DNA from: Thiothrix subterranea
GTDB taxonomy: Bacteria > Pseudomonadota > Gammaproteobacteria > Thiotrichales > Thiotrichaceae
Direction: 5' to 3'
Length of the DNA stretch: 64,000 nt
NCBI RefSeq assembly: GCF_030930995.1
Contig: NZ_CP133217.1
Location: 992,001-1,056,000 of the forward strand
Position 1 is the stretch's first letter. The number at the start of each line of letters is the position of its first letter. Below, in pieces: positions 1-64,000 of this stretch. Below the pieces are notes generated by a model. That model did not search any database. It saw only the letters and a list, made by a program, of their open reading frames with translations, and had not been told where the DNA came from. The position numbers were made by a program, and so were the translations under genes.

Positions 1-126
1 GAGGATCAGGCTGCAAATGCCTGCCAGCAATACTTTTCTTGTGTCTGTCGAACGCAGCATACCCGCACCTGATCCTTGTGATTGGCCAACGCGGATAATG
101 GCACAAAATATTGTTGCAGTGCGCTA

Positions 127-471
127 CTATTTGCTGCTCAAATCTTGATGGCAAGTCATCAGGTGATCGAGCTGTATGATAAGTCGCTGACACTGCAAAG
201 TTTGTTGTGCAGCATGGCTTTTGTCAGTGCGGATATTAGCACTGATATTTTCAATGGTTCGCTCTATCTGATGACAAATTGATTCAATTTCTTGAGAAGA
301 ATTGTCGATAGAGATAACAGGTGGTGCTTCATGAACATTATCTGACGGTAATTGTTCAATTTCCGTTTCTGCTGCTTGAAGCGGAATCTGGACAATGACA
401 TCTGAACCATGCTGGATTGATTCTTTTCGAGAAAAAATCAATCTATAAAACCATTGAAAAAAAGCGCTCAT
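127..471 (-). CDS. Hypothetical protein, last gene of NERD operon
   Basis: 114-residue protein that I do not recognise. The N-terminus (FFQWFYRLIFSRKE) is aromatic and hydrophobic followed by basic residues, so it could be a membrane-associating amphipathic helix. The rest is polar and predicted helical, with no cysteine cluster or catalytic motif. The start is supported by an AGGAAG ribosome-binding site about 8 nt upstream, lying in the 13-nt gap after the NERD gene. The tight spacing and shared strand make it the last gene of a four-gene operon. Function unknown. I see no supported gene in the 126 bases downstream, at the window edge. Confidence 0.6.
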   Translation of the reverse strand: MSAFFQWFYRLIFSRKESIQHGSDVIVQIPLQAAETEIEQLPSDNVHEAPPVISIDNSSQEIESICHQIERTIENISANIRTDKSHAAQQTLQCQRLIIQLDHLMTCHQDLSSK

Positions 472-484
472 TTTATTGCTTCCT

Positions 485-1663
485 TTATGCTATTTCTACC
501 TCAAGAATGGAGGCTAGTCTTACTAGTTTTGATTTTAATTCTTGTTGGTTTTTTTCAATATTGTGCAGCGAGCTTTTGATCATTTCCTCTTCTGCCTTTA
601 ACTTTATGACTTTAGAGCGACTGTACAGTTCATCAGCATCATGTGCAGTGCTCTTATTAATTCCTTGACCTAAATTTGATACTATGCGGCTTATCACTTC
701 ACGATGTTGATTAATAAAGTCATTATTATCAATTTCTGGGGAGATTTTTTCATTTATTAAATTGATTTCATTTTGTAAAGAATTCACATCTTGTGATTTT
801 TTATATTTTTCATTCTCAAGCGAAAAATAATGCTGCAAAATGGAGTCGACTACATTTTTAATTTTAGCTTCATCAGGTTCAACTACTGCGACAGGTTCAA
901 TTCCTATAACAGATTCAACTACTATAACAGGTTCAACTACTGCAACAGGTTCAACTACTACAACAGGTTCAACTACTACAACAGGTTCAACTACTGCAAC
1001 AGGTTCAACTACTGCAACAGGTTCACGACTTAGAATGGATCTAACTATAGCTTGTTGATGAGTAGAGAGTGAAAAATGCCATGATGGCTCAAAAAATTTC
1101 TGTAATCTTTTTTCAATTATCACATCATTATCTTTATTAAGTGAGTTTATTTCATCTGCGAATAAAACACGCGATTTTGAAATATGTGCAGTGCCATTTT
1201 GAATTTTATGACCTTGTAGTTGATTTTCTTTTATGTTTGTTAAAATAATGCAGTGATTTAATGGGAATATTAATTTTCCATTAAACCTTGGGTTGTCGTT
1301 TTCAGTTAGCTCTTTTGATAGAGAGTGAGTTATTAACTTGCGACTGATTTTATGCTGATAATCTCTAACTTGTTTAAGTGGATGTGTTTGAGCTTCTATT
1401 GGAGATTCCAAATCATAAGCTCTGCGTTTAAAATTAATTATGTTTTGATCTCCGTCAATGATGTTCTCAATGATCCATGATTTTACTTCAATAACTAGAA
1501 TGCCAAAGCGAGGAGAAAACACAATGAAATCAGGTCGCCTACCTTCAATCTCTGGTTCATGCAGTATAATACAGTCATCAGGTAGTCTTGTTAGTAAGTT
1601 AAACACACTTTGCTCAGCATGATTTCCATTAAAGCAAGGGGATTCTGGTATAAGAATTGGCAT
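485..1663 (-). CDS. NERD-domain (nuclease-related) protein with EPVxVV repeats
   Basis: 392 residues. The N-terminal 150 or so match the nuclease-related domain: an Asp in GRRPDFIVFSP followed by the E-V-K signature in GILVIEVKSW, the layout of restriction-like endonuclease active sites. Residues 214-263 are eight tandem hexapeptides of the form E-P-V-x-V-V. The remaining 130 residues are charged and helical, probably coiled coil. A strong GAGGAG site 8 nt before the ATG lies inside the end of the upstream gene, and the two genes are 1 nt apart, so translation is probably coupled. NERD domains are usually fused to helicases or kinases; no such partner is present here. The nuclease role is inferred from the motif alone. 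Confidence 0.75.
   Translation of the reverse strand: MPILIPESPCFNGNHAEQSVFNLLTRLPDDCIILHEPEIEGRRPDFIVFSPRFGILVIEVKSWIIENIIDGDQNIINFKRRAYDLESPIEAQTHPLKQVRDYQHKISRKLITHSLSKELTENDNPRFNGKLIFPLNHCIILTNIKENQLQGHKIQNGTAHISKSRVLFADEINSLNKDNDVIIEKRLQKFFEPSWHFSLSTHQQAIVRSILSREPVAVVEPVAVVEPVVVVEPVVVVEPVAVVEPVIVVESVIGIEPVAVVEPDEAKIKNVVDSILQHYFSLENEKYKKSQDVNSLQNEINLINEKISPEIDNNDFINQHREVISRIVSNLGQGINKSTAHDADELYSRSKVIKLKAEEEMIKSSLHNIEKNQQELKSKLVRLASILEVEIA
875..1024 (-). repeat. 18-bp coding tandem repeat (8 units)
   Basis: Eight in-frame 18-bp units, nearly identical at the DNA level, encode EPVAVV/EPVVVV/EPVIVV and one degenerate ESVIGI, ending with an extra E-P. The low divergence between units points to recent slippage expansion. 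In the protein it forms an extended Pro/Val linker between the nuclease-like domain and the C-terminal helical region. Confidence 0.9.
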
Positions 1664-1664
1664 G

Positions 1665-2615
1665 TTAAATCTCCTCGTTGACTAGATTTTCATTGATGAC
1701 ATCATTGATACGTTTGGTTTTTTCTTCAAGAGCAATTCCAGTTTTCATATTCTCTACAAGGCTTTCAAGTGCTATTGCATATTTAACTTTTATTTCAATA
1801 AAATCCACTTCGTCTTTCAGTGTTTTGGTGGCAGCAAGTCCATTTTCTAACTGATGAGCTTTTATCAGTGAAAATGCGTCTTCAACTTTATGAGTCACAA
1901 TAGCATGATGTTTGGTATCAATGGTTGTGATAACCTTGTCTACTTCCGTATTAGCCGCTGTTTCATTAGGCAAATCATCATCATAGCTGGTTGGGCTTTT
2001 ATGCTCTAATAAGCTGTAATATTCCTTGATGTCTTGACGGTATTGCTTTATTGCGTTTCTTAGGTTTTTTCTGGATATTTTGTTTTCAGATGATTGGCTA
2101 ATCAATGTATCAATGGCTTGTTTTATTTTTGCTTCAACACTGTCCGGGTTTTGTTTAATAAAGTCATCGAAATTGAACTCTGCTGTTTCTTCTTCGCTTA
2201 GTGTTTCTGCGCTTGATGCTTCTTCTTGCGTTATTTTCGATAACTGCTTCGAGTTATCTTTAAGTTCGTTAAAAGTGAGTTTGGCTTTCAACGTATCGGC
2301 TTTCCAAGTTTGGAAAGCATCATGATTGCCGACAAATAGGAGTATTTTCTCTTGGTTTTTCTTTGCGACGACAAAACGGCATGTCTTTGATAAACGATAT
2401 ATTTCGTATAACTTCCCAGATATGCCTTGGATTTCTGCTGTTTTTAATTTATCTATGATGGTGGATTCATTAAAAATATCACTTTCTTGTGATTTTGCCA
2501 TAATTGCTAAAGCAATCATAGCAGAACGGCGATAATCACCATCCTGTTGATAGAGTTCATGGACTGAACGAACAAAACTGTTATGCTTATAATATATCAT
2601 TGGGGTGACACTCAT
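1665..2615 (-). CDS. Hypothetical protein, possible RelE/ParE-like N-terminal domain and coiled coil
   Basis: 316 residues. The first 115 or so contain a helix-rich start followed by KLYEIYRLSKTCRFVVAKK and ILLFVGNHDAFQTW. This resembles the beta-strand core and terminal 'VGxHDxxxxW' strand seen in RelE/ParE-like domains at the N-terminus of some UvrD-type helicases. That match is from memory and is an inference. Residues 120-316 are strongly charged and helical with no helicase motifs. There is no convincing ribosome-binding site before the ATG; a hairpin sits just upstream. The second gene of the operon, its stop is 1 nt from the NERD gene start. If the similarity holds, it could be a regulator, or an RNA- or protein-binding partner of the nuclease. 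Confidence 0.55.
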   Translation of the reverse strand: MSVTPMIYYKHNSFVRSVHELYQQDGDYRRSAMIALAIMAKSQESDIFNESTIIDKLKTAEIQGISGKLYEIYRLSKTCRFVVAKKNQEKILLFVGNHDAFQTWKADTLKAKLTFNELKDNSKQLSKITQEEASSAETLSEEETAEFNFDDFIKQNPDSVEAKIKQAIDTLISQSSENKISRKNLRNAIKQYRQDIKEYYSLLEHKSPTSYDDDLPNETAANTEVDKVITTIDTKHHAIVTHKVEDAFSLIKAHQLENGLAATKTLKDEVDFIEIKVKYAIALESLVENMKTGIALEEKTKRINDVINENLVNEEI

Positions 2616-2624
2616 TATTTAAAT

Positions 2625-2658
2625 AACCTAAAGCCATGTGGGGTCGTGACTTTAGGTT
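2625..2658 (-). promoter_or_regulatory. Intercistronic hairpin before the 316-residue gene
   Basis: Perfect 9-bp inverted repeat (AACCTAAAG / CTTTAGGTT) with a 16-nt loop, in the 99-bp gap between the first two genes of the NERD operon. It ends about 9 nt before the ATG at 2615, where a ribosome-binding site would be expected. No T-run follows on the minus strand, so it is not a standard terminator. It may act in RNA processing, protein binding or translational control. Confidence 0.4.
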
Positions 2659-2714
2659 AGAATCAACGATGTAATCTGACTAGGGGCAGATTATGTTTTT
2701 ACAAAAGCAGAAAT

Positions 2715-3398
2715 TTAGTATTGATTCATAATGTCTTCTGCTTCCTTGATTTCGTTGTAAATTTTTTTGTCGAGCCGGGCTTGCTCTCTCGCTTGCCTTA
2801 TCCTTTCGTCTCTGTATTGCATCAAACCTAAAATTTTAGGCTCTGCGGCGTCGCATTTATTTTTTAATTTGTTGTAATCAGCGTGAATAGCAAAGAGCTG
2901 CTCGATGGTGCTGGTATAGTCAAATTGCAAAGTTAATAATTCGGTATCTCGTTTGAGATTGTCGAGAGATATCTTTGCCATGAGTGGGTTAGTACGAATA
3001 TTTTGGCTAATGTGAAAAGCATGTCCCTTGATGCTTTTGCAGGTTTCTGTTTCAATGCTATTGAAAATGGCTTCTTTGTCATTTTTACAATCACTACTGA
3101 AAACAATGTTTTTAATGGCTTGTATTTCTTGTTTCTTCTGTTGGCAGATTTTGTGGAGATTAGAATATTTAACTCTAAGATCTTCCCTCATTCTCTGGTT
3201 GTTCTCATGTTCTTCTTTTAGTCTTATTATACTACTGTCATCAAAGGTAATTTCTTCTTCATCTGATGTGGCATGTGTTTCATTGAAAATGTCTGAACCA
3301 ATGTCATCTTCCATTTCGTTCCATTCTGATTGATTATTTTTTATGATGTCATCAATATTGATGTCATCAAGATTAATATTTTCGTTGTGGTCGTTCAT
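2715..3398 (-). CDS. Hypothetical acidic coiled-coil protein, first gene of NERD operon
   Basis: 227 residues from the chosen start; an upstream ATG at 3410 would add four. The ATG at 3398 is preferred because GAGG lies 6 nt before it, while the upstream one has no ribosome-binding site. The first 65 residues are very acidic and Asn/Asp-rich (INLDDINIDDII, SDEEEITFDD). The rest is helical with heptad-like spacing, including an Arg/Lys-rich stretch near the C-terminus (RDERIRQAREQARLDKK). No family recognised. Position as first gene, with an AT-rich upstream region to 3493, makes the operon promoter likely to lie there. Confidence 0.55.
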   Translation of the reverse strand: MNDHNENINLDDINIDDIIKNNQSEWNEMEDDIGSDIFNETHATSDEEEITFDDSSIIRLKEEHENNQRMREDLRVKYSNLHKICQQKKQEIQAIKNIVFSSDCKNDKEAIFNSIETETCKSIKGHAFHISQNIRTNPLMAKISLDNLKRDTELLTLQFDYTSTIEQLFAIHADYNKLKNKCDAAEPKILGLMQYRDERIRQAREQARLDKKIYNEIKEAEDIMNQY

Positions 3399-3493
3399 GT
3401 TAAGCCTCATTATGATTATGTTATTAAGTAAGTTATAGTTTAGTTTTTACTGTTGGTTCTATCAACTGGCATCAGATAAATGGTTTGCTATTT

Positions 3494-5002
3494 TTACAGC
3501 GCCGCGAGGCGATCCAACGCTCGATAACTTAGGGCTTCGGTCAAATGCACGGTGCGAATTTCAGCGCTTTCCGCAAGGTCGGCAATGGTTCGCGCTACTT
3601 TGAGGATGCGGTGATACGCCCGTGCGGAAAGTTTGAAACGTTCCATCGCCGCATTCAGCAATTTTTGGTCTTTGTCGTTCAGGACGCAATGCTGATCCAC
3701 ATCGCGCCCACTCAGGGCATTATTGATCTTGCCTTGGCGGGCGTGTTGGCGGGAACGTGCCGCTTCGACCCGTTGGCGCACCACCGCGCTGGTTTCGCCC
3801 TGTTTTAAGGATTGCAGGTCATCTTGTTTGACCCGTGGCACTTCGATTTGCAAGTCGATGCGATCTAAAAACGGTGCAGAAATGCGGCTGCGGTGTTTGC
3901 GTTGGCGTTCCGGGCTGCATTCGCAATTGTCGCGCAAGTCACAGGCACGCCCTTGCGGACACGGGTTCATGGCGGCGACGAGCTGGAATTTGGCGGGGTA
4001 AGTGGCTTGGCGGGCAGCGCGGGAGAGCGTGATCTTGCCGGTTTCCAAGGGTTCGCGCAGTACGTCGAGTACCGTGCGGTCGAATTCAGTGAGTTCGTCG
4101 AGAAACAAAATGCCGTGGTGCGCAAGGGAAATTTCCCCCGGTTTGACTTGCGAACCACCGCCAACCAAGGCTACGCCGGAGGAGGTATGGTGCGGTTCGC
4201 GCACTTGGCGTTGCCCCCAGCGGCTGGCTTCAAAACCGTGATGGCTGATCGAGGCAATCGCGGCGGATTCCAGCGCTTCGTCTTCGGACAGTGGAGGCAA
4301 AATCGTGGCAAGGCGGTTGGCGAGCATGGTTTTACCGGTTCCCGGTGGCCCGACCATCAACAAATTGTGACCGCCAGCAGCGGCAATTTCCAGCGCACGG
4401 CGTGCCATGAATTGCCCCTTCACATCGCTGAGATCGAAAGGGTAAGTGGTCTCGGTGGTTTCAATGTGTTGTTCCCAGCGCACCAGCGGCTCACTGCCGT
4501 GTAAGTGCTCCACCACTTCGCTGAGGGTATTGGCGGCAAAAACCTTCAAGCCTTTGATCAAACTGGCTTCGGCAGCATTGTCTTGCGGCACGATCAACGC
4601 ACGTCCGGCTTGCAGGGCAGCAAACGCGGTGGGCAATACCCCGCGTACCGGGCGCAATTGCCCGCCTAAGGACAATTCACCGATGAATTCGTAGCCCTGC
4701 AATACGTCGTGGGGCAATTGCTCACTTGCCGCCAACATCCCAATCGCAATCGGCAAATCGAATCGCCCGCCATCTTTGGGAATATCCGCCGGAGCGAGAT
4801 TAATGGTGACACGCCGCACCGGAAAGTTGAATTCGGAGTTGGTCATGGCGGCTTTGACGCGATCCCTGCTTTCTTTCACGGCAGTTTCGGGCAAGCCGAC
4901 GATGGAAACACCGGGCAGACCATTGGCGAGGTGCACTTCGACGCTCACTAAGGGGGCATCCAGCCCGTTATTGGTGCGGCTGTAAACGATGGCTAAGCTC
5001 AT
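3494..5002 (-). CDS. yifB: YifB family Mg-chelatase-like AAA+ ATPase (ComM homologue)
   Basis: 502 residues, normal for the family. The N-terminal 'subunit ChlI' domain (residues 1-165) contains VSIVGLPETAVKESRDRV. The AAA+ module has Walker A GPPGTGKT near residue 220, Walker B ILFLDELTEF, and AMNPCPQG with the Cys-rich stretch (CDLRDNCEC) typical of YifB. The C-terminal Mg_chelatase_C domain ends with SYRALDRLA. In Vibrio and Haemophilus, ComM is a hexameric helicase that promotes branch migration during natural transformation. That role here is by homology. It stands alone, divergent from the gene at 5244. Confidence 0.93.
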   Translation of the reverse strand: MSLAIVYSRTNNGLDAPLVSVEVHLANGLPGVSIVGLPETAVKESRDRVKAAMTNSEFNFPVRRVTINLAPADIPKDGGRFDLPIAIGMLAASEQLPHDVLQGYEFIGELSLGGQLRPVRGVLPTAFAALQAGRALIVPQDNAAEASLIKGLKVFAANTLSEVVEHLHGSEPLVRWEQHIETTETTYPFDLSDVKGQFMARRALEIAAAGGHNLLMVGPPGTGKTMLANRLATILPPLSEDEALESAAIASISHHGFEASRWGQRQVREPHHTSSGVALVGGGSQVKPGEISLAHHGILFLDELTEFDRTVLDVLREPLETGKITLSRAARQATYPAKFQLVAAMNPCPQGRACDLRDNCECSPERQRKHRSRISAPFLDRIDLQIEVPRVKQDDLQSLKQGETSAVVRQRVEAARSRQHARQGKINNALSGRDVDQHCVLNDKDQKLLNAAMERFKLSARAYHRILKVARTIADLAESAEIRTVHLTEALSYRALDRLAAL

Positions 5003-5243
5003 AATTATTATTGCTGACTATTGGTGAGGAAATGGCATTAATTCTGCGTTTTTTACGCGATTTGCTCAAACAAAGTCGACAAAAGGTGAATGGCGAAACT
5101 GGCACACAAGTTGCTTAAACACAACACGACGCGACTATCGCTTTTTTCGGCACGATTGTGAAATCAATCACGGTTTTTGCAGTCGAAACGTTTTATAACG
5201 TGGTAAATACACAATACTTAAACAAGATATAAGGTAAAACAAC

Positions 5244-5624
5244 ATGAGCGACACTAACGATACCAACGGGCAGTCTCAAAGTATCTCTAGCACTACCCCC
5301 TACCCAAAAGCCAGCCACATTTGCACCCGCCACGGCACGGCAACGACTGAGCAAGGGCAACGCAAAGTGTATGCACGCCATACTTTTATCACCCGTGATC
5401 CGCACGATAAAGTGCTGCAATATTACAGCGAACAATTTGGGGAGCCACGTGAGCAAGCAGGTGCTGTCTGTTGGCAACAGGAAACCCAAAACGGTAAGCA
5501 ACATATTTTGGTGGAATTAACCCTGGAAACACCTGCGCAATCCGATCAACTCAAATCACAGGAACCAGGGCAAACCTTGATTAAATCTTACCGTGTGGTC
5601 ACATCCGGTAATCAGGCGAGCTGA
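5244..5624 (+). CDS. Hypothetical protein
   Basis: 126 residues with no recognised domain. The first 20 are Ser/Thr/Asn-rich and probably disordered. The middle (FITRDPHDKVLQYYSEQFGE) and the strand-rich C-terminal half resemble a small alpha/beta fold, perhaps lipid- or stress-related, but I cannot name a family. An AAGG motif about 9 nt before the ATG supports the start. It is followed 8 nt after the stop by a strong bidirectional terminator, so it is monocistronic. No signal peptide or membrane segment. Confidence 0.65.
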   Translation: MSDTNDTNGQSQSISSTTPYPKASHICTRHGTATTEQGQRKVYARHTFITRDPHDKVLQYYSEQFGEPREQAGAVCWQQETQNGKQHILVELTLETPAQSDQLKSQEPGQTLIKSYRVVTSGNQAS

Positions 5625-5631
5625 AAAACAA

Positions 5632-5670
5632 AAAGGGTTGCATCCGAATGAATGCAACCCTTTGTTTTGT
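5632..5670. terminator. Bidirectional rho-independent terminator
   Basis: A perfect 12-bp stem (AAAGGGTTGCAT / ATGCAACCCTTT) with an 8-nt loop. TTTGTTTTGT follows on the plus strand, and on the minus strand TTTTTGTTTTTC follows. It would end both the 5244-5624 transcript and the tRNA-Lys transcript arriving from the other side. Confidence 0.88.
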
Positions 5671-5671
5671 A

Positions 5672-5747
5672 TGGTGGGACATGTGCGACTCGAACGCACG
5701 ACCATCCAATTAAAAGTCGGGTGCTCTACCAACTGAGCTAATGTCCC
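5672..5747 (-). tRNA. tRNA-Lys (UUU)
   Basis: 76 nt with a genomically encoded CCA end. The acceptor stem GGGACAT pairs with ATGTCCC. The D arm is GCTC-AGTTGGTA-GAGC, the anticodon loop CTTTTAA gives anticodon TTT, and the T arm GTGCG-TTCGAGT-CGCAC is intact. The anticodon stem has a G-U pair and one mismatch at 27-43. A TATAAT box lies 13 nt upstream. Confidence 0.96.
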
Positions 5748-5760
5748 GTGAGAGAGCGCT

Positions 5761-5788
5761 ATTATAAGGAAAGACCTTTAGCTTGCAA
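5761..5788 (-). promoter_or_regulatory. Promoter of tRNA-Lys
   Basis: On the minus strand, a perfect TATAAT (5761-5766) lies 16 bp downstream of TTGCAA (5783-5788, 4 of 6 bases of the -35 consensus). The expected start point is near 5754, about 7 nt before the mature tRNA. The bases between the -10 and the start (AGCGCTC) are GC-rich, as in stringently controlled stable-RNA promoters. Confidence 0.7.
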
Positions 5789-5806
5789 GCCTTTTTTCAG
5801 TTTACG

Positions 5807-7072
5807 TTAAACTTTTTCAAGTTTGCGCAATGATTCGGGCAAAAGCTTTAAATCGACCAAGCCAGTGATTAAGGCTTTGCCAAAGCTGGCCTCCTCCTCA
5901 TACATCATTTTGTAGAATTGCACTTTCATGGTGAGCGCACTGCCCAACACAATACCAGCAAAGGCGATGAACGAACCAATCGCGAGGGTAGAAACGCCGG
6001 TAATGGCTTGACCAACCGTGCAGCCCATCGCCAAAACCCCGCCGATCCCCATCAGTGCCGCGCCCAATACATGGTTGATGACATCACTTACTGATGCAAA
6101 CCATTCGATGCGGAAAGTGCGGCTCACCAATGCCCACGCTAAAGAGCCTGCCATTACGCCAAAGAAAGCCATGACGCCAAAAGTCAGCAGGCTGCTATTG
6201 AAACCACCTGCGGTGTAACCCACTGCCTGAGCCATTGGATTAATGAAAGTGAAGGATTGTGCTCCCAGTGCTGCGCCAATGGCGGGTTTACCTTCCTCCG
6301 ATTCTGCCAGCATGTCCCACTCACCGTAATACTGGGTAAGCGGGTAAGGCTGTTCGTCGATAGTCACCACGATATTGCTGGTGACATACCACGCGGCTAA
6401 CACGCACAAACCCACGGCAATGCCGCCGAGTGCGAAATCACTGCTGCTGCGGAAATCTTTGGATTTGAACGCCAGCCACACTAAAAACAGTCCGATAATT
6501 AAACCAATGACCAAGCGTGCGATTAATGCATTGTCTTCGCCTGCAATGACACTGCCTAAATCTTGGGAATTACCCATGTTCACCGCCAAGGGGTTGAGCC
6601 AAGGGTAGAACAGTACGGAATACAAGGTTTTATCTGAGCCGGGGAACGGGTTTAGCATGAAATACGCTACCACCCCGATAATCAGGAAGACGAAAATGGA
6701 TTTGAGATTACCAGCACCAATGCGTACCAAGCACTTATTGCCGCAACCACCGGCGATGGTCATACCGATGCCGAAGAGGATGCCGCCCAGCAGGTTTTCT
6801 GCCCAGATCAGTTGCCCATTGCGGTAAGGTGGGTAAGAGCCGTTGGCGTTTACCATTCCCGCCATTTCGAGCAAAACTACCCCTAGCAGGGCAACGCCAA
6901 TGGCTAAACCCCACGCGCGGAAACGCCCGGTATCGCCCATATTGATCCAATCGGATACCGCACCCATTGTGCAAAAGTGTGTTTTATTGACGATTGCCCC
7001 CATAATGAAGGCAATCACAAAACCCGCGATCAGCAAAAATGACTGCGCAGATGCAAAATTATCAAACGTCAT
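5807..7072 (-). CDS. YeeE/YedE family sulfur-compound transporter
   Basis: 421 residues, about ten hydrophobic segments, made of two homologous halves. Family signatures are visible in both halves: HFCTMGAVSDWINMGD and GGCGNKCLVRIG in the N-terminal half, and GGVLAMGCTVGQAITG in the C-terminal half. The conserved cysteines in these motifs pass thiosulfate or related sulfur species in characterised members (YeeE/TsuA). Family knowledge places it in the inner membrane; the true substrate cannot be read from sequence. No TusA- or rhodanese-like partner is adjacent. In a sulfur oxidiser it could feed sulfane sulfur to cytoplasmic carriers such as the DsrC-like protein at 46729. Confidence 0.9.
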   Translation of the reverse strand: MTFDNFASAQSFLLIAGFVIAFIMGAIVNKTHFCTMGAVSDWINMGDTGRFRAWGLAIGVALLGVVLLEMAGMVNANGSYPPYRNGQLIWAENLLGGILFGIGMTIAGGCGNKCLVRIGAGNLKSIFVFLIIGVVAYFMLNPFPGSDKTLYSVLFYPWLNPLAVNMGNSQDLGSVIAGEDNALIARLVIGLIIGLFLVWLAFKSKDFRSSSDFALGGIAVGLCVLAAWYVTSNIVVTIDEQPYPLTQYYGEWDMLAESEEGKPAIGAALGAQSFTFINPMAQAVGYTAGGFNSSLLTFGVMAFFGVMAGSLAWALVSRTFRIEWFASVSDVINHVLGAALMGIGGVLAMGCTVGQAITGVSTLAIGSFIAFAGIVLGSALTMKVQFYKMMYEEEASFGKALITGLVDLKLLPESLRKLEKV

Positions 7073-7136
7073 ACTATCTCCTCTAACTGTAGTGCCGAGA
7101 CGATTATAGGTTGATAATTCGCAAAGAAGAAAGCTT

Positions 7137-8993
7137 CTATGCCTTCAGGGTGTGTTCGCCTTGCCGACATTGGATGTGATGCGCTAACGCAATGCCTTCC
7201 GGCTTGGTTTGTGCGGTTAGCCAAATTTGGCTCATCACACCTTTGCTGGTTTCTGCCAGACTGCGCAGCGTGTTATTGCTGCGTTCCGGGTCGAAAAACG
7301 CAAAGGGTTCATCCAAGAATAGCATTTGTTTGTCGGTTTTGGTGGCATCCGCCAAGGCATTCGCCAGTGCGATGCGCATCGCTAATGCGACTTGGCGTTG
7401 TGTGCCGGTGGAGATTTCGTTGAAATCGAGGTAGTCGCCTTTTTCCTCCGAGAGCACTTTGAGGCTGAAATCCGGCAAAATTTCCAGCGATTTGTAATGC
7501 GTTTGGGTGAAACGTTGCAGCAGTTCCGGGCAGCGCGTTTTGACCAATTGGTTGAAGCGTTCAATCGAGTGGCTGGCATCGCGCTTTAATAAGTCGATGG
7601 CGGTACTGGTGACGACTTGCTGGCGGCGTTCGTTTTCCAGTGCTTGTTCTTGCTCGGTTGCCAGTGCCTGCAAATACGCACGGTGCTCCAATTGTTGCTC
7701 GGCGGTGAGAATCTCGGCTTTAGCTGTTTCTAAGTGTTTTGCTAATTCTGCCCGACGGTTTGCCAGTCCAACATTGAGGGTATCCGCCGCACTGTGTACA
7801 TAGAGTGCTTTGGTTTTGTATAGACGTGTGGTCTGTGTCCACTCTGGAATGGAAGCCATGTCAGGGTGGGTTGTGCTGTTATCCGGCATGTCGAGGTGCT
7901 TTTCCACGAGATAGTCGATGCTATCGGTGTTGAGCTGGCGGCTCACCGGTTGGGTGCAGGCTTGATAACTGTTTTCCATCGCCGCTGCGAGATGATTGGC
8001 TTGGATTTGCAGCGGACGCAAGCGGCGCATTTCCACATACCAGCCGTAAACCAACAGTACTGCGCCGACCAATGCCGCAATGGAGGCTAGGCGGATTGCA
8101 CCACGACCCAGTGTGTCTTGCAGTGAAGCGGAAAGGTTGCCGAGTAGGCTTTTGCCCCACTCAGGGGTGAACATGAAGAATAAGCCGACTAACAACGCCA
8201 ACAGGAATACGATCAGCGTGGCTTTAGTCCAACGCCCGATTTTACGGGAGCGTTGGTCAACCCCATGAAAAGCATCGAGGTTATTGGGATAGGTGAGTGA
8301 TTCTTTGTCGAGCCGTTGCGCCATGAGGGTGAGTTGCTGCTGGCGCTCTTCTATATCGGTGACGATGGCGTTGAGGCGTGGCAGTTGCGTATCATCAATA
8401 TGCAAGGTGTCGATGGAACGTAGTGTATGTTTGCTGCGACCTTCCATTTCTTTGAGGGTGTTGAGGCGTTCCGCTTGTTCGCGTTCCAGTTGATTGCTGA
8501 GGGTGGCGTGTTCTTTGAGTCCGGCAATGGCACGCAGGTTGTCACTATCACCTTCCTTGGTATTGCTGCTCTGTTGCCCCCAGTAAAAGGCTTTGGAAAA
8601 TGCGCCGTAATAGTAGCCGAATAACGCTTTGATTTGGCGCTCGACAGTTTCTGGGGTATCTGCCAGTGTGACTTCTTCTTCGGTGGAAAACAGGGTGGCA
8701 GCAACATTGCCATCGGTGTCGACCGAACGTATCAGCCGGTATTCATGCCCCCGGTGTTGGAGGCGCAAGGCAACGTTGGCTTGGCTGGCTCCCCAGTGAA
8801 TCAGTTTGGCAGCATCTTCGGGTTTCACTTGCTCGGTGCGCCCGAACAGACCGAACTGTATGATATCGCCAATGCTGCTTTTGCCGGATTCATTGCCGCC
8901 GGTGAGAGCGATTAGACCGCGTTCGGGTAAATTTTCCAGTTGCAAATGGCTGTATTTACGAAAGTTTTCAGCATTAATGGCAGTAATGATCAT
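7137..8993 (-). CDS. Membrane-anchored Rad50/YhaN-like AAA ATPase
   Basis: 618 residues. N-terminal FRKYSHLQLENL and Walker A GGNESGKSS (about residues 33-41), a Q-loop-like YWGQQSS, a signature-like STGTQRQVALAMRIAL, and Walker B MLFLDEPFAFFD near residue 560 make it an SMC/Rad50-type ATPase. The central coiled coil is short and interrupted by two hydrophobic segments (ATLIVFLLALLVGLFFMF and LASIAALVGAVLLVYGW), so it is probably anchored in the inner membrane, as proposed for YhaN-like proteins. No SbcD/YhaO nuclease is adjacent; only the 72-residue gene precedes it, 5 nt away. Role in DNA metabolism at the membrane is inferred. Confidence 0.75.
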   Translation of the reverse strand: MIITAINAENFRKYSHLQLENLPERGLIALTGGNESGKSSIGDIIQFGLFGRTEQVKPEDAAKLIHWGASQANVALRLQHRGHEYRLIRSVDTDGNVAATLFSTEEEVTLADTPETVERQIKALFGYYYGAFSKAFYWGQQSSNTKEGDSDNLRAIAGLKEHATLSNQLEREQAERLNTLKEMEGRSKHTLRSIDTLHIDDTQLPRLNAIVTDIEERQQQLTLMAQRLDKESLTYPNNLDAFHGVDQRSRKIGRWTKATLIVFLLALLVGLFFMFTPEWGKSLLGNLSASLQDTLGRGAIRLASIAALVGAVLLVYGWYVEMRRLRPLQIQANHLAAAMENSYQACTQPVSRQLNTDSIDYLVEKHLDMPDNSTTHPDMASIPEWTQTTRLYKTKALYVHSAADTLNVGLANRRAELAKHLETAKAEILTAEQQLEHRAYLQALATEQEQALENERRQQVVTSTAIDLLKRDASHSIERFNQLVKTRCPELLQRFTQTHYKSLEILPDFSLKVLSEEKGDYLDFNEISTGTQRQVALAMRIALANALADATKTDKQMLFLDEPFAFFDPERSNNTLRSLAETSKGVMSQIWLTAQTKPEGIALAHHIQCRQGEHTLKA

Positions 8994-8998
8994 GTGCG

Positions 8999-9217
8999 TT
9001 ACTCCATGTGCCGAGTAGCTTCGAGGCGGTCAACCACCAATGTCACCGCATCTGCATACACGTTGGGGTCAAAGCCATCCGCATGAGCATGGCTTTGGAA
9101 GTCGTGTTGGCAAAACTCCATGAAGCGCCGTGCGGCAGCAGTTTTCAGTGGCACAGGGGGCAATATCTGCGCAAGATCCAGTTCAGGGGTTGGTTTGGGG
9201 CTTTTTTTGCCGAACAT
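8999..9217 (-). CDS. Small hypothetical protein, partner of YhaN-like ATPase
   Basis: 72 residues, soluble, with a Pro-rich N-terminus (KKSPKPTPELDLAQILPPVP) and a helical remainder (RRFMEFCQHDF). GGAG about 7 nt before the ATG supports the start. Its stop is 5 nt from the ATPase start, so the two are co-transcribed and the products probably act together. No family recognised. Confidence 0.65.
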   Translation of the reverse strand: MFGKKSPKPTPELDLAQILPPVPLKTAAARRFMEFCQHDFQSHAHADGFDPNVYADAVTLVVDRLEATRHME

Positions 9218-9307
9218 GCGTATCTCCGCTGTTATTTAATCGTCATCCTTGCCAGATAACTATATGCAAAGATGCGCAATTTTGCAGGAGAAGCTGTCAG
9301 TCTGATT

Positions 9308-9333
9308 AAAAAAAGAGGGGCTTAATGCCCCTC
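9308..9333 (-). terminator. Rho-independent terminator of the tol-pal operon
   Basis: On the minus strand the stem GAGGGGC / GCCCCTC (9315-9333) is followed directly by seven Ts (9308-9314). The stem overlaps the cpoB stop codon at 9322-9324, so the terminator is built into the end of the gene. Confidence 0.92.
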
Positions 9334-10197
9334 AGCCTTCATTTTATCAAGCCGTTCTTGCGCCAGCTTGCGGGTTTCGGCGTTATCAGGGAAGAAGCTG
9401 ATAACGTCTTGCAGCGTTTTGCGGGCTTTCTCCCAGTCTTTGAGTTCGTAGAAACTGTAGCCGAGTTTGAGTGCGGCATCCGGGGCTTTGTCACTGCCCT
9501 TGTATTCCTTGAGTACCACTAAAAACTCTTCAACCGCGCCTTTGTAGTCTTTTTCAGCATAGAGGGCTTCGCCTACCCAATATTGGGCACTCGCTGCCAG
9601 CGGGCTTTTCGGGTAATCCTTGAGGAAGCCACGGAATTCGGGCACGGCTTCTTTCGGGTCTTGCAGCAAGGTTTTGAAGGCGTTGTCATACACTGCCCGC
9701 TCGCCCTGTTCGGGCAAAGGGGAGGGGCTTGCTGTGTCTGGCTTGCTAGCCGGTGGGTTTTTGTCATCTGATTTATTTGTGCCGTAGCTGTAGAAACCGT
9801 TAGGGTCGGTTTTGGTGGCTTTATCGGCAGTGTCAATCACCGTGTCTTTGGCTTTGAGGGCGGCTACATCGGCGTTATCGAGAACTTTGCTGGGTACAGT
9901 GTCTGGCGGCATAGCTTCGGTTTTGTCTGCCGTATCAGTGGTTTTGTCTTGCAGTTTCTCAATGCGCTCATCCACACGTTGGAAGGTGTCTTCCTGACTT
10001 TTCCTAACGATTTCCAATTCGTTTTGCAGTTTTTCATTATCACCGCGCAGGTTGCGCAATTCCTGCTCCAGTTCATTGACCCGTTGCAGTAATTGCACTG
10101 CCGCCTCATCCGATAGCGGCGCTGCTCCCGCAGGGGAAACTGCCAGTAAGGTAGCGACCACAACGCCAAGGACGCTGCGGTTTAGCTGATTTTGCAT
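9322..10197 (-). CDS. cpoB: Cell division coordinator CpoB (YbgF)
   Basis: 291 residues from the chosen ATG at 10197. A longer frame reaching 10410 overlaps pal and is rejected: the 10197 start has GGAGAA 8 nt upstream and begins a proper Sec signal peptide (VLGVVVATLLAVSPAGAA). An N-terminal trimerising coiled coil (residues 35-75), a low-complexity linker, and three C-terminal TPR repeats (YDNAFKTLL, AQYWVGEALYAEKDY, ALKLGYSFYELKDW) follow. CpoB is periplasmic, binds TolA and couples outer-membrane constriction to PBP1B activity. It is the last gene of the tol-pal operon; pal ends 4 nt upstream. Confidence 0.93.
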   Translation of the reverse strand: MQNQLNRSVLGVVVATLLAVSPAGAAPLSDEAAVQLLQRVNELEQELRNLRGDNEKLQNELEIVRKSQEDTFQRVDERIEKLQDKTTDTADKTEAMPPDTVPSKVLDNADVAALKAKDTVIDTADKATKTDPNGFYSYGTNKSDDKNPPASKPDTASPSPLPEQGERAVYDNAFKTLLQDPKEAVPEFRGFLKDYPKSPLAASAQYWVGEALYAEKDYKGAVEEFLVVLKEYKGSDKAPDAALKLGYSFYELKDWEKARKTLQDVISFFPDNAETRKLAQERLDKMKAEGH

Positions 10198-10201
10198 GAC
10201 A

Positions 10202-10780
10202 TTATTCTCCGGCATATTTGATTTCGACGCGGCGGTTTTTGCTCCACGCTGCCTCATTATGCCCGAAAACTGCCGGGACTTCTTCGCCATAACCGATAAC
10301 TTCCATCTGATTGCTGCGAGTGCCTTTGACCTGCATGTAATCGAGTACGGAATAACCCCGGCGCTCAGACAGCGCAACGTTGTAACCACGTGAGCCGCGT
10401 TCGTCGGCATGACCTTCCAAACGCACCCGCAGGTTCGGGTAAGCCGTCAGCAAGGAGGCATGAGCGTTGAGGATGTTCATGTATTCCGGCTTGATGTCTG
10501 AACGGTCGAGGTCGAAATAAATGACCCGTTGCGCCAGAATGCTGCTGGGGTTACGCAGCTCTGCCGGGGTGTATTGACCTGTGCCAGTGCCATAGCCATT
10601 ACCTCCCGTGCCATAGCCACCCGTGTCATAACCACCGCCCGCACTGCCACCCGTTCCACCCGTACCGTAACCACCACCCGCAGTGCCACCAGCGCCACCA
10701 GCGTTCGGGGGGACTTGTTGACAACCGGTTACACTCAGTGCCGCAATCAGGACTGAAAAAACCAATGCTTTCATTTTCAT
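10202..10780 (-). CDS. pal: Peptidoglycan-associated lipoprotein Pal
   Basis: 192 residues from the ATG at 10780. An in-frame ATG at 10801 exists, but it overlaps the tolB stop, has no ribosome-binding site, and would add seven residues before a normal lipoprotein signal (MKMKALVFSVLIAALSVTGC). After the lipidated Cys comes an unusually Gly-rich linker (GGYGTGGTGGSAGGGYDTGG), then the OmpA-like domain: IYFDLDRSDIKPE, LEGHADERGSRGYN and ALSERRGYSV, with the Asp and Arg that bind meso-diaminopimelate. Pal anchors the outer membrane to peptidoglycan and binds TolB. Confidence 0.95.
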   Translation of the reverse strand: MKMKALVFSVLIAALSVTGCQQVPPNAGGAGGTAGGGYGTGGTGGSAGGGYDTGGYGTGGNGYGTGTGQYTPAELRNPSSILAQRVIYFDLDRSDIKPEYMNILNAHASLLTAYPNLRVRLEGHADERGSRGYNVALSERRGYSVLDYMQVKGTRSNQMEVIGYGEEVPAVFGHNEAAWSKNRRVEIKYAGE

Positions 10781-10800
10781 AACACTCGTCTCACTATTCA

Positions 10801-12036
10801 TTAATCAAGATAGGGCGACCATGCGGGGTCGCGTACATCGCCCGCCTGTGAATACAGGCTTTGGTGGGCTTTGCCATTGTCACTGGCGACCGCCAAGGAG
10901 TTTCGCCCACCGGCATCCGTCGCATACAACACCATCATGCCATTGGGGGAGATGGCAGGGGAATCGTCTTGGGTTCCGCGTGAAATGGTGCGTTCCTGTT
11001 TGGTGGCGGCATCCATAATGGTGATGCTGGAGGTGCCGCCGCTTTGCCGTACCATCGCGACACTGTTGCCCGCAATGCTCGCCCCGGCATTGTAGCCGCC
11101 GCTGAATGACATCCGGCTTTCGCTGCCACCATTGGCTGTTGTTTTGTAGAGTTGCGGTTGCCCGCTGCGGTCAGATGTAAACACAATGGTATTGCTGTCT
11201 GCCCATTGCGGTTCAGCATTAATCCCGCGTGTGTTGGTAATCTGGCGTCCACCGCCACCATTCGCACCGCTGACCACGATATTGTAATTGCCGCGTTCGG
11301 CAACACTGTAAGCAATCGAGCGTCCGTCCGGCGACCAAGAGGGCGAAATGCTGGAGCGGTTCGGGTCAGAAATGGTGCGCTTGCCACCCGATGCTAAATC
11401 TTGCGCATAGACCACGGGGCGACCGGTTTCGTAGGAAACATACGCCACTTGCCTGCCATCCGGCGACCAACTGGGGGACATCACCGGTTTGCGCGAAGAC
11501 ACGATGGTGCGGGGGTTGAAACCATCTGCATCCGATACGATCAACTGGTAGGTTTGATTTTTGGCAGGCCCGCTGGCGGAAACGTAAGCAATACGGGTGT
11601 CGAATGCGCCTTTTACGCCAGTGAGTTTTTCAAACACTAAGTCGGCGGCTTTGTGTGCCATGCGGCGTTCATTCGGGTGCGGGGGAATGCGGAAAGCACC
11701 GACCACTTGACCGCTGCGCAGATTGACCAGTTGGAGATTCATATCACCGCTGTGACTGCCGACTACGGCGTATTCTGCTCCAGTCGCACGCAACGCATCG
11801 GGGGCGAAATTACCGCCTGCGCGTGCCGGGTCCATCAGCGCGAAGCGCCCACTGCGTTGCAGGTCAGCTTCGACGACTTTGGATAGCGGGCTGAAAGGCA
11901 TCACAATGATGCTGGTTTCACCGGCAGTGGCATCAATGTCAATGCGCGAGTGTAACTCTTCAGCCGTTAGGGTGACGGGTAAGCCAAGTCCTGTGACGAG
12001 CAGGACAGATGCGAGTAAGGTTGTTTTCATGTGCAT
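10801..12036 (-). CDS. tolB: Tol-Pal translocation protein TolB
   Basis: 411 residues with a Sec signal peptide (TTLLASVLLVTGLGLPVTLTA). An N-terminal domain (residues 25-160) is followed by a six-bladed beta propeller whose blades show WSPDGRQVAYVSYETG, WSPDGRSIAYSV, WADSNTIVFTSDRSG and ISPNGMMVLYATD. TolB is periplasmic and switches between Pal and TolA. The start may be the ATG at 12036 or 12030; neither has a strong ribosome-binding site. The 5-nt gap after tolA fits translational coupling. Confidence 0.95.
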   Translation of the reverse strand: MHMKTTLLASVLLVTGLGLPVTLTAEELHSRIDIDATAGETSIIVMPFSPLSKVVEADLQRSGRFALMDPARAGGNFAPDALRATGAEYAVVGSHSGDMNLQLVNLRSGQVVGAFRIPPHPNERRMAHKAADLVFEKLTGVKGAFDTRIAYVSASGPAKNQTYQLIVSDADGFNPRTIVSSRKPVMSPSWSPDGRQVAYVSYETGRPVVYAQDLASGGKRTISDPNRSSISPSWSPDGRSIAYSVAERGNYNIVVSGANGGGGRQITNTRGINAEPQWADSNTIVFTSDRSGQPQLYKTTANGGSESRMSFSGGYNAGASIAGNSVAMVRQSGGTSSITIMDAATKQERTISRGTQDDSPAISPNGMMVLYATDAGGRNSLAVASDNGKAHQSLYSQAGDVRDPAWSPYLD

Positions 12037-12041
12037 TGCTG

Positions 12042-13289
12042 TTAATCCATCGTGATAACGTGAGTATCGTTGTACAGTTCTTTGTATTCGGGACGTGGAA
12101 ACGGGTCGGAACGGTGTACCGCTGCTTTTATCGACTCACAAAATGCGGTGCTGCCATCACAAGATAAGGTGAAACGCCGGATACCACCCGAAGGGCTAAT
12201 GCCTAGGCGAATAGTGGCGGACATGCCGAAGCGTTCGCCCGGTTTGTTCCAGTTGCCTTTGATTTTGCGGTTGACGGCGGCTTTCCATGCGGCGCGGGCA
12301 GCGTTTAATTCGCTATTGCTAGGGCCTGCATTGGCAGCGGCTGCGGCGGCACGACGGGCATCTTCTTCAGCGGCTTTGCGTTTGGCTTCGGCGGCTTTCC
12401 AGCGTTCACGGTCAGCCGCCAATTGTGCTTCTTCCGCGTCGGCTTTTTTACGGGCAAGCGCTTCGGATTTGGCTTTGGCGGCTGCTTCGGCCTCTGCTTT
12501 TTCTGCTGCTTCGGCTTTTGCCTTAGCTTTGGCCTCTGCTGCTGCTTCAGCCCTTGCTTCGGCTTTGGCTTCCGCAGCGGCTTCTGCTCTTGCCTCAGCT
12601 TTGGCTTCCGCAGCGGCTTCGGCTTTGCTTTTTTCGCGGGCTTTCTTTTCTGCCAGTGCTTTCGCTTCGGCTTCTGCCTTGGCTTTGTTGGCGGCATTGG
12701 CTTGTTTGCGTTCGGCTTCTTTTTCGGCGGCTAGGGCTGCACGGCGGGTTTCGGCTCTGGCTTCTGCCCGGCGCCGCGCTTCGGCTTTGGCGCGTTCTTC
12801 GGCTGCGGCTTCCTGCCGCGCGGCGGCGGATTGTTCACGAGCGGCTTCTTTTGCTTTGGCGGCTTTGTCAGCGGCTGCTTGTTCGCGTTCGGCTTCTTTG
12901 GCTTTGGTTGCTGCCAGTGCTTTGCGTTGTGCGTCGGCTTGCTGTTTGGCTTGTGCTGCCGCAGTGACCGCTGCTGCCGCGATGATGGCTTGTTGCTGGG
13001 CTTGCTCTTCCGCTTTTGCCTCCGCTGCTGCATCAGCCTTGGTTGGCTCGGCTTTTTCGGGGGAGGCATCTTCTGTCGCGGTTAATGCGGTGCGTTCTGG
13101 TTCGCTGGTATTGGGTTCTGCTTCGGGGGGAACGGGGGCGTCGGGCAGCGTGACTTCAACGGCTTTGCTTTCGGTGGTCTCTGGTCGGTCGGTCCATTGA
13201 AAGCTGAGCAATAATACGCCGACGATCAGGACGTGCAGCAGAATGGCCCAGAAGAGTGCTTGTGGTTTGTTACGTATTTCTTTAAACAT
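12042..13289 (-). CDS. tolA: Cell envelope integrity protein TolA
   Basis: 415 residues. Domain I is one transmembrane helix (ALFWAILLHVLIVGVLLLSF). Domain II (about residues 60-310) is a long Ala/Lys/Glu-rich helix with degenerate repeats such as AEAKAEARAEAA, spanning the periplasm. Domain III (about 320-415) is the globular TolB/Pal-binding end (WNKPGERFGMSATIRLGISPSG). TolA transmits TolQR proton-motive energy to the outer membrane. Long antisense frames over domain II are artefacts of its biased codons. Confidence 0.95.
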   Translation of the reverse strand: MFKEIRNKPQALFWAILLHVLIVGVLLLSFQWTDRPETTESKAVEVTLPDAPVPPEAEPNTSEPERTALTATEDASPEKAEPTKADAAAEAKAEEQAQQQAIIAAAAVTAAAQAKQQADAQRKALAATKAKEAEREQAAADKAAKAKEAAREQSAAARQEAAAEERAKAEARRRAEARAETRRAALAAEKEAERKQANAANKAKAEAEAKALAEKKAREKSKAEAAAEAKAEARAEAAAEAKAEARAEAAAEAKAKAKAEAAEKAEAEAAAKAKSEALARKKADAEEAQLAADRERWKAAEAKRKAAEEDARRAAAAAANAGPSNSELNAARAAWKAAVNRKIKGNWNKPGERFGMSATIRLGISPSGGIRRFTLSCDGSTAFCESIKAAVHRSDPFPRPEYKELYNDTHVITMD

Positions 13290-13315
13290 GATCTTGTAGC
13301 CCTTCGCAGATCAGC

Positions 13316-13741
13316 TTACGGTTGGTCGGGCGGTGCAGGGTCAGCCATCAGGCCGATTTTCTTTGCACCGGCTTGTTGAACGGCGACCATCGCATTCATT
13401 AAATGCCGGTATTCGACCGTGCTGTCGGCTTTGACGTAAACGGGGCGCTCGGCTTTGGCGTCCAATTGGCTGCTGACGTAGGCGGTGACGTTGGCAGCCG
13501 GAACTTCTGAGCCGTCATCCAAAAACAATTTGCCGCTGGCGTCGACCGAGATGGTTAACGGTTCTTGTTGATTGTTGGCATCCAGTGGCTCGGCTTGTGC
13601 ATCGGGCGCGTCGACCGTCACGCCGGTTTGCATAATCGGGGCTGTCACCATGAAGATAACCAGCAACACCAACATGACGTCGATGTAAGGCACCACGTTC
13701 ATTTCTGCCATGATTTTACGGCGGCGACGCGGGCTGCTCAT
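13316..13741 (-). CDS. tolR: Biopolymer transporter TolR
   Basis: 141 residues, ExbD/TolR family. A single N-terminal transmembrane helix follows MAEMNVVPYIDVMLVLLVIF, and its membrane-embedded Asp is the proton-conducting residue. The periplasmic domain contains PVYVKADSTVEYRHLM. It forms the stator with TolQ, whose stop overlaps the tolR start by 4 nt (ATGA), so the two are translationally coupled. Confidence 0.95.
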   Translation of the reverse strand: MSSPRRRRKIMAEMNVVPYIDVMLVLLVIFMVTAPIMQTGVTVDAPDAQAEPLDANNQQEPLTISVDASGKLFLDDGSEVPAANVTAYVSSQLDAKAERPVYVKADSTVEYRHLMNAMVAVQQAGAKKIGLMADPAPPDQP

Positions 13742-14424
13742 GCCAGTTTCCTTTGGGTAACAGCATGGCGTTCCAGCAGGGCGGTGAATTCTTCGCGGAA
13801 ATTGTCGTAACTCACCACCAAACGGTCGATTTTGTCACTGAAACGGTTATAAGCAATCACCGCCGGAATTGCCGCAAACAAGCCAATCGCGGTCGCAATC
13901 AGCGCTTCCGCAATGCCGGGGGCAACCACGCCGAGGGTCGCTTGCTGCATTTGTCCGAGTGAAATAAACGAGTTCATGATTCCCCATACCGTGCCAAACA
14001 AACCGACATACGGGCTGGTCGAGCCGACGGTGGCCAAAAACGCTAAATTCCTTTCCAATTCATCGACTTCTTTGGAGGCGGCAACACGCATCGAGCGTTG
14101 TACCGAATCCGTGACTGAGAGTCGTGAGGTCGGGTCGGTGTTAAGGGCGCGTTTGTATTCGTGAAAGCCGTCGTAAAAAATACGCTCCAGCCCACGCCGC
14201 TGTGTTTTCTGAGACAACTCTTCGTACAAGGAGTTCAGTGAAACCCCGCTCCAGAAGCGTTCTTCAAATTGGGTGACATTGCTTTGGGTGCTGTTAATGG
14301 TGCTGGATTTCACCATAATCAGCGTCCAGGATAGCAGTGAAGCCAATACCAGTAAGATCATCACGATTTTAACGACCAAGCTGGCATCCATGATCAGCTT
14401 GAGTATGGAGAGGTCTGTTGTCAC
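13738..14424 (-). CDS. tolQ: TolQ proton-channel subunit
   Basis: 228 residues, MotA/TolQ/ExbB family. Three hydrophobic segments: VVKIVMILLVLASLLSWTLI, the central one around SPYVGLFGTVWGIMNSFISL, and VAPGIAEALIATAIGLFAAI. The conserved Gly/Thr residues in GLFGTVWG and EALIATA line the ion channel. It overlaps ybgC by 4 nt upstream and tolR by 4 nt downstream, the canonical tol operon layout. Confidence 0.96.
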   Translation of the reverse strand: MTTDLSILKLIMDASLVVKIVMILLVLASLLSWTLIMVKSSTINSTQSNVTQFEERFWSGVSLNSLYEELSQKTQRRGLERIFYDGFHEYKRALNTDPTSRLSVTDSVQRSMRVAASKEVDELERNLAFLATVGSTSPYVGLFGTVWGIMNSFISLGQMQQATLGVVAPGIAEALIATAIGLFAAIPAVIAYNRFSDKIDRLVVSYDNFREEFTALLERHAVTQRKLA

Positions 14425-14840
14425 TGAAGGAGTTCCCTGATTGCTGTTGGAATTGTCATTGAACGAAAGGTGCCCGTGTTGACACAGACTACTTTGACGC
14501 TGGCAGTTGTCAAGAGTTCACGCGAATTATTACGGCCTTCGCGCCAAATTTCTTGCTTGAATAGTAAACTAGCACGCCCGATGGTGTCGATTTTGGCGTC
14601 AACTAACAAAGCATCATTGAAGCGGGCAGGCTTGCGATACGCAATTTCCAGTCCAGCCACCACGAAAACAGCATTCAATTCTTGTGCCAATGTGTCTTGT
14701 TCAAAGCCTAGGGTGCGCAGCCACTCGGTGCGGGCGCGTTCCATAAAACGCAGGTAATTGGCGTGATACACCACCCCACCGGCATCGGTGTCTTCGTAAT
14801 ACACCCGTACCGGGAAGATAAATTCATTCAAATAAGTCAA
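14421..14840 (-). CDS. ybgC: Tol-Pal-associated acyl-CoA thioesterase YbgC
   Basis: 139 residues, single hot-dog fold of the 4-hydroxybenzoyl-CoA thioesterase family. [19 protein letters not shown] contains the catalytic Asp and the conserved His-Ala-Asn. It hydrolyses acyl-CoA thioesters in the cytoplasm and is the standard first gene of the tol-pal operon. The start overlaps the end of ruvB by 17 nt, suggesting ruvB and tol genes share a transcript. Confidence 0.94.
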
Positions 14841-15891
14841 AACTGTTGCCTGCTTGATCCGCTGGAGTTTCGTTTACGTTGAAACGGGCGGGGATATTTA
14901 GCCCGAAGTGTTGCCATGCATGGCGGGTAGCCACGCGCCCACGCGGGGTACGCATTAAAAAGCCTTGCTGGATGAGAAACGGTTCGAGCACATCTTCAAT
15001 CGTGCCGCGTTCTTCACCAATCGCGGCGGCGAGGCTGTCTACACCCACGGGGCCGCCGTCGAATTTTTCCATCACGGCTAATAGCAGGCGGCGATCCATG
15101 TGGTCGAAACCTTGATTGTCCACATTGAGCATATTCAGGGCTTTGTCTGCCATTTCCGTGTCAATAATGCCATTGCCTTTGACTTGCACGTAATCGCGCA
15201 CTCGGCGCAACAGGCGGTTGGCAATGCGCGGTGTGCCGCGTGAACGGCGGGCGATTTCTTGCGCTCCACCGGCGTCGATGTTGGCGCCAATGATGCTGGC
15301 GGCGCGTTGCACGATGTAGGCTAGGTCATCGACGTTGTAAAATTCCAAGCGTTGCACAATCCCGAAGCGATCCCGCAACGGTGAGGTCAGCAAGCCTGCG
15401 CGGGTAGTCGCGCCCACCAAGGTGAAAGGCGGCAGGTCGAGCTTAATGGAGCGTGCGGCAGGGCCTTCTCCGATCATAATGTCGAGTTGGAAATCTTCTA
15501 AGGCGGGGTAAAGAATTTCTTCCACCATCGGGCTGAGGCGGTGGATTTCGTCGATAAACAACACGTCGTGCGGTTCGAGATTGGTGAGCAAGGCGGCGAG
15601 ATCCCCCGCTTTTTCTAAGACTGGCCCGGAGGTTTGGCGCAGGTTAGCGCCCATTTCGTGCGCGATAATGTGGGAGAGTGTGGTTTTGCCTAGCCCTGGT
15701 GGACCAAAAATCAAGACGTGATCCAGCGCTTCTCCCCGATGGCGGGCGGCGTGAATGAAAATTTCCATTTGTTCGCGCACCACGGGTTGCCCAATGTAGT
15801 CTTGCAAACGGCGCGGGCGGATGTGCTCATCAATGGTGGTTTCTTCGCGCTGATGCTGTGGCGAGAGGATGTGCGCTGCGGGTTTTTCCAT
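14824..15891 (-). CDS. ruvB: Holliday junction branch migration helicase RuvB
   Basis: 355 residues from ATG 15891; the open frame extends to 16026 but the extra 45 residues are not RuvB-like. The homologous region begins near [21 protein letters not shown], and the usual length is about 340. Walker [13 protein letters not shown], Walker [10 protein letters not shown], sensor GATTRAG and arginine finger LRDRFG are all present, with a C-terminal winged helix ending QHFGL. RuvB drives branch migration with RuvA; ruvA and ruvC are not in the window. The ribosome-binding site at this start is weak. Confidence 0.95.
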
Positions 15892-16853
15892 AAGATTCAA
15901 TATTTCAGTATTTATGTATGCATTGAGTGTGTGTATTTTAACGGTTTTCCACTGCCTCACGCCAGCGCATGATGATTCATTCATTTTATTGTTGAGTGCG
16001 ATTTCCACGTCGATTTGTGTGTTCATAATGTGGTGAGTGATCGCTTGTTGAACAGTATGACGATGGTGAATTCAGTTGACAATCATAGGGCTTGATGATT
16101 GCCGCTGATTATAATTCAATCTATTTGTTTTATTTTTGTTCAAATCAGTCTGGCTGATAATCTAACAAGATCATTTACTTGTTTTCGATCAAAAAAATGC
16201 ATCGAAAACTAAAAAAATCAACGGAAATTGTGAGGAAACGAACTATAGTTTGTCATTGAAAGCATTAAGGTTACTTGTTTCTATACGATTTACTTATGTA
16301 AAAAGTTGAAATTTCCTGCAATAATTTCGGCAAATATTGCGCAATTTTTGATTAGATAAGTAAATTTTAATACATTTTTTTGATGAAATACGCTCTTTCA
16401 CGAGTAGATAGCGTTGCTATATTCCGATAAAACATTATACTTATGTTTATACATCAATTAAATGATGTATTTTGTGAAAGAGCAGAAGTGTCATAAGATT
16501 TTTCTATAGTTTGGAGTCTATCTTTGGGTTTGGCAAATTTTACTTATTAGTGTTTCTAATTGTTTGCGCTTGCGCATAAGTATTTTTGCTAGATTGTTGA
16601 TTGTGAGTGTAAATAATTTACCGTGAAAAGTGATTGATACCCATTGGGCATACGTTGGGTAATCGTTTTTTCGTTAGGTTTACACGAATGTTGGATAGTG
16701 CATGAGGACATGCAATGTCAGGAGTACAAAGATTTTTCGTGCGATATTTGTCTGGCTGGCTATATTCCGGCTTCGGCGGTAGCGTTTCAACGATTGAGCT
16801 TTGCGGTATATCTATAGGAAGGAATTAGGCGCTTTTGTGAACAGGAGGTTCCA
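15892..16853. other. Long AT-rich leader between ruvB and the polysaccharide operon
   Basis: About 960 bases without a convincing gene. The frame in 15892-16026 is only an N-terminal extension of ruvB. The sequence is markedly more AT-rich than either flank and should carry the divergent promoters of ruvB-tol and of the polysaccharide operon. Its last 110 bases contain the ops motif (16775-16785) and the strong AGGAGG (16843-16848) of the first sugar gene. I could not pick a single convincing -35/-10 pair among many AT-rich candidates. Confidence 0.7.
16775..16785 (+). promoter_or_regulatory. ops element (RfaH recruitment site)
   Basis: GGCGGTAGCGT matches exactly the operon polarity suppressor consensus (GGCGGTAGnnT) that pauses RNA polymerase and recruits the elongation factor RfaH in enterobacterial polysaccharide, LPS and haemolysin operons. 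It lies in the 5' leader, 69 bp before the first sugar gene, on the coding strand, which is where functional ops/JUMPstart sites occur. It implies antitermination across the roughly 14-kb operon. rfaH itself is not in the window. Confidence 0.8.
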
Positions 16854-17930
16854 ATGAGTTTTGCGGGCATTTTTTTGTTAGTTTTTTTTATATCGGCATT
16901 ATCCATTCTGTTGCTTACCCCTTTTGCGGTTAAGTTCGGTTTGGTGGATATGCCTAATGCAGAGCGTAAGTTTCATAAGGGCGATATTCCGTTAATCGGT
17001 GGTGTCTCCATGTATGCGGGCTTGGTGATGGGAATTTCACTGTTCATTACGCCGAACAGTAGTTCGCTGACCTACTTGGTGTGTAGCAGTATTATTGTGG
17101 CACTGGGAGTTGCGGACGATGTTAAAGATTTATCGCCCCGGCTACGCTTGTTTGTACAAACGGTGGTTGCGGCGCTGATGTGTGCTGGTAGCGGAATGTA
17201 CATTCACCATTTGGGGACGATGTTTGGTACGTCTTCTGCGGTTGATTTGGTTGAGGCGCTTGGTTATTTGGTGACAATGCTGGCGGTTCTGGCGGCTATT
17301 AATGCCTTCAATATGATCGATGGAATTGACGGTTTGTTGGGTATTTCTTCGTTAGTGACATTCGTGAGCATGGGCATCCTATTCTACCAGAATGATGACA
17401 TGACTAACATGAAGCTGACCTTAATCCTCTCCGGTGCGCTCGTTCCTTATTTGATTGCTAACCTTGCAGGTGGTGTTCAAGAAAAGGAAAAGAGAATTTC
17501 TAAAATTTTCATGGGTGATACGGGGTCGATGCTGATTGGCTTCACTGTGGTTTGGTTGTTGATTCAAGGAACCCAACCGACACCTGAAGGGTTGACCAAT
17601 AATGAAAAAGTTAGTTTTTCAGCAGCAACCGCATTGTGGCTCATTGCTTTCCCTTTGATGGATATGGCGCGGGTTATCGTTGATAGAGCGTTACGTGGGC
17701 ATTCACCGTTGAAGGCGGATCGTACACATCTTCATCACATTGTGTTGCAGTGTGGTGATACCAAGCAGGCGGCACTTCTGAAAATTAGCACTTTGTCGGC
17801 ATTTTTTGCAGTGACAGGCATAGCAATGCATGTTAGCGGTTTCCAAGAGGTTACTATCTTTTTGACCTTCTTGGCGGCATTTGCGCTATACACCGTAAGG
17901 GTTAGGCATTTGCAAAAGAAGCTGGCTTAG
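16854..17930 (+). CDS. WecA/TagO-type undecaprenyl-phosphate sugar-1-phosphate transferase
   Basis: 358 residues with about ten membrane helices, of the MraY/WecA glycosyltransferase 4 family. Signature residues: an Asp pair in ALGVADDVKDL, NAFNMIDGIDGLLG (Mg-binding), FMGDTGSMLIGF, and the cytoplasmic HLHHI loop of WecA. It transfers a HexNAc-1-phosphate, probably GlcNAc-1-P, to undecaprenyl phosphate, starting repeat-unit synthesis. A strong AGGAGG 5 nt before the ATG fixes the start. First gene of the ops-controlled operon. Confidence 0.9.
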   Translation: MSFAGIFLLVFFISALSILLLTPFAVKFGLVDMPNAERKFHKGDIPLIGGVSMYAGLVMGISLFITPNSSSLTYLVCSSIIVALGVADDVKDLSPRLRLFVQTVVAALMCAGSGMYIHHLGTMFGTSSAVDLVEALGYLVTMLAVLAAINAFNMIDGIDGLLGISSLVTFVSMGILFYQNDDMTNMKLTLILSGALVPYLIANLAGGVQEKEKRISKIFMGDTGSMLIGFTVVWLLIQGTQPTPEGLTNNEKVSFSAATALWLIAFPLMDMARVIVDRALRGHSPLKADRTHLHHIVLQCGDTKQAALLKISTLSAFFAVTGIAMHVSGFQEVTIFLTFLAAFALYTVRVRHLQKKLA

Positions 17931-17962
17931 TAACAGATTGTTTAGCATAGGAAATAATATAA

Positions 17963-19087
17963 ATGACTCAATTACAACAGAACAATGGTTTCCTGCCTGT
18001 CTCTAGGCCGACCATTACTAAAAAAGAAATCGAGTATGTCACAGCGGCTATTGCATCGGGATGGGTGTCATCTCTGGGTGAATACATCACGGCATTTGAA
18101 GAAAAATTTGCGGCATTTTGTGGTAGCAAATACGCACTGACGTGCAGCAACGGTACCACTTCCTTACACTTGGCCATGGTTAGCATGGGTGTTGAGGCCG
18201 GTGATGAAATCATCATGCCAGACTTGACGTTTATTGCGACTGCTAACGCCGCGAAATACGTCGGTGCGGTGCCGGTGTTGGTGGATATTGATCCTGAAAC
18301 CTTGTGCATTGATCCTGCCGCGATTGAGGCTGCCATTACGCCAAAAACCAAAGCGATTATTCCGGTGCATTTGTATGGGCATCCGGCGAATATGCCAGCG
18401 ATTATGGCAATTGCTGAAAAGCACGGTTTGTTAGTGATTGAGGATGCAGCCGAGGCACACGGTGCGGAAGTCGAGGGTAAAAAAGTAGGGTCTTGGGGGC
18501 ATTGCGGTTCCTTTAGCTTCTACGGTAACAAGGTGATTACGTCAGGCGAAGGCGGCATGATTACCACCGATGACGAAGCCTTGTATCAACGTGCTAAATA
18601 CCTGCGTGACCACGCGATGAGTCCTACCAAGCGCTATTGGCATACTGAAGTGGGTTTCAACTACCGCATGACCAATCTGCAAGCCGCGTTGGGCTTGGCA
18701 CAGTTGGAGCGCATTGAAGAAATTCTGCAAAAGAAACAAGAAATATTTGCTTGGTATCAAGATGCTCTCGGTGGGTTGGCTGGCCTTACCTTAAACCGGA
18801 CGGCATCGTGGGCAAAAAATGTTTACTGGATGGTAACGATCGAGATTGAGGGGGCGAACGAGACGACGCGCGATACCTTCATGCAAACATTGCGTGAATT
18901 CGATGTAGACAGTCGCCCTTATTTTTACCCGCTATCGAGAATGGCTGATTACCCCGGCACGCATACGCCAGTGACTTATCAAATCTATGAAAAGGGCGTC
19001 AATCTGCCCTCCTACTTTGATATGGAAAAACGCGATGTCGAGCGTGTATGCGCGGCTGTCAGGAAATGCATGGAAATGTTCCAATAA
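17963..19087 (+). CDS. DegT/DnrJ/EryC1/StrS aminotransferase, probable GDP-perosamine synthase
   Basis: 374 residues, PLP-dependent sugar aminotransferase. The Schiff-base Lys is K190 in FYGNKVITSGEGG; VIEDAAEAHGA holds the Asp/Glu-Asp for the cofactor nitrogen. The sequence, notably YWHTEVGFNYRMTNLQAALG, looks most like RfbE/Per enzymes that convert GDP-4-keto-6-deoxymannose to GDP-perosamine, and gmd, which makes that substrate, is in the same operon. The assignment is family-level plus context; UDP-sugar aminotransferases of the same fold remain possible. Confidence 0.8.
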   Translation: MTQLQQNNGFLPVSRPTITKKEIEYVTAAIASGWVSSLGEYITAFEEKFAAFCGSKYALTCSNGTTSLHLAMVSMGVEAGDEIIMPDLTFIATANAAKYVGAVPVLVDIDPETLCIDPAAIEAAITPKTKAIIPVHLYGHPANMPAIMAIAEKHGLLVIEDAAEAHGAEVEGKKVGSWGHCGSFSFYGNKVITSGEGGMITTDDEALYQRAKYLRDHAMSPTKRYWHTEVGFNYRMTNLQAALGLAQLERIEEILQKKQEIFAWYQDALGGLAGLTLNRTASWAKNVYWMVTIEIEGANETTRDTFMQTLREFDVDSRPYFYPLSRMADYPGTHTPVTYQIYEKGVNLPSYFDMEKRDVERVCAAVRKCMEMFQ

Positions 19088-19154
19088 GACGTTAGAATGT
19101 AAGCATCAGGTTCGCAGGTGAGCCTGATGTGCCAAATTCAGAGTTGCTTAAATA

Positions 19155-20621
19155 ATGAAAAATATATCGAGGAACATAGCATTTAGTGGCCTTGGCTATG
19201 TTCTGCCGTTACTTGCATCACTGGCGACAATTCCGCTGATGATTAAGTACATGGGCACAGACGTTTATGGGCTGTATATTATTTGTATATCCTTAATTGG
19301 TTTCATGAATTTTGTCGACCTTGGTGTGGGTCAGGCGATTGTTAAATACGTTTCGCAGTACGAAGTGACGGGTGAAAACACTAAAATTAAACCGATTTTA
19401 GACATCGCTTTGTTGATGTACGTGGTGCTGGGTATTGTTATTGCGGTGGCGGTAGTGGTATTCGCCTTGCCATTGGGCAATCTGATTTATAACGAAGATG
19501 CGAAAGCTGAGTTAGCGGCTAAGGCGTTTTCGGTGACGGCGGTGGCGTTTTTACTGAGTTACATCAACCAATTTTTCCTGAATGTATTTAAAGCTTACCA
19601 CCGTTTTGATGTTCCGGCGGTGATTCAAAATTCAGCCAATATTGCGGGCATCGTAATGGCGACCGGGATGGTGTTGTTGGGTTATGACCTGATCGCTATC
19701 TTGTGGGGTTACGTCATTATTCAAGCCATAGCATTGGTCAGTGGTTATACCTTAGGACGGCAGGTATTACCGCCAGGGGTGAAACTGGGCTTGTCTTTTG
19801 ACCAGCGTATTTTTGCTGAAATGATTGGATTTAGTGCTTATACCTTTGTCAGCAATTTTTTGGGCGGCGTGGTATCTCGCCTGGATAAATTTATTATCGG
19901 GTGGATTTTGGGGACAGAGGCGGTCACGTATTACCAGATTCCGCATACGATTGCGCAAATGGCTAACGGCATTATTCAGGTACTGAGCCAGATTACGTTT
20001 CCGCGCTTTAGCGAGTTATCCAGTTTGAATGATCAGGTCGGGCGGCTGGCGTTATACCGGCGGGCGATGTGGTTGGTATTCCTGTTTAGCATGGCGATTA
20101 GCGTGGCGTTGATTTCCTCCGGTGGTGCTTTCCTTGAATTGTGGATTTCCCCTGAATTTGCGTTGCACAGCACGTTGACGTTGCAAATTATTGCCCTGTA
20201 TTTCTTTTTCCAATCGAATACGGTGGTGGCTTATTGGGTTTTGCAAGGCTCAGGAAATGCGAAAGTGACGGCGATTAGTTCTTTCTTGGGAACAGTCGCG
20301 TATGTGGCGGGCATGTATGTGTTAACGCCACGTTACGGTCATGACGGGGCAGCGCTGTCTTTGTTCTTGCTGTTATTGCCGTTGCCTTACTTTTATTGGT
20401 GGGTGCAACGCAATGTGGGACATAAGTTCGGGGAGTACCTACTGCAAACATTATTGTTTGTCGTATTAGGAATGCTGATAATTTTATTATTGAATTACGT
20501 ACATGAATACATAAACAGTAATTTACTGGTTATTGTGACAGATGGCGTGGTCTTGATGGGTGTGGTTGGAGCGGCTTTGCTTTACCTGTTTCGCGAGACC
20601 TTGCGAGTGCGTTTTAGGTAG
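19155..20621 (+). CDS. Wzx-like oligosaccharide flippase
   Basis: 488 residues with 12-14 hydrophobic segments, of the MOP/MATE superfamily polysaccharide export branch. The N-terminal NIAFSGLGYVLPLLASLATI and the conserved YGLYIICISLIGFMNFVDLG segment are typical. It would flip undecaprenyl-linked repeat units to the periplasm for polymerisation by the Wzy-like protein at 21817. Preceded by a 67-bp gap, the longest inside the first half of the operon. Confidence 0.85.
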   Translation: MKNISRNIAFSGLGYVLPLLASLATIPLMIKYMGTDVYGLYIICISLIGFMNFVDLGVGQAIVKYVSQYEVTGENTKIKPILDIALLMYVVLGIVIAVAVVVFALPLGNLIYNEDAKAELAAKAFSVTAVAFLLSYINQFFLNVFKAYHRFDVPAVIQNSANIAGIVMATGMVLLGYDLIAILWGYVIIQAIALVSGYTLGRQVLPPGVKLGLSFDQRIFAEMIGFSAYTFVSNFLGGVVSRLDKFIIGWILGTEAVTYYQIPHTIAQMANGIIQVLSQITFPRFSELSSLNDQVGRLALYRRAMWLVFLFSMAISVALISSGGAFLELWISPEFALHSTLTLQIIALYFFFQSNTVVAYWVLQGSGNAKVTAISSFLGTVAYVAGMYVLTPRYGHDGAALSLFLLLLPLPYFYWWVQRNVGHKFGEYLLQTLLFVVLGMLIILLLNYVHEYINSNLLVIVTDGVVLMGVVGAALLYLFRETLRVRFR

Positions 20622-20653
20622 CTGATAAATATTAAAGAAATGGTTGCGCTATT

Positions 20654-21805
20654 ATGAAGAAGAACATTGGCATACTGACTTTTTATCCCATGCATGGCGG
20701 GGGTATTTTTCAATATATTCAGTCAATGGTGGATGCGCTCGCGGCTGACAAGAGCAATCGCTACATTATTTTCGCCGATAAAGACGATACACGTTTTGAT
20801 GGTTATGGCTTGGAAGTGAGGAAGCTGTCGCCTTCTAACCGTTCTGGTGTCAATCAAGCCATTATTTTTTCGCAATTATTGGTGGGGATGCGTCAGCCAT
20901 TTTTTCTGCGCGACGATGAGAAACAAGTCTATGCGGATATTGATTTGTTTCTCTCGCCAGCCACATCGGTGTATCCGCATGTGTTTTTGAAAAAGCCGTT
21001 CATTTTTACTCTGCATGACATGCAGGAAAAATATTACCCCCATGCTTTTACGCGAGTGGAGCGTTTTAAACGGGTGTTGCGGAATCGGGCGCTGACTCAG
21101 GCGGCGCAGGCTGTCATTTGTGAGTCGAATTACGTTAAGCAGGACATTATGAACTTTCTGGGTGCGCCCAGCGACAAGGTAGCAGTGATTCAGTCGCCTC
21201 CCCCGGATTTTTTGCGCAGCTATGCCGCTAAGCCAGAAAATTTTGCCGCCGTGCAACGTAAATATGCACTACCAGAGCGCTATATTTTCTACCCAGCACA
21301 GTGTTGGTTTCATAAAAATCACCTGAAGTTGGTGGAAGCGTTCAATATTATTGCGAACGATACCGATGAGGATGTGACGCTAATTTTGTCAGGGTCACAG
21401 CAAGATTATTACCCGCAGTTAATGGCGAAGATACAAGCATTAAACCTTGGGCATCGGGTCAAACATTTGGGTTATATTGATTATGAGGATATTCCTTACC
21501 TCTATAAAATGGCGAAGATGTTGGTAATGCCAACCTTGTTTGAGAGTGTCAGTATTCCGATTTATGAAGCATTTGCCTTGGGTGTGCCGGTTTGTTGCTC
21601 TAATGTAGTGGCTTTGCCGGAGCAAGTAGGGGATGCTGCCTTGATTTTTGACCCTAATAATGCGGCTGATATGGCGGATAAAATCTTGCAATTGTTACGT
21701 GATGCTCCCTTGGCTGCGGAATTGGTTATCAGAGGTAAGCAGCGTGTCAAAAATTTTGATCATGCCGATTATGCCCGAAAAATACTGGCTGTTATTAATA
21801 AGTAA
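20654..21805 (+). CDS. Glycosyltransferase family 4 (GT-B)
   Basis: 383 residues. N-terminal Rossmann start (NIGILTFYPMHGGGIFQYIQ), then the GT4-type C-terminal domain: ILSGSQQDYY, VKHLGYIDYEDIPYLYKMA, and the donor-binding E-x7-E motif in FESVSIPIYEAFALGVPV. Probably transfers mannose, fucose or perosamine from a GDP sugar to the lipid-linked repeat unit. No membrane segment; peripheral at the inner membrane. The sugar specificity cannot be read. Confidence 0.85.
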   Translation: MKKNIGILTFYPMHGGGIFQYIQSMVDALAADKSNRYIIFADKDDTRFDGYGLEVRKLSPSNRSGVNQAIIFSQLLVGMRQPFFLRDDEKQVYADIDLFLSPATSVYPHVFLKKPFIFTLHDMQEKYYPHAFTRVERFKRVLRNRALTQAAQAVICESNYVKQDIMNFLGAPSDKVAVIQSPPPDFLRSYAAKPENFAAVQRKYALPERYIFYPAQCWFHKNHLKLVEAFNIIANDTDEDVTLILSGSQQDYYPQLMAKIQALNLGHRVKHLGYIDYEDIPYLYKMAKMLVMPTLFESVSIPIYEAFALGVPVCCSNVVALPEQVGDAALIFDPNNAADMADKILQLLRDAPLAAELVIRGKQRVKNFDHADYARKILAVINK

Positions 21806-21816
21806 CGGGGATTAAT

Positions 21817-23100
21817 ATGCAAATTAACGCCTCATTTCTGAAGACTGTTTCTCCCACACGAATGGGAGCTGTGGCATCAGCGTATGACAAATGGGTGATG
21901 ATAGCTGCGTTGGCCTTGGTATCCGGTTTGTTTTTTTTGAGCGATGACCACCGTTTTGGCTTGGTATTTTTACGTGAAGCGGTCATTGGTTTGTCGTTGT
22001 TGACCGTTATTTATATTCTTGCTGCCCAACAAGAAGTGTTGGATACCATTGATTGGTATTTGTTGGCGCTGGTGGCTTTATTATTCCTGATTCCCCCCAT
22101 TTTTGCTTACGTCAGTTTTCAGCAGCCGTTGCAATATGGCTTTTTGGAAGAGCGCCGTACCTTACTGTATCTGATCTACTTTCCGATTATGTTGGCAATT
22201 GGCGGGCGCAGGGGCTACGGCGAATCCGATTTGGAAACGATTTTGAAGTATTTGTTTTATCTGGCCTTGGCTTGGTCGGCGGCAAATGCGTTTGAGTTGA
22301 TTCCACGTAACGCTGGCTTTGAGTTTTCGGTACATGCCGAGCAATTTGCAGATGATTTTGTGGCAACCGATGAGCGTTTTGCTACCCGTTTCTTGGAAGC
22401 CGGTTTTCTGATTGCGCTGTATCCTTACTATTTAGTGGCGCGTGGCGAATTCTTGAAAGCGGTGATTCCGCTTGGCCTGCTGGCAGCTTACATGCTTTAC
22501 ATTAATCAAACCCGTGGCATGAGTTTGGCGATTGTGTTGACTTTGGTGTGGATTACCATTTTGCGCCAACGTCTCAGTAATTTTAATGTGAGTGTGCTGC
22601 TATTAATTCCTGTTGTGGCAGTATTGGGCTACCTTTCTTACTTTTTATACGTGTATGCGTTTAATGAATCGGTGATTTTTTATGATTATCACCGTAACAA
22701 AGAGCTGACCGTGATGCTGGGCGAGGCGTTAAGCAATTTTTTGATGCCGCACGGCGCTTTGTCACTTCAGTTCAATGAGGGATTTCGTTCAGTCTACGGG
22801 ATAAATATGTATGTCTCGGACATTGGCTTGACGGGGTTGTTGTTTAAATACGGTATTTTATTGTTTCCGTTAGCGTTTTTGATGGTCATGATTGTGCATT
22901 TGTTGGCTGCAAAGTATCGCAATAATTTTTCCATCATTTTAACGGCGTTGCTGCTGGCTGATTTTATGATGATTCCCTTTGGGGATTTTTTAGGACGTGG
23001 CGCGGAAGAGTTTGCACTGTTGATGGTGCTAGTGAGATTGCAAGGAGTAGATCATGGACATCAGTATATTGCTTGTGTACGGCGAGGGCGGGCATCATGA
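21817..23100 (+). CDS. Wzy-like O-antigen/exopolysaccharide polymerase
   Basis: 427 residues with about ten membrane helices and a large periplasmic loop with conserved-looking Arg/His (RFATRFLEAGFLIALYPYY, NQTRGMSLAIVLTLVW), the organisation of the Wzy/WaaL family. Expected to polymerise flipped repeat units in the periplasm, with chain length set by the Wzc-type protein at 28531. Sequence conservation is low in this family, so the call rests on topology and operon position. Its 3' end overlaps the next gene by 47 nt. Confidence 0.72.
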   Translation: MQINASFLKTVSPTRMGAVASAYDKWVMIAALALVSGLFFLSDDHRFGLVFLREAVIGLSLLTVIYILAAQQEVLDTIDWYLLALVALLFLIPPIFAYVSFQQPLQYGFLEERRTLLYLIYFPIMLAIGGRRGYGESDLETILKYLFYLALAWSAANAFELIPRNAGFEFSVHAEQFADDFVATDERFATRFLEAGFLIALYPYYLVARGEFLKAVIPLGLLAAYMLYINQTRGMSLAIVLTLVWITILRQRLSNFNVSVLLLIPVVAVLGYLSYFLYVYAFNESVIFYDYHRNKELTVMLGEALSNFLMPHGALSLQFNEGFRSVYGINMYVSDIGLTGLLFKYGILLFPLAFLMVMIVHLLAAKYRNNFSIILTALLLADFMMIPFGDFLGRGAEEFALLMVLVRLQGVDHGHQYIACVRRGRAS

Positions 23101-23539
23101 TCAGGCCATGCGTCTGATGAAGCAAATGCAGTCACTCGACCCGACGATTGATTTCATTCACGTGACTGACACGGTAACGATGAAAGGGGATTCCATTGAA
23201 AAAATTCATACCGTGCCTCCCATTAGGCACAAAAATGAATCCTTCAATCCTCTTGCGTTTGTGAATGCTTACCTGAAAGCCGTAATCTTGACGGTAAAGT
23301 TAGTACGTCAACACCAGCCGCGTGCGGTGATTGGGTTTGGGCCGGGCATTTGCATTCCCGTTTTTATGGTTTGCAAAGTGATGCGGGTCAAAAAACGTAT
23401 CTTTTTTGAAGATTGGTGCCGGTTTACCAGTAAAAGCTTATCGGGTAAGGCGTGTTCACCGTTCAGTACCAAATTTTTTGTTCAAAATGAATCCTTGAAG
23501 GAGTTGTATCGTGACGCTGAGTTCGCTGGACGCCTCTAA
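23054..23539 (+). CDS. PssD/Alg14-type glycosyltransferase membrane subunit
   Basis: 161 residues. SILLVYGEGGHHDQAM is the GGHxxxM-type start of Alg14/PssD, followed by AVIGFGPGICIPVFMVCKV and KRIFFEDWCRF, the expected acceptor-binding half with a membrane-associating segment. Alg14-like proteins recruit the Alg13-like catalytic half, encoded immediately downstream with a 29-nt overlap. The start overlaps the Wzy-like gene by 47 nt, unusually long, but the conserved N-terminal motif requires it. Confidence 0.85.
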   Translation: MDISILLVYGEGGHHDQAMRLMKQMQSLDPTIDFIHVTDTVTMKGDSIEKIHTVPPIRHKNESFNPLAFVNAYLKAVILTVKLVRQHQPRAVIGFGPGICIPVFMVCKVMRVKKRIFFEDWCRFTSKSLSGKACSPFSTKFFVQNESLKELYRDAEFAGRL

Positions 23540-24005
23540 TAATAAAACGCGAATCCTGGTCATCACTGGCACTACCGGGTTTGACTCGTTAGTGAAAAAA
23601 ATTGATGAAAGCCGTGAGTTGGAAAGTCGCTACGACATTACCTTGCAAACTGGTGAGGGCAGTTATCAACCGCAGTACAAGCCTTGGTTTGATTTTGATA
23701 AAAGTTTAAAAGACAAACTCGCTGATTATGACTTTTTCATTACACATGCAGGGGCGGGTACGATTTTTATGTTGTTGGAGCATAAAAAGCGGGTATTAGT
23801 GGTTCCCAATACGGATAGGGCTGATAAGCATCAGGTTGAGTTAGCTAACTATGTGAAATCAAAACGTTTATGTGCTGTGTGTGAACGTGTGCAGGATATT
23901 GAAGGAGCGATTCTCTCCATTGATGCCAATACTCAGCATTTACAACCTTATGCAAAAGTAGAATTTAATGCCGTTCGTGAGGTGTTGAGATATATTTATG
24001 AGTAA
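23511..24005 (+). CDS. PssE/Alg13-type glycosyltransferase catalytic subunit
   Basis: 164 residues. ILVITGTTGFDSLVKKIDE matches the Alg13/PssE start, and FFITHAGAGTIFMLLEHKKR is the nucleotide-sugar-binding loop of the GT28 C-terminal domain. Works as a two-part enzyme with the preceding PssD-like protein, adding typically a glucuronic acid or glucose to the lipid-linked acceptor. Overlaps both neighbours (29 nt upstream, 8 nt downstream), so expression is tightly coupled. Confidence 0.85.
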   Translation: MTLSSLDASNNKTRILVITGTTGFDSLVKKIDESRELESRYDITLQTGEGSYQPQYKPWFDFDKSLKDKLADYDFFITHAGAGTIFMLLEHKKRVLVVPNTDRADKHQVELANYVKSKRLCAVCERVQDIEGAILSIDANTQHLQPYAKVEFNAVREVLRYIYE

Positions 24006-24807
24006 CAAGTTATTTTTTATTACGATCTGTTACAATAATCTCGTGGGTTTGCAACGCACGATTGACTCTTTACTGGCGCAAACTTACCAAAACTGGGAAT
24101 GTATCGTTATTGATGGCGCTTCTAAAGACGGTACTCCGGCTTATTTACAGCAATTGTCGGCAGTGCAACCCAATATTCGCTACATCTCCGAGCCGGATAA
24201 AGGCATTTACGATGCGATGAATAAAGGCATTAGTCAGATTCGGTCGTGCGACTATTTTTGTTTTCTGAATTCCGGGGATTCACTGTATGCAGCCGATACC
24301 CTGACACAGTTAGACCAACAGCTTCAGGTATTCATGGCGCAACCCCCCGCGATTGTTTACGGCGATATGTGTGAAGAATTTGCCGATGGCGTTGAAGTTA
24401 TCAAGGCGGCAAAGCATACCTTCAGTCTGAAAAAGGGCATGTTTTGCAGCCACCAGTCGATGTTTTTCCACTACCGCTACGCTGCATTGCGTTATGATCT
24501 TGAGTATAAAATTTCATCCGACTATGACTACATTGTGCGTGCGGTTAATCTGCTTAAGCACCCGGATGAGATGCAGCGTTTAGACCTCATTCTGTCACGC
24601 TTTGATATGACGGGGGTTTCGAATAGCCGTCGCTTGTCAGGTATCAAGGAAGATTTTACGCTCAGAATTAAAAACGGGCTGTGTTCACCGGCTTCTTCTG
24701 CGCTATACGCGGCACGTTCGGTGGGTTTGATGAATTTGAAACGCTTTTCGTACCCTTTGTATTTGCTGATGCGCAGCAAAACCGCTTCTAACAATCAAAT
24801 TATCTAA
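23998..24807 (+). CDS. Glycosyltransferase family 2
   Basis: 269 residues, GT-A fold. FITICYNNLVGLQRTIDSLL and ECIVIDGASKDGT are the canonical family 2 N-terminus, YISEPDKGIYDAMNKG is the WcaE-like variant, and FLNSGD carries the metal-binding Asp. The 'EPDKGIYDAMNKG' pattern is common in colanic-acid-type fucosyl/galactosyl transferases, which suits the neighbouring GDP-fucose genes, though the donor is not proven. Overlaps the preceding gene by 8 nt. Confidence 0.88.
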   Translation: MSNKLFFITICYNNLVGLQRTIDSLLAQTYQNWECIVIDGASKDGTPAYLQQLSAVQPNIRYISEPDKGIYDAMNKGISQIRSCDYFCFLNSGDSLYAADTLTQLDQQLQVFMAQPPAIVYGDMCEEFADGVEVIKAAKHTFSLKKGMFCSHQSMFFHYRYAALRYDLEYKISSDYDYIVRAVNLLKHPDEMQRLDLILSRFDMTGVSNSRRLSGIKEDFTLRIKNGLCSPASSALYAARSVGLMNLKRFSYPLYLLMRSKTASNNQII

Positions 24808-24820
24808 ATAAGGAATAATC

Positions 24821-25969
24821 ATGAGCAAAACGGCTTTAATTACAGGTATCACGGGTCAAGACGGTGCTTACTTAGCTGAATTCTTGTTGAAAAAGGGCTA
24901 TACCGTACACGGCATCAAGCGGCGTTCTTCATCACTGAACACCGACCGTATTGACCACCTGTACCAAGATCCGCATACTTCTGACGGTAAATTTGTGCTG
25001 CATTACGGCGATATGACCGACAGCATGAACTTGACCCGTATTATTGGTCAGGTGCAACCCGATGAAATTTACAACCTCGCGGCCATGAGCCACGTTCACG
25101 TTTCGTTTGATATGCCGGAATACACCGCCAATGCGGATGGTATCGGCACATTGCGCATCCTTGAAGCGGTGCGTTTCCTCAATCTGACCAAGAAAACCCG
25201 CATTTATCAGGCATCCACCTCTGAATTGTACGGGTTGGTGCAAGAAGTACCGCAAAAAGAAACCACGCCATTCTACCCGCGTTCACCTTACGCAGTAGCG
25301 AAGTTGTACGCTTACTGGATCACCGTTAACTACCGCGAAGCCTACGGCATGTTTGCGTGTAACGGTATTTTGTTCAACCACGAATCGCCATTGCGTGGTG
25401 AAACCTTCGTAACCCGTAAAATTACCCGTGCAGCTTCCCGCATTGCCTTGGGTTTACAAAAAGACCTGCATTTGGGCAACCTGTCCGCCAAGCGCGACTG
25501 GGGTCATGCACAAGATTACGTGGAAATGATGTGGTTGATTCTGCAAGCGGATACGCCTGAAGACTTCGCGATTGCGACGGGTGTCACCACCGAAGTGCGC
25601 GAATTTGTGCGTATGTCGTTTGCACGCGCTGGCATCTCGGTTGAATTCCACGGCGAAGGTGTCGATGAGAAAGGCGTGATTGCTGGTTTTGATCGTGCTG
25701 TTTATGAAGTGGCGACAGGTGCGACACCGGAGCAACACGGTTTAGAAGTGGGTCGTGAGATCGTCTCGGTTGATCCGCGTTATTTCCGTCCGACTGAAGT
25801 CGAGTTGCTGATTGGCGATCCAACCAAAGCCAAAGAAAAATTGGGCTGGGTTCCTAAGCATGACCTGAATTCACTGGTGAATGACATGATGGAATCTGAC
25901 CTTAAGCTGATGCTGAAAGAAAAGCATCTGAAAGACCACGGCCACCGCATTATGTCTTACCACGAGTAA
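24821..25969 (+). CDS. gmd: GDP-mannose 4,6-dehydratase
   Basis: 382 residues, extended SDR. NADP-binding [14 protein letters not shown] at the N-terminus, [16 protein letters not shown] typical of Gmd, catalytic Thr/Ser and Tyr-Lys in STSELYG and [12 protein letters not shown], and [19 protein letters not shown]. Converts GDP-mannose to GDP-4-keto-6-deoxymannose, the branch point to GDP-fucose (fcl, next gene) and GDP-perosamine (17963). Cytoplasmic. Its stop is 5 nt before fcl. Confidence 0.96.
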
Positions 25970-25974
25970 TCCGC

Positions 25975-26943
25975 ATGAAAAAAACCCGTATTTATGTCGC
26001 TGGTCATCAGGGGATGGTCGGCTCTGCCTTGATTCGTCAATTACAACAACGCCCGGAGGTGGAGTTGGTATTGCGTTCCCGGCAGGAATTGAACCTGAAC
26101 CGTCAACAGGAGGTTGAGCAATTTTTCCAGACGGAAAACATTGATCAGGTCTATCTGGCAGCGGCAAAAGTCGGGGGGATTCATGCCAATAGCACGTATC
26201 CGGCGGATTTCATTTATGAAAACCTGATGATTGAAAGCAATATCATTCATTCAGCCTGGCAAGCAGGTGTTCAGCACCTGCTTTTCCTCGGCTCGTCGTG
26301 CATTTACCCCAAATTTGCCAAGCAGCCGATGGCTGAATCTGAGTTGTTGCAGGGTGAGTTGGAAGCGACCAACGAGCCCTACGCGATTGCCAAAATCGCC
26401 GGAATCAAATTATGTGAATCGTATAACCGTCAGTATGGCACACAGTATCGCAGTGTCATGCCGACCAATTTGTACGGTTTTAATGACAATTTCCACCCGG
26501 AAAATTCCCACGTCATTCCAGCGCTCATGCGGCGTTTCCATGAGGCGACGGTGGCGCAAGAACCGCAGGTCACGGTCTGGGGTTCGGGGACACCACTGCG
26601 CGAGTTTCTGCATGTGGACGATATGGCAGCAGCTTCCATCCACGTCATGGAAATGGCGGATGCGGAATATCAAGCGCTCGTGCCACAAACCCAATCGCAC
26701 ATCAACGTCGGCACAGGCGTGGATTGTAGCATTGCGCAATTGGCGCAACTCATGGCGGAAGTGGTCGGTTTTCAGGGGAATATTGTGTTCGATGCGAGCA
26801 AGCCGGATGGCACGCCGCGCAAATTACTGGATGTTTCCCGCTTGAAAAGTTTGGGCTGGGAACCTCAAATTGCCTTACCCGATGGGCTTAAATCAACGTA
26901 TGCATGGTTCGTGGATCACCAACGTGATTTCCGACAATCTTAA
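25975..26943 (+). CDS. fcl: GDP-L-fucose synthase
   Basis: 322 residues, SDR epimerase/reductase. [14 protein letters not shown] binds [20 protein letters not shown] and [18 protein letters not shown] carry the Ser-Tyr-Lys triad; [23 protein letters not shown] is a Fcl/WcaG hallmark. It epimerises C3/C5 and reduces GDP-4-keto-6-deoxymannose to GDP-fucose. Directly follows gmd by 5 nt and competes with the aminotransferase at 17963 for the same intermediate. Confidence 0.96.
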
Positions 26944-26962
26944 AATGACAGAAGGTATAGAG

Positions 26963-28399
26963 ATGGCGACTCCAATCACCCCCGTAATTCTCTCTGGTGG
27001 CTCTGGTTCACGTTTGTGGCCGGTATCGCGCAAATTGCGCCCTAAGCAATTTTTGCCGCTGATTTCTGAAGACCGCACCTTGTTCCAATCAACGCTGGAA
27101 CGTTTGGATGGTTTGGCGAATAAGCAAGCTGCCGTCATTGTCTGTAACGAAGAACACCGTTTTATGGTGGCAGAACAGTTACAGGGGATTGGTCAGGCCA
27201 ACCAAGGCATTTTGCTCGAACCGGTGGGGCGCAATACAGCGCCTGCGGTGGCGGTGGCTGCTTTGTCTTTGCTGGAAAAAAATGGCGCAGATCCGGTGAT
27301 GTTGGTATTGCCTGCCGACCATGTGATTCCTGACATTGCTGCGTTCCAGCAAGCCATTATGCAGGCAAGTGCCTTGGCGGAAGACGGCTTTTTGGTGACG
27401 TTCGGGATTACCCCCGTTACACCGGAAATCGGCTACGGCTATATCGAACAAGGCGCTGCGATTGCCGGTTTTGAGAATGCTTGGCAAGTGGCAGCGTTTG
27501 CTGAAAAGCCCAGTTTGGAGGTGGCGACTGCCTACCTGAACGGCGGCAAGCACCTGTGGAATTCGGGCATTTTTATGTTCAAAGCCAGCGTTTTCTTGCG
27601 TGAACTGGAAACGTACAAGCCTGATATTCTCGCCGCGTGTGAAAAGACCTTTAAGCACGCGCAACACGATCTGGACTTTATTCGTTTGGATGCGGCGGCG
27701 TTTAAAGATTGTCCTTCCGATTCTATTGACTACGCGGTGATGGAACATACCCGCCATGCAGCGACCGTACCGCTTAACGCGGGTTGGAACGATGTGGGCG
27801 CGTGGTCGGCGGTGTGGGAAGTGAGCGAGCGTGATGCTGCCAATAATGTATTGCGCGGTAATGTCATGACGCATGATGCCAGCAATAACTTGGTGTTTAC
27901 CGAAGATCGCTTGGTGACGCTGGTGGGTGTCGATGATTTGATCGTGATCGAAACCAAAGACGCTACCTTGGTTGCGCACAAAAGCAAAGCGCAAGACGTG
28001 AAGCGCATTGTGACGGCATTGGAAGCAGAAGGTCGCAGCGAAGCCATTATTCACCGTTTGGTAAACCGTCCGTGGGGTTGCTATGACTCGGTGGATGCGG
28101 GTGAGCGTTTTCAGGTTAAGCGGATTACGGTGAAACCCGGTGCGAAATTGTCGTTGCAAAAACACCATCACCGCGCTGAACACTGGATTGTGGTAAGAGG
28201 CACGGCTGAAGTGACTTGCGATGACAAAACGTTTTTATTGACCGAAAATCAGTCAACGTACATTCCATTGGGCAGCGTGCACCGCTTGGCGAATCCGGGC
28301 AAAGTGCCACTCGAATTGGTGGAAGTCCAGTCGGGCAGTTATCTTGGGGAAGATGACATCGTTCGTCTGGAAGATCAGTATGGACGCAACGAAGCCTAG
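26963..28399 (+). CDS. manC: Mannose-1-phosphate guanylyltransferase / mannose-6-phosphate isomerase
   Basis: 478 residues from the ATG at 26963, which has AGAAGG 7 nt upstream. The open frame extends to 26870, inside fcl, but those extra residues are out of family. The N-terminal nucleotidyltransferase has VILSGGSGSRLWPVSR and the FAEKPSLE motif. The C-terminal cupin (about residues 350-478) has the type II phosphomannose isomerase signature GAKLSLQKHHHRAEHWIVV. The bifunctional enzyme supplies GDP-mannose for gmd. A mannan- or fucose-type polymer is implied. Confidence 0.95.
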   Translation: MATPITPVILSGGSGSRLWPVSRKLRPKQFLPLISEDRTLFQSTLERLDGLANKQAAVIVCNEEHRFMVAEQLQGIGQANQGILLEPVGRNTAPAVAVAALSLLEKNGADPVMLVLPADHVIPDIAAFQQAIMQASALAEDGFLVTFGITPVTPEIGYGYIEQGAAIAGFENAWQVAAFAEKPSLEVATAYLNGGKHLWNSGIFMFKASVFLRELETYKPDILAACEKTFKHAQHDLDFIRLDAAAFKDCPSDSIDYAVMEHTRHAATVPLNAGWNDVGAWSAVWEVSERDAANNVLRGNVMTHDASNNLVFTEDRLVTLVGVDDLIVIETKDATLVAHKSKAQDVKRIVTALEAEGRSEAIIHRLVNRPWGCYDSVDAGERFQVKRITVKPGAKLSLQKHHHRAEHWIVVRGTAEVTCDDKTFLLTENQSTYIPLGSVHRLANPGKVPLELVEVQSGSYLGEDDIVRLEDQYGRNEA

Positions 28400-28530
28400 T
28401 AGAATGGTAGTATTGTTTTGAATCACGGCATTTATTGTCGTTATTATGGCGTGTATTATTGTTGATTTAATTTCAGAAATCTCTGTCGGCGGTGACAATA
28501 ACCGGTAGCGGCAATGCTCAAGGAGCGGTG

Positions 28531-30789
28531 ATGGAAAACTATTACGCAAATCAATCGAAAAGTCTCGAAGTACGCTCGGCGGGGAATGCTCAGGTGGTGG
28601 AGTATATTCCGATCGAAGACGTTGCCCCGCGTGCTCAAGCCGAGGAATTTGGTTTCGGCGAATTATGGCGGCGGTTAATGCAGCGTAAATGGCTACTGCT
28701 GGGTATTGCTTTAGCCACTTTTTTGCTGACGGCTGTGTTTACCTTTTTGTCACCGGATGTCTACCGCGCGACTACTACCTTACAAGTAAGCCCGGAAGAG
28801 GCACGGGTGTCATTGGGGGATCGGGCAGAGCCTGCCCGCGCCCCGCGCAGTGAGCGTGAATTTTATCAGACGCAAACGGAATTATTGGGTAGCGAACGTC
28901 TCACCAGTGAAACGATTGCGGCACTGAAAATTGCTGACCGTTTTGAAGACAATGATTCCTTACGCGCCCGTGTTTATGCGTGGCTGGCTGAATTTAAACA
29001 GCGCGTTTCTGGCAGTGAACAATCTCAGGAAGTGCAGAGCAATGTTGGTGAGAACTTCCGGCGTAATCTGAGTATTCAGGCGGTAGAAGATTCGCAGATT
29101 TTCAAGATTAGTTACGATCATACCGACCCTAAACTAACGGCTGATATTGTGAATACCTTGGCGGCTAATTATAAGCAGATGAGTTTAAATTTGCGTAACG
29201 AGGCGGTTTCTAATACCAAGGAAACCCTCGACGGTAAATTAAAAGAAGCCAAGCTGAAGTTAGAGAATTCCGAGCGCGAATTGGTTGCCTACGCTAAAAA
29301 GCAGGGCATTATTACGTTGGATGGCGACCGTTCTTCGGCGTCAGGCGTGCTGGATTCCCTCAATTTAGCGTTGACCGATGCCACCAGTGCGCGGATTGCG
29401 GCTGAAGCGTCGCTCAACCGCTCGCAAAATGTCGCGGGTGCTGACCGTACCTTGGAAAACCCAGCCATTCAACGTTTGAAGGAAGAATTGGCGCGTGTAC
29501 AAGCGGAATACCGCGATAAATCCAGCCTGTTTAAAGCGAATTTCCCGGAAATGCAGCAGTTACAAGCACGTATCAATGAACTCACCAAGGAAGTGCAGCG
29601 CGAATCTTCCAGCATTGATCGCACTGCCCGCAGCAAATTACAAGCCGAATACGAAGCCGCCAAACAACGTGAAAGTGAGTTAAAGGGTGAAGTCAAAAAG
29701 CAGGAAGCGGTGCTCATGGGAAATCGTGATAAGTCTGCTGGCTATTTGACCTTGCAACGTGAAGTAGAAGCTGACCGTACTAACTATGAAAGCCTGTTGG
29801 CACGCTTGAATGAGATTGGGCGTGTTGCCGACAGCAGTGCCAGTAACGTGGCGATTGTTGATGAGGCGAGTGTGCCAACGCGACCTTTCGCGCCGAATAT
29901 TCCCTTGAATTTGGTGATGGGGGCAGCGTTAGGTTTGCTGCTGGGTTTGTTGGCGGCGATTATGGCTGAAATTATGGATGACCGGCTAAGAAGCGTCGAA
30001 GACATGCGCCGTGCACTGGGGTCTGTGCCTTTGCTGGGGGTCATTCCTTATATTTCCGGTCGCAACAATAAGAATGTCTTGGCATTGCGCGGGCAGGTCG
30101 GCAGCTCGTTCATGTTAGAAGCATTTCGCTCATTGCGTGAAAATATTCTCATGATGAAAGCGCCATCGCAGCAAGGTTTAGCTTTGATTATGAATGTTAC
30201 TAGCCCCTCACCCAGTGAAGGTAAGACCACTACGGCGGTGAATTTGGCTACCGTATTTGCCTACACGGGTAAAAAAGTGCTGCTGATTGATTGCGATATG
30301 CGCCACCCGGAAGCCCACAATAAACTGGGTTTGGAAAATCGGCTGGGCGTGAGTGATTACCTGTTAGGTGAAAAAGAAAATATCGCTGAATTGATTCAGG
30401 AAACCACGGTACAAAACCTGTCAGCTATTTCAGCCGGTTCTGCCGTGCCTAATCCCACCGAATTATTGGCAGGTGAGCGCTTCACTGAATTATTGAGCGA
30501 AGTGGAAGGCATGTTTGATCATATTATCCTCGATGGTCCACCGGTGATGGGCTTGGCGGATGCCTTGATCATTTCTAACCGCACGGGTAACACCGTGTTT
30601 GTCAGTGCTTACGGTCAGACCCGTAAACGTAATCTGAAAGATGCGGTTGGACGTTTGCATCAAGCGCAATGCAATATCATTGGTACAGTATTGACCAAGA
30701 TGAAATCACCGGAAGTCTCGAATAAGTACTACGGCTATCCTAACCGCTACCCGCGTAGCAGTCAGACCGCCATGGTCGCTACGCAGTAA
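28531..30789 (+). CDS. Wzc-type polysaccharide co-polymerase / tyrosine autokinase
   Basis: 752 residues from ATG 28531, preceded by AAGGAG at the proper distance; a GTG 39 nt upstream is less likely. A Wzz-type N-terminal domain is flanked by membrane helices (WLLLGIALATFLLTAVFTF and NLVMGAALGLLLGLLAAIM) with a periplasmic coiled coil between. The cytoplasmic BY-kinase has Walker A SPSEGKTTTAVNLA, Walker A' VLLIDCDMRHPE and Walker B HIILDGPP. It ends in a tyrosine cluster (YYGYPNRY), the autophosphorylation tail. It controls chain length and export. No wza or wzb follows; the stop abuts the hrpA stop. Confidence 0.9.
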   Translation: MENYYANQSKSLEVRSAGNAQVVEYIPIEDVAPRAQAEEFGFGELWRRLMQRKWLLLGIALATFLLTAVFTFLSPDVYRATTTLQVSPEEARVSLGDRAEPARAPRSEREFYQTQTELLGSERLTSETIAALKIADRFEDNDSLRARVYAWLAEFKQRVSGSEQSQEVQSNVGENFRRNLSIQAVEDSQIFKISYDHTDPKLTADIVNTLAANYKQMSLNLRNEAVSNTKETLDGKLKEAKLKLENSERELVAYAKKQGIITLDGDRSSASGVLDSLNLALTDATSARIAAEASLNRSQNVAGADRTLENPAIQRLKEELARVQAEYRDKSSLFKANFPEMQQLQARINELTKEVQRESSSIDRTARSKLQAEYEAAKQRESELKGEVKKQEAVLMGNRDKSAGYLTLQREVEADRTNYESLLARLNEIGRVADSSASNVAIVDEASVPTRPFAPNIPLNLVMGAALGLLLGLLAAIMAEIMDDRLRSVEDMRRALGSVPLLGVIPYISGRNNKNVLALRGQVGSSFMLEAFRSLRENILMMKAPSQQGLALIMNVTSPSPSEGKTTTAVNLATVFAYTGKKVLLIDCDMRHPEAHNKLGLENRLGVSDYLLGEKENIAELIQETTVQNLSAISAGSAVPNPTELLAGERFTELLSEVEGMFDHIILDGPPVMGLADALIISNRTGNTVFVSAYGQTRKRNLKDAVGRLHQAQCNIIGTVLTKMKSPEVSNKYYGYPNRYPRSSQTAMVATQ

Positions 30790-33700
30790 TCACTGGGTAG
30801 TTTTCTTCCACAGTTCTTCTAACCGCTTGGCTGATACCGGCCTTGCGGTTCCTAGCTCCTGCGCAAACAGCGATACCCGGAATTCTTCTAACATCCAGCG
30901 GTACTCGTGCCAGTTCCCGTCGACTTCGCTCAGGGAACGCCGCCGCTGGCTGAGCGTAGTCGAAGCCGCTTTCCACTGATCCCAATACGGTTGTACTTGC
31001 ACCCGTAATGCCCTGTCTTTGGTCGGGTTCTCCGCCAATTTTTGCAAACGTCGCTGAATGCCTTTGAGGTAACGCGGAAAGTGCCGCAACTCCTCCGCTG
31101 ATACTGCGTCCAAAAATCCTACGTACACCAAATGGTTCAATTGTTCGCTGATGTCATTCATGGCTTCCAACCATGCCGGTTGCACTTTGCCTTTCAACTG
31201 TTTGCGCAAGTCATGGTACAGCGCAAGTATCGGGGTGATCAGACGCGCCGCTTCTTGGGTTTGCGGGAAAATTTGTGAACGGCATTCGCCCAGTGCGTGG
31301 GTAAAGCTGTCCTGCTTGCGAATGGTGAGGTGGTTTTTAAATGCTTGCCGGAACACGTAGCGGGTGATGCTGTCTTTGAGTTCCTCGCATTTGCCGGTGG
31401 CGGCGTAGTGCAGGCACAAGGTCTGCATTTGCGGCACATATTTTGGCACGTCTTTCACTTCAGCGGGTAACGCCAGCCAGAACAGGCGCAATACGCCTTG
31501 CCAATGGGCGTTGCTGGCATCGGTTTCATTGTCAAATAAGCGAATGCTGACACTGTTGTTGGCATCGACTAGGGCAGGCCATGTGCGCAATTTCGTGCCG
31601 CTTGCTTCCAGCCAATAGAGTTCGGGCAAATCGCCAAAATCCCACGTCGTAATACCGAGTCGTTCGATGGATTGCACGGGTTTGGATGCCAATTCCGCAC
31701 GGGTTTGCGCGTGAACTTTGCCGCGTAAGGTGTTTAGATCACGTCCGCTGCGAATCACTTTACCCGCTTCATCGGCGACTTCAAAGCGCATTTGTAAGTG
31801 TGTTTCCAGCGTAATGGCTGCCCATGCTTCGGGTGGAATTTGGCTGCCGCTCATGCGCAATAATTGTTTTTCCAGCGCTGTTTGCAAAGGCTGGGTGTCG
31901 CTCGGCTCGATGGCTTCCATGCAGGCACGGGCGTAATCCGGTGCGGGTACAAACTGCTTGCGGATGTGTTTGGGTAAAGCACGAATCAGCGCGGTGATTT
32001 TTTCTTCCAACATGCCCGGCACTAAGTACTCGAAGCGGATGGGGTTGAGTTGATTTAGCCCCAGCAAGGGTAAACGTACCGTGACACCATCGTCGTCGGC
32101 TTTGGGGTCAAAGTGGTAGCGTAATGGCAGAATCATGCCTTGCACCTGCAAGGTGTCGGGGAATTGCTCGCTTTTTTCATGCCCTGCTTCGCGCTGCATC
32201 AGGTAAGCGTGGGTTAGGTACAGCAATTGGCTGTCGTGCTGTTCGGCTTTTTTGCGCCAGCGTTCGAATGAATGCCCGTTGACGACATGAGCGGGAATGC
32301 GTTCGTCATAAAACGCATACAAACGGTGTTCGTCGGTGAGGATGTCGCGGCGGCGAGCCTTGGCTTCCAGCATTTCAATGTCAGCAATCAGTTCGGCATT
32401 GTGTTGGAAAAATGGCGCGGCGGTGCGGTATTCGCCGTATACCAAGGCATGGCGAATAAAGATTTCGCGACAGGTGACAGGATCAATGCGCCCGTAGCTG
32501 ACTTTGCGGCGTGGGGTGATGGTGATGCCGTAGAGCGAAGTACGTTCAAACGCGGCGACTTGCGCTTGTTTTTGTTCCCAATGCGGTTCGGTGTAATGGT
32601 GGCGGAGCAGGTGTTCGGCGAGTTTTTCCACCCATTCGGGTTGAATTTTGGCAATGGTGCGCCCGAATAAGCGCGAGGTTTCTACCAATTCCGCTGCCAT
32701 TACCCATTGCGGTGGCTTTTTGCGTAGGCTGGATGCGGGGAACAGGTGAAATTTGCGTCCACCCGCGCCCATGTATTCGCGTTCTTCGTCCTTCATGCCG
32801 ATATTGCCCAGCAAGCCGGTCAGCAAGCTCAGGTGGATCGCGTCATAACTGGCTTCCGCGTCATTTTCCTTGCCGCCCATTTCCAGCACCATTTGATGCA
32901 ATTGGGTGTGAATGTCGTGCCATTCACGCAGGCGCATGTAGGAGAGGAATTCTTTTTTGCACAAGTCGCGGAATTTGCGCTGGCTGAGGTGTTTGCGTTG
33001 CTCGTGGAAATAATCCCAGAGTTTGAGGAAGCTGAGGAAATCGGATTGCTCATCCTTGAAACGTGCGTGTTTTTCGTCAGAGGCTTGTTGTTTATCCAGT
33101 GGGCGTTCACGCGGGTCTTGCAGGGTTAATGCGCTGACGATGATCAAGACTTCACGCAATGCCCCGTTGTCGTTTGCTGCCAGTAACATGCGCCCAAAGC
33201 GGGGATCGAGTGGCAGTTTGGCAAGTTGATGCCCGCTGCTGGTGACGTTGAAATTTTTATCGACTGCACCGATTTCAAACAGGAGTTTGTAGCCGTCGCG
33301 AATCAGGCGAGTGTCCGGTGGTTCGACAAAGGGGAAGCCTTCGATGTCTGCCGTCCACATGGTCGCGAGTTGCAGGATAACCGCCGCCAGATTGGTGCGC
33401 AGGATTTCCGGTTCGGTAAACACCGGGCGTTTGTTGTAATCGTCTTCGCTGTAAAGCCGGATGGTGATGCCGTTGCTAACTCGTCCGCAGCGCCCGGAAC
33501 GTTGATTCGCCGAAGCTTGTGAGACTTTTTCAATCGGCAAACGCTGTACACCGGCTCGCCATGAATAGCGTGAAATGCGGGCATAGCCGCTGTCGACCAC
33601 GTATTTAATGCCGGGTACGGTGAGGGAGGTTTCCGCAACATTGGTGGCTAACACAATGCGGCGTTGCCCGTGCGGTTCAAAAATGCGGTGTTGCTCTTCG

Positions 33701-34533
33701 TTGGAAAGCCGTGCAAACAGCGGCAGAATTTCGGTGGCAGGCGGGTGGTGTTTGCGCAAGGCTTCAGCCGTTTCACGGATTTCACGTTCGCCGGGCAGAA
33801 AAATCAGAATATCGCCGGGGGCTTCGCGCCCTAATTCATCGACGGCTTCGAGAATGGCTTGGGTTTGATCGCGCTCGAATTCTTCTTCCGCATCCACGTC
33901 AATCAAGGGGCGGTAGCGGATGTCGACGGGGTAAGTGCGCCCCGACACATTGATAATCGGGGCATTGTCGAAATGGCGTGAAAAGCGTTCCGGGTCAATC
34001 GTTGCCGAGGTAATGATGATTTTCAGATCACGGCGTTTCGGCAACAGCCATTTGAGATAGCCGAGTAGAAAGTCGATATTGAGGCTGCGTTCGTGCGCTT
34101 CGTCGATAATCAGGGTGTCGTATTGGCGCAGGTAGCGGTCTTGCTGAATTTCTGCCAGCAAAATACCGTCGGTCATGAGTTTTATGTAACTGTCCGGCGA
34201 GCAGCGGTCGTGGAAACGCACTTTGTAACCGACTTGCTGACCGAGTTGCGTCTTAAGTTCTTCGGCAATCCGTGCGGCGACACTGCGGGCAGCGATGCGT
34301 CGGGGTTGGGTGTGACCGATAAAGCCATCCACGCCACGCCCCAATTCCAAACACATTTTGGGGAGTTGGGTGGTTTTGCCTGAGCCGGTTTCGCCGCAAA
34401 TAATGATGACTTGATGCGCTTGGATAGCGGCGAGAATGTCAGCACGACGGGCGGCTACCGGAAGTTCTTCGGGGTAAGTTGGCTTGGGCAGATTTTGCAG
34501 GCGCAAAGCGCGGCGTTGAATGAGGTTGCTCAC
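30790..34533 (-). CDS. hrpA: ATP-dependent RNA helicase HrpA
   Basis: 1247 residues, close to the usual 1300. DEAH-box helicase: Walker A CGETGSGKTTQLPK near residue 46, DEAH in LIIDEAHERS, SAT in ITSATIDPERF, QRSGRCGR motif VI, then HA2 and OB domains and the long DUF3418 C-terminal region ending MLEEFRVSLFAQELGT. In E. coli HrpA rescues stalled or collided ribosomes. A 44-bp inverted-repeat element lies in frame near the 3' end, encoding TLSQRRRSLSEVD about 50 residues from the C-terminus. The stop codon abuts the wzc stop with no bases between. Confidence 0.95.
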   Translation of the reverse strand: MSNLIQRRALRLQNLPKPTYPEELPVAARRADILAAIQAHQVIIICGETGSGKTTQLPKMCLELGRGVDGFIGHTQPRRIAARSVAARIAEELKTQLGQQVGYKVRFHDRCSPDSYIKLMTDGILLAEIQQDRYLRQYDTLIIDEAHERSLNIDFLLGYLKWLLPKRRDLKIIITSATIDPERFSRHFDNAPIINVSGRTYPVDIRYRPLIDVDAEEEFERDQTQAILEAVDELGREAPGDILIFLPGEREIRETAEALRKHHPPATEILPLFARLSNEEQHRIFEPHGQRRIVLATNVAETSLTVPGIKYVVDSGYARISRYSWRAGVQRLPIEKVSQASANQRSGRCGRVSNGITIRLYSEDDYNKRPVFTEPEILRTNLAAVILQLATMWTADIEGFPFVEPPDTRLIRDGYKLLFEIGAVDKNFNVTSSGHQLAKLPLDPRFGRMLLAANDNGALREVLIIVSALTLQDPRERPLDKQQASDEKHARFKDEQSDFLSFLKLWDYFHEQRKHLSQRKFRDLCKKEFLSYMRLREWHDIHTQLHQMVLEMGGKENDAEASYDAIHLSLLTGLLGNIGMKDEEREYMGAGGRKFHLFPASSLRKKPPQWVMAAELVETSRLFGRTIAKIQPEWVEKLAEHLLRHHYTEPHWEQKQAQVAAFERTSLYGITITPRRKVSYGRIDPVTCREIFIRHALVYGEYRTAAPFFQHNAELIADIEMLEAKARRRDILTDEHRLYAFYDERIPAHVVNGHSFERWRKKAEQHDSQLLYLTHAYLMQREAGHEKSEQFPDTLQVQGMILPLRYHFDPKADDDGVTVRLPLLGLNQLNPIRFEYLVPGMLEEKITALIRALPKHIRKQFVPAPDYARACMEAIEPSDTQPLQTALEKQLLRMSGSQIPPEAWAAITLETHLQMRFEVADEAGKVIRSGRDLNTLRGKVHAQTRAELASKPVQSIERLGITTWDFGDLPELYWLEASGTKLRTWPALVDANNSVSIRLFDNETDASNAHWQGVLRLFWLALPAEVKDVPKYVPQMQTLCLHYAATGKCEELKDSITRYVFRQAFKNHLTIRKQDSFTHALGECRSQIFPQTQEAARLITPILALYHDLRKQLKGKVQPAWLEAMNDISEQLNHLVYVGFLDAVSAEELRHFPRYLKGIQRRLQKLAENPTKDRALRVQVQPYWDQWKAASTTLSQRRRSLSEVDGNWHEYRWMLEEFRVSLFAQELGTARPVSAKRLEELWKKTTQ
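30920..30963. repeat. Inverted-repeat element inside hrpA
   Basis: Two 14-bp arms (TCGACTTCGCTCAG and CTGAGCGTAGTCGA), complementary at 13 of 14 positions, flank a 16-bp spacer. This resembles the dispersed 'cttcgac..gctcagg' palindromes scattered through many bacterial genomes, from memory. Here it is within the hrpA reading frame and contributes codons. Confidence 0.65.
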
Positions 34534-34628
34534 GGTAAGGTCAAAAATCCAGCGTTAGCGTCGGGTGACAAGGCGGGCATTGTAACGCGCCGCCTTGCTG
34601 GATTCACCTATCGACGCAATCTGTGTGC

Positions 34629-35765
34629 TTATGGCAGTTCTTTGACGGCAGTAATGAGGTCGAACACATCTTGAGAAATGCGCGTGCCCGCATTGGTGCC
34701 GCGAGACAATAAGCTTTCACCATTGGTGTGAATGCCCAACGACCACGCGGTATCATTGTGTTGCAACCAAACGGGTGCGCCGCTCATGCCGCCGGTTGTG
34801 TCATTGTCGTAATAAATTTTTGCCGGGGTTGAGCGCGAAATCACGCCAGTGCTGCCCCATTGCTCATTAGCGTCCGCTTTATCACCGGGGTAGCCATTGA
34901 TGGTAATCGCCGTATTATCCGCTTGTGCCGTGACAAAGTAACTGAAATAGCCGGTTGCTTTACCGATAGCGCAATCGAGTTTGATAACCCCGACATCGGC
35001 ATCACTGTCTGCTGAAGTAATCCAGCCGTAAGAGGAATAGGTTTCACGAGGTTGGCAAGAGCCGTAGGGCGCGTAACCGTCAGAGAAGCCGGGGTAAATT
35101 TTGAAAGCACTCGGCGAACCCCAGCGCCCATTAGCGCCGCCACTATGGACGCAATGTCCAGCTGTTACCAAGGTATCGGCACTGACCAACCAGCCAGTGC
35201 AATGGGTACTGCCATTGTAGGTGATTAAGGATACTGCCCGTTGTGGGTAACCATAGGGGTTGACATGGAAACGGCTATCAAATCCCAATATGGATTCGTT
35301 AATGATACGTGCGGCGGCGGTGGGTGTTGTGGTCTTGATGGTTGCCAATTCCGTATCCGTCAGTGGCATTGTATCAGCGCCCAGCGCTTCGGATGCTTCC
35401 GGCCTGCCCGCTGCACCGCTTGAGCCTATAGAGACGGTTTTCGTCTGGTTTAAACTACTGGAGTCAACCACTTGACCGCTACTGGAAACAAGACTAAAGC
35501 GTTGACTGGTAGTGGTAGCAGAGTTGGTAACGGTTGCTGCGGCGATAGCCGGGGCATCCACGCTCGGTGCGGCTGCGATTGTTGGTGGAGGCGTAGGCGT
35601 AGGCGTTGCCGCTACGCTTGTCGGTGTTACGGGTGTTGTGTCATTGGTATTATTCAGTGCCGTGGTGCCACTACTGTTGCACCCATTTAGGTAAGGAGTG
35701 ATTACTGTAATTAATAATGCAGCGCGTACCCAGTTTCCATAAGAATGTGTATATGTGTCCGTCAT
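34629..35765 (-). CDS. Trypsin-like serine protease, putative lipoprotein
   Basis: 378 residues. Signal with a lipobox-like LNGC at Cys29, then a Thr/Pro/Ala-rich linker (about 30-90). The chymotrypsin-fold domain has the catalytic His in LVTAGHCVHSGG (about residue 200), Asp in DADVGVIKLDC, and Ser in TTGGMSGAPVW. The active-site Gly-Met-Ser-Gly and the glutamyl-endopeptidase-like C-terminal half place it near the V8/S1B-type exported proteases. Likely anchored in the outer membrane facing the periplasm or outside. Monocistronic; substrate unknown. Confidence 0.82.
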   Translation of the reverse strand: MTDTYTHSYGNWVRAALLITVITPYLNGCNSSGTTALNNTNDTTPVTPTSVAATPTPTPPPTIAAAPSVDAPAIAAATVTNSATTTSQRFSLVSSSGQVVDSSSLNQTKTVSIGSSGAAGRPEASEALGADTMPLTDTELATIKTTTPTAAARIINESILGFDSRFHVNPYGYPQRAVSLITYNGSTHCTGWLVSADTLVTAGHCVHSGGANGRWGSPSAFKIYPGFSDGYAPYGSCQPRETYSSYGWITSADSDADVGVIKLDCAIGKATGYFSYFVTAQADNTAITINGYPGDKADANEQWGSTGVISRSTPAKIYYDNDTTGGMSGAPVWLQHNDTAWSLGIHTNGESLLSRGTNAGTRISQDVFDLITAVKELP

Positions 35766-35918
35766 AAAGAATCCCCGCCATCAGCGTATAATAAACTATG
35801 TTGATTTATAGGCTGGTTGCGACAATTAATTAAATCAATTTTTTTAAACAATCATAGTCTTAGTTAATTGATTGGCGGTTAATAATTAATGAATATTCGC
35901 CGCCATAATCATTAAATT

Positions 35919-37529
35919 TTAATATTGGTCAGGCGTCATGAGTTTTTTGATTTCCCCTAAGGTGCTCAATACTTTTTTTAATGCTTCGTGCGAGAAAATA
36001 GACCGATTATCGGGATTTTGGGTATTAAGCAGTTGCGAATTGTCGCGTAATAATTCCTGAAGCTCTCGCAGGCTACGTGCCGTTTGTCCCAGACGAAAGC
36101 AACTAACGCTACGGGCTAATTCTCCCCAGTAACCGAAGTGCTGAATACGCTCAGCCAGAACCAAGGCTTCCTGATAGTTACCTTGATTGAACACATGCAG
36201 AAAGGGCAATACGTGATACCAGTCGGGTTGCGGAAACTGAAGCGCCATGAGGTTGCGAATGGCTTGGATGCCCGCTTCATGGTCGCCGGTCATGTACAGC
36301 CCAAATCCATACAGGTATTCAATGGATGTATCGAACGGATTGGTTTGCCGCGCCATTTCCAGTTCGGCACGGCACAGCGCATTATCGCCGAGAAAGTAGC
36401 GATTGTGCGCGAAAATGGAATGCGCCTCTGCATTGCCGGAGTCGAGCTTCATGGCAGTGCGGGCTGAATGTGTCCAAGTGGTTTCCAGATTCTCAACCAA
36501 ATGGTATTGCAATACGTGATCGTAGCCGCAGAGACGCGCCAGAATCACCAACGCTTTGCTGTCATGCGGGAAGTGTTGCAAGCGTTGTTGGCAACTGATT
36601 AAAGCGATGTGAAAATTTTCACGGGTGATGTCGTGCAGAAAAGCCAGATAGTCAACCAAGGCTTTGTGATGAGCGGCAATGGCTGTGGTCATGCTTTGCT
36701 GGTATTGCGCCCAGTGGTACAAGACTTTGCCGGAATGCAGCGCCACGGTATTGGCAGCGACTTGCATACACAGTGTATCCAAATCTTGTTGGCTCGGTTG
36801 TGTCGGTAAACGTAGCGTGTTTGCCCACACCAATTCATCGTCGCGGGCGTGGATGAGTACCAAAAACAGTTCGACTTCGTTGCCCGTGACTTGCAGATCG
36901 CAGTTCAAGATATAATCGGTTTGGTGCAGCTTGGCTTTGTCTGACGCATGGCTTGCGAGGACGCGGATATTGCGGAAACGGTTTAACATCAGTAGTAAGT
37001 CGTTGCGCACTTTATGGCACAAGGGGGCTGGGCTGGTGATTGCAGGATTTTCAAGCACTTGGCATTGCAGCAAGACACGCGGGCCTTCGGTGACTTGCGG
37101 GGTCAGCGGTGTTTCAGGCGGTGTGACGGTGTTGGGTAGACGATTTCTGCGTATGAAAACCGCTTGATACGTGCCTTTCGGAATGGTGATCATGATGCTA
37201 CTGGGGTTGTTCGCATCCGCATAATGCGTTTTTAACAATTTGCGCAGGCGTCCGGCTTCAATGCGTACCACGGGATTGTACGCCGGTGAAAAATCAGGTG
37301 GTTTACCCAACGCATGGATGGCGATATTGTGTTGATTGAGGGTATTGCCACGCCCTGCCAAGGTTTCATGCACAACATAGTGTAAAAACCGTTTGATAAC
37401 TTTTCTGGCGCGAAAGCACGGACTGACCAGCAGGGAGTCAAGCTCAGCAATAATGAGTTCTTTATCTATGGTCATGGCAGCCAGCAATTCCCCGTATTCT
37501 TGTGTTTCTTCTGAAAAATCGAGCGTCAC
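35919..37529 (-). CDS. TPR protein with winged-helix-like N-terminal domain
   Basis: 536 residues. Residues 25-130 (FRARKVIKRFLHYVVHETL, IAIHALGKPPDFSPAYNPVVR, IEAGRLRKLLKTHYA, IPKGTYQAVF) match the domain found at the N-terminus of many 'adenylate cyclase-like' and TPR proteins, thought to be a winged-helix DNA-binding module. The middle third has the TolB-N-like fold seen in CadC-type proteins, and the last third is TPR-like (AEAHSIFAHNRYFLGDNALC, FDTSIEYLYGFGLYMTGDHE). No cyclase catalytic domain. Probably a cytoplasmic transcriptional regulator; target unknown. Confidence 0.65.
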   Translation of the reverse strand: MTLDFSEETQEYGELLAAMTIDKELIIAELDSLLVSPCFRARKVIKRFLHYVVHETLAGRGNTLNQHNIAIHALGKPPDFSPAYNPVVRIEAGRLRKLLKTHYADANNPSSIMITIPKGTYQAVFIRRNRLPNTVTPPETPLTPQVTEGPRVLLQCQVLENPAITSPAPLCHKVRNDLLLMLNRFRNIRVLASHASDKAKLHQTDYILNCDLQVTGNEVELFLVLIHARDDELVWANTLRLPTQPSQQDLDTLCMQVAANTVALHSGKVLYHWAQYQQSMTTAIAAHHKALVDYLAFLHDITRENFHIALISCQQRLQHFPHDSKALVILARLCGYDHVLQYHLVENLETTWTHSARTAMKLDSGNAEAHSIFAHNRYFLGDNALCRAELEMARQTNPFDTSIEYLYGFGLYMTGDHEAGIQAIRNLMALQFPQPDWYHVLPFLHVFNQGNYQEALVLAERIQHFGYWGELARSVSCFRLGQTARSLRELQELLRDNSQLLNTQNPDNRSIFSHEALKKVLSTLGEIKKLMTPDQY

Positions 37530-37604
37530 TTTATAGCACGTTTTTTGTCGAAGAAAATACTATTCGCCAAAACCTACCGGAGTTTTTGTAACAAATTGTA
37601 ACAG

Positions 37605-38822
37605 CTAAGCCGCATGAGTCGCTGCCGTCTGTGGCATGGGCAATTTGATGATACCTTCGCCACAACTTTCCTTGGCAATCTGGTTACGCCCGTTACGTTT
37701 GGCGCGGTAGAGCGCCCGATCCGCTGCATTCAATAGCATTGCCGGGTAAACCACGGAAGCGTCATGCAGGGGTTGTGCATCGTGTGCGCTATTCGGGGTG
37801 CAACTGGATACGCCGATGCTGATTGTCACAATGCGCGGAATAGCACCATCTGAGTGCGGTATGCGTTGATCTTCCACACTTTTACGCACGCGCTCGGCTA
37901 ATAAGGCGGCATCTTCCAAATGCGTATCTGGCAATAGAATCACGAATTCTTCGCCGCCGTGACGTGCGACGACATCCGATGCACGCCGTGCCACGGCTTT
38001 AATGCACTGCGCAATAATTTGCAAGCATTGATCGCCTGCCTGATGCCCGTGGCGGTCGTTATAACGTTTGAAATGATCGACATCAATCATCAACAGCGAC
38101 AAGGGTTTGGCCTCGCGGGTCGCGCGACGCCATTCCATTTTAAACGTTGTGTCGAAAAAACGTCGGTTGGAAATTTGGGTCACGGGGTCGGTGTGCGCTT
38201 GTTCCTGTACTTGAATTTGGGCGCTGTGCAGGTCGTTGAGCAAGCCGGTAATCGAACGCGATGCCATCGCCAATAAAATACCGAGCAATGTGGTTGCCAA
38301 TGCCAATGATTGCTGTGCGGTTTCGCCGATTAATAATAAATTCAACGTAATCGGCAACAAAATTGCGCCGATTTGCAGGTATAAAGCCAAGCTGGAAAGC
38401 GCCAATACCGGCATGGCAGCAACGATTGCCCCGGCTAATAGCAATACATGCACGGCTTGCATTAAAGGTTCAAAGGAAAACAGGATAAATCCCGATACAC
38501 CCCACAAAGCGCTGATGAGCGTGGAATAAACGAGGTAGCGTTGCCCGAATTCTTGTAATTCTTCGCTGGAATAATGTTGTGAAGGTAAGAAGCGTTGTCC
38601 AAATAACCAACGCATGACATTCATGGTCAAAATAGCGGCGAACCACACCAACAGCAACGCCATGCTTTCGGTGCTTTCCACCCAGCGCAATAACACAAAC
38701 AGCGTAGCCGCCAACGCATTGCCCCACAGCCAAATTCCCCCGTGCCGCGATAGGAACGTGATTTGCCCCTGAATGATCAGAGGTGACGTGTGCAAGTGTG
38801 AGCCGATCTTTTTCTTATTCAT
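37605..38822 (-). CDS. Membrane diguanylate cyclase (GGDEF)
   Basis: 405 residues. Five or six N-terminal hydrophobic segments (residues 35-205; for example VLLLAGAIVAAMPVLALSSL) form a membrane sensor, followed by a GGDEF domain: DPVTQISNRRFFD, LLMIDVDHFKRYNDRHGHQAGD, and the active-site variant RHGGEEFVILLPDT. Catalytic residues are complete, so it should make cyclic di-GMP from GTP. An RxxD inhibitory site is not obvious. It could influence exopolysaccharide output, but no PilZ gene is near. Confidence 0.92.
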   Translation of the reverse strand: MNKKKIGSHLHTSPLIIQGQITFLSRHGGIWLWGNALAATLFVLLRWVESTESMALLLVWFAAILTMNVMRWLFGQRFLPSQHYSSEELQEFGQRYLVYSTLISALWGVSGFILFSFEPLMQAVHVLLLAGAIVAAMPVLALSSLALYLQIGAILLPITLNLLLIGETAQQSLALATTLLGILLAMASRSITGLLNDLHSAQIQVQEQAHTDPVTQISNRRFFDTTFKMEWRRATREAKPLSLLMIDVDHFKRYNDRHGHQAGDQCLQIIAQCIKAVARRASDVVARHGGEEFVILLPDTHLEDAALLAERVRKSVEDQRIPHSDGAIPRIVTISIGVSSCTPNSAHDAQPLHDASVVYPAMLLNAADRALYRAKRNGRNQIAKESCGEGIIKLPMPQTAATHAA

Positions 38823-38998
38823 TGAAATCTTTTCTGAGTTGCAACCATCGGATTAGTGCGCCTTGGCGTGACGCCCCTGTCAATGCCAAGTCTGAATATA
38901 GTGCATCTTGTGAGAGATTGCGCTACTTAGGTTGAATTTATGTTGGCTAATAATAGATTTTTTTTATAATAAAAGACAAGCTCAAAAAGTAAGCTTAA

Positions 38999-39250
38999 CT
39001 AGGCAAAAGGATTTTCAACCTGATCACCGCTATTAATCGTGATTTTTTCAGGCAAATTGCCACTGGCTTGTGCCGTATTTAATGCCATGACCATGCCATC
39101 TAACCATTGCTTTAATTCAAGCGCCAGTGCCAAGCCTTGCGCATCCTGCGTAATATCCAAGCTACCGTATAGCGATACCCGATCAAGGCGATTTTCGATA
39201 GTGAATGCTTGCAGTTGGTAAACTTCGGCTTCGTTGTTGAAAAAATCCAT
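38999..39250 (-). CDS. Hypothetical small protein
   Basis: 83 residues, soluble, with strand-rich YQLQAFTIENRLDRVSLYGSL and a helical ALALELKQWLDGMVMAL. I do not recognise a family by name. It lies 10 nt downstream of the DRGH nuclease gene on the same strand, so the two are co-transcribed; a link between them is not evident. Confidence 0.65.
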   Translation of the reverse strand: MDFFNNEAEVYQLQAFTIENRLDRVSLYGSLDITQDAQGLALALELKQWLDGMVMALNTAQASGNLPEKITINSGDQVENPFA

Positions 39251-39260
39251 CGTCGCGCAC

Positions 39261-40091
39261 TCAGGGTTGCGGCAAATTCATCGCATTGGCTTTGCTGAAT
39301 TCGCCGATAGTGGGGAAGGGGTCGATGCCCGCCAGTTGGGTTAATTCCTTAATACTGACTGTCTTGTAGTCTTTGTTAGCAGTGTTTGCAACCCAATACG
39401 CCCCACTTTCGCCGGTATTGGCATCGTAAATCGCTTTGAAATAATGGGTTGGCACTAATACCCGCTCATTGATGCGCTGCAAATTTGCCCCGCTAAAGAC
39501 TGCCCCGGAAACGACATAAACTTCCCCGCGTTGTTGGGCTAAATCACGGGTGCGTGACTCGATGCTCGACCACAAGCCTCTATTATTGCTGGGGTTTTGC
39601 GGTGTCATGTTTGCCAAAGAAAAGCTTTCGCGCATGGCGGTGTCTGACGGCATATTGGCTGCCGGGGCAAGGTGTCCACGGTCATAGCCAGAACCCGCAT
39701 AATCGGCTAATTCGGCGCGTTCTTCCGCTGGCAGTCTGGGTTCGGCATAGAAATTGTCTTTGCGAGCAATGTCCATTAGCAGCTCGGCATACGTTACGTG
39801 TTCACTCGCCCATAAGGGGGTGCGGGTAACGCCAGAATGCAACACCGCAAATTCGCTAAAGCACAGCAGGCGCGTTTTCGCTGCCAGCTTGGGGTTTACC
39901 AATTGCGGGGTATCAGCATTGGCGTAATGTTGGGGGCAGGCATTGTCGGTGTTACCCGCGCTGCTGGTAGCGTTTGTCGAGGCAGTCGCACGCGGATCAA
40001 GCGGCGTGTTACTCGATGCACACGCGGTTAAACTCAATAAAATCAGTAATGCACTCAATGCGCGGCTGCGGGTAATCAGGGTGGTTATCAC
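39261..40091 (-). CDS. DNA/RNA non-specific endonuclease (NucA family), lipoprotein
   Basis: 276 residues. A signal peptide with lipobox LTAC (Cys24 or so) suggests membrane anchoring outside the cytoplasm. The nuclease domain has the beta-beta-alpha-Me motif YDRGHLAPAANM, whose His is the general base, and the metal-binding Asn in LANMTPQNPSNNRGLW. Family members are secreted Mg-dependent nucleases that cut DNA and RNA for nutrition or defence. No immunity protein resembling NuiA is adjacent. Confidence 0.88.
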   Translation of the reverse strand: MITTLITRSRALSALLILLSLTACASSNTPLDPRATASTNATSSAGNTDNACPQHYANADTPQLVNPKLAAKTRLLCFSEFAVLHSGVTRTPLWASEHVTYAELLMDIARKDNFYAEPRLPAEERAELADYAGSGYDRGHLAPAANMPSDTAMRESFSLANMTPQNPSNNRGLWSSIESRTRDLAQQRGEVYVVSGAVFSGANLQRINERVLVPTHYFKAIYDANTGESGAYWVANTANKDYKTVSIKELTQLAGIDPFPTIGEFSKANAMNLPQP

Positions 40092-40229
40092 GAGGAGTTC
40101 CTTGCAAAAGTAAGCGGCAACCTGTCATGCCCATGCAACAGGTCAGGGGGCATTGTATGATTCTTTTCCAAGAAATTGAATCGGTATCTTATAATGCGTG
40201 TTCTGCACATTAGGTGAGGCACTCAACAG

Positions 40230-40658
40230 ATGAACAACTGGCAACGGATCGACGATGAAGCCGCGATGCTTGCATTCGGCGCAAGCGTGGCGCAGCAATT
40301 TCCCAGCGGTGGCTTGATCACCTTGCACGGTGATTTGGGGGCGGGCAAAACCACGCTGGTACGCGGTTTATTACGTGCATTAGGGCATACCGGCAATGTC
40401 AAAAGCCCCACTTATACCCTAGTTGAACCCTATCATCTGGCGGGGTGCGACATTTTCCACTTCGATCTGTACCGTTTAGCTGAACCAGAGGAGTTGGAAT
40501 ACATGGGCATCCGCGATTATTTACGCCCGGATGCACTCTGTCTCGTGGAATGGCCTGAAAAGGCCGCCGGGGTATTGCCAGAAGCGGATTTGCGCATTCA
40601 CATCCGCTACTGCGGTGAGGCGCGTGAAATTTTACTAGAAGAGTTTAACCGTTTTTAA
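40230..40658 (+). CDS. tsaE: tRNA threonylcarbamoyladenosine biosynthesis ATPase TsaE
   Basis: 142 residues. P-loop [15 protein letters not shown], then [10 protein letters not shown] and HFDLYRL, all TsaE hallmarks. It supports TsaB/TsaD in making t6A37 of ANN-decoding tRNAs. It precedes an N-acetylmuramoyl-L-alanine amidase gene, the same order as tsaE-amiB in E. coli. The 104-bp gap may hold a separate promoter. Confidence 0.94.
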
Positions 40659-40762
40659 TCATTGGGTTAGCACGTAATAGTAAAAATTCACTTGAAAAGC
40701 ACGCCACTCTGTATTAATACTTATAACTAAGATACGTTTTTCCACCCATTGCGAACCGATCA

Positions 40763-41989
40763 ATGAACAGCAAACAATTGAGCCGCAGAGGTTTTATCCT
40801 GAAATTAGGTGCACTCGCCGGAGCGGTCGCCAGCGGATTCAATAGCGTGCCAGCGTGGGCTGCTGAAGCCGTTGCTGGGCGCTTAACCGGGGCAAACCTG
40901 ACCGGAACTGCCGATAAATTGAATTTCCTGCTGCAATTGGATGCACCGATTGCCTACAAGGTGTTCACCCTCGACAAGCCGGATCGGGTGGTCATTGACT
41001 TAAAAAATACCACGATGCAAGGCAAGCTCAAGCAGGGGGCGCATGACCGTAAGCCGATCACTGGCATTCGCTATTCTGAGCGTGATGATGGCAGTTTGCG
41101 TGTGGTGTTGGATGTGGCGGAACAAGTCGCCATCAAATCTTCATTAGCCGCAGAAAGTAACGGTCATTTGCTGACCGTCAGCCTCAACCCCACGGGGAAA
41201 GGCAGCAGTGGCAACAAACCGAAAAAGCCTAAAAAATCTACCCAAGAATCGGATAAATCGGACAGCCCGGCGACACCTGCGCCATCCAAAGGTAAGTTTA
41301 TTGTGGTGATCGACCCCGGTCATGGCGGTAGAGACCCCGGTGCAGTGGGGGCTAATGGCACGCAGGAAAAAGAGGTGGTGTTACAAGTTGCCCGCAAACT
41401 GAAAGCACGGATTGACCGCGAAAAAGGCATGAAAGCCATCCTCACCCGTGACAGCGATAAATTCATCCCGCTGCGCGAACGCATGGATATTGCGCATAAA
41501 CACAAAGCCGACTTGTTTGTTTCGGTACACGCGGATGCGAACCCCAGCACGCGGGTAAGTGGCTCTTCGGTTTATATTCTGTCTGAAAATGGCGCATCCA
41601 GTGAAGCGGCACGTTTGCTGGCAGAAAGCGAAAATTCTTACGAATTAAAATTTGGTGGGCGCAATACCAGTGACAAGATTGCTTCCGTGCTGCTCGATCT
41701 GAGCCAGAATGCGATGATGGATCGCAGCCTAAGTCTGGCAAAAGGCATCTTGAACGAACTCGCCAAGGTGAATAACCCCTTGCGCCGTCGTGTTGAAAGC
41801 GCCCGCTTTGTGGTGTTACGCTCACCCGACATTCCGTCGATGTTGGTAGAAACTGCTTTTATCAGCAATCCGACGGAGGAGAAGCGCCTGCGTACTGCTG
41901 AATACCAACAAAAGTTGGCTAGTGCGATGTTCCAAGGGATCAAACGCTACCAAATTGCGTATGCGGAAAGTGGGCGAGCCAATACCTGA
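40763..41989 (+). CDS. N-acetylmuramoyl-L-alanine amidase (AmiC-like, AMIN + Amidase_3)
   Basis: 408 residues. A twin-arginine signal ([19 protein letters not shown]) is followed by an AMIN domain (about 35-135) that directs septal localisation. A Lys/Ser-rich linker follows, then zinc amidase Amidase_3: [16 protein letters not shown] (His), SVHADANPS (His) and [12 protein letters not shown] (catalytic Glu). It splits septal peptidoglycan during daughter-cell separation after activation by EnvC/NlpD-type factors. Tat export as in E. coli AmiA/AmiC. Confidence 0.93.
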
Positions 41990-42029
41990 GCATTCTGGCG
42001 TTTGCTTGCCAGTGGATAATCGTAAAATC

Positions 42030-43088
42030 ATGAACAAAGCCATTACTATCCCGCTGATCAAAGTTCCGCTCACGGCACACATTGAAGCCCTGAATCCGCA
42101 CTACAGCCCTGAGCAAAAGCTGCGGGTTAAAGCGCAAATCAAGCAAAAACTCAAGGAGCAAGACGCGGTATTGGTGGCGCACTACTACGTCGAACGCGAT
42201 TTGCAGGAATTAGCCGAAGAAACCGGTGGTTACGTTTCCGACTCATTGGATATGGCACGCTTTGGCAATGAACACCCCGCGAAAACCCTGATTGTGGCGG
42301 GTGTGCGTTTCATGGGCGAAACCGCCAAAATTCTCAATCCAGAAAAGCGCGTGTTAATGCCAACCTTGGAAGCCGAATGTTCCTTGGATTTGGAATGCCC
42401 CGCTGAACAGTTTATTGCATTTTGTGACGAACACCCCGACCGTACCGTGGTGGTGTATTCCAACACCAGCGCTGAAGTCAAAGCCCGCGCCGATTACGTG
42501 GTAACGTCGAGTATTGCGGTCGATTTGGTCACTTGGCTGGATGAACAAGGCAAGAAAATCCTCTGGGCCCCCGATAAGCATTTGGGGCGCTATATCCAAC
42601 GCCTCACCGGGGCGGATATGTTGCTGTGGCAAGCCGCTTGCGTGGTGCATGACGAATTCAAGTTTCGGTCGCTGGGGGAGATGCTGGATAAGTATCCCGA
42701 TGCGGGTGTGCTGGTGCATCCCGAATCACCGGAAGACATTATCCGGTTGGCGGATGCGGTGGGTTCCACGTCGCAATTGATCAAAGCCGCGCAAACTTTG
42801 CCGCATCAGCGTTTTATTGTGGCGACGGATAGCGGGATTTTCTACAAGATGCAGCAAGCCGCACCCGATAAGACATTCATTGCTGCCCCGACCATGGGCG
42901 AAGGGGCAACCTGCAAAAGTTGCGCCCATTGCCCTTGGATGGCGATGAATGGCTTACACAATCTGTTAAGCGTCTTGGAAACCGGGGGCAATGAGATCTT
43001 TGTGGAAGAAAGTGTGCGCGTAAAAGCCTTGCGCTCAACCCAGCGGATGTTGGATTTTGCCAAGATGCGCCGTGATTCAGGTCATTAA
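42030..43088 (+). CDS. nadA: Quinolinate synthase A
   Basis: 352 residues from the ATG at 42030. The open frame begins at 41922 inside the amidase gene, but those residues are not NadA-like. NadA motifs are present: [45 protein letters not shown], and the three [4Fe-4S]-ligand cysteines including ECSLDLECP and [12 protein letters not shown]. It condenses iminoaspartate with dihydroxyacetone phosphate to quinolinate for NAD synthesis. nadB and nadC are not in the window. Confidence 0.95.
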
Positions 43089-43201
43089 ATACACTATTGG
43101 ATAGAGCATTTACTCCCCTAATCCTGCTACATTTGTTCAGTACGCTAGAGAGGCGCGTATGTTAAAACAATTGTCCCATTCGGAATTAGGAGGAGTTAAA
43201 T

Positions 43202-44605
43202 ATGGTTAACACCATCACAAAAAGTGCCTTGGCAACGTTAATCAGTGCTGCGCTGAGCACGACGGTGCAAGCAGCGGGTTTTGCGCTGGCAAACCAGTCT
43301 GGTTCTGGGGCGGGGAATGCCTATTCAGGTTCAGCCGTAGCGGTTGATGATGCGTCCGTGGTTTGGTTCAACCCAGCGGGGATGACGGCTTTGGCGGCGG
43401 GGACGCATACCAGCGCCGCAGGGCATTTGATTGCGCCCAAAGCCGATTTCACCGACAAAGCCTCACGGGTAAACCCCGCGCTGACCGGCGGTAATCTGGA
43501 TGTCGCCGCGACCACCTTGACGGGGACAAATGCTGATGGCGGCAATCCGGCATTGGTGCCGAATGCGTATGTGGTACGCAGCTATGGCGATAAACTCAGT
43601 GCCGGTATTGGCGTCAATGCGCCATTTGGCTTGGGTACGGAATACGATGAGGATTGGATCGGGCGTTACAATGCGCTCGAATCCAGCATTCAAACGGTCA
43701 ATGTCAACCCCGCGATTGCTTACCAAGTGAATGACAAACTCAGTGTGGGGGCGGGGGTGAGTGCGCAATACCTGCACGTTGAATTGCAAACGGCGATTGA
43801 TTCAGCCGCCGCTTGCCGCAGCATTGCGAGCGCGGCGAACAGTGGCGCGTTGCTGACCCAATGCTTGGCGCGATTGCCTGCTTTATCGAATGCGGCAACC
43901 GATAGCAAGGCAACCATCAGTGGTGATGACATTTCTTTCGGGGTGAATGCGGGAGTGCTGTACCAAGCAACCCCGGCTACCCGTGTGGGGGCGAGCTACC
44001 GTTCAGCGCTGGATCATGAGTTGGAAGGCGAGGTTGAATATGACATTGATCCGAGTTTGCAACCGATTGTGACGGCGACCGGCATTACCCGATTTAATAC
44101 GGCGGATGCGACTGCCGAGGCTAATTTGCCTGCCAGCTTGTCGGTGTCGGCGGCGCATAAGGTCAATGCGCGTTTGGAAGTCATGGGCGATGTGACCCGC
44201 ACCAACTGGAGCAGTTTTGAAAGCTTGACCGTGAAAAAGGTCGCGGACGGTTCGTTGGTCACGGATACCCGCCAAGACTGGGAAGATGTGAACCGTTATG
44301 CGCTGGGAGCCAATTACCAATACAACGACCGCTTAAAGGTGCGCGGTGGGGTGGCGTTTGATGAAACCCCCGTGCCTAGCCCGCAATTGCGTACCCCACG
44401 TACCCCGGATACCGATCGAACTTGGGTGTCGGCGGGTGCAAATTACAAGCTGAAAAAGAATATGGATGTGGATGTCGGTTATACCCACATTTTCATGGAT
44501 GAAACCCCGATTGATAACGTGAACCCGGATAATGGTTACGCCATTCGTGGGCTGTACGATTCCAGTGTGGACATCGTAAGCGCCCAACTTAACTGGTCAT
44601 TCTAA
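43202..44605 (+). CDS. FadL/OmpP1/TodX family outer-membrane transporter
   Basis: 467 residues. Signal peptide then the FadL N-terminal hatch GFALANQSGSGAGNAYSG and VVWFNPAGM with the conserved NPAG. The rest is a 14-strand barrel ending in an aromatic residue (LNWSF), the outer-membrane assembly signal. Imports long-chain fatty acids or other hydrophobic compounds. GGAGGAG before the ATG is strong. The lipase gene follows after 12 bp, so the pair probably works together: lipase releases fatty acids, FadL takes them up. Confidence 0.92.
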   Translation: MVNTITKSALATLISAALSTTVQAAGFALANQSGSGAGNAYSGSAVAVDDASVVWFNPAGMTALAAGTHTSAAGHLIAPKADFTDKASRVNPALTGGNLDVAATTLTGTNADGGNPALVPNAYVVRSYGDKLSAGIGVNAPFGLGTEYDEDWIGRYNALESSIQTVNVNPAIAYQVNDKLSVGAGVSAQYLHVELQTAIDSAAACRSIASAANSGALLTQCLARLPALSNAATDSKATISGDDISFGVNAGVLYQATPATRVGASYRSALDHELEGEVEYDIDPSLQPIVTATGITRFNTADATAEANLPASLSVSAAHKVNARLEVMGDVTRTNWSSFESLTVKKVADGSLVTDTRQDWEDVNRYALGANYQYNDRLKVRGGVAFDETPVPSPQLRTPRTPDTDRTWVSAGANYKLKKNMDVDVGYTHIFMDETPIDNVNPDNGYAIRGLYDSSVDIVSAQLNWSF

Positions 44606-44617
44606 GAGGAGGTTGCC

Positions 44618-46636
44618 ATGAAACGGCATTATTTATCACACAGTATCGTGCTGGCAGTGACTTTATTGGGCTTGGGCGCGTGCAGCAATTCCAGCGACTA
44701 TGATTTCAGTGCAAACGCGAACGCCACCAGCGGCAGCGCGGCAGTGGCGCGTTTCGACCCACGTAATGGGGTGATTCCGCAAACCAACGATCTGTTATTG
44801 GCTGGCACGACCGATGGCACGTTAAATATTCCCACCGCCACGATTACCAACCCCGGTCAATTGGGCTTGGTGAATAACCTGAATACGCTGGACGGTTTTG
44901 GGCTGACAGCGCCAATTACAGCGGCGTTTGGGGCAAGCCTGAAGGCGAGTTCCCTGCAACTTGGCAGCAGTGTACGTGTGTTTGAAGTGCGCAAAGATGC
45001 CGCGACGCAAGCCATTACCGGCGTGACTCGCGAAGTCACTGCCAGTGAATTATTCGCCACCGCAGCAGGCGCGGCGCAAGATACCTTGGCGTTAGTGCCA
45101 TTGACACCGCTAAAGGAAAGCACCAGTTACCTTGTGGTGTTGACCAATGGCATTCGTGGGGCGGATGACCGCGCTGCCAGCAGTGATTCGGCGTATCTAC
45201 TCGCGAAAAGCACCACCGCTTTGACAGGCGAATACGCGGCCTTAGAACCTTTGCGCCAATTGATTAACAATCAAGAAGCCGTTGCCGCCAGTCAAGGTGT
45301 TAACGCGGCAAGCATTGTATTGAGCTGGAGTTTTACTACCCAGTCGGTAACGCCGGTATTGACGGCGCTGCAAACCCAAGCCGCCGCTGGCAGCATCGCC
45401 ATTTCCCCGGCATTGGGCGCAACCAATACGTTTGTGCCAGCACTCGCCGGTAAAGCCAATGTGCACATTGGAACGCTGGCCGTGCCGTATTATTTGACCG
45501 CACCGAGTAGCGCTAATCCCACTGCGCCGCTGACAACGTTTTGGACCGGGGCAGCGGGGAGTTTCCTGACACGCTTTAACCCCACGCCACAGGCAACCTC
45601 GACGCAAACCATTCCGGTGTTGCTGAGTGTGCCGAATGCCAGTGCCGCAGCGGGGGGAACGCCGCCCGCGAGTGGCTGGCCGGTGGTGATTTTCCAGCAC
45701 GGCATTACCCGTAATCGCCAAGATTTATTGGCGGTGGCGGATGCCTTGGCGGATGCCGGTTATGTGGGCGTGGCGATTGATTTGCCTTTGCATGGCGTGA
45801 CGGAAGACACCAATCCTCTGCGTGCTGATGTGAATCCGGCGTTTGCGAACGATGTGGAGCGCACCTTTAATCTGGATGTGCAAAATGCGTCGACAGGTAC
45901 CGCCGGGGCGGATGGCATTATTGATACCTCAGGGACGCATTTCATTAATTTGAGCAGTTTGCCGACCTCGCGTGACAATATCCGCCAAGGCATTGCCGAC
46001 TTGTTGGTATTGCGGCGCAGTTTGGGCAATATCAGTGCGGTGCGTTTGAATACCGCACAAGTGGGTTTTGTGGGGCATTCGCTCGGTGGCATTGTAGGTA
46101 CGGGGTATTTGGCTGTTGAAAGTACCGCAACGCCCGCTTCCTTGGTGACGACCGGCGGTGGCATTGCGCGGTTGTTGGACGGTTCGGAACGCTTTGGCCC
46201 GGTGATTCAGGCCGGTTTAGGCAATGTGGGGCTGACACCGGGGTCGGCAGCGTATGATGCTTACATGGTGGTGGCGCAAACAGTGCTGGATGCGGCGGAT
46301 CCGGTGGTGTTGGGGGCGCGAGCAGCAGCAGCGCATCCTGTGCACATGATCGAAGTGTTGGGGGATAAGGTCATTCCCAACCGAGTGGCTAACGCGCCGT
46401 TGTCCGGCACTGAGCCATTGGCAAGTGTGATGCAATTGAGCAGCAGAACCGCGACGGCGGCTGGCGCGGATGGCATGGTGCGTTTTAATAGCGGCGAACA
46501 CGGTTCGGTGCTTGATCCTACCGCGAGCATGGCGGTGACGGTGGAAATGCAGCGGCAGATTGCGGCGTTCCAGCTTGCCAGAGGTGCCGCGATTACGTTG
46601 ACCGACACCAGTGTGATTGCTGGGGCAGCACCCTAA
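44618..46636 (+). CDS. VolA/Pla-1-cef family surface lipase, lipoprotein
   Basis: 672 residues. Lipobox LGAC at Cys22. Begins with the lipase N-terminal domain typical of the Pla-1/cef family (ARFDPRNGVIPQTNDLLL, with conserved P-x-N-D). The alpha/beta-hydrolase part has the oxyanion region VVIFQHGITRNRQDLLAVA and the nucleophile motif VGHSLGGIVGT; the catalytic His is probably in SGEHGSVLDP. VolA of Vibrio cholerae is a surface lysophospholipase encoded beside fadL, the same arrangement as here. Confidence 0.87.
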   Translation: MKRHYLSHSIVLAVTLLGLGACSNSSDYDFSANANATSGSAAVARFDPRNGVIPQTNDLLLAGTTDGTLNIPTATITNPGQLGLVNNLNTLDGFGLTAPITAAFGASLKASSLQLGSSVRVFEVRKDAATQAITGVTREVTASELFATAAGAAQDTLALVPLTPLKESTSYLVVLTNGIRGADDRAASSDSAYLLAKSTTALTGEYAALEPLRQLINNQEAVAASQGVNAASIVLSWSFTTQSVTPVLTALQTQAAAGSIAISPALGATNTFVPALAGKANVHIGTLAVPYYLTAPSSANPTAPLTTFWTGAAGSFLTRFNPTPQATSTQTIPVLLSVPNASAAAGGTPPASGWPVVIFQHGITRNRQDLLAVADALADAGYVGVAIDLPLHGVTEDTNPLRADVNPAFANDVERTFNLDVQNASTGTAGADGIIDTSGTHFINLSSLPTSRDNIRQGIADLLVLRRSLGNISAVRLNTAQVGFVGHSLGGIVGTGYLAVESTATPASLVTTGGGIARLLDGSERFGPVIQAGLGNVGLTPGSAAYDAYMVVAQTVLDAADPVVLGARAAAAHPVHMIEVLGDKVIPNRVANAPLSGTEPLASVMQLSSRTATAAGADGMVRFNSGEHGSVLDPTASMAVTVEMQRQIAAFQLARGAAITLTDTSVIAGAAP

Positions 46637-46657
46637 GGCTTGTGACCAGTGTGAGTA

Positions 46658-46688
46658 TTGACAGACACTACCCCTTTATCAGTAAAAT
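46658..46688 (+). promoter_or_regulatory. Possible promoter of the DsrC/TusE-like gene
   Basis: A perfect TTGACA (46658-46663) is followed 19 bp later by TAAAAT (46683-46688), 41 nt before the ATG. The spacing is 2 bp longer than ideal. Confidence 0.35.
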
Positions 46689-46728
46689 ACCTTACTAAAT
46701 TACTAGGCAATTTGAGGAGACTTAAACA

Positions 46729-47028
46729 ATGAGCGTAGAAATCCCTGCCCGTGACGGCGACGGCTATTTAGTTAGCATGGATGACTGGACACCGGAAATC
46801 GGTAAAGCCATGGCGGAAGTCGATGGTGTCGATCTGACCGATGCCAAATGGGAACAGATCATGAAAGCGCGTGAATATTACGACGATCAAGCGGTCGTAC
46901 CACCGATTCGCAAGTTCTCTAAATTCATTAACATGGATCAAAAAGAACTGTTTGCGCAATGGAAAACCGGGCCGATGAAGCCGATTACCAAATACGGCGG
47001 TTTGCCGAAGCCGACTGGCTGCGTGTAA
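46729..47028 (+). CDS. DsrC/TusE family sulfur-carrier protein with a single C-terminal cysteine
   Basis: 99 residues. The C-terminal arm GGLPKPTGCV has the penultimate Cys that carries sulfur in both DsrC and TusE. DsrC used with dissimilatory sulfite reductase has a second Cys ten residues earlier; here that position is Thr (PITKYGGLP), so a trisulfide-forming DsrC function is unlikely. It is closer to TusE or a regulatory DsrC-like paralogue. GAGGAG before the ATG; monocistronic with its own possible promoter. Convergent with the flavoprotein gene, 17 nt away. Confidence 0.88.
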   Translation: MSVEIPARDGDGYLVSMDDWTPEIGKAMAEVDGVDLTDAKWEQIMKAREYYDDQAVVPPIRKFSKFINMDQKELFAQWKTGPMKPITKYGGLPKPTGCV

Positions 47029-47045
47029 GTCTTTGGGGTGCGGGG

Positions 47046-48236
47046 TTAAGCATACTGCCCCGCACACCAACCCGACGCCCACGCCCACTGAAAATTATAC
47101 CCCCCCAACCAGCCGGTGACATCCACGGTTTCACCAATGAAATACAGCCCCGGCACTTTGCGGGCTTCCAGTGTTTTAGACGATAATTCGCGCGTATCCA
47201 CCCCACCCAAGCTCACTTCAGCCGTGCGCATTCCTTCTGTACCCGCCGGGGTTAATTCCCATGCGTGTAATTGCGCGGCAATCGACTGAAGCATTTTATC
47301 GCCGTATTGCCCCAACGGACGGTTAGGAAACAAGGTTTCGCACAGCCGTTGCGCCAAGCGATTGGGCAAGACTTCGGCTAACAACGTTTTCAATTCCGCT
47401 TTCGGGCGTTGCTGTTGCACGCTTTGTAGCCAGGCATAAGCATCTAGCCCCGGTAGCAAGTCAATTTGTACTGCCGCTCCTTTTTGCCAATACGATGAAA
47501 TTTGCAACATTGCCGGGCCACTCAAGCCCCGATGCGTAAACAGCATCTGTTCGCGAAAATAACCGTCCCCGCAACTGACCGCCACGGGCGTACTAACACC
47601 TGCCAAGCCCGCGAATAAGCCTTCTAATAAAGTCTGGTCAAACGTGAACGGCACAAGTGCGGGCGAAAACGGAATGTTTTTCAAGCCAAACTGTTTGGCG
47701 ATGTGGCTGCCAAAATCGGTTGCCCCCATGCGCGGAATCGAGGGGCCGCCGGTGGCAATCACCAGTGACGCTGCTTGGAATGCCCCTTGCGTGGTGTGCA
47801 GGTGGAATTGCGCGTCTGCTCGCTGAATCTGGGTGACGTCGGTATTGAGGCGCAAGGTGACAGCGGCTTGCTGACACTCTGTCCACAACATCTCCACGAT
47901 TGCGGGGGCTTTTTGGTCACAAAACAGTTGCCCCAAGATTTTTTCATGCCAGCTCAAGTGGTAGTGACGCATCAAATCAAGGAAATCGTTGGCGGTGTAG
48001 CGTGCCAGTGCGGATTTACAAAAGTGGGGATTCTGCGACAAATAAGCGGCTGGGTTGACGTGCAGATTGGTGAAATTACAACGTCCACCGCCGGAGATGA
48101 GAATTTTTTTACCGATTTTGTCGGCTTTGTCGAGCAATAGCACGCGCCGCCCGCGTTTTCCGGCTATTGCTGCACACATTAATCCCGCCGCGCCTGCGCC
48201 GAGAATCACTACATCATAAGTTTCTGGGGTTTGCAT
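47046..48236 (-). CDS. NAD(P)/FAD-dependent oxidoreductase, BaiN/YhiN (HI0933) family
   Basis: 396 residues. FAD-binding GAGAAGLMCAAIAGKRG at the N-terminus, then KIGKKILISGGGRCNFTN, the signature of the HI0933 family. C-terminal FAD-binding TEGMRTAEVSLGGVDTRELS and GLYFIGETVDVTGWLGGYN complete it. Full length. Cytoplasmic flavoprotein of poorly known function; relatives reduce unsaturated bonds (BaiN). Convergent with the DsrC-like gene. Confidence 0.9.
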   Translation of the reverse strand: MQTPETYDVVILGAGAAGLMCAAIAGKRGRRVLLLDKADKIGKKILISGGGRCNFTNLHVNPAAYLSQNPHFCKSALARYTANDFLDLMRHYHLSWHEKILGQLFCDQKAPAIVEMLWTECQQAAVTLRLNTDVTQIQRADAQFHLHTTQGAFQAASLVIATGGPSIPRMGATDFGSHIAKQFGLKNIPFSPALVPFTFDQTLLEGLFAGLAGVSTPVAVSCGDGYFREQMLFTHRGLSGPAMLQISSYWQKGAAVQIDLLPGLDAYAWLQSVQQQRPKAELKTLLAEVLPNRLAQRLCETLFPNRPLGQYGDKMLQSIAAQLHAWELTPAGTEGMRTAEVSLGGVDTRELSSKTLEARKVPGLYFIGETVDVTGWLGGYNFQWAWASGWCAGQYA

Positions 48237-48262
48237 GGGCGCATAATAAGCGTTTGTTTGCC

Positions 48263-48293
48263 AAGAAAAAAGCCCGCGATAGGTGCGGGCTTT
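48263..48293 (-). terminator. Rho-independent terminator after the 3D-domain gene
   Basis: On the minus strand, the 9-bp stem AAAGCCCGC / GCGGGCTTT (48269-48293) has a 7-nt loop and runs into TTTTTTCTT (48263-48270). It lies 29 nt past the stop at 48322 and separates that gene from the flavoprotein gene. Confidence 0.88.
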
Positions 48294-48321
48294 CGGAAAT
48301 CTTTCGATCGAAGAGGGGATT

Positions 48322-48726
48322 TTACCAGTGAATGCTCACGGTGCGTCTTCCCCAGCGTTTTGCTTTGTGGACATCTCTTCCCATGTAGATGTCGATTTTT
48401 TTGCGCCAGCGTGAGTGCATTTTGTCCATAACGACGTATTCGCCGTCGAGGTACTCACCATCTGGGCTTTTGATTTTTACCTTGTCACCGTAGCTAAGGC
48501 CATGCTTTTTCAACAGATCTCTGGAAATAGCGATGGCTTTCATGCCAGGTATTAGGCGGTCGCCCCATGCGGCGATGTCTGGAGTACTATCAGTTTGCTT
48601 GGAAACCGAGTTATAAGCGGTAGCGGTTACATTAAGGCTGTTCGGCCGTTTCTGCCCAGCCGAGGCGATTCCAACCATGCTAATGGTTAGAAGAACCACT
48701 GTTAGGAGACGTTTTACAGTAAACAT
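48322..48726 (-). CDS. 3D-domain (RlpA-like double-psi beta-barrel) protein
   Basis: 134 residues. Signal peptide (LLTVVLLTISMVGIASA), then LNVTATAYNSV and WGDRLIPGMKAIAISRDLL. The 3D motif region VVMDKMHSRWRKKIDIYMG follows the 'D-x-M-h..., I-D-[IL]-[YF]' pattern found in MltA and Bacillus 3D proteins. The third Asp (in DIYM) is present. Exported, probably acting on or binding peptidoglycan. Short length means it is a stand-alone 3D domain. Monocistronic with a strong terminator. Confidence 0.8.
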   Translation of the reverse strand: MFTVKRLLTVVLLTISMVGIASAGQKRPNSLNVTATAYNSVSKQTDSTPDIAAWGDRLIPGMKAIAISRDLLKKHGLSYGDKVKIKSPDGEYLDGEYVVMDKMHSRWRKKIDIYMGRDVHKAKRWGRRTVSIHW

Positions 48727-49100
48727 AAATTAACCTAAGTTTTTAATTTAAAAAGAAATTTTACTAAAGTTGATCGAAAGATTAAAAAGATATTAGCATA
48801 TCAATATATTCTAATGAAGAAGATTTTGACGTGCGACTGACAAACGGTAAGGTTTGGGGTGATGAATGATTGGCGACACTAATCAACTTCACTGTATCTA
48901 TATAACAACATAGTATAAGGTAACTGAGTGTATATCAGAGACACAGTATTGTCATTTTTTTGCTGATAAAAATTTCGCTGGTTAATTAAATTAATCAATA
49001 ATCATCATTTATGAGCCATGTAAAACAATGGTTTGAAAATAATGGTGATGCTAATTGCTAATTAATCAGAAATTTAAATGGATAAAATACGATTTTAATT
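48727..49100. other. AT-rich intergenic region
   Basis: 374 bases between divergent genes (48322 minus, 49101 plus). Very AT-rich, with many stop codons in all frames. It must carry both promoters; I cannot single out one site. No repeat, RNA gene or small gene seen. Confidence 0.6.
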
Positions 49101-50618
49101 ATGGTAAACGCTATTATTATTGCCACTTTGAATGCACGCTACACCCATGCGTCGTTGGGTTTACGCTACTTATTAGCCAATCAGGGTGAGTGGCAAGCGC
49201 AAACAAAAATCATGGAATTTACGATTGCAATGCGCCCGTTGGATATTGCTGAGCAATTATTAATCGGTCGACCGCGTATCATCGGTTTGGGGGTGTATAT
49301 CTGGAATATCACCGAAACCACCGCCTTAGTAGCGTTGCTCAAAGCACTCGCCCCGGACGTGGTAATTGTGTTAGGCGGCCCGGAAGTCAGTTACGAAACC
49401 GCGCAACAAACGATTGTGCAGCAGGCGGATTACGTGATTACCGGGGCGGGCGAGGTGAGTTTCCGGCAATTGTGTGGGCAATTGCTGCACGGGCAAAAGC
49501 CTTTGAATAAGGTTATTGCGGGTGAACAAGTACCGTTGGCGCAGTTGACGCTACCGTATACGCAATACACTGAGAATGATTTGGCAACACGCTCAATTTA
49601 CGTGGAAGCCTCACGCGGGTGTCCGTTTAAATGCGAGTTTTGCTTATCTGCCTTGGATAAAACCGCGTTGCCGTTTGAATTACAACACTTTTTGGCGGAA
49701 ATGGATCGGCTGTGGCAGCGGGGTTTGCGTCAGTTTCGCTTTGTGGATCGCACCTTTAACTTGAAAATTGCCACGACGGTGGCGATTTTGGACTTTTTCT
49801 TGGAACGTTTGGATGCGGCAACGTTTTTGCATTTTGAGCTGATTCCCGACCATTTGCCGGATGCACTCAAGGAACGGATTACCCGTTTTCCACCCGGTTC
49901 TTTGCAGTTTGAAATTGGCATTCAAACCTTTAACCCAGAGGTGCAGGCGCTGATTAGCCGCAAGCAAGACAATGCAAAATCGGCGGAAAATATCCGTTGG
50001 TTGCGGGAACATTCTGCCGCGCATTTGCACACCGATCTGATTTTTGGGTTGCCGGGGGAGGATTTGCCAAGTTTTGGGGCGGGTTTTGACCGTTTGATGG
50101 CCTTGAATCCGCATGAAATTCAGGTGGGTATCCTCAAACGCTTACGTGGTACGCCGATTATTCGCCATACCGAGGCGTTTGGGATGGTGTACAACCCGCA
50201 GCCGCCGTACAACATTTTGCGTACCGATCGGGTGGATTTCGACACCATGCAACAGATGAATCGGTTTGCCCGCTATTGGGACATGATCGCCAATTCCGGG
50301 CGGTTTGCGCATACCTTGCCGTTGTTGTTGGGGGATGCGCCGTTTGCGCGTTTCTGGGCATTGTCGGCTTGGATTTATGCGCAAGTGCAACAAACGCATC
50401 AAATTGCCTTACCGCGTTTATTCGTGCTGGTACATGGCGCTGGGCAGGCAGTGTTGGGGATTGAGCAAAGCGTGTTGGAAGACGCTTTGCTGCAAGATTA
50501 TGCAGTGACGGGGCAGAAAGGGCAGATTCCGTTTTTGAGCGAAGTTCGTAAAAACCGGGCAACGCCACAGGATGGCGGCAAAAGTGGCAATCAGCGCCAA
50601 TTACGCTTTCTGAATTAG
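49101..50618 (+). CDS. B12-binding domain radical SAM protein (DUF4080)
   Basis: 505 residues. The N-terminal cobalamin-binding-like domain (IATLNARYTHASLGLRYLL, VVIVLGGPEVSYE) is followed by a radical SAM barrel with Cx3Cx2C in SRGCPFKCEFCLSAL, then the DUF4080 C-terminal part (GRFAHTLPLLLGDAPFARFW). Binds a [4Fe-4S] cluster and SAM; the reaction is unknown for the family. There is no clear ribosome-binding site in the AT-rich leader. The last 4 nt overlap the convergent lipoprotein gene. Confidence 0.88.
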   Translation: MVNAIIIATLNARYTHASLGLRYLLANQGEWQAQTKIMEFTIAMRPLDIAEQLLIGRPRIIGLGVYIWNITETTALVALLKALAPDVVIVLGGPEVSYETAQQTIVQQADYVITGAGEVSFRQLCGQLLHGQKPLNKVIAGEQVPLAQLTLPYTQYTENDLATRSIYVEASRGCPFKCEFCLSALDKTALPFELQHFLAEMDRLWQRGLRQFRFVDRTFNLKIATTVAILDFFLERLDAATFLHFELIPDHLPDALKERITRFPPGSLQFEIGIQTFNPEVQALISRKQDNAKSAENIRWLREHSAAHLHTDLIFGLPGEDLPSFGAGFDRLMALNPHEIQVGILKRLRGTPIIRHTEAFGMVYNPQPPYNILRTDRVDFDTMQQMNRFARYWDMIANSGRFAHTLPLLLGDAPFARFWALSAWIYAQVQQTHQIALPRLFVLVHGAGQAVLGIEQSVLEDALLQDYAVTGQKGQIPFLSEVRKNRATPQDGGKSGNQRQLRFLN

Positions 50619-51439
50619 GACTTGCTGCACACTTCTTTGGCAAACGTGGGGTAATCGACAATTTTGGCGCTTTCGCAGGCAATCTTGCAGCGCCGCGCGA
50701 ACGATTCCCCAACAAAGCCGGGGTGTTCACCTACCGCCGCGACCCCGCGTGTCAGGTAGCCGGGGAAACTGGCTTGTGGGTCGGCGCAGTTGCTATCGGT
50801 TTCTTGGTGCTCTTTGCACGCGCCTAGGGCTTCTTCGTACAACCAGCGGCAGTTTTCTTCGCCAACAAAGCTTTTGGGTACGGTTTCGAGTTCAATGCCC
50901 AATTGACTGCCTTGCAGTACCGCATTTTTGTGTTTGCCCGCTTGGAAACCCAGATCCAGCAATAAGCGTTCGCCATCGACATTGACGGTGAGATCTTCTG
51001 GCACGGCGTTGAAATCGGCATGGCTCACCATGATGGGGTCAGCGTCTTCATCCAGCAGCAGGAAATGGAACTGGTTTTGCGGGCAAGCTGTGCCGCCGCA
51101 ATTCGTACCAAACAGCACCACATCGCGGTTATTTTGTTTAATGTAGTAGTGCAGCGACAGGTAAAAACCTTCTTGTTGGAAAATTTTCTTATCATCCAGC
51201 AGCAAGGAGTCAGGAGGGAAGTCGGGCTGGCTGTGGGTGATTTGTAATTTGCCAAACCGGGTATCCAGCGTCTCATTTTCCAGCTCCAAGGCTTGGATAT
51301 AGGTTTCCAAGACAGTCACGTTGGAGGAGGGCGAGGCTGCCGGGTTTTCGGGAGTGTTATCGCAGCCTGCCAACATTAACAGCAGGCTACAGGCGCTTAC
51401 CCAACTTAAATGTGCCAGATACTTCAGCATAATGATCAT
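50615..51439 (-). CDS. Hypothetical lipoprotein
   Basis: 274 residues. Signal with lipobox LAGC (about Cys26), then a Glu/Leu-rich stretch (LETYIQALELENETLDT), a strand-rich middle containing LFGTNCGGTACPQNQFHFL, and a Cys-containing C-terminus (CRWLYEEALGACKEH, SNCADP, RRCKIACE). The even set of cysteines suggests disulfides in the periplasm. No family recognised. Convergent 4-nt overlap with the radical SAM gene. Confidence 0.75.
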   Translation of the reverse strand: MIIMLKYLAHLSWVSACSLLLMLAGCDNTPENPAASPSSNVTVLETYIQALELENETLDTRFGKLQITHSQPDFPPDSLLLDDKKIFQQEGFYLSLHYYIKQNNRDVVLFGTNCGGTACPQNQFHFLLLDEDADPIMVSHADFNAVPEDLTVNVDGERLLLDLGFQAGKHKNAVLQGSQLGIELETVPKSFVGEENCRWLYEEALGACKEHQETDSNCADPQASFPGYLTRGVAAVGEHPGFVGESFARRCKIACESAKIVDYPTFAKEVCSKS

Positions 51440-51660
51440 TAATCCGGTGAGGTTCAGGTTTGGATACTAATGGATAGCCATCCGTTCGGCAATTCCTTGT
51501 TTCCAAACGGTTTGCATCCGTTCACCGATCGCAGTGAAGGCGGGGTTTTGGTGGTTATGCATTGTATATTATTCATAACTAAAATATTGTGCACTCTATC
51601 GTCTTGATTTCCTTTCTGTTAAATTGATATTCGTCAGTTGATCATTGAGGAATAATAAAC

Positions 51661-52269
51661 ATGTCTGCATTAGATTTGGCAGATTACTTGCGGTTGCGTC
51701 TGCGTGCCATGCAGATGACGACTACGGAAGCTGCAAAACGCTCTGGTATTTCACGTCAAACATGGCATAAGTTGTTACGTGCAGAAATTGGTGAGGCCAG
51801 ATTATCCACCCTGACTCAGGTGGCGGATACGCTGGAAACTCACCCGTTAAGCATGTTACGTATCTTTTTTAATGGACGTGAGGTGTCACAAGCCGGGCGC
51901 AGAGGCGGTAGTACCGCGTTTGTGCTGGGCTTTGTGGCGGATGTAACCTTCCCCGACAATAGTCAGGTTCGCGTCGGGGAAGAATTTGAGAAAATCTGGG
52001 AAGTCACCAATTTAGGCAAAGAAGCTTGGATTGGTTGGCACTTGCAATGCGTGAGTATTGATGGCGACGCCAAACTCTTACCGGTGAGTGAAAGTGTGCC
52101 GATTCCCGATACTAAGCCGGGCGAGCAGGTGCGTTTAGCGGTGTGTTTGCGTGCACCCAATACGCCGTGCAGCGCGGTGATTTCGCATTGGAAATGTGTC
52201 AATGCGGCGGGCGAAATGGCGATTCCTTCTCATGCTGGTCTGTATTGCATGGTTAAAGTGATACCTTGA
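51661..52269 (+). CDS. HTH protein fused to an NBR1-like Ig domain
   Basis: 202 residues. Residues 1-60 form a Xre-type helix-turn-helix (TTTEAAKRSGISRQTWHKLL). Residues 79-202 match the NBR1 ('next to BRCA1') Ig-like domain: FVADVTFPDNSQVRVGEEF, KIWEVTNLGKEAWIGWHL, TKPGEQVRLAVCLRAPNTP, ISHWKCVNAAGE. In eukaryotes this domain occurs in autophagy receptors; bacterial proteins carrying it are known but poorly studied. GAGGAA before the ATG sets the start. It may be a DNA-binding regulator whose Ig domain senses a protein or glycan. A short paralogue lacking the Ig domain lies at 53286. Confidence 0.8.
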   Translation: MSALDLADYLRLRLRAMQMTTTEAAKRSGISRQTWHKLLRAEIGEARLSTLTQVADTLETHPLSMLRIFFNGREVSQAGRRGGSTAFVLGFVADVTFPDNSQVRVGEEFEKIWEVTNLGKEAWIGWHLQCVSIDGDAKLLPVSESVPIPDTKPGEQVRLAVCLRAPNTPCSAVISHWKCVNAAGEMAIPSHAGLYCMVKVIP

Positions 52270-52305
52270 GCTAGACATCCCAGTCATGGCAGGTCGTCTG
52301 CCAGC

Positions 52306-52333
52306 GTAGAGACGCAAGATTTTGCGTCTCTAC
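52306..52333. repeat. Palindromic repeat, copy 1
   Basis: GTAGAGACGCAA and TTGCGTCTCTAC form a perfect 12-bp stem around a 4-nt loop. It sits between the convergent ends of the NBR1-HTH gene and the LuxR gene, preceded by GTCTGCCA. A second copy in the same context lies at 53614. No T-run follows, so a classical terminator is unlikely. Confidence 0.85.
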
Positions 52334-52344
52334 ATTAGGCTGAT

Positions 52345-53115
52345 TTACAAATGCAATAATCCGGCTAAATAGAACAATCTATCCCGATTAATCCCTCCTA
52401 ATTTATCGCGCAGTTTATCCAGCACCTTGCTGGCGTAGCGATACGAAATCCCCGTGTGATCTTGAATGTTTTTGAAGGGCTTACCCGTGGCAGCGTAACG
52501 CAAAATGGTGATTTCGGTTTCATTTAAGCTTGGTAAAAACGGCGAGGTAAACCGCGTACAAGTTTGCGGGTCAGACAATACCAAACTGTGGAATATCTGT
52601 GTCATCTGCAACAACAGTTCGGCGCGTTCGCGCATTAAATGGTTAAAAATATCAGGGTGTTCGCTGCTGATAATATTGATCGTGGAAATGCCGATTGCCC
52701 CCGCTGCGGGAATACTGAGGGCATTCACGCACCCGTATAATTGCGTGGCTAACTTATCAAAACGATTTTCATCAGGTTTCAGCCCGATGGTTTCAGCGTG
52801 TTCGCGGTAGTTTGTCAGTGAAAAATCGTTGTTTTTGATTTTTTTGACGCTGATGTCGCAGCGATCCAAATTTTCAGCGACGTAGTGTTGCAGAAAATTA
52901 ACCGGGTAATCATGGGTATGCGTGAATTCTGGCGTGGCTGGGAATAGCTTGCCTTCACGTTCCATGCTCAATAGCGGCAAGTAGGTGTAGACAACCCGCC
53001 CCTCAAACCCCAGCGTTTCGATGAAGTTGACGTAAAGCGTGAAGCGTTCTTGAAACGAGGGTTTGGAAAACAGTGTATTAACAAAGTCACCGAGTAAATA
53101 TTGATGAGGGCGCAT
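52345..53115 (-). CDS. LuxR family transcriptional regulator (probable LuxR solo)
   Basis: 256 residues. The C-terminal 65 are a LuxR/FixJ helix-turn-helix (LNETEITILRYAATGKPFKN, SYRYASKVLDKLRDKLGG). The N-terminal part has the shape of an autoinducer-binding domain (HDYPVNFLQHYVAENLDRCD, like the YPxxWxxxY...D pattern of LuxR/TraR). There is no luxI-type synthase in the window. It is flanked by two related HTH genes on the opposite strand. Confidence 0.8.
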   Translation of the reverse strand: MRPHQYLLGDFVNTLFSKPSFQERFTLYVNFIETLGFEGRVVYTYLPLLSMEREGKLFPATPEFTHTHDYPVNFLQHYVAENLDRCDISVKKIKNNDFSLTNYREHAETIGLKPDENRFDKLATQLYGCVNALSIPAAGAIGISTINIISSEHPDIFNHLMRERAELLLQMTQIFHSLVLSDPQTCTRFTSPFLPSLNETEITILRYAATGKPFKNIQDHTGISYRYASKVLDKLRDKLGGINRDRLFYLAGLLHL

Positions 53116-53285
53116 AAATCCAGACTTCCCAGCAACTGGGCTTTGGGTGTTAGTACCGCTAGTCTAACGGCAGTCGACTGCCACGCTCAAGCGGCATCGT
53201 CAAGGGTGGAAATTTCTACCTTGTTGCCCCACGCCCAAACCGTGAAACTCAATGCCATTATTGGGTGTTATCGAGGGAACAGGGG

Positions 53286-53558
53286 ATGTCATCAATGGAT
53301 TTAGCCAATTACGTGCAACGCCGGATGCAAGTGTTGGGTCTCAGCATCAAAGACGTGGCAGAGCGTTCGGGGCTTTCGCGGCAAACCTGGCACAAGCTGA
53401 TGCGAGCCGAGATTCAGGAGGCAAAAGTGTCGACCTTAATCAAAGTGGCGGCGACGTTACGGACTTCGGTTCCCGATTTATTGGAGGTGTATTTCCAATC
53501 GAATGGGGCATCGAATCATCAGTGGAAGCAATATTCGGCAGGTGGCGCGACAGTCTAA
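53286..53558 (+). CDS. HTH protein, paralogue of the NBR1-HTH N-terminus
   Basis: 90 residues from ATG 53286 (GAGGG 8 nt upstream), beginning SSMDLANYVQRRMQVLGL, parallel to the start of the protein at 51661. The helix-turn-helix VAERSGLSRQTWHKLMRAEI is nearly identical to that protein's. The sequence diverges after residue 70 and ends without the NBR1-like domain. It is either a stand-alone regulator that could compete with or heterodimerise with the fused form, or a truncated duplicate. Followed by the second palindrome copy. Confidence 0.75.
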   Translation: MSSMDLANYVQRRMQVLGLSIKDVAERSGLSRQTWHKLMRAEIQEAKVSTLIKVAATLRTSVPDLLEVYFQSNGASNHQWKQYSAGGATV

Positions 53559-53613
53559 TTGCAAGCTGGGGATGGAGGGGGAGCGCATGAATTTGTTGCC
53601 AGGGTCTGCCAAT

Positions 53614-53641
53614 GTAGAGACGCAAAATTTTGCGTCTCTAC
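53614..53641. repeat. Palindromic repeat, copy 2
   Basis: A 28-bp uninterrupted perfect palindrome: GTAGAGACGCAAAA joined to its reverse complement. It lies between the convergent HTH (53286) and purT genes. The preceding GTCTGCCA is shared with copy 1 at 52306. Confidence 0.9.
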
Positions 53642-53670
53642 GGTGGTGTGGTGTTTGCACCTTCAGGAGG

Positions 53671-54867
53671 TTAATTTTTAATTGGCTTCACGCGCCCTGC
53701 CGCTTCCGCCGCTCGCGCCCGCGCTTCATTCGTATCTTTGCCCCGCGCTAACGCCACGCCCATGCGCCGCCGCTCGAACGCCACCGGCTTGCCGAATAAG
53801 CGCACGTCGCTTTCTGGCACTTGCAGCGCGTGTTCCACGCCTTCAAACGCAATGCCTTCCGCTTCCAGCCCGCCGTAAATTACCGCACTTGCGCCGGTGG
53901 AATGCAGCGCAGTATTCACCGGCAAACCGAGGATGGCGCGGGCGTGTAGCTCGAATTCGTTCTGGAATTGCGTTGCCATTGTCACCATGCCGGTATCGTG
54001 CGGGCGCGGGCTGACTTCGGAAAAATACACCTCATCGCCGCGCACGAATAATTCCACCCCAAACAAGCCGCGCCCGCCGAGGTTATCCGTAATTTTCGCG
54101 GCAATGTCTTGCGCTTTGGCGAGGGCGCTGGCGCTCATGGCTTGCGGCTGCCAGCTTTCGACGTAATCCCCTTTGACTTGGCGATGCCCAATCGGGTCGC
54201 AGAAATGGGTGGCGATTGCGCCGTTTTCCCCCACCGCTCGCACGGTAAGCAAGGTGATTTCGTAATCAAAATGGATGCATTCTTCCACAATCACCCGCCC
54301 GTGATTCACCCGCCCCGCTGACAGCGCGTATTCCCACGCGGCTTCCACTTCGTCCGCGCTTTTCAGCATCGACTGGCCTTTGCCGGAGGATGACATCACC
54401 GGCTTGACGAAACAGGGGTAGCCCACGTCAGCGGCGGCGGCTTGCATCTCTGCCAAACTGGAGGCGAAGTGGTAACGCGAAGTCGGCAAACCCAAGGTTT
54501 CCGCTGCCAACCGGCGGATGCCTTCGCGGTTCATGGTCAGTTGCGTGGCGCGTGCGGTGGGAATCACTTCGGCTAAACCGGCGGCTTCAATCGCGGCGAG
54601 TTCGTCGGTGGCAATCGCTTCGATTTCCGGCACGATCAGGTGCGGCTGTTCGGCTTCCACCAAGGCGCGTAAGGCTTGCGGGTCTGCCATATTGATGGCG
54701 TGGGCGCGGTGTGCGACGTGATGCCCCGGTGCATCGGCGTAACGGTCGACCGCGATCACTTCCACGCCTAAGCGTTGCAGGGCAATGATGACTTCTTTGC
54801 CGAGTTCGCCGCTGCCAAGCAGCATGACGCGGGTGGCTGAGGGGGAAAGCGGGGTTCCGATGCGCAT
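53671..54867 (-). CDS. purT: Formate-dependent phosphoribosylglycinamide formyltransferase
   Basis: 398 residues from ATG 54867, which has GGAGG 6 nt upstream; the open frame to 55059 adds non-family residues. ATP-grasp enzyme: PreATP domain [23 protein letters not shown]-binding [16 protein letters not shown], metal ligands in [21 protein letters not shown], and [10 protein letters not shown]. It formylates GAR with formate and ATP, the folate-independent third step of purine synthesis. Cytoplasmic. Divergent from the iron-sulfur oxidoreductase. Confidence 0.96.
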
Positions 54868-54960
54868 GAATGGCCTCCGAGTGGCAACAAGTGGGCGGAA
54901 AAGTCTGGAGAATAGCACAAGCGATTCCTGCGCGTTACACTCTGCCGATTCGAGGCTTTC

Positions 54961-56013
54961 ATGGATACAGCAATGACTTTCAAGGTAACGGTTCAACCTT
55001 CGGGACACACATTTTGGGCAGAAGCTAATGAGGCAATTTTGGAGGCGGGTTTGCGCCAAGGCGTGGCGTTGCCCTACGGTTGTCGCGGCGGGGTGTGTGG
55101 TTCGTGTGCTGCCACCGTGCTAAGTGGGCAGGTGCATTACCCGTTTGGTGAACCGCAAGGGCTTGCGCCGTATGACGAAGAACGCGGCAAAGCGTTTTTG
55201 TGCATGGCAGCCGCCATGAGCGATGTGGAACTGGATGCGCCGCGTGTGGGGCTGGAGCCGGATATTGAAATCAAAGCCTTGCCAGTGCGGGTCGAAAAAC
55301 TGCGCAAGTTGGCGGCGGATGTGATGGAGTTGACGCTGAAATTGCCCGCGTCCGAACGCTTGCGGTTTCGGGCGGGGCAATACGTCGACATTTTGCTGAA
55401 AGATGGCAAGCGGCGCGGTTTTTCGCTGGCGAATGCGCCGTTTAACGATCAGTTTTTAGAGTTGCATATTCGGCATGTGCCGGGTGGTTATTTCACCAGC
55501 CATGTGTTCAATGAGATGAAAGAAAAGGCTTTGCTACGTATTGAAGGGCCGTTGGGGAGTTTCTATATTCGCGAATCCGAACGTCCGCTGATTTTGATGG
55601 GCGGTGGCACGGGGTTTGCGCCGCTGAAAGGCATGTTGGAACAGATGATGGCACAAGGCTTGGAGAAGCCGGTGCACTTGTATTGGGGCGTGCGGGCTAA
55701 GGCGGATTTGTACATGGATAATGTGGTGCGGAGCTGGGTATCGCGTCACCCGTTGCTGACTTATGTGCCGGTGTTGTCGGAGCCGTTGCCGGAAGATGCT
55801 TGGGCAGGGCGCACGGGCTGGGTACATGATGCGGTGGCGCATGATTTCCCCGATTTGTCGGGGCATGATGTGTATTTGAGCGGCCCACCGCCGATGGTGA
55901 ATGCGGCGCAAACGGCGTTTTTGGCGCAGGGTTTGCCGGAAGCGCAGTTGTTTTACGATTCGTTTGAATACAGCCCGGATACGTTGAAGGCGATGCAGGG
56001 AAATGGTGAATAG
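54961..56013 (+). CDS. CDP-6-deoxy-delta-3,4-glucoseen reductase-like [2Fe-2S] flavoprotein
   Basis: 350 residues. A plant-type ferredoxin domain (residues 1-95) has cluster ligands in CRGGVCGSC and FLCMAA. An FNR-like module follows: [10 protein letters not shown] and [10 protein letters not shown] bind [17 protein letters not shown] binds NAD(P)H. This order matches AscD/E3-type reductases and also oxygenase reductase components. No matching sugar deoxygenase is adjacent, so the electron acceptor is uncertain. The start could be four codons later. The DUF2007 gene follows after 5 nt. Confidence 0.85.
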
Positions 56014-56018
56014 ATGTT

Positions 56019-56378
56019 ATGAAAATAGTGTATCGTGCCGCCAATTTAATCGAGGCTGATATTGTCGCGGGAATGTTGCAGAGTCGCGGAATTGAGGCGG
56101 AAGTAGGCGGTCGTTACCTGCAATCAGCGGTAGGCGATGCGGCTGTGCATGATTTTGCGCGGGTTCTGGTCAGCGAGCAGCAATACGAGGCGGCGTTGGC
56201 GGTGGTGGCTGAATATGACAGCACGTCAGCGAGTAGTGTTTCGAGCGACGATAAAGACCCGTCATTTGCAGCGCTGGGGATTTTTAGTAAGCCAGTGTTG
56301 TTTTGGTTGGTGCTGCTGTTGTTCATGCTCTGGTTTGTGCTGGGCATTCCGGGTTTTCAGTCATGGGTGGCGATGTGA
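56019..56378 (+). CDS. DUF2007 protein with C-terminal membrane helix
   Basis: 119 residues. The N-terminal 67 match the DUF2007 'signal-transducing' domain: VYRAANLIEADIVAGMLQSR, GIEAEVGG and ARVLVSEQQYEAAL, a ferredoxin-like fold. One C-terminal transmembrane helix (VLFWLVLLLFMLWFVLGI) anchors it. Co-transcribed with the flavoprotein. Its last 22 nt overlap the opposite-strand VapB gene. Function unknown. Confidence 0.8.
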   Translation: MKIVYRAANLIEADIVAGMLQSRGIEAEVGGRYLQSAVGDAAVHDFARVLVSEQQYEAALAVVAEYDSTSASSVSSDDKDPSFAALGIFSKPVLFWLVLLLFMLWFVLGIPGFQSWVAM

Positions 56379-56578
56379 GGGCGTTCTGCCATGAAATCAG
56401 CGTCGGCACTGGGAATGTCGGCAAACGATGTCCAGCTTTTGCGCTTGGGGGTGATGATGAGCTCATCGCCTTCGCGTCGAATCAGCATTTCATCAATGCC
56501 TTCAAACTGGAAAATGCGCGGGATGCGGACGGCTTGGCTTTGTCCGTTTTTGAAGAGTCTGGCGGCTATGGCAGTCAT
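56357..56578 (-). CDS. Orphan VapB-type (AbrB-fold) antitoxin
   Basis: 73 residues. An AbrB/MazE swapped-hairpin domain: ARLFKNGQSQAVRIPRIFQF and LIRREGDELIITPKRKSW are the standard VapB pattern. The C-terminal toxin-binding tail is present. The gene that should follow, a PIN-domain VapC, is missing: downstream lies only the convergent DUF2007 gene. The PIN gene at 56687 is upstream and has its own partner. So this is an orphan, a decayed pair or a stand-alone immunity gene. Confidence 0.82.
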   Translation of the reverse strand: MTAIAARLFKNGQSQAVRIPRIFQFEGIDEMLIRREGDELIITPKRKSWTSFADIPSADADFMAERPHIATHD

Positions 56579-56686
56579 GGCGATACCCTCTTGTTTGGAA
56601 CTTTGAGATTAGCATATGCCTTGTATGTGTGGGGGTTCAAGCGCGGTTGAATGCTAGGTCAGACTCGATTGATTGACGCGCATAAA

Positions 56687-57091
56687 TCAATTGGTTTTCC
56701 AGTCAATACAGCACGCAACATCCGTTTCGCCGAAGTCATTGCCTTTGAATAGCAACGGTTCGCCGCAAGCCACCGCTGCGGCATACGAAAAGCAGTCACC
56801 AAAATTGAGTTTGGCGGGATGCCTTCCTTTGCCGTAACGCTCGTAAGCCTCCCGTGCCAATGTCGCTTGTTCGGGTGTCACCGCAACGGTTTCAATACCT
56901 GCTTCCTGCAAAAAAGTATCCAGTTCAGCAACTCCCGCTTCACCCCGGCGGTTCAGAATCACGATGCTGGTTTCTACCACGGATACTGCTGAAATCAGAC
57001 GTACCGGATCATCGGCAATCGCTTCAATCAAGCGTGCTGCTTCTGGCTCATTTTCAAGGATGGCAATCAAAACCGACGAATCAATCATCAT
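56687..57091 (-). CDS. PIN-domain toxin (VapC family)
   Basis: 134 residues. PIN-domain acidic residues are all visible: MIDSSVLIAILENE (Asp), SVVETSIVI (Glu), LNFGDCFSYAAAV (Asp) and LLFKGNDF (Asp). VapC toxins are Mg-dependent RNases that usually cut tRNA or rRNA. The start overlaps the antitoxin stop by 4 nt (ATGA), the typical coupling. Confidence 0.92.
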   Translation of the reverse strand: MMIDSSVLIAILENEPEAARLIEAIADDPVRLISAVSVVETSIVILNRRGEAGVAELDTFLQEAGIETVAVTPEQATLAREAYERYGKGRHPAKLNFGDCFSYAAAVACGEPLLFKGNDFGETDVACCIDWKTN

Positions 57092-57354
57092 GCGCTGGGC
57101 ATCCCGTACTCGTCGTAACCCAGAATTTCATCGGGTGTGCGTCGATCAAGCAGAGGCAAAGCGGCACAACGTTTGGCAATGGTTAACAAGCGTTCTTTGA
57201 GTGCGCTTTGAGAAGGTGCTTGCGCCGTTTCTGTTTTTTCAGGCATCAGCATGATGACCTTCACCTGCCGATTTTTGCTGATACGCTGGAGCAGATGTGC
57301 GGGGATTTCCAGCGTATTGCCTTTTATAAAGGATTCAAACTCTACTGCGTACAT
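57088..57354 (-). CDS. Antitoxin partner of PIN toxin
   Basis: 88 residues. The N-terminus (FIKGNTLEIPAHLLQRIS, QVKVIMLMPE) resembles an AbrB-like strand pair. The C-terminal tail ends LLDRRTPDEILGYDEYGMP, a PIN-binding-type peptide common in antitoxins upstream of VapC genes. First gene of the pair; expected to neutralise the toxin and autorepress. Confidence 0.85.
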   Translation of the reverse strand: MYAVEFESFIKGNTLEIPAHLLQRISKNRQVKVIMLMPEKTETAQAPSQSALKERLLTIAKRCAALPLLDRRTPDEILGYDEYGMPSA

Positions 57355-57409
57355 AATCGTTTACCTATCAAGGGTGTCAGATGATGATACTACGCTTGTT
57401 GGTTTGCAG

Positions 57410-58006
57410 CTATCTGCCGCCGCGCTGCTTCGGTTTTCCCGTCGGCTTCGGTTTACCACCCATGTCCGCCCGCGCCTTCGGTGGCAACCCCGTATGCTGC
57501 GTCAACATCTTCCCACCCTGCGGCTTTCCCACATTCGGTTTACTAGCCGCCACTTGCACAGGTTTCCCCACCCGCTTCTGATGCTCCCCGCCCTTATTCT
57601 TGCGCCGATGCGCCTCATACACCAACTGTTCCTCGCCCGCCTTGTAATGCGGGATCAACTGGTTGTCGCCATCCCCGATCAGTTCCTGCCGCCCCATCTC
57701 CGCTATCGCTTTGCGCAGCAGCGGCCAGTTTTTGGGGTCGTGCCAGCGCAAAAACGCTTTGTGCAGCTTGCGCTGTTCCGGTGATTTGGCGGTGGCGACT
57801 TTTTCGCTTTTGTAGGTGACTTTGTGCAGCGGGTTTTTGTCGGTGTGGTACATGGTGGTGGCGGATGCCATCGGCGAGGGGTAGAACGCTTGCACTTGGT
57901 CGGCGCGGAAGCCGTTTTTCTTTAGCCACAGCGCGAGGTTGAGCATGTCTTCGTCGGACGTGCCGGGGTGCGCGGCGATGAAATACGGGATCAGGTATTG
58001 TTCCTT
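57410..58006 (-). pseudogene. ygiQ 3' fragment (partial duplicate)
   Basis: A fragment matching the last 195 or so codons of the YgiQ-like gene at 61147, from [20 protein letters not shown] to the stop. Protein identity to that copy is very high (scattered single changes plus a two-codon insertion near the C-terminus, in [12 protein letters not shown]). It lacks the radical SAM cysteines and has no proper start: upstream of the homology an in-frame stop occurs within about 35 nt, where the HNH gene begins. An ATG-initiated frame of 178 codons remains (57410-57946) but is unlikely to be functional. Confidence 0.9.
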
Positions 58007-58026
58007 ACTCCCTTTATCTTTGTTGC

Positions 58027-58449
58027 CTACGCTGGATGCTTACCCGCCATACAGAGCACCCGCCGCATATTCACCAAACCCATACGATTGAGTTTTAACG
58101 CTGCTACGGTTGCTCGCCCGATTGCTGTCAAACCAATCATCTGAGTGTAATCATCCGTCCAGCCAAAATGGGTTTCCCATTGTTGCTGGCGCGGATTAAA
58201 CAGTTCAATCATGTCACCTGTCGCAGGATCAGTGCCTTGCACCTTATTGGATTTATGGCGATTGCAACCACCGCAGGCTAAGGCTAGATTTTCAAGCGAT
58301 GTTTCGCCAGCACGGCTGATAGGGGCGATATGATCAAACTCGAACGATTGCCCCGAATATTCCATCTGGCTTTGGCAATACTCGCAACGTCTACCCGCAC
58401 GCTCAATAATCGCGCTTTGTGCCGCGCTGGAAAGATGGCGTTTAGACAT
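58027..58449 (-). CDS. HNH endonuclease
   Basis: 140 residues. A zinc-binding HNH fold: [20 protein letters not shown] (catalytic His after Asp), [19 protein letters not shown]. This McrA-like type is found in stand-alone HNH proteins. It overlaps the 134-residue gene upstream by 8 nt. The pair is a recurrent two-gene unit in bacteria as I remember it, especially cyanobacteria and filamentous sulfur bacteria, hinting at a toxin-antitoxin or defence role. Its stop lies about 20 nt from the truncated end of the ygiQ fragment. Confidence 0.9.
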
Positions 58450-58846
58450 AAGGTGCTGGTGTCTGAATCCCTAACTGTTGCATTAGCGTATCCAGTGGTA
58501 CGTTGCGCAGTTGGGCAAGTTCAAATAAATGCTGCATCCGTTCGGCATCTGCCAGTTCGACAACATCCACCAAGGTTAGTAAGTGAGCATGTTCGGCTGG
58601 CGTAATATTCTCATCGCGCAATTTTTGGCTGAGATCCTGATAGTCTGCCAGCGTTTGCGCGGGCAACGGCGTATTGATTTGTTGCAGCAATACCGCTTCC
58701 CGTTGTGGGATACTGGGTGCTTTGCGGCGTGCCAACAAGATGCCGACTTGCGAAAAGAAGCGTTCCAACTCCGGCGTGTCGAGCATTTCAACGCCGCGCA
58801 ATACCTGATCCAGTTCAATAGCTGAATTGACTTGCAATGTGGTCAT
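58442..58846 (-). CDS. HNH-associated helical protein
   Basis: 134 residues, all helical, without catalytic motif. It shows the pattern ELERFFSQVGILLARRKAPS, then LLQQINTPLP, and ends NVPLDTLMQQLGI. From memory this is a family encoded immediately before HNH nucleases in many bacterial genomes. The 8-nt overlap with the HNH gene supports a functional pair. It may be an antitoxin or specificity partner; no function is established. Confidence 0.7.
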   Translation of the reverse strand: MTTLQVNSAIELDQVLRGVEMLDTPELERFFSQVGILLARRKAPSIPQREAVLLQQINTPLPAQTLADYQDLSQKLRDENITPAEHAHLLTLVDVVELADAERMQHLFELAQLRNVPLDTLMQQLGIQTPAPYV

Positions 58847-58979
58847 GGCATGGGGTCATCCTACGGTTAAGAAGCTGATAACGAGAACTGTAAAACAAGA
58901 TGACAGGTGTTGTCGAATTTGAAGCAAGCGTATATTCCTGTTATGACGGCTATCATCTGCTGATAACAAAGATGATGGT

Positions 58980-59087
58980 ATGGCATACGATGACGGACTC
59001 AGCATCCTGCTGGACTTGAACGGCACAAAATACACGGAAGAAAACGGTTATTGGTACAAAATTAAGGCGTACTTAACCAGATTTTGA
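58980..59087 (+). pseudogene. Remnant of a DUF6516-type toxin gene
   Basis: A 35-codon frame (GLSILLDLNGTKYTEENGYW, YKIKAYLTRF) matching the N-terminal third of proteins normally about 110 residues long that I recall as DUF6516. They precede HVO_A0114-type HTH genes, as here: the HTH gene starts 17 nt downstream. The sequence stops abruptly at TGA, so the toxin-like partner has been deleted. The family call is from memory. Confidence 0.5.
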
Positions 59088-59103
59088 ATGAGGTGAGCAA
59101 ACC

Positions 59104-59460
59104 ATGAATACCGTTTTGAATGTTGGCATCATGCCCCGCGAACAGTTCCAGCAACGGTTGCTGGCGATTGCTGCCGGACGTTACACACCACAACCGGGCG
59201 AACCCAAAATTTGGTTCAGTTCCATGAAATCCCTGAGTGAGGTGTTGAGCGACAATAATATGCGCCTGCTGAAAATGATTGAGGAAAACCAGCCGGAAAC
59301 CTTGAAAGACTTGGCGACGCTGAGCGGGCGGCAAACCAGCAACCTCAGCCGTACCTTAAAGACGATGGAACGCTACGGCATTGTGGAACTGTGCAAGCAG
59401 AACCGTTCCGTGCGTCCTGTGGTGAAGGCTACAGCGTTTAATATCCAGTATGCAATTTGA
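59104..59460 (+). CDS. HVO_A0114/MarR-like winged-helix protein (antitoxin-type)
   Basis: 118 residues. An N-terminal basic extension (FQQRLLAIAAGRYTPQPGEP) then a winged helix: LLKMIEENQPETLKDLATLS, GRQTSNLSRTLKTMERYGIV and a wing ending RPVVKATAF. This matches the DNA-binding half of a recurrent two-gene module. The partner gene just upstream is truncated to 35 codons. It remains intact and could still autoregulate. Confidence 0.8.
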   Translation: MNTVLNVGIMPREQFQQRLLAIAAGRYTPQPGEPKIWFSSMKSLSEVLSDNNMRLLKMIEENQPETLKDLATLSGRQTSNLSRTLKTMERYGIVELCKQNRSVRPVVKATAFNIQYAI

Positions 59461-59519
59461 GTGGAGAACAGGGTCAAATCAATCGAATCTGACCCCTGAT
59501 TCTTCTTGAATAATTACCG

Positions 59520-60317
59520 TCATGGGCAAGCATTAATACAAATATTTTTCGTGCGGTCTGCTGCGAATGTACACTTGTTATAATCAGAGGTGCTACCAAA
59601 GCTTTCGGTTTTATCCAATCCGACACAACTAGCCATTGCCATTTCGTGTTGTGCATAGCATGGAGCCGCACATTTATATTGCGCATTGCTTACCTTGTCT
59701 GTACCCAATACTTTCCTCATGACTGTTCCACCCCGAATTAGTTTTTGCTCTAGTGAGGGAGTTTCAGTGCCATACGTTTTTTTATTGTCTTGTCGTCGCT
59801 TAATATCGGCCTTATGTGACCTTTGAGTCAAATTTGGATCAGCGAACCCTATAAATTCTCCATTGCGCCAATTTGATCCATCGACAAATAAATTATCATC
59901 GAAAAGCGTGTCATTTCGTTTTAGCTGTACAGCACCGTTGAATTTTCCATTAACCATTTGTCCTGTAAGTTCATTTTTTATGATACTAGTATTTAGACTA
60001 AAACTAGATGGTTTTGTGAATATTTCTAATGTTCCCCATCCATCAGCCATTCCTGCCGCAGAACATCCCCCTAACCATTTAGGGGGACTTGTTGGGCTAT
60101 CCAAAAAACTATAAAGCTCGCTCTTTTCTATGGTTTTGTCGTAACTCATCCACGCAGGACTCTTACTTTTTTCGTCAACTTCGCAGGGTTTATCACTTTG
60201 TGAATTTACGCCTAGAGAAACAGAGCTAGGGGATTCATCGGTAGTGGCACAACCAACCATCAATGAGCTGCTGAGCATTAAAAGTAACGTAACAGAGGGG
60301 GGCATTAATTTCTTCAT
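59520..60317 (-). CDS. Hypothetical lipoprotein with MORN-like strands
   Basis: 265 residues. Lipobox MVGC at about Cys23. The middle shows short strand motifs (GMADGWGTLEIFTK, MVNGKFNGAVQLKRND, WRNGEFIGFADP) that resemble weak MORN-type beta-hairpin repeats. The C-terminal third carries six cysteines (YKCAAPCYAQHEMAMASC, YNKCTF, NICINAC). No family recognised with confidence. Four tandem heptamers lie 41-68 nt upstream of the start, within its promoter region. Monocistronic. Confidence 0.7.
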   Translation of the reverse strand: MKKLMPPSVTLLLMLSSSLMVGCATTDESPSSVSLGVNSQSDKPCEVDEKSKSPAWMSYDKTIEKSELYSFLDSPTSPPKWLGGCSAAGMADGWGTLEIFTKPSSFSLNTSIIKNELTGQMVNGKFNGAVQLKRNDTLFDDNLFVDGSNWRNGEFIGFADPNLTQRSHKADIKRRQDNKKTYGTETPSLEQKLIRGGTVMRKVLGTDKVSNAQYKCAAPCYAQHEMAMASCVGLDKTESFGSTSDYNKCTFAADRTKNICINACP

Positions 60318-60357
60318 AGGGATTGATTCCTGATAAATAAATCAAATAATACCCATG

Positions 60358-60385
60358 CTATGCGCTATGCGCTATGCGCTATGCG
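60358..60385. repeat. Heptanucleotide tandem repeat (4 copies)
   Basis: Four perfect copies of CTATGCG. They lie 41-68 nt upstream of the ATG of the lipoprotein gene at 60317 (minus strand), where -10/-35 elements would be expected. A change in copy number would change promoter spacing by 7 bp. Confidence 0.9.
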
Positions 60386-60445
60386 TGCAAGCGAAAATTT
60401 ACGTTTTTTGCAAGAAAAATACGATGTGCGGTGCAGTATCTGTCG

Positions 60446-60835
60446 TTAGATAATCACATCAAACGCCCGCAGTTCATGCCCAACTGCCACGCGATAAACA
60501 AAAAAGTCATTGCGGTCAACGGTGAATACACGATTTGTTCCCAGCCGTTGTGCTGCCACAACCAACGACGCATCGGCGAGATCCATTAGGCTCAATGCGG
60601 TGCTGACAGCAGACTCATCCATAAACCAGACGCTTAAAGCTTTGCGCTCGATGAATTGGCGCAACGCTTTGCTGCCTTGGCTATCGGGGGATAACAGATG
60701 AAACACTTCGGTCAGTACCGGAATGGTAGTGATCAGTGGCTCACGGATGGTTTTCAGCAAACCACTACAGTGTTTGTGATAAGGGTCTTGCGGGTCAAAC
60801 AGGGCTACCAATGGCCCGGTATCCATTAAAATCAT
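60446..60835 (-). CDS. PIN-domain toxin (VapC-like)
   Basis: 129 residues. MILMDTGPLVALFD (Asp), VLTEVFHLL (Glu), LADASLVVAA (Asp) and VFTVDRNDF (Asp) give the full PIN acidic set. It belongs to a different subgroup from the toxin at 56687. The start overlaps the antitoxin stop by 4 nt. Expected to be an RNase toxin. Confidence 0.92.
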   Translation of the reverse strand: MILMDTGPLVALFDPQDPYHKHCSGLLKTIREPLITTIPVLTEVFHLLSPDSQGSKALRQFIERKALSVWFMDESAVSTALSLMDLADASLVVAAQRLGTNRVFTVDRNDFFVYRVAVGHELRAFDVII

Positions 60836-61098
60836 CGGGCGTGCTTTTTCAGAAGGAGTTCACGGATACCTTGTTTTGCCCGATTCGACGGCGCTTTCGC
60901 ATAGCCGCCTTGCCCCAAATCCAGTGATTGGTAGATGGCAAAAGCATCCGGCGCTGTCTGTTGCTCAAGTACCGGGGCAGAACGGTATTTTGTAACGATG
61001 AACTCCACAAAATGCAGGATTTCCCGCTGAATGCTTTCCGGCAGGTTGCGTGTCTGGTCAACAATCTGGTTAAAAGTTTGCATGGTATTAATCTGCAA
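60832..61098 (-). CDS. DUF2281-type antitoxin
   Basis: 88 residues, possibly 83 from an internal ATG at 61083 (MQTFNQIVDQ). Its helical core (LPESIQREILHFVEFIVTKY) is the DUF2281 pattern of antitoxins paired with PIN toxins. The C-terminal tail (AKQGIRELLLKKHA) likely binds the toxin. First gene of the pair, just downstream of the ygiQ remnant on the same strand. Confidence 0.82.
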   Translation of the reverse strand: MQINTMQTFNQIVDQTRNLPESIQREILHFVEFIVTKYRSAPVLEQQTAPDAFAIYQSLDLGQGGYAKAPSNRAKQGIRELLLKKHAR

Positions 61099-61146
61099 GT
61101 GGCTAATGCTTAACAGTATACGCCGGACGCAAACAGGGGCAAGAGG

Positions 61147-62672
61147 CTATCGACCGCTACGCTGCTTCGGTTTCCCTGTCGGCTTCGGCTTGCCGCCAAA
61201 ATCCGCCCGTGGCTTCGGCGGCAATCCCGTATGCTGCGTCAACACCTTCCCACCCTGCGGCTTACCCGCATTCGGTTTTGCCGCCGCGACAGGTTTCCCC
61301 ACCCGCTTCTGATGCTCCCCACCCTTATTCTTGCGCCGATGCGCCTCATACACCAACTGTTCCTCGCCCGCCTTGTAATGCGGGATCAACTGATTTTCGC
61401 CATCGCCAATCAGTTCCTGCCGCCCCATCTCCGCCATCGCTTTGCGCAGCAGTGGCCAGTTCTTCGGGTCGTGCCAGCGCAGAAAGGCTTTGTGCAGCTT
61501 GCGCTGTTCCGGTGATTTCGCGGTTGCGACCTTTTCGCTTTTGTAGGTGACTTTGTGCAGCGGGTTTTTGTCGGTGTGGTACATGGTGGTGGCGGAGGCC
61601 ATCGGTGAGGGGTAAAACGCTTGCACTTGGTCGGCGCGGAAGCCGTTTTTCTTCAGCCACAGCGCGAGGTTGAGCATGTCTTCGTCGGATGTGCCGGGGT
61701 GGGCGGCGATAAAATACGGGATCAAATATTGTTCTTTGCCCGCTTCCTTGGTGTATTTCTCGAACAGGCGTTTGAATTCGTCATACGCACCGATGCCCGG
61801 TTTCATCATTTTGGACAGGGGGCCGGATTCGGTGTGTTCTGGCGCGATTTTTAAATAGCCGCCGACGTGGTGCGTCACCAATTCTTTGACGTATTCGGGG
61901 TCTTTGATGGCAAGGTCATAGCGCACCCCTGAACCGATCAGGATTTTCTTGATACCGGGTAGGGTACGCGCTTCGCGGTACAATTCCTTCAAGGCGGCGT
62001 GGTCGGTGTTGAGGTTATGGCATACGTCGGGGTAAACACATGCGGGTTTGCGGCACGCGGCTTCGATCTTCGGGTCTTTGCAGGCGAGGCGATACATATT
62101 CGCCGTAGGGCCGCCGAGGTCGGAAATGACTCCGGTAAATCCCGGCACTTTGTCGCGGATTTCCTCGACTTCGCGGATGATGGATTCCTTGGAACGGCTT
62201 TGGATAATGCGCCCTTCGTGTTCGGTAATCGAACAGAAGGTACAGCCGCCAAAGCAGCCGCGCATGATATTCACCGAGAAACGGATCATGTCATAGGCGG
62301 GGATTTTTACGCCGTTATAGGACGGGTGCGGCAAGCGAGCGTAGGGCAGTCCGAACACGAAATCCATTTCCGGCGTGGTCAGCGGAATCGGTGGCGGGTT
62401 CAGCCACACATCAATGTTGCCGTGTTTTTGCACCAACGCGCGGGCGTTGCCGGGGTTGGTTTCCAAATGCAGCACGCGGTTGGCGTGGGCGTACAAGGCT
62501 TTGTCTTTGCTGACTTTTTCGTAAGACGGCAGGCGGATCACGGTGGTGTCGCGGTCTAAACGGGCGCGGGGGTGGAAGATCAGCTTGTGTTCGTCGGGGC
62601 GTTTGCTGCGCGGGTCTTCGTATTCAAACCATTGCACGTTGCGGCGTTCGACTTCGACAAGGAAGCAGAGTG
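61147..62672 (-). pseudogene. ygiQ: ygiQ, 5'-truncated radical SAM protein gene
   Basis: 496 codons from a GTG at 62637, with family homology continuing to about 62672 ([16 protein letters not shown]) before an in-frame stop and unrelated AT-rich DNA. YgiQ proteins are about 700-750 residues; roughly the first 250-300, the cobalamin-like N-terminal domain, are missing. The radical SAM core is intact (Cx3Cx2C in [18 protein letters not shown]), as is the basic Pro/Gly/Lys-rich tail ([11 protein letters not shown]). It may still be translated, but loss of the N-terminus makes a normal function doubtful. A shorter duplicate lies at 57410. Confidence 0.85.
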
Positions 62673-63055
62673 AAATCAGCTTTCTCTACCATTTAATGCA
62701 TTATATATATTACACTTCCATTGTAAAATAAGGCACAGTGTTCCATAAATTATTGAAATTATTGAAATTATTGAAATTATTGAAATTATTGAAATTATTG
62801 AAATTATTGAAATTATTGAAATTATTGAAATTATTGAAATTATTGAAATTATTGAAATTATTGAAATTTACCTAGTTTTCACTAAAAAATAACAAAGTTT
62901 TACTTGAAAAATTGAAAAGTCAATTGTATGCTTAATGAGCATGTTAGTTGTTGTTCATTTAATTAATGATGCATTAAATAACGTATTTTTATAAGTTATT
63001 TAAATTTGTTGGACTCTAAGTTCGATGTATTCAATCAATAAAGGAGTTTTACCTT
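62673..63055. other. AT-rich intergenic region with tandem repeat
   Basis: 383 bases between the ygiQ break and the small secreted gene. It contains the 13-copy nonamer array at 62752-62868 and otherwise very AT-rich DNA that must carry the promoter of the gene at 63056. No other gene is visible. The start of this region marks the junction where ygiQ homology ends, so a recombination or insertion event took place here. Confidence 0.7.
62752..62868. repeat. Nonanucleotide tandem repeat (13 perfect copies)
   Basis: Thirteen uninterrupted copies of ATTGAAATT (117 bp), with a 5-bp partial unit at the left end. Perfect identity implies recent expansion. It ends 187 bp before the start of the small secreted protein gene. 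There are no spacers, so it is not a CRISPR array. Confidence 0.97.
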
Positions 63056-63364
63056 ATGAAGTTTGTTTCAAGTGTTGCCGTATTGCTGATTTTATCTTCT
63101 GCTGCCACTTATGCAGATAGCCCGGACATACTGAACTCAGTACCCCAAGATTCTGTTCAAGTGATGTCTAAAAACGATGCAGGGAAACTACGAGGTGGTT
63201 ACAAATTGTGTGTTATTAACCCCAGAAGCATTGGGTATGGACAGTGCACTACTAATCGATACACAACTTATCAGGGCGGTAGCTCTAGTAATGGAGTTGT
63301 AAGTAAGACCTATCAGGGAATTGAAATAGGTTGGTTTGGATCAAAGTATTATGTAGCTCGATAA
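63056..63364 (+). CDS. Small secreted protein with Gly-Gly motif
   Basis: 102 residues. Sec signal peptide (FVSSVAVLLILSSAATYA, cleavage near Ala20), an acidic spacer, then MSKNDAGKLRGG, which resembles the double-glycine leader end of class II bacteriocins and related peptides. After the Gly-Gly the last 56 residues (YKLCVINPRSIGYGQC to the end) hold two cysteines, several Tyr/Gly, and GWFGSKYYVAR. AAGGAG lies upstream of the ATG. No family recognised; could be a precursor peptide, surface protein or effector. AT-rich. Confidence 0.72.
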   Translation: MKFVSSVAVLLILSSAATYADSPDILNSVPQDSVQVMSKNDAGKLRGGYKLCVINPRSIGYGQCTTNRYTTYQGGSSSNGVVSKTYQGIEIGWFGSKYYVAR

Positions 63365-63378
63365 AAAATACTTTTGAG

Positions 63379-63415
63379 ATGGTGTGTTCCTTGTTTTCTG
63401 GAACACGCCATTATT
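63379..63415 (+). terminator. Probable terminator between secreted protein and Sel1 gene
   Basis: A 12-bp stem (ATGGTGTGTTCC / GGAACACGCCAT, one G-U pair) with a 9-nt loop, followed by TATTTCG. The T-run is weak, so it may be a partial terminator that lowers expression of the Sel1 gene. Confidence 0.6.
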
Positions 63416-63444
63416 TCGCATAAATTTATTTTTACGGTTATATT

Positions 63445-63987
63445 ATGAGTAATAAAAATCTACTGATATTTGTATATATGTTAGCATTGGTTTTTTCTAT
63501 TGGCGCTTGTTCAAATAATGATTCCTCACCAAATAGGCTTAACACTAATTTGAATGATCCACAAATAAAAACTGTAGAGAAATATGAAAATAACATCGAT
63601 TTAATGAAAAATGCTGCTCAACAAGGTGATGTTGTGGCTATGTCTCTTTTAGGGGATAAATATCTTAAAGGAGATGGAGTAGAAAAAGATATTAAGAAAG
63701 GAATAGCATGGCTTACAAATGCTGCTGACAAAGGTAATTCTTTAGCTCAGCAAAGTTTGGGGTATACTTATTTGTTTGAAAGCACTATTCAAAATGATAG
63801 CAAAGCTTTTTTTTGGTTTAAAAAATCGGCTGAACAAGGTGATGGTATATCCCAATTGGAGTTGGCTAATATGTATGCAAATGGTTCGGGAGTAGTTAAA
63901 GATTTAAAGCTTGCATCTCAATGGTTGAAGAAAGCTAATGATAATGGTCTTGACACACCATCAGCCTTAAAGTACTTGCAAAAATAA
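63445..63987 (+). CDS. Sel1-repeat lipoprotein
   Basis: 180 residues. Lipobox IGAC at about Cys22. Three Sel1-like (TPR) repeats: AAQQGDVVAMSLLGDKYLKG, ADKGNSLAQQSLGYTYLF and AEQGDGISQLELANMYANG, each with the A-x2-G...A...G spacing. Sel1 lipoproteins act as scaffolds in envelope signalling or as inhibitors/immunity proteins for exported effectors. It follows the small secreted protein by 80 bp and shares its AT-rich composition, so an effector-immunity relation is possible but unproven. Confidence 0.85.
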   Translation: MSNKNLLIFVYMLALVFSIGACSNNDSSPNRLNTNLNDPQIKTVEKYENNIDLMKNAAQQGDVVAMSLLGDKYLKGDGVEKDIKKGIAWLTNAADKGNSLAQQSLGYTYLFESTIQNDSKAFFWFKKSAEQGDGISQLELANMYANGSGVVKDLKLASQWLKKANDNGLDTPSALKYLQK

Positions 63988-64000
63988 AATAGTTTATTTC

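Follow-up and report, generated by a model that had tools for sequence, protein, structure and literature searches.

The window analysed here, a stretch of 64,000 nucleotides from Thiothrix subterranea, contains a gene for a protein with an Xre-type HTH and a C-terminal FW (NBR1-type Ig) domain, a combination known as XRE-FW. The gene, its two domains and the nearby genes are laid out as follows:

50615-51439, minus strand: divergent gene for a lipoprotein-like protein, matching no Pfam family and found in 10 of 24 compared stretches
51661-52269, plus strand: XRE-FW gene, ATG start, 202 residues (Pfam, model, Foldseek)
51688-51843, plus strand: Xre-type HTH, residues 10-61 (HTH_26 above its cut-off; helices in the model)
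51931-52263, plus strand: FW domain, residues about 91-201 (Pfam match over 96-185, model, Foldseek)
52345-53115, minus strand: LuxR-like protein (Autoind_bind below its cut-off, 20.6 vs 23; GerE weak)
53286-53558, plus strand: HTH-only paralogue of 90 residues, sharing 47% identity with the XRE-FW HTH

Pfam assigns residues 96-185 of the XRE-FW protein to N_BRCA1_IG (PF16158; 50.5 bits, cut-off 28, E 3.5e-13) and residues 10-61 to HTH_26 (PF13443; 27.8 bits, cut-off 22, E 3e-6), with HTH_31 marginally below its cut-off (26.6 vs 27). The three motifs on which the original prediction had based an NBR1-like domain are all present, VTFPD at residues 95-99, PGEQ at 153-156 and SHWK at 175-178. Among solved chains, phmmer returned weak FW matches to ILRUN (0.012), an Ams1-Nbr1 fusion (0.056) and human NBR1 (0.11), as well as 434 Cro at 0.69. 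When the FW domain was modelled alone with AlphaFold2 (5-row alignment; pLDDT 75.7, pTM 0.68) and the model submitted to Foldseek, the human NBR1 FW domain (4ole) occupied ranks 1-3 (best E 8.4e-7, TM 0.72), the ILRUN FW domain (6vhi) rank 4 (E 5.2e-6, TM 0.72/0.80) and the Nbr1-Ams1 complex (7vqo) rank 7, counted in the best 50 of 1836 matches with E<=10. As modelled, the C-terminal domain is an Ig-like beta-sandwich of the kind seen in 4ole and 6vhi, and not the unrelated fold that the original prediction had named as the outcome against it; the fusion of an Xre-type HTH to an NBR1-type domain is upheld by Pfam, the AlphaFold2 model and Foldseek. Confidence is lower for the full-length model (pLDDT 65.6, pTM 0.50), in which the HTH helices and the beta domain are present and residues 68-100 fall below pLDDT 50 and are disordered. 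Three of the four name-giving FW positions are Trp (113, 123 and 177). The strand-6 position, placed through the conserved Cys after it, is Tyr195, and the 2012 paper (PMC3357945) allowed rare aromatic replacement of the four conserved Trp.

That such a fusion might be undescribed, as the original prediction supposed, is contradicted by the literature. The name XRE-FW proteins dates from 2012 (Marchbank 2012, PMC3357945), the FW domains of bacterial XRE proteins were aligned again in 2022 (Zhang 2022, PMC9233695), and a Rhodococcus fascians member is drawn in PMC9582228. These proteins have about 200 residues, carry the Xre HTH directly before a C-terminal FW domain and occur in Gammaproteobacteria. 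The window protein has the identical architecture and is an ordinary, intact member of this published type, its nearest named loci being those of Thiothrix caldifontis (protein 80% identical) and T. fructosivorans (71%). With the FW domains of NBR1 and ILRUN (4ole, 6vhi, 7vqo) it shares the modelled fold, three of the four Trp, and the pocket Phe and acids. In contrast, it has an HTH instead, Tyr replaces the strand-6 Trp, and the PB1, ZZ and UBA domains that characterise the NBR1 autophagy receptor are absent from its Pfam matches (E<=0.1). The original prediction also held that the bacterial ligand of this domain is poorly defined, in agreement with a literature in which function is left blank. 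For the FW domain of XRE-FW proteins, dimerisation or binding of a small signalling molecule has been proposed (PMC3357945), and beyond the three papers cited above our search, which lay outside most subscription journals, found no title on bacterial FW proteins.

Structural work on a fungal homologue provides clues on what the domain may bind. The CtNbr1 FW domain grips the N-terminal Gly-Gly of Ams1 in a pocket for the free N-terminus formed by F651, D654, D658, W672 and W763, of which W763 is needed, and N-terminal peptides have been suggested as ligands for other FW domains (PMC9233695). In the alignment to 7vqo the first four residues correspond to F91, D94, D99 and W113 of the window protein, with one extra residue in the loop to D99 compared with CtNbr1; by our own placement, W763 corresponds to Y195. 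The loop residues are encoded at:

51931-51957, plus strand: codons of F91, D94 and D99, equivalent to CtNbr1 F651, D654 and D658 (7vqo alignment, pocket of PMC9233695, conservation)

We followed these positions through 32 XRE-FW proteins, namely 22 from the single genus Thiothrix, those of genomes G127, G668, G674, G708, G778 and G789, and four actinobacterial ones, leaving out G797 (an FW-only frame of 128 residues) and G779 (a fragment). The D654 place is Asp in 31/32 (Ser in G007), the D658 place is Asp in 31/32 (Gly in G778), and the F651 place is Phe or Trp in 31/32 (Ser in G007); outside Thiothrix the corresponding counts are 10/10, 9/10 and 10/10. In a 20-row alignment with a mean identity of 30%, the columns of D94 and D99 belong to those with almost no variation. 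At the strand-6 aromatic position nine rows have Tyr, one Phe, two His and eight another residue, and since this wall varies, the Gly-Gly sandwich of the fungal protein is not preserved as such. From the conserved residues we infer that the XRE-FW pocket may be an amine-gripping site, which is not a proven N-terminus site.

The same alignment bears on the alternative that the FW domain is a ligand-free module for dimerisation or scaffolding of the HTH, which we regard as unlikely but worth serious attention. Marchbank 2012 (PMC3357945) listed dimerisation among the possibilities, Pfam finds no other known oligomerisation domain in the window protein, and the four invariant columns of the alignment are core Trp and Asn. 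However, a conserved pair of Asp in an exposed loop fits a ligand pocket and no described dimer contact, and the HTH-only paralogues exist without any FW domain.

Tandem FW proteins of Gammaproteobacteria, found in 12 genomes, have PF16158 in common with the window protein but contain two to three FW copies, show no HTH in those read and have signal-peptide-like starts in those seen (loci L036, L041, L045, L046 and L050). In place of the first pocket Asp, they have Gln in 25 and Ser in one of 26 domains identified by pattern (acidic in 0/26), two pattern matches lacking a downstream Trp having been dropped beforehand. The stretch to the strand-2 Asn spans 23 residues in 22 of these domains and 32 in four, compared with 26 in the window protein. 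The domain sets differ slightly, because Pfam gives 27 rows in these genomes and the pattern 26. A counter-example missed by the pattern, the single FW domain of locus L018 (G007:C18), has Asp at both pocket places, and the Asp contrast between XRE-FW and other FW domains is not clean. A hydropathy scan found no membrane-like segment in 31 of the 32 XRE-FW proteins. The exception, a 315-residue frame of Nonomuraea (L088, 6392-7339), has a strong membrane-like segment separating its HTH from its FW domain, which would then lie outside the cell. All of the five closest rows have Cys130 and Cys196, and the rows of G674, G708 and the actinobacteria lack them, a loss on which we rejected a cysteine switch.

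In the host genome (G000) FW is matched twice, by the window gene and by a second copy at C2:3131889-3132536 with 60% identity; the HTH-only paralogues are also two in number. Within the genus, 12/16 genomes gave 23 FW rows, 22 of them XRE-FW (that of G010 partial) and one L018, a 1123-residue open frame with many Ig-like repeats and a single FW domain. At the order level 18/63 genomes match, six of them outside the genus; four of these six were typed, as XRE-FW proteins in G778 and G789, the FW-only frame of G797 and the fragment of G779, the other two being G792 and G798. The class sample yielded 15/369 genomes (G000, G127 with XRE-FW, 12 genomes with two to three FW rows per frame, and G047, whose large frame contains a single FW), and the phylum sample 4/398 (G000 and the XRE-FW genomes G668, G674 and G708). 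Four of 72,556 plasmid records match, all actinobacterial and three annotated as NBR1-Ig-like domain-containing protein, while tblastn found no match among 50,697 phage records. A phage or mobile origin was rejected on these phage records and on a viral-contig scan, whose 54 pattern stretches included no relative; spread on replicons stays in consideration because of the four actinobacterial plasmid records that carry FW relatives.

Clustering of open reading frames over 24 stretches assigns the window copy to a gene block conserved in Thiothrix, ordered as a flavoprotein (by eye), a B12-radical SAM gene, the lipoprotein-like gene, XRE-FW and the LuxR-like gene. Of the 10 loci with the lipoprotein-like gene, five have HipA between it and XRE-FW; the HipA of G014 is supported by Pfam, that of G009 is interrupted, and a HipB-like HTH is called in G008 and G014. 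Furthermore, the region upstream of the window gene includes:

51554-51579, no strand assigned: imperfect 26-nt palindrome, 20/26 symmetric, agreeing in 21/26 bases with the G014 site beside hipBA-like genes

This palindrome is probably the remnant of a HipB-type operator, and HipBA seems to have been lost at the window locus. Such remains, together with the HipA and HipB-like genes of relatives, would suit a regulator tied to the neighbouring HipBA toxin-antitoxin unit, an explanation that we consider very improbable: XRE-FW persists without HipA in the window and in G004, G005, G013 and G011, HipA is absent from the vicinity of the group B and C copies in the 24 stretches, and PADLOC gives only a weak HTH match. 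The latter is mad1, matched by the HTH of the FW protein (E 3.8e-4); the HTH-only protein matches Control_protein (2.5e-6), and a defence system was set aside as a reading. Alignment of 11 XRE-FW upstream regions revealed no trusted palindrome except the HipB-type one, and a scan of 51430-53700 found one promoter and one terminator, with 3.1 and 2.3 in shuffles. A near-perfect hairpin, gtagagacgcaaRattttgcgtctctac, is present in two copies, at 52306-52333 after XRE-FW and at 53614-53641 after the HTH-only gene. Among the group C XRE-FW genes (L062, L064, L065), an AAA-ATPase-like/PDDEXK gene follows in 3/4 loci, and in another family (L105 and L106, from G674 and G708) LysE-like exporter and 2-oxoglutarate-oxygenase-like genes were seen by eye beside XRE-FW.

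A different neighbour recurs elsewhere. XRE-FW abuts a TonB-dependent receptor gene in 6/32 loci from three lineages (group B, G127 and G668) and lacks one at 26/32, including the window copy; the tally covers G778 on one side only, the other lying off the contig, and leaves out the neighbours of the Nonomuraea gene. The second Thiothrix copy (group B) is followed by the receptor in 4/5 genomes (G000, G006, G013 and G014; not G005). The receptor of G127 ends 4 nt before XRE-FW, and that of G668 comes after it, overlapping by 8 nt by the called start and followed by a heavy-metal P-type ATPase. With the Thiothrix receptor as query (E<=1e-10), the neighbour of XRE-FW is the sole match in G127 (252 bits) and G668 (333 bits); in G674, where XRE-FW lies elsewhere, 11 rows reach at most 169 bits. 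Plug domains number five in G000, four in G006, four in G127 and seven in G668. A rough binomial estimate for at least three paired lineages is about 1e-5, with the gene numbers, a chance of 0.004 and 12 lineages all assumed. At loci L074 (G000:C2:3124174-3140533), L082 and L107 the receptor genes that adjoin XRE-FW all belong to one subfamily of TonB-dependent receptors. A literature search combining NBR1 and TonB-dependent found unrelated titles only.

The pairing would also fit an FW domain that binds a small molecule or metal imported by the receptor, the second option of Marchbank 2012 (PMC3357945), which we rate as rather doubtful. A metal would be in line with the P-type ATPase that comes next in G668 and with the two Cys of the closest rows, yet both Cys are missing from the more distant rows named above and no metal gene was seen at the remaining TonB pairs.

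The HTH-only paralogue lies apart from XRE-FW, beyond the LuxR-like gene, and is preceded by a candidate control element:

53203-53222, no strand assigned: palindrome AGGGTGGAAATTTCTACCTT, candidate operator upstream of the HTH-only gene, putative in function

This element falls within the 170-nt gap between the HTH-only gene and the divergent LuxR-like gene. Among the regions that the original prediction had proposed for footprinting, the gap between 53115 and 53286 does contain a conserved palindrome, but one that tracks the HTH-only paralogue across genomes and not the FW gene. In the 16 Thiothrix genomes GGTRGRAATTTCYACC has 12 distinct exact sites, nine of them 53-69 nt before an HTH-only match (G000, G002, G004, G005, G008, G009, G010, G013 and G014); downstream of the other three (G004, G006 and G008) no nameable gene family is common to all three. 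With one mismatch allowed, the 16 genomes contain 30 forward sites against 18 for the reversed control, so that the sites are informative only where they precede the HTH-only gene. With two mismatches, G000 contains 16 against 2, several being copies of one repeat. A short-frame HTH-only match occurs in 15/16 Thiothrix genomes. These paralogues share the HTH family and the stretch SRQTWHKL with the window protein and differ in having no FW domain, in the upstream palindrome and in occurring also in three genomes without any FW match (G001, G012 and G015). Their second residue is Ser in 7/7 rows. An HTH tree of 29 rows separates FW from HTH-only proteins by a single weak branch (73/22), giving no direction. 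Judged from sequence, binding of the XRE-FW protein at the HTH-only palindrome is a candidate interaction only. In several Thiothrix genomes DUF6502 and DUF5666 genes come after the HTH-only gene (L080, 13000-15104; L161).

Taken together, we favour, with some reserve, the reading that the window protein is a cytosolic transcription regulator of the Xre family whose C-terminal FW domain senses the end of a peptide or protein. Established here are the two domains, the predicted fold match, the lack of a membrane segment, the retained acidic pocket residues and the pairing in three lineages; the DNA site, ligand class, targets and direction of control are what we infer. An Xre-type HTH habitually binds its operator as a dimer, and that of XRE-FW presumably does so too. 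With D94 and D99, which lie next to F91 and W113, the FW pocket would then hold the free alpha-amino end of a ligand or some other cationic group, and docking might alter DNA binding or assembly and so set the transcription of a few genes. The likely target in the paired relatives would be the adjoining TonB-dependent receptor gene; for the window copy, the first candidates are the region directly before the gene itself (51440-51660) and the palindrome at 53203-53222. An XRE-FW protein may in this way form a signalling route, as the original prediction had proposed.

In a bolder scenario, which we deem improbable, XRE-FW proteins are bacterial N-terminus readers, switched by a free alpha-amino end through the pocket that serves NBR1 for cargo, and autophagy took over a ready-made sensor. 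The TonB-paired members might then have as ligand a peptide, or a siderophore of peptide type, that is imported, and in Thiothrix the HTH-only paralogue could also supply the ligand with its processed N-terminus, resulting in a mixed repressor.

While the architecture is already published, the retained pocket acids, the pairing with TonB-dependent receptor genes and the palindrome of the HTH-only paralogue are new here. The function of bacterial FW domains has been open at least since 2012, and the kept acidic pocket makes binding directly testable; it is in this testable ligand idea that the interest of the window gene lies. In addition, the pairs with TonB-dependent receptor genes offer a first handle on what XRE-FW regulators control. 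If N-terminus reading proved true, it would reveal the task that the cargo domain of NBR1 had prior to autophagy.
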